From Pseudomonadota bacterium (GTDB taxonomy: Bacteria; Pseudomonadota; Alphaproteobacteria; Acetobacterales; Acetobacteraceae): a stretch of DNA of 5,360 bases. This document shows positions 1 through 5,360 of the stretch, piece by piece (position 1 is the first letter of the stretch; each line of letters opens with the position of its first letter). The position numbers and the translations under genes are program-made. The notes below the pieces were generated by a model. That model saw only the letters and a program-made list of their open reading frames with translations, was not told where the DNA came from and searched no databases. Location of the stretch: assembly GCA_021785335.1 (NCBI GenBank), contig JAJYFW010000163.1:1-5360 (forward strand). Reading direction: 5' to 3'.

Positions 1-456
1 ATACGGCGTATTGGCAAACACGCCTGGCAGGCCGTCGGAAAAACTGACCAGCGACAGGTTGATGGCAGGAAACAGGTAGGTCTGCTGCGCGGCGAAGTAG
101 GCCCGGGGCTACTCCGAGGACAGGATCGGTCCCGCGATCAGGGCCAGGAACAGCACCACCACCGCGAGCGCAGGAAGCAGCCGCAACGCACGGTTCACCA
201 CGAAGGCTACCGTGGTGCGGGTACGCTCGAAGCTCATGGTGATCAGGTAGCCGCTGATGACGAAGAAGATCGTCACGGCCAGGCTACCGCCCGTTGTTTG
301 CTCGCGGCTCAGGCGCCAGATCGGCTCGGCGCGATCGTCCCCGGCCAGCGCAAAGGCGTGGGAGGCCAGCACCATCACCGCCGCGATGGCGCGCAACGTA
401 TCGAAATTGTTGGCTCGTGCTCGTGCCAGCGCGTGCTCCGGAGAAGATGTCGCCAC
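1..456 (-). pseudogene. Acyltransferase-3 family membrane protein, broken by an in-frame TAG, 3' end outside window
   Basis: N-terminal part of an integral-membrane O-acyltransferase of the acyltransferase-3 (OafA/NodX-like) family, which usually acylates cell-surface sugars. The first 115 residues carry family hallmarks: FDTLRAIAAVMVLASHAF (residues 18-35, with Arg22 and His33), FFVISGYLIT (64-73), and R-x-x-R-L-L-P-A-L (89-97) leading into a hydrophobic segment. A TAG stop follows at 109-111. The same frame then stays open for 36 codons to the window edge and still reads as the family (YFAAQQTYLFPAINLSL, then LPGVFANTPY). One base change therefore seems to have truncated an otherwise intact gene; full-length members are about 350-400 aa. 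I chose the GTG at 456 because AAGGA sits six bases upstream; a GTG at 495 has no such site. Base composition is less GC-rich than hrpB, consistent with acquired surface-polysaccharide DNA. A sequencing error at the TAG cannot be excluded. Confidence 0.82.
109..111 (-). other. Premature amber stop inside the acyltransferase frame
   Basis: On the minus strand the codons read TCC TCG GAG TAG CCC CGG GCC TAC TTC, i.e. S-S-E-stop-P-R-A-Y-F. Family-like sequence lies on both sides in one frame. A single substitution from TCG, TGG or CAG would account for it. Confidence 0.8.
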
Positions 457-462
457 CCTGCG

Positions 463-467
463 TCCTT
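463..467 (-). promoter_or_regulatory. Ribosome binding site deciding the acyltransferase start
   Basis: The minus strand reads GGGGGGCAAGGACGCAGG immediately before GTG at 456. AAGGA with six-base spacing is a good Shine-Dalgarno match and is the reason for preferring this GTG over the one 39 bases upstream. Confidence 0.6.
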
Positions 468-517
468 GCCCCCCAGTTTTGCGGCGGCAAGCCACCGGGA
501 CTTCGTGTCACTTCCGG

Positions 518-538
518 CACCAAGCCGCAAGCTTGGCA
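518..538 (-). terminator. Small hairpin downstream of mazF, weak terminator candidate
   Basis: CCAAGC (520-525) and GCTTGG (531-536) form a perfect 6-bp stem around a 5-base loop. Two G-U wobbles can extend it on the minus-strand transcript. No run of U follows, so it is not a classical intrinsic terminator. It could slow transcription between the fusion gene and the acyltransferase, or be chance. Confidence 0.25.
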
Positions 539-588
539 GGAGAAGATCTGGTCCGGTGCCCCGAATCGGCGCGCGACCTCAGCGCCCG

Positions 589-915
589 TCACACCCCGCC
601 GATCAGCGCCATTGCCAGTTCCCGGATCGCGGCGAGTTCGTCCGCCGTCGCAGCCCCCTTCCGCAAGGCCTGCCGCGCGCGCCAATCCAGGCTCTTGACC
701 TGATCGGCCAGTGCGACGCTGGGCGGGGTCCCGGCCAACCTCACCTCGAACGGATAGCCCTTGATCCGCGTGGTGGTCGGGCAGCACAGCAGCAGCCCGG
801 TCCGCCCATTATAGGCCGCCGGGCTGAGCACGACCGCCGGACGATGCCCCGCCTGCTCGTGGCCCGCTTGCGGATCGAAAGCGAGCCAGACGATATCGCC
901 CGCCGCGGGCACATA
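589..915 (-). other. mazF: MazF-type endoribonuclease (PemK/MazF) domain of the fusion protein
   Basis: From YVPAAGDIVWLAFDP to the C-terminus (108 codons plus stop) this matches E. coli MazF (about 111 aa) nearly end to end: HEQAGHRPAVVLSPAAYN, then CCPTTTRIKGYPFEV, then VALADQVKSLDWRAR. From memory of the E. coli protein, catalytic Arg29 corresponds to Arg337 (GHRP) and Thr52 to Thr360 (second Thr of PTTT); Glu24 corresponds to Glu332. MazF cuts single-stranded mRNA at short motifs and is normally held inactive by MazE, encoded just upstream. Only the first few residues, including the usual Met, are replaced by HtrA sequence, and no mazE is visible anywhere in the window. Fused behind an export leader, the domain would probably sit outside the cytoplasm. 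Internal GTG codons exist, for example at 912, but none has a clear ribosome binding site. Confidence 0.88.
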
Positions 916-1851
916 GCCGCGCGCCGCGGGACCCCGCGGGATCACGCTCACGATGCGCACGCCGCCGGGACCCACGGGCGCGAACGGGTTCGCCCCGGAC
1001 TCGCCATTGAGCGTGACGCCGAGCCAGCCGCGCTGGATCGTGCCGTGCGCCTTGAGCTGGTCCACGATCCGGCTCACCAGCTCCGCCGGAATGGCGAAGC
1101 CGATGCCGACCGACCCGCCGGAGGGCGTGTAGATCGCCGAGTTCATGCCCACCACGCGGCCCTGGTTGTCGAACAGCGGGCCGCCGGAGTTGCCGGGATT
1201 GATCGGCGCGTCGAACTGGATGAAGTCGTCGAAGGGGCTGGCACCCAGGTCGCGGCCGAAGGCGGAGACGATGCCGGCGGTGACCGAGCCGCCCAGGCCG
1301 AACGGATTGCCGGCGGCGATGACCCAGTCGCCCACCTGCAGCGAGCGGCTGGAGCCGAACGTGACGTAGGGCAGCGTCCCGGGCGCGTCGATCTTGATCA
1401 GCGCAATGTCGGTGAGTTCGTCCGAGCCGACCAGGCGGGCGGGGAAGCTGCGCCCGTCCGAAAGCCCGACCACGATCTTGTCGGCGTTGCCGACCACGTG
1501 GTTGTTGGTGACGATCAGGCCCGAGGGATCGATGATGAACCCGGACCCGGCGCCGGTGAGGTGCTGCGGTTCCGGCGGCAGGCGGTCGCGGAACTTCCGG
1601 CGGATTTCGGGCGGCAGGTCGGCCAGCGGATCGCGGCCGGGGACCGTCTCCTCGACGGCGATGTTCACGACCGCGGGCAGGATGCGCTTGATCAGCGGCG
1701 CGAAGCTGCGTGGCCCGACCTCGCCCGCAGCCGCCTGGCCCGCGACGGGACCATCCGCGCGTGCCGGCGCGCAGCCGAGCAGCGGCAGGGTGCCGGTCAG
1801 CGCGAGCGCGCCCGCGAGCGCGGCGCGGCGGGGAAGGGGAGCAGGCGTCAT
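589..1851 (-). CDS. Deg/HtrA-like serine protease fused in frame to a MazF toxin domain
   Basis: A 420-aa chimera. Residues 1-32 form an export leader: MTPAPLPRRAALAG has a twin arginine, a hydrophobic stretch follows, and LLGC (24-27) is a lipobox, so an envelope lipoprotein or Tat substrate is likely; an alternative signal-peptidase cut is after ARA (30-32). Residues about 50-265 are a trypsin-like Deg protease with the full triad: His118 in TNNHVV, Asp148 in ELTDIALIKI and Ser222 in NPGNSGGPLF. A PDZ domain begins near QRGWLGVTLN (273) but stops after VIPRGPAARG (303-312), where 80-90 residues would be expected. Residues 313-420 are MazF. Such proteases degrade misfolded envelope proteins; without its PDZ domain, substrate handling should be altered. 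The ATG at 1851 is chosen because the signal peptide begins there; an in-frame GTG at 1905 would add 18 residues with no good ribosome site. The gene follows hrpB by 103 bases. Confidence 0.85.
   Translation of the reverse strand: MTPAPLPRRAALAGALALTGTLPLLGCAPARADGPVAGQAAAGEVGPRSFAPLIKRILPAVVNIAVEETVPGRDPLADLPPEIRRKFRDRLPPEPQHLTGAGSGFIIDPSGLIVTNNHVVGNADKIVVGLSDGRSFPARLVGSDELTDIALIKIDAPGTLPYVTFGSSRSLQVGDWVIAAGNPFGLGGSVTAGIVSAFGRDLGASPFDDFIQFDAPINPGNSGGPLFDNQGRVVGMNSAIYTPSGGSVGIGFAIPAELVSRIVDQLKAHGTIQRGWLGVTLNGESGANPFAPVGPGGVRIVSVIPRGPAARGYVPAAGDIVWLAFDPQAGHEQAGHRPAVVLSPAAYNGRTGLLLCCPTTTRIKGYPFEVRLAGTPPSVALADQVKSLDWRARQALRKGAATADELAAIRELAMALIGGV
903..940. repeat. Three 7-base CCGCGGG repeats at the htrA/mazF junction
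   Basis: CCGCGGG occurs at 903-909, 924-930 and 934-940. The copies bracket the point where HtrA homology ends and MazF homology begins (about 913-925). Short repeats like these can guide deletion by replication slippage or end joining, but they also arise by chance in DNA this GC-rich. Confidence 0.45.
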
Positions 1852-1954
1852 CGAAATCCGGTCCACAACCGATTCTGGCTGAAACGTGGCGTTTCGCGCC
1901 AGCACCTACAACCGCGCCGGGGACGATACGACTCACCCATGACTTAATTCGGCG
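1852..1954. other. Intergenic gap hrpB to htrA-mazF
   Basis: These 103 bases separate the hrpB stop from the preferred protease ATG. They contain a perfect inverted repeat (1881-1895) and, just before the ATG, a weak GGA ribosome-site core (1857-1859) five bases from the start. I could not identify a convincing -35/-10 pair. The gap leaves room for a separate promoter, so the protease need not be co-transcribed with hrpB. Confidence 0.4.
1881..1895. promoter_or_regulatory. Inverted repeat GAAACG-TGG-CGTTTC upstream of the protease gene
   Basis: Two perfect 6-base arms (1881-1886 and 1890-1895) flank a 3-base centre, 29 bases upstream of the ATG. The position suits an operator or a 5'-leader hairpin. 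It is AT-richer than its surroundings, which makes a chance palindrome somewhat less likely. No specific regulator is recognised. Confidence 0.3.
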
Positions 1955-4324
1955 TCAGCCGTTGGACGGATCCTCCGGCCACGCATGGCGGGGGTAGCGG
2001 CCGCGCATTTGGGCACGCGCCTCGCGCCACGCGCCACGCCAGAACCCCGCGAGATCGGTGGTCACCGCGATCGGCCGTCCGGCCGGCGAGAGCAGCGCCA
2101 GCCGCGGCACCACGCGGCCCTCGGCAAGGCGCGGCGTTTCCCTGAGCCCGTAGAAGGCCTGCGCGCGGGCGGCGGCGAGCGGCTCCGGCTCGGTGTAGTC
2201 CACCCGCGCCCGCCCGCCTGGAAGCGGGATCTCGACTGGCAGCAGCGTGTCGAGCCGATGCCGCAGCCGGCGGCCCAGCAGCTCCGCGAGCAGGGCAACG
2301 AGGTCGAGCTTGCCGGCGTCGGCGAGGCGGGTGCGGCCGTGGAGCGCTTGGGCGAGCCAGGCGCGGTCCGCGGCCAGCGCCGCGTCCGAGATATCCGGCC
2401 ACCCCTCGTCCGGAAACAGCCGCGCGGCCAGGGCCACACGGGCCTGGAGCTGGCGCGCCGCCTCCGTCCAGGGCAGCGAGGGCAGCGAGACCGCCTCCGC
2501 GAGCGCGCGCGCGGTCGCCTCGGGGTCCGCGGCGATGCTGCGGTCCTCCAGGATCAGCGCGCCGAGCCGGCGGCGGCGCCGTGCGATCACGGCGCCCTGC
2601 ACCGGGTCGAATCCCGCTTCCTCGGCGACCGTGACCCTGGCCGCGACCGCCTCGGGCAGGTCCGCAGGGTCGAGCGGCGCCGCGAGCCGGATCGCCGTGC
2701 CGCGCGAGGCCTGGACCGCGGCGACGGCGAGGAACGGGGCGCGGGCCAGCGGATCGGTGAGCGGCAGCGAAGCTCCACCGCCGCCGGCGAGGCGGAAGCT
2801 TCCGGGCTCCCGGCGCTGGGCGATGCGGTCCGGGAAGGCGGCGGCGATCAGGCGGCCGGGATCGCCCTCGGCCGCGGCCCGGGTCCGCAGCCGGTTGCGG
2901 TACATGTCGGCGGTGCGACGGATGGCGCCGAGCCGGCGGTCGCGGGCGAGCGCCTCGAGCCGCAGCGCGATATCGGCGCTCGCGGCCTCGCGCAGCGGGT
3001 CGCGCTCCTCCAGCAACGCCGCGATGTCGGCGGCCAGCGCTGCCTCCGCCGGTGTGCGGGCGGCCAGCATCATGGCGGCGAGCCGGGGATGGGCGCCGAG
3101 TTCGGCCATGCGCCGTCCCGCCTCGGTGATGCGTCCGGCTTCGTCGAGCGCACCGAGGCCGCGCAGCAGTTCGGTCGCGGTGGCGAGCGCCGCGGCGGGC
3201 GGCGCGTCCGGGAACGGCAGCGATTCCGGCGCGGCGCCCCAGGCGGCGCAGATGAGGCAGAGCGGGGCGAGGTCGGCGGCGAGGATTTCCGGCCGGTCCG
3301 CCGGCGGCAGGCCGCGGTGCAACGCCGCGGTCCAGAGCCGGATCGCGACGCCCGGTCCTTCCCGCCCGGCGCGGCCGGCGCGCTGGGTCGCGGCGGCGCG
3401 GCTGATGCGCACCGTGGTGAGCCGCGTGAGGCCCGAGCCGGGGTCGAACACCGGCGCGCGGCGAAACCCCCCATCGATCACGATGCGCACGCCGGGGATG
3501 GTGAGCGAGGTCTCGGCGATGGAGGTCGCGAGCACCACGCGCCGGCGCGCGCCGGGCGTGAGGGCCGCAAGCTGGGTGGGGGGCGGCAGTTCGCCATGCA
3601 GCGGCAGCACGTCCGCGCCGCAATCCCCGAGCGCCTCCTCAGTGCGACGGATCTCCGCCATGCCTGGCAGGAACACCAGGATGTCCCCCGCCTCGCCGCG
3701 CAGCGCGTCGCGCACCGCGCGGGCGGCTTCCTGCGGCAGGTCGCGGGGATGCGCGAGGTCGCGCCTGGCGTGACGGATCTCGGTGGGGAAGGCGCGGCCC
3801 TCCGCGGCGACGACGGGGCCGGCAAGGAGCGCGGCGAGACGTTCCGTGTCCGGGGTCGCTGACATCGCGAGCAGGCGCAGTTCCGGGCGCAGCGCCTGCA
3901 CCTCGCGGCACAGCGCCATGGCGAGGTCCGCCTCCACACTGCGCTCGTGCACCTCGTCGAGGATCACCAGCGACACGCCGTCGAGCCCGGGATCGGCGAG
4001 CAGGCGGCGGACCAGCAAGCCCTCGGTCAGCACCTCGATGCGCGTCGCGGGGCCCATGGCGGATTCGATCCGGGTACGAAACCCGATCAAGCCGCCCGGT
4101 GCCTCGCCGCGCTCCTCGGCCATGCGCGTCGCGGCGGCGCGGGCGGCGAGGCGCCGCGGCTCCAGCATCACGATGCGTCCGCCCCCGATCCAGTCCTCGC
4201 CGAGCAGGGCGGGCGGCACGCGCGTGGTCTTGCCGGCGCCGGGCGGGGCGACGAGCAGCGCTGCATTGTGTTCGCGCAGCGCTGCCCGCAGCGCCGGCAG
4301 GGCCGCCTCGACAGGAAGCTCCAT
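1955..4324 (-). CDS. hrpB: ATP-dependent helicase HrpB (DEAH-box)
   Basis: A complete 789-aa DExH/DEAH-box helicase of the HrpA/HrpB group, cytoplasmic; HrpB members are about 800-850 aa. The motifs appear in order: Walker A APPGAGKTT (26-34, Lys32); Ia LEPRRLAAR (54-62); TEGLLVRRLL (100-109); Walker B DEVH (123-126) followed by ERS; SAT (155-157); LVFLPGMAEI (216-225); ATSIAETSLTIPGV (266-279); and QRAGRAGR (314-321). A helicase-associated region follows. The C-terminus carries the HrpB-specific tail TDLAGFWRGAW, then GRYPRHAWPEDP, which separates it from HrpA. NTP-driven RNA unwinding is expected from the family, but the physiological role is poorly defined. GAGGG lies three bases before the ATG, inside the preceding gene, and the ATG shares one base with that gene's TGA, so translation is probably coupled. 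Nothing appears broken. Confidence 0.96.
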   Translation of the reverse strand: MELPVEAALPALRAALREHNAALLVAPPGAGKTTRVPPALLGEDWIGGGRIVMLEPRRLAARAAATRMAEERGEAPGGLIGFRTRIESAMGPATRIEVLTEGLLVRRLLADPGLDGVSLVILDEVHERSVEADLAMALCREVQALRPELRLLAMSATPDTERLAALLAGPVVAAEGRAFPTEIRHARRDLAHPRDLPQEAARAVRDALRGEAGDILVFLPGMAEIRRTEEALGDCGADVLPLHGELPPPTQLAALTPGARRRVVLATSIAETSLTIPGVRIVIDGGFRRAPVFDPGSGLTRLTTVRISRAAATQRAGRAGREGPGVAIRLWTAALHRGLPPADRPEILAADLAPLCLICAAWGAAPESLPFPDAPPAAALATATELLRGLGALDEAGRITEAGRRMAELGAHPRLAAMMLAARTPAEAALAADIAALLEERDPLREAASADIALRLEALARDRRLGAIRRTADMYRNRLRTRAAAEGDPGRLIAAAFPDRIAQRREPGSFRLAGGGGASLPLTDPLARAPFLAVAAVQASRGTAIRLAAPLDPADLPEAVAARVTVAEEAGFDPVQGAVIARRRRRLGALILEDRSIAADPEATARALAEAVSLPSLPWTEAARQLQARVALAARLFPDEGWPDISDAALAADRAWLAQALHGRTRLADAGKLDLVALLAELLGRRLRHRLDTLLPVEIPLPGGRARVDYTEPEPLAAARAQAFYGLRETPRLAEGRVVPRLALLSPAGRPIAVTTDLAGFWRGAWREARAQMRGRYPRHAWPEDPSNG

Positions 4325-4332
4325 CAGCCCTC
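4324..4332 (-). promoter_or_regulatory. Ribosome site GAGGG and stop/start overlap (TGATG) for hrpB
   Basis: GAGGG (4328-4332, minus strand) precedes the hrpB ATG (4322-4324) by three bases. The amidohydrolase TGA (4324-4326) overlaps that ATG by one base. This geometry is typical of reinitiation-coupled genes in one operon and fixes the hrpB start. Confidence 0.65.
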
Positions 4333-5360
4333 GAAGGCGGCGCGGGCCTCGGGCAGCGCCCAGATGCGCGCCACGGCGGCGGTGCCCGCGGCCGCGATCG
4401 CCGCTTCGTCGCCCTTCGTGTAGCGGCCACCGGCGATAAGGTGCTCGCCATCCACGAACACCTCGGCGATGTCGGCGCGGTTGGCGAGCGCGATGAGACC
4501 GCGGCGCGGATCGGCGAGGGGCTGGAGTTGCGGATGGGTCATGCCGACCACGGTGAGGTCCGCCGTGGCGCCCGGCGCGATTGTTCCGAGATCGGGACGG
4601 CCGACGGCGGCGGCGGCCTGCGTGGTCACGGCACCCAGAAGTTCCGGCGCGGTCGCGACATCCGGCTTGCCGAGCGCGATCTTCGAGATCGTCGAGGCCG
4701 CGTGCAGCTCGCCCAGCATGTCCGCGTTGTAGCCGTCGGTGCCGACCAGGGTGCGCACGCCGTGCGCCGCGAAGCGGCCGAAGGCGGCGACGGTTCCGGC
4801 GCGGGCGAAGACGCGCGGGCAGTTCAGCACACTGGCACCGCGCGCGGCCATCAGGCGCAGGTCGGCGTCCGTCGAATCGATGCAGTGCGCGGCCAGCAGA
4901 TCCGGCGCCAGCAGGCCCAGCCAGTCGAGATATTCCGCAGGCGTCCTCCCCGCATGGCGCGCGGCAATGGTCGCCAGCTCGTCCGGGCTCTGGGCCATGT
5001 GGGTGGTGAGCGGCACGCCGTGCGCGCGGGCCCGCGCGGCGGCCTCGCGCAGCAGGTCGGGGCCGCAGGTATCGGTTGCGTGCGGCGCCATGGCGAGGTG
5101 GATGCGGCCCTCGGACGCACCCTCCCAGCGCGCGTGCAGCGCCGTCCACGCGGCGAGGTCGGCGGCGCCGTCGTCGCCGGCATAGCGCATCGTGCCGTCA
5201 GGCTGGATTCCGGCGTCGGCTGTGGAGAACACGTAGGGCGCGCCCCAGAAGCGGATGCCCATCTCCGCCGCCGCCTCGAACATCTCCGGGATGCCGTTGC
5301 GGAACAGGTCCATCACACTGGTGATACCGCCGCGCAGCAGCTGCAGAATGCCAAGCCGGG
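4324..5360 (-). CDS. Amidohydrolase, TRZ/ATZ (chlorohydrolase/deaminase-like) family, 5' end outside window
   Basis: The frame is open from the right edge (first residues RLGILQLLRGGITSVMDLF, a family signature), so the real start and the N-terminal HxH metal motif lie beyond 5360; 345 residues are visible. The family hydrolyses C-N or C-Cl bonds on purine- or triazine-like rings using one divalent metal. Visible active-site candidates are the His of MAPHATDT (codon near 5082), the metal His of TTHMAQSPDE (near 5001), the His of LLAAHCIDST (near 4887) and the metal Asp of LVGTDGYNADM (near 4737). The Glu expected three residues after the second His in AtzA/TrzN-type enzymes is Gln here (HMAQ). 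The C-terminus shows the usual beta-sandwich return, ADLTVVGMTHPQLQPL then VFVDGEHLIAGGRY. The substrate cannot be assigned. It is the upstream partner of hrpB in a coupled pair. Confidence 0.88.
   Translation of the reverse strand, partial: RLGILQLLRGGITSVMDLFRNGIPEMFEAAAEMGIRFWGAPYVFSTADAGIQPDGTMRYAGDDGAADLAAWTALHARWEGASEGRIHLAMAPHATDTCGPDLLREAAARARAHGVPLTTHMAQSPDELATIAARHAGRTPAEYLDWLGLLAPDLLAAHCIDSTDADLRLMAARGASVLNCPRVFARAGTVAAFGRFAAHGVRTLVGTDGYNADMLGELHAASTISKIALGKPDVATAPELLGAVTTQAAAAVGRPDLGTIAPGATADLTVVGMTHPQLQPLADPRRGLIALANRADIAEVFVDGEHLIAGGRYTKGDEAAIAAAGTAAVARIWALPEARAAFEG

Follow-up and report, generated by a model that had tools for sequence, protein, structure and literature searches.

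The HtrA-MazF protein encoded in the window (the whole stretch of 5,360 nucleotides that was analysed) is most likely the product of an accidental join of two unrelated loci, most likely an assembly artefact, and does not represent a new protein family. Similarity to the closest htrA locus breaks at a short word, the peptide encoded by this word is common to HtrA and MazF proteins, the relatives carry an intact htrA in a conserved gene order, and the mazE gene expected upstream of mazF is missing. The window contains the following features, all on the minus strand:

109..495, minus strand: start of an acyltransferase gene (Acyl_transf_3, Pfam 60.8 bits) with an in-frame TAG, on the mazF side of the junction
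589..920, minus strand: mazF-derived part including the stop codon (NF007386; 96% at the amino acid level to P0135 over the 111-residue query)
921..939, minus strand: junction word of 19 nt, a near-palindrome, encoding PRGPAA (residues 305-310) plus one base; position of the alignment break
940..1851, minus strand: htrA-derived part, residues 1-304, with an export leader, the trypsin-like protease (Trypsin_2) and the first part of a PDZ domain (94% at the amino acid level to L001 over 304 residues)
1955..4321, minus strand: hrpB, ATP-dependent helicase (TIGR01970, 839.7 bits), a conserved htrA neighbour whose order is kept in relatives
4324..5358, minus strand: amidohydrolase (Pfam PF01979, part 4324-5316), running off the window end; hrpB neighbour in four genus genomes

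The fused frame and its domains

Positions 589-1851 (minus strand) form a single open frame of 420 codons with no internal stop, which extends to 438 amino acids if started at an upstream GTG (1905). The original prediction had described one uninterrupted frame running from a protease with an intact triad into a MazF with its catalytic Arg and Thr, and these points held. For the protease, Trypsin_2 was matched at residues 102-236 of the 420-aa protein (127.6 bits, Pfam cut-off 27.6), and the triad His118, Asp148 and Ser222 was invariant in an alignment of 10 sequences, so that the trypsin-like domain of a Deg/HtrA protein is present. For the toxin, PemK_toxin was matched at residues 317-411 (80.9 bits, Pfam cut-off 23.1), and positions 4-111 of the 111 positions of the MazF profile NF007386 were aligned with residues 312-418 (165 bits, cut-off 120), a match over the full length of the family. 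R337 and T360 align with the catalytic Arg29 and Thr52 of E. coli MazF (1ub4); as regards RNA cleavage, it is these residues that are seen to be conserved. The MazF part had been called almost complete; compared with P0135 it is effectively complete, the sole residues missing being the native Met-Ala that precede the shared PRGPAA.

The second half of a Deg/HtrA protein is lacking. Similarity to HtrA ends at about residue 310, and the PDZ domain is cut mid-domain after about 38 residues, as had been predicted. No Pfam PDZ match was obtained in the 420-aa protein at E <= 0.001, and the complete PDZ domain of the Deg/HtrA architecture is thus absent; PDZ families are present in P0002, the closest intact HtrA among the matches listed. 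With the NCBIfam profile degP_htrA_DO, positions 2-283 of 434 were aligned with residues 49-321, and the 323.8 bits obtained lie below the curated cut-off of 416.2, a value that the intact HtrAs of this lineage may or may not reach. The AlphaFold model of the 420-aa protein was of low confidence (mean pLDDT 51.1) and too poor to judge the fusion.

The junction

For the position of the join, the window was compared with L001 (JAJZUI010000041.1, a contig of MAG SKS4.bin26), which is 92.6% identical to it at the nucleotide level over 3634 bp. The strict local alignment ended at 921, after ...CCGCGGGG(T/A)CCCGCGGCGC; past the break, L001 continues into the rest of the PDZ domain and the window into mazF. 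The more permissive gapped blastn alignment extended to 890 via an AGDIV stretch, which is also common to HtrA and MazF proteins. The predicted junction interval of 880-960 contained the break, and was narrowed by it to 921-939.

The closest stand-alone MazF among the matches listed, P0135 (118 aa, 96% over the 111-residue query), has the N-terminus MAPRGPAARGYVP / MAPRGPAARGYVPAAGD (MAPRGPAARG), and P0002 reads VIPRGPAAHAGL / VIPRGPAAHAGLRAGD (PRGPAAH) at the junction. PRGPAA is therefore common to both parents, lying in the PDZ domain of htrA and at codons 3-8 of mazF, and the alignment break at 921 places the join on this peptide. As P0135 was compared as a protein, the identity of the two parents at the DNA level would span 19 to about 23 nt, and the strain's own mazF would carry the same 19 nt. 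Both parents translate the word in the same reading frame, which makes every fusion at this position an in-frame one.

At least six shared residues were found in 135 of 14,400 HtrA x MazF pairs (120 listed matches of each search). When four htrA genes were compared with 31 mazF loci from relatives (four of the 31 repeat a genome), the longest shared DNA word was 8-14 nt in the 124 pairs. In the window, the 19-nt word is present at a single position, against a chance expectation of 0.01 if up to two mismatches are allowed. A search of the four genus genomes that tolerated one mismatch gave a single match, with one mismatch and inside htrA itself, and the reversed control matched once in each of two genus genomes. 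A dispersed repeat at the junction is therefore unsupported.

Gene order and mazF in relatives

The genus group comprised G001 (the genome of L001), G199, G156 and G099. The order amidohydrolase-hrpB-htrA with full tail-response regulator-histidine kinase was found in all four genomes, the amidohydrolase of L001 being cut by the contig end. The next six loci in the DNA comparison (L002, L003, L005 and L006 from Acetobacteraceae MAGs, L045 and L054 from Proteobacteria MAGs) all carried hrpB, htrA with its tail, the response regulator and the histidine kinase, with hrpB only partial in L005 and L006. Two tandem htrA genes lie between hrpB and the response regulator in L045 (7178-9432) and L054 (9960-12382). 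The response regulator and histidine kinase are followed by groEL in L001, L147 and L148, on the opposite strand in L001. Between three and six htrA-like matches were obtained per genus genome. Over 304 codons, the htrA part of the window differs from L001 by 39 nt in synonymous and 20 nt in non-synonymous codons. Unusually long stop-to-stop frames were also seen around mazF (530 and 646 aa) and around htrA (1112 aa) in L097, G342:C456 and L103; these are probably spurious frames of GC-rich DNA.

The mazF of the window had no match in any of the four genus genomes, and no mazF was found in loci L001, L147, L148 and L149; a different PemK-family match was obtained in one of the four genomes. 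The search was able to find mazF, since this query gave matches in 49 of 200 family genomes and the P0135 query in 105 of 397 genomes. The native mazF DNA of the strain was not found among these sequences, the best mazF of the family genomes being 77-78% identical. In viral contigs the best match was 75% identical, and a pattern scan gave no matches.

Within 330 nt upstream of mazF, a mazE-like sequence was present in all 58 loci examined, of which 27 were viral and 31 came from family genomes (the four repeats included). The window gave no match to this mazE query, and a MazEF type II toxin-antitoxin module was thus not recognised in it.

On the mazF side of the junction, the otherwise continuous acyltransferase frame is broken by the in-frame TAG at 109-111 (minus strand), and similarity resumes in the same frame past the TAG in three relatives; the TAG may reflect a pseudogene or a sequencing error. 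The acyltransferase matched one of the four genus genomes, weakly, and 125 of the 200 family genomes (best identity 66%); it belongs to a common family and gives no clue to origin. A mazF beside an acyltransferase was seen in none of 59 mazF loci, a weak result because many of these loci have short flanks. Across the junction, GC content drops from 74.7% (940-5360) to 67.0% (1-890), a weak step given that 14 of 109 genus-mate windows had GC as low.

Search for related fusions

For the full-length protein, 8000 proteins were scored; the best 120 listed carried a protease label and none carried PF02452. For residues 300-420, searched among 1022 candidates of about 231-735 aa, 13 matches were obtained, 12 with PF02452 and one (P0134) without a label, and none with a protease or PDZ label. 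The 420-aa protein of the window was itself absent from both sets of matches (the best 120 of 8000 and the 13). Among the 13 matches, P0122 is a 245-aa protein with a tandem pair of MazF domains, and in P0128 a MazF start runs into a part of the group-II-intron reverse transcriptase type (PF00078, PF08388). Homologues spanning the junction were thus not found among the matches listed, and a known fusion family is unsupported. The literature search on MazF fused to HtrA or to a serine protease found no such protein; in passages of PMC5408214, HtrA is mentioned only in connection with prlF.

Origin of the fusion

We consider it probable that the window is an assembly chimera joined at the shared word. 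One parent would be the amidohydrolase-hrpB-htrA block, which is conserved, from an Acetobacteraceae-like bacterium, and the other a mazF with an acyltransferase gene behind it. The join at the PRGPAA word (19 nt here) would have arisen in work on a metagenome sample, either during assembly or through library chimerism, the window being, we infer, a metagenome contig with an artificial join; the 420-aa protein would then not exist. This reading is favoured by the stop of the strict L001 alignment at the word shared by P0135 and P0002, by the intact htrA in 4/4 genus genomes against 0/4 with this mazF, by the mazE found in every mazF locus examined and not in the window, and by the matches listed, which contain neither a fusion relative nor the fusion protein itself; the GC drop and the in-frame stop of the adjoining acyltransferase point the same way. 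The smallest k-mer of common assemblers is 21. With 19 nt, or an estimated maximum of about 23, the shared word lies at or near this value, so an assembler join would not be automatic, which speaks against a chimera. Passages of PMC8171044 describe one benchmark in which chimeras, as that paper itself defines them by BLAST, were frequent among the contigs.

The sequence would look identical after an assembly error and after a real recombination, and microhomology recombination, which is ordinary biology, fits the shared word at the break equally well. It is thus possible, at somewhat longer odds than an even chance, that illegitimate recombination between the shared words put the mazF region into htrA in a recent, strain-specific rearrangement. 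The rearranged gene would encode an exported HtrA with an incomplete PDZ domain, whose MazF part would lie beyond the cytoplasm, separated from the RNA that it normally targets and lacking mazE; HtrA and MazF would both lose their normal function, and export of the toxin would make this tolerable. Compared with L001, the htrA part still shows signs of constraint, so such a rearrangement would be young, and the other HtrA-like genes of the genus could make the loss of this htrA tolerable. However, it would break the hrpB-htrA-response regulator-histidine kinase order kept in 10/10 loci (two of them with a second htrA), and it is absent from every other sequence among the matches listed. The original prediction had offered a deletion as the cause of a fortuitous fusion. 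The fortuitous origin agrees with the shared peptide, the intact htrA and missing mazF of the closest relatives and the lack of a spanning homologue among the matches listed. A simple deletion between neighbours is unlikely, because everything downstream of htrA (response regulator, histidine kinase and, in L001, groEL) would have to be lost and because mazF was not found in the L001 genome.

That the protein evolved as a bifunctional unit, through selection for an RNase domain fused to a periplasmic protease, is very improbable. The two intact active sites and the uninterrupted frame are all that speaks for the new two-domain protein proposed as the alternative, but the frame is fixed by the shared word alone and says little about maintenance, of which it had been read as a possible sign. 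The PDZ domain cut mid-domain, the missing mazE and the lack of a two-domain homologue among the matches listed also count against it. We give still less credence to a real, expressed and exported HtrA-MazF acting independently of MazE as an RNase in the periplasm or outside the cell, cutting external RNA (e.g. of neighbours or phage).

If the fusion were real, loss of function would be likely: with its leader the protein would be exported, so that MazF could reach neither the RNA of the cytoplasm nor MazE, and the shortened PDZ domain would weaken the control over substrates. A single short word common to two genes can be enough to create an in-frame "new architecture": provided that both genes read the word in the same phase, the fused frame remains open and the two active sites appear intact. 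For domain fusions claimed from a single contig, the junction should be checked for a shared word and for intact parents.

Comparison with known systems

The htrA part resembles Deg/HtrA proteases of the Do family (closest P0002 and L001) in its leader, its His-Asp-Ser triad and its neighbours on the hrpB-amidohydrolase side, whereas its PDZ domain stops after about 38 residues and is not continued by the htrA tail, the response regulator or the histidine kinase. The mazF part shares with MazF toxins (PF02452, NF007386; closest P0135, 96% over 111 residues) the full-length core and the Arg29/Thr52 equivalents, but its Met-Ala start is replaced by HtrA, no mazE lies upstream and an export leader is present. 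With chimeric metagenome contigs, the window shares a break at a short word of two loci whose intact parents are found elsewhere.
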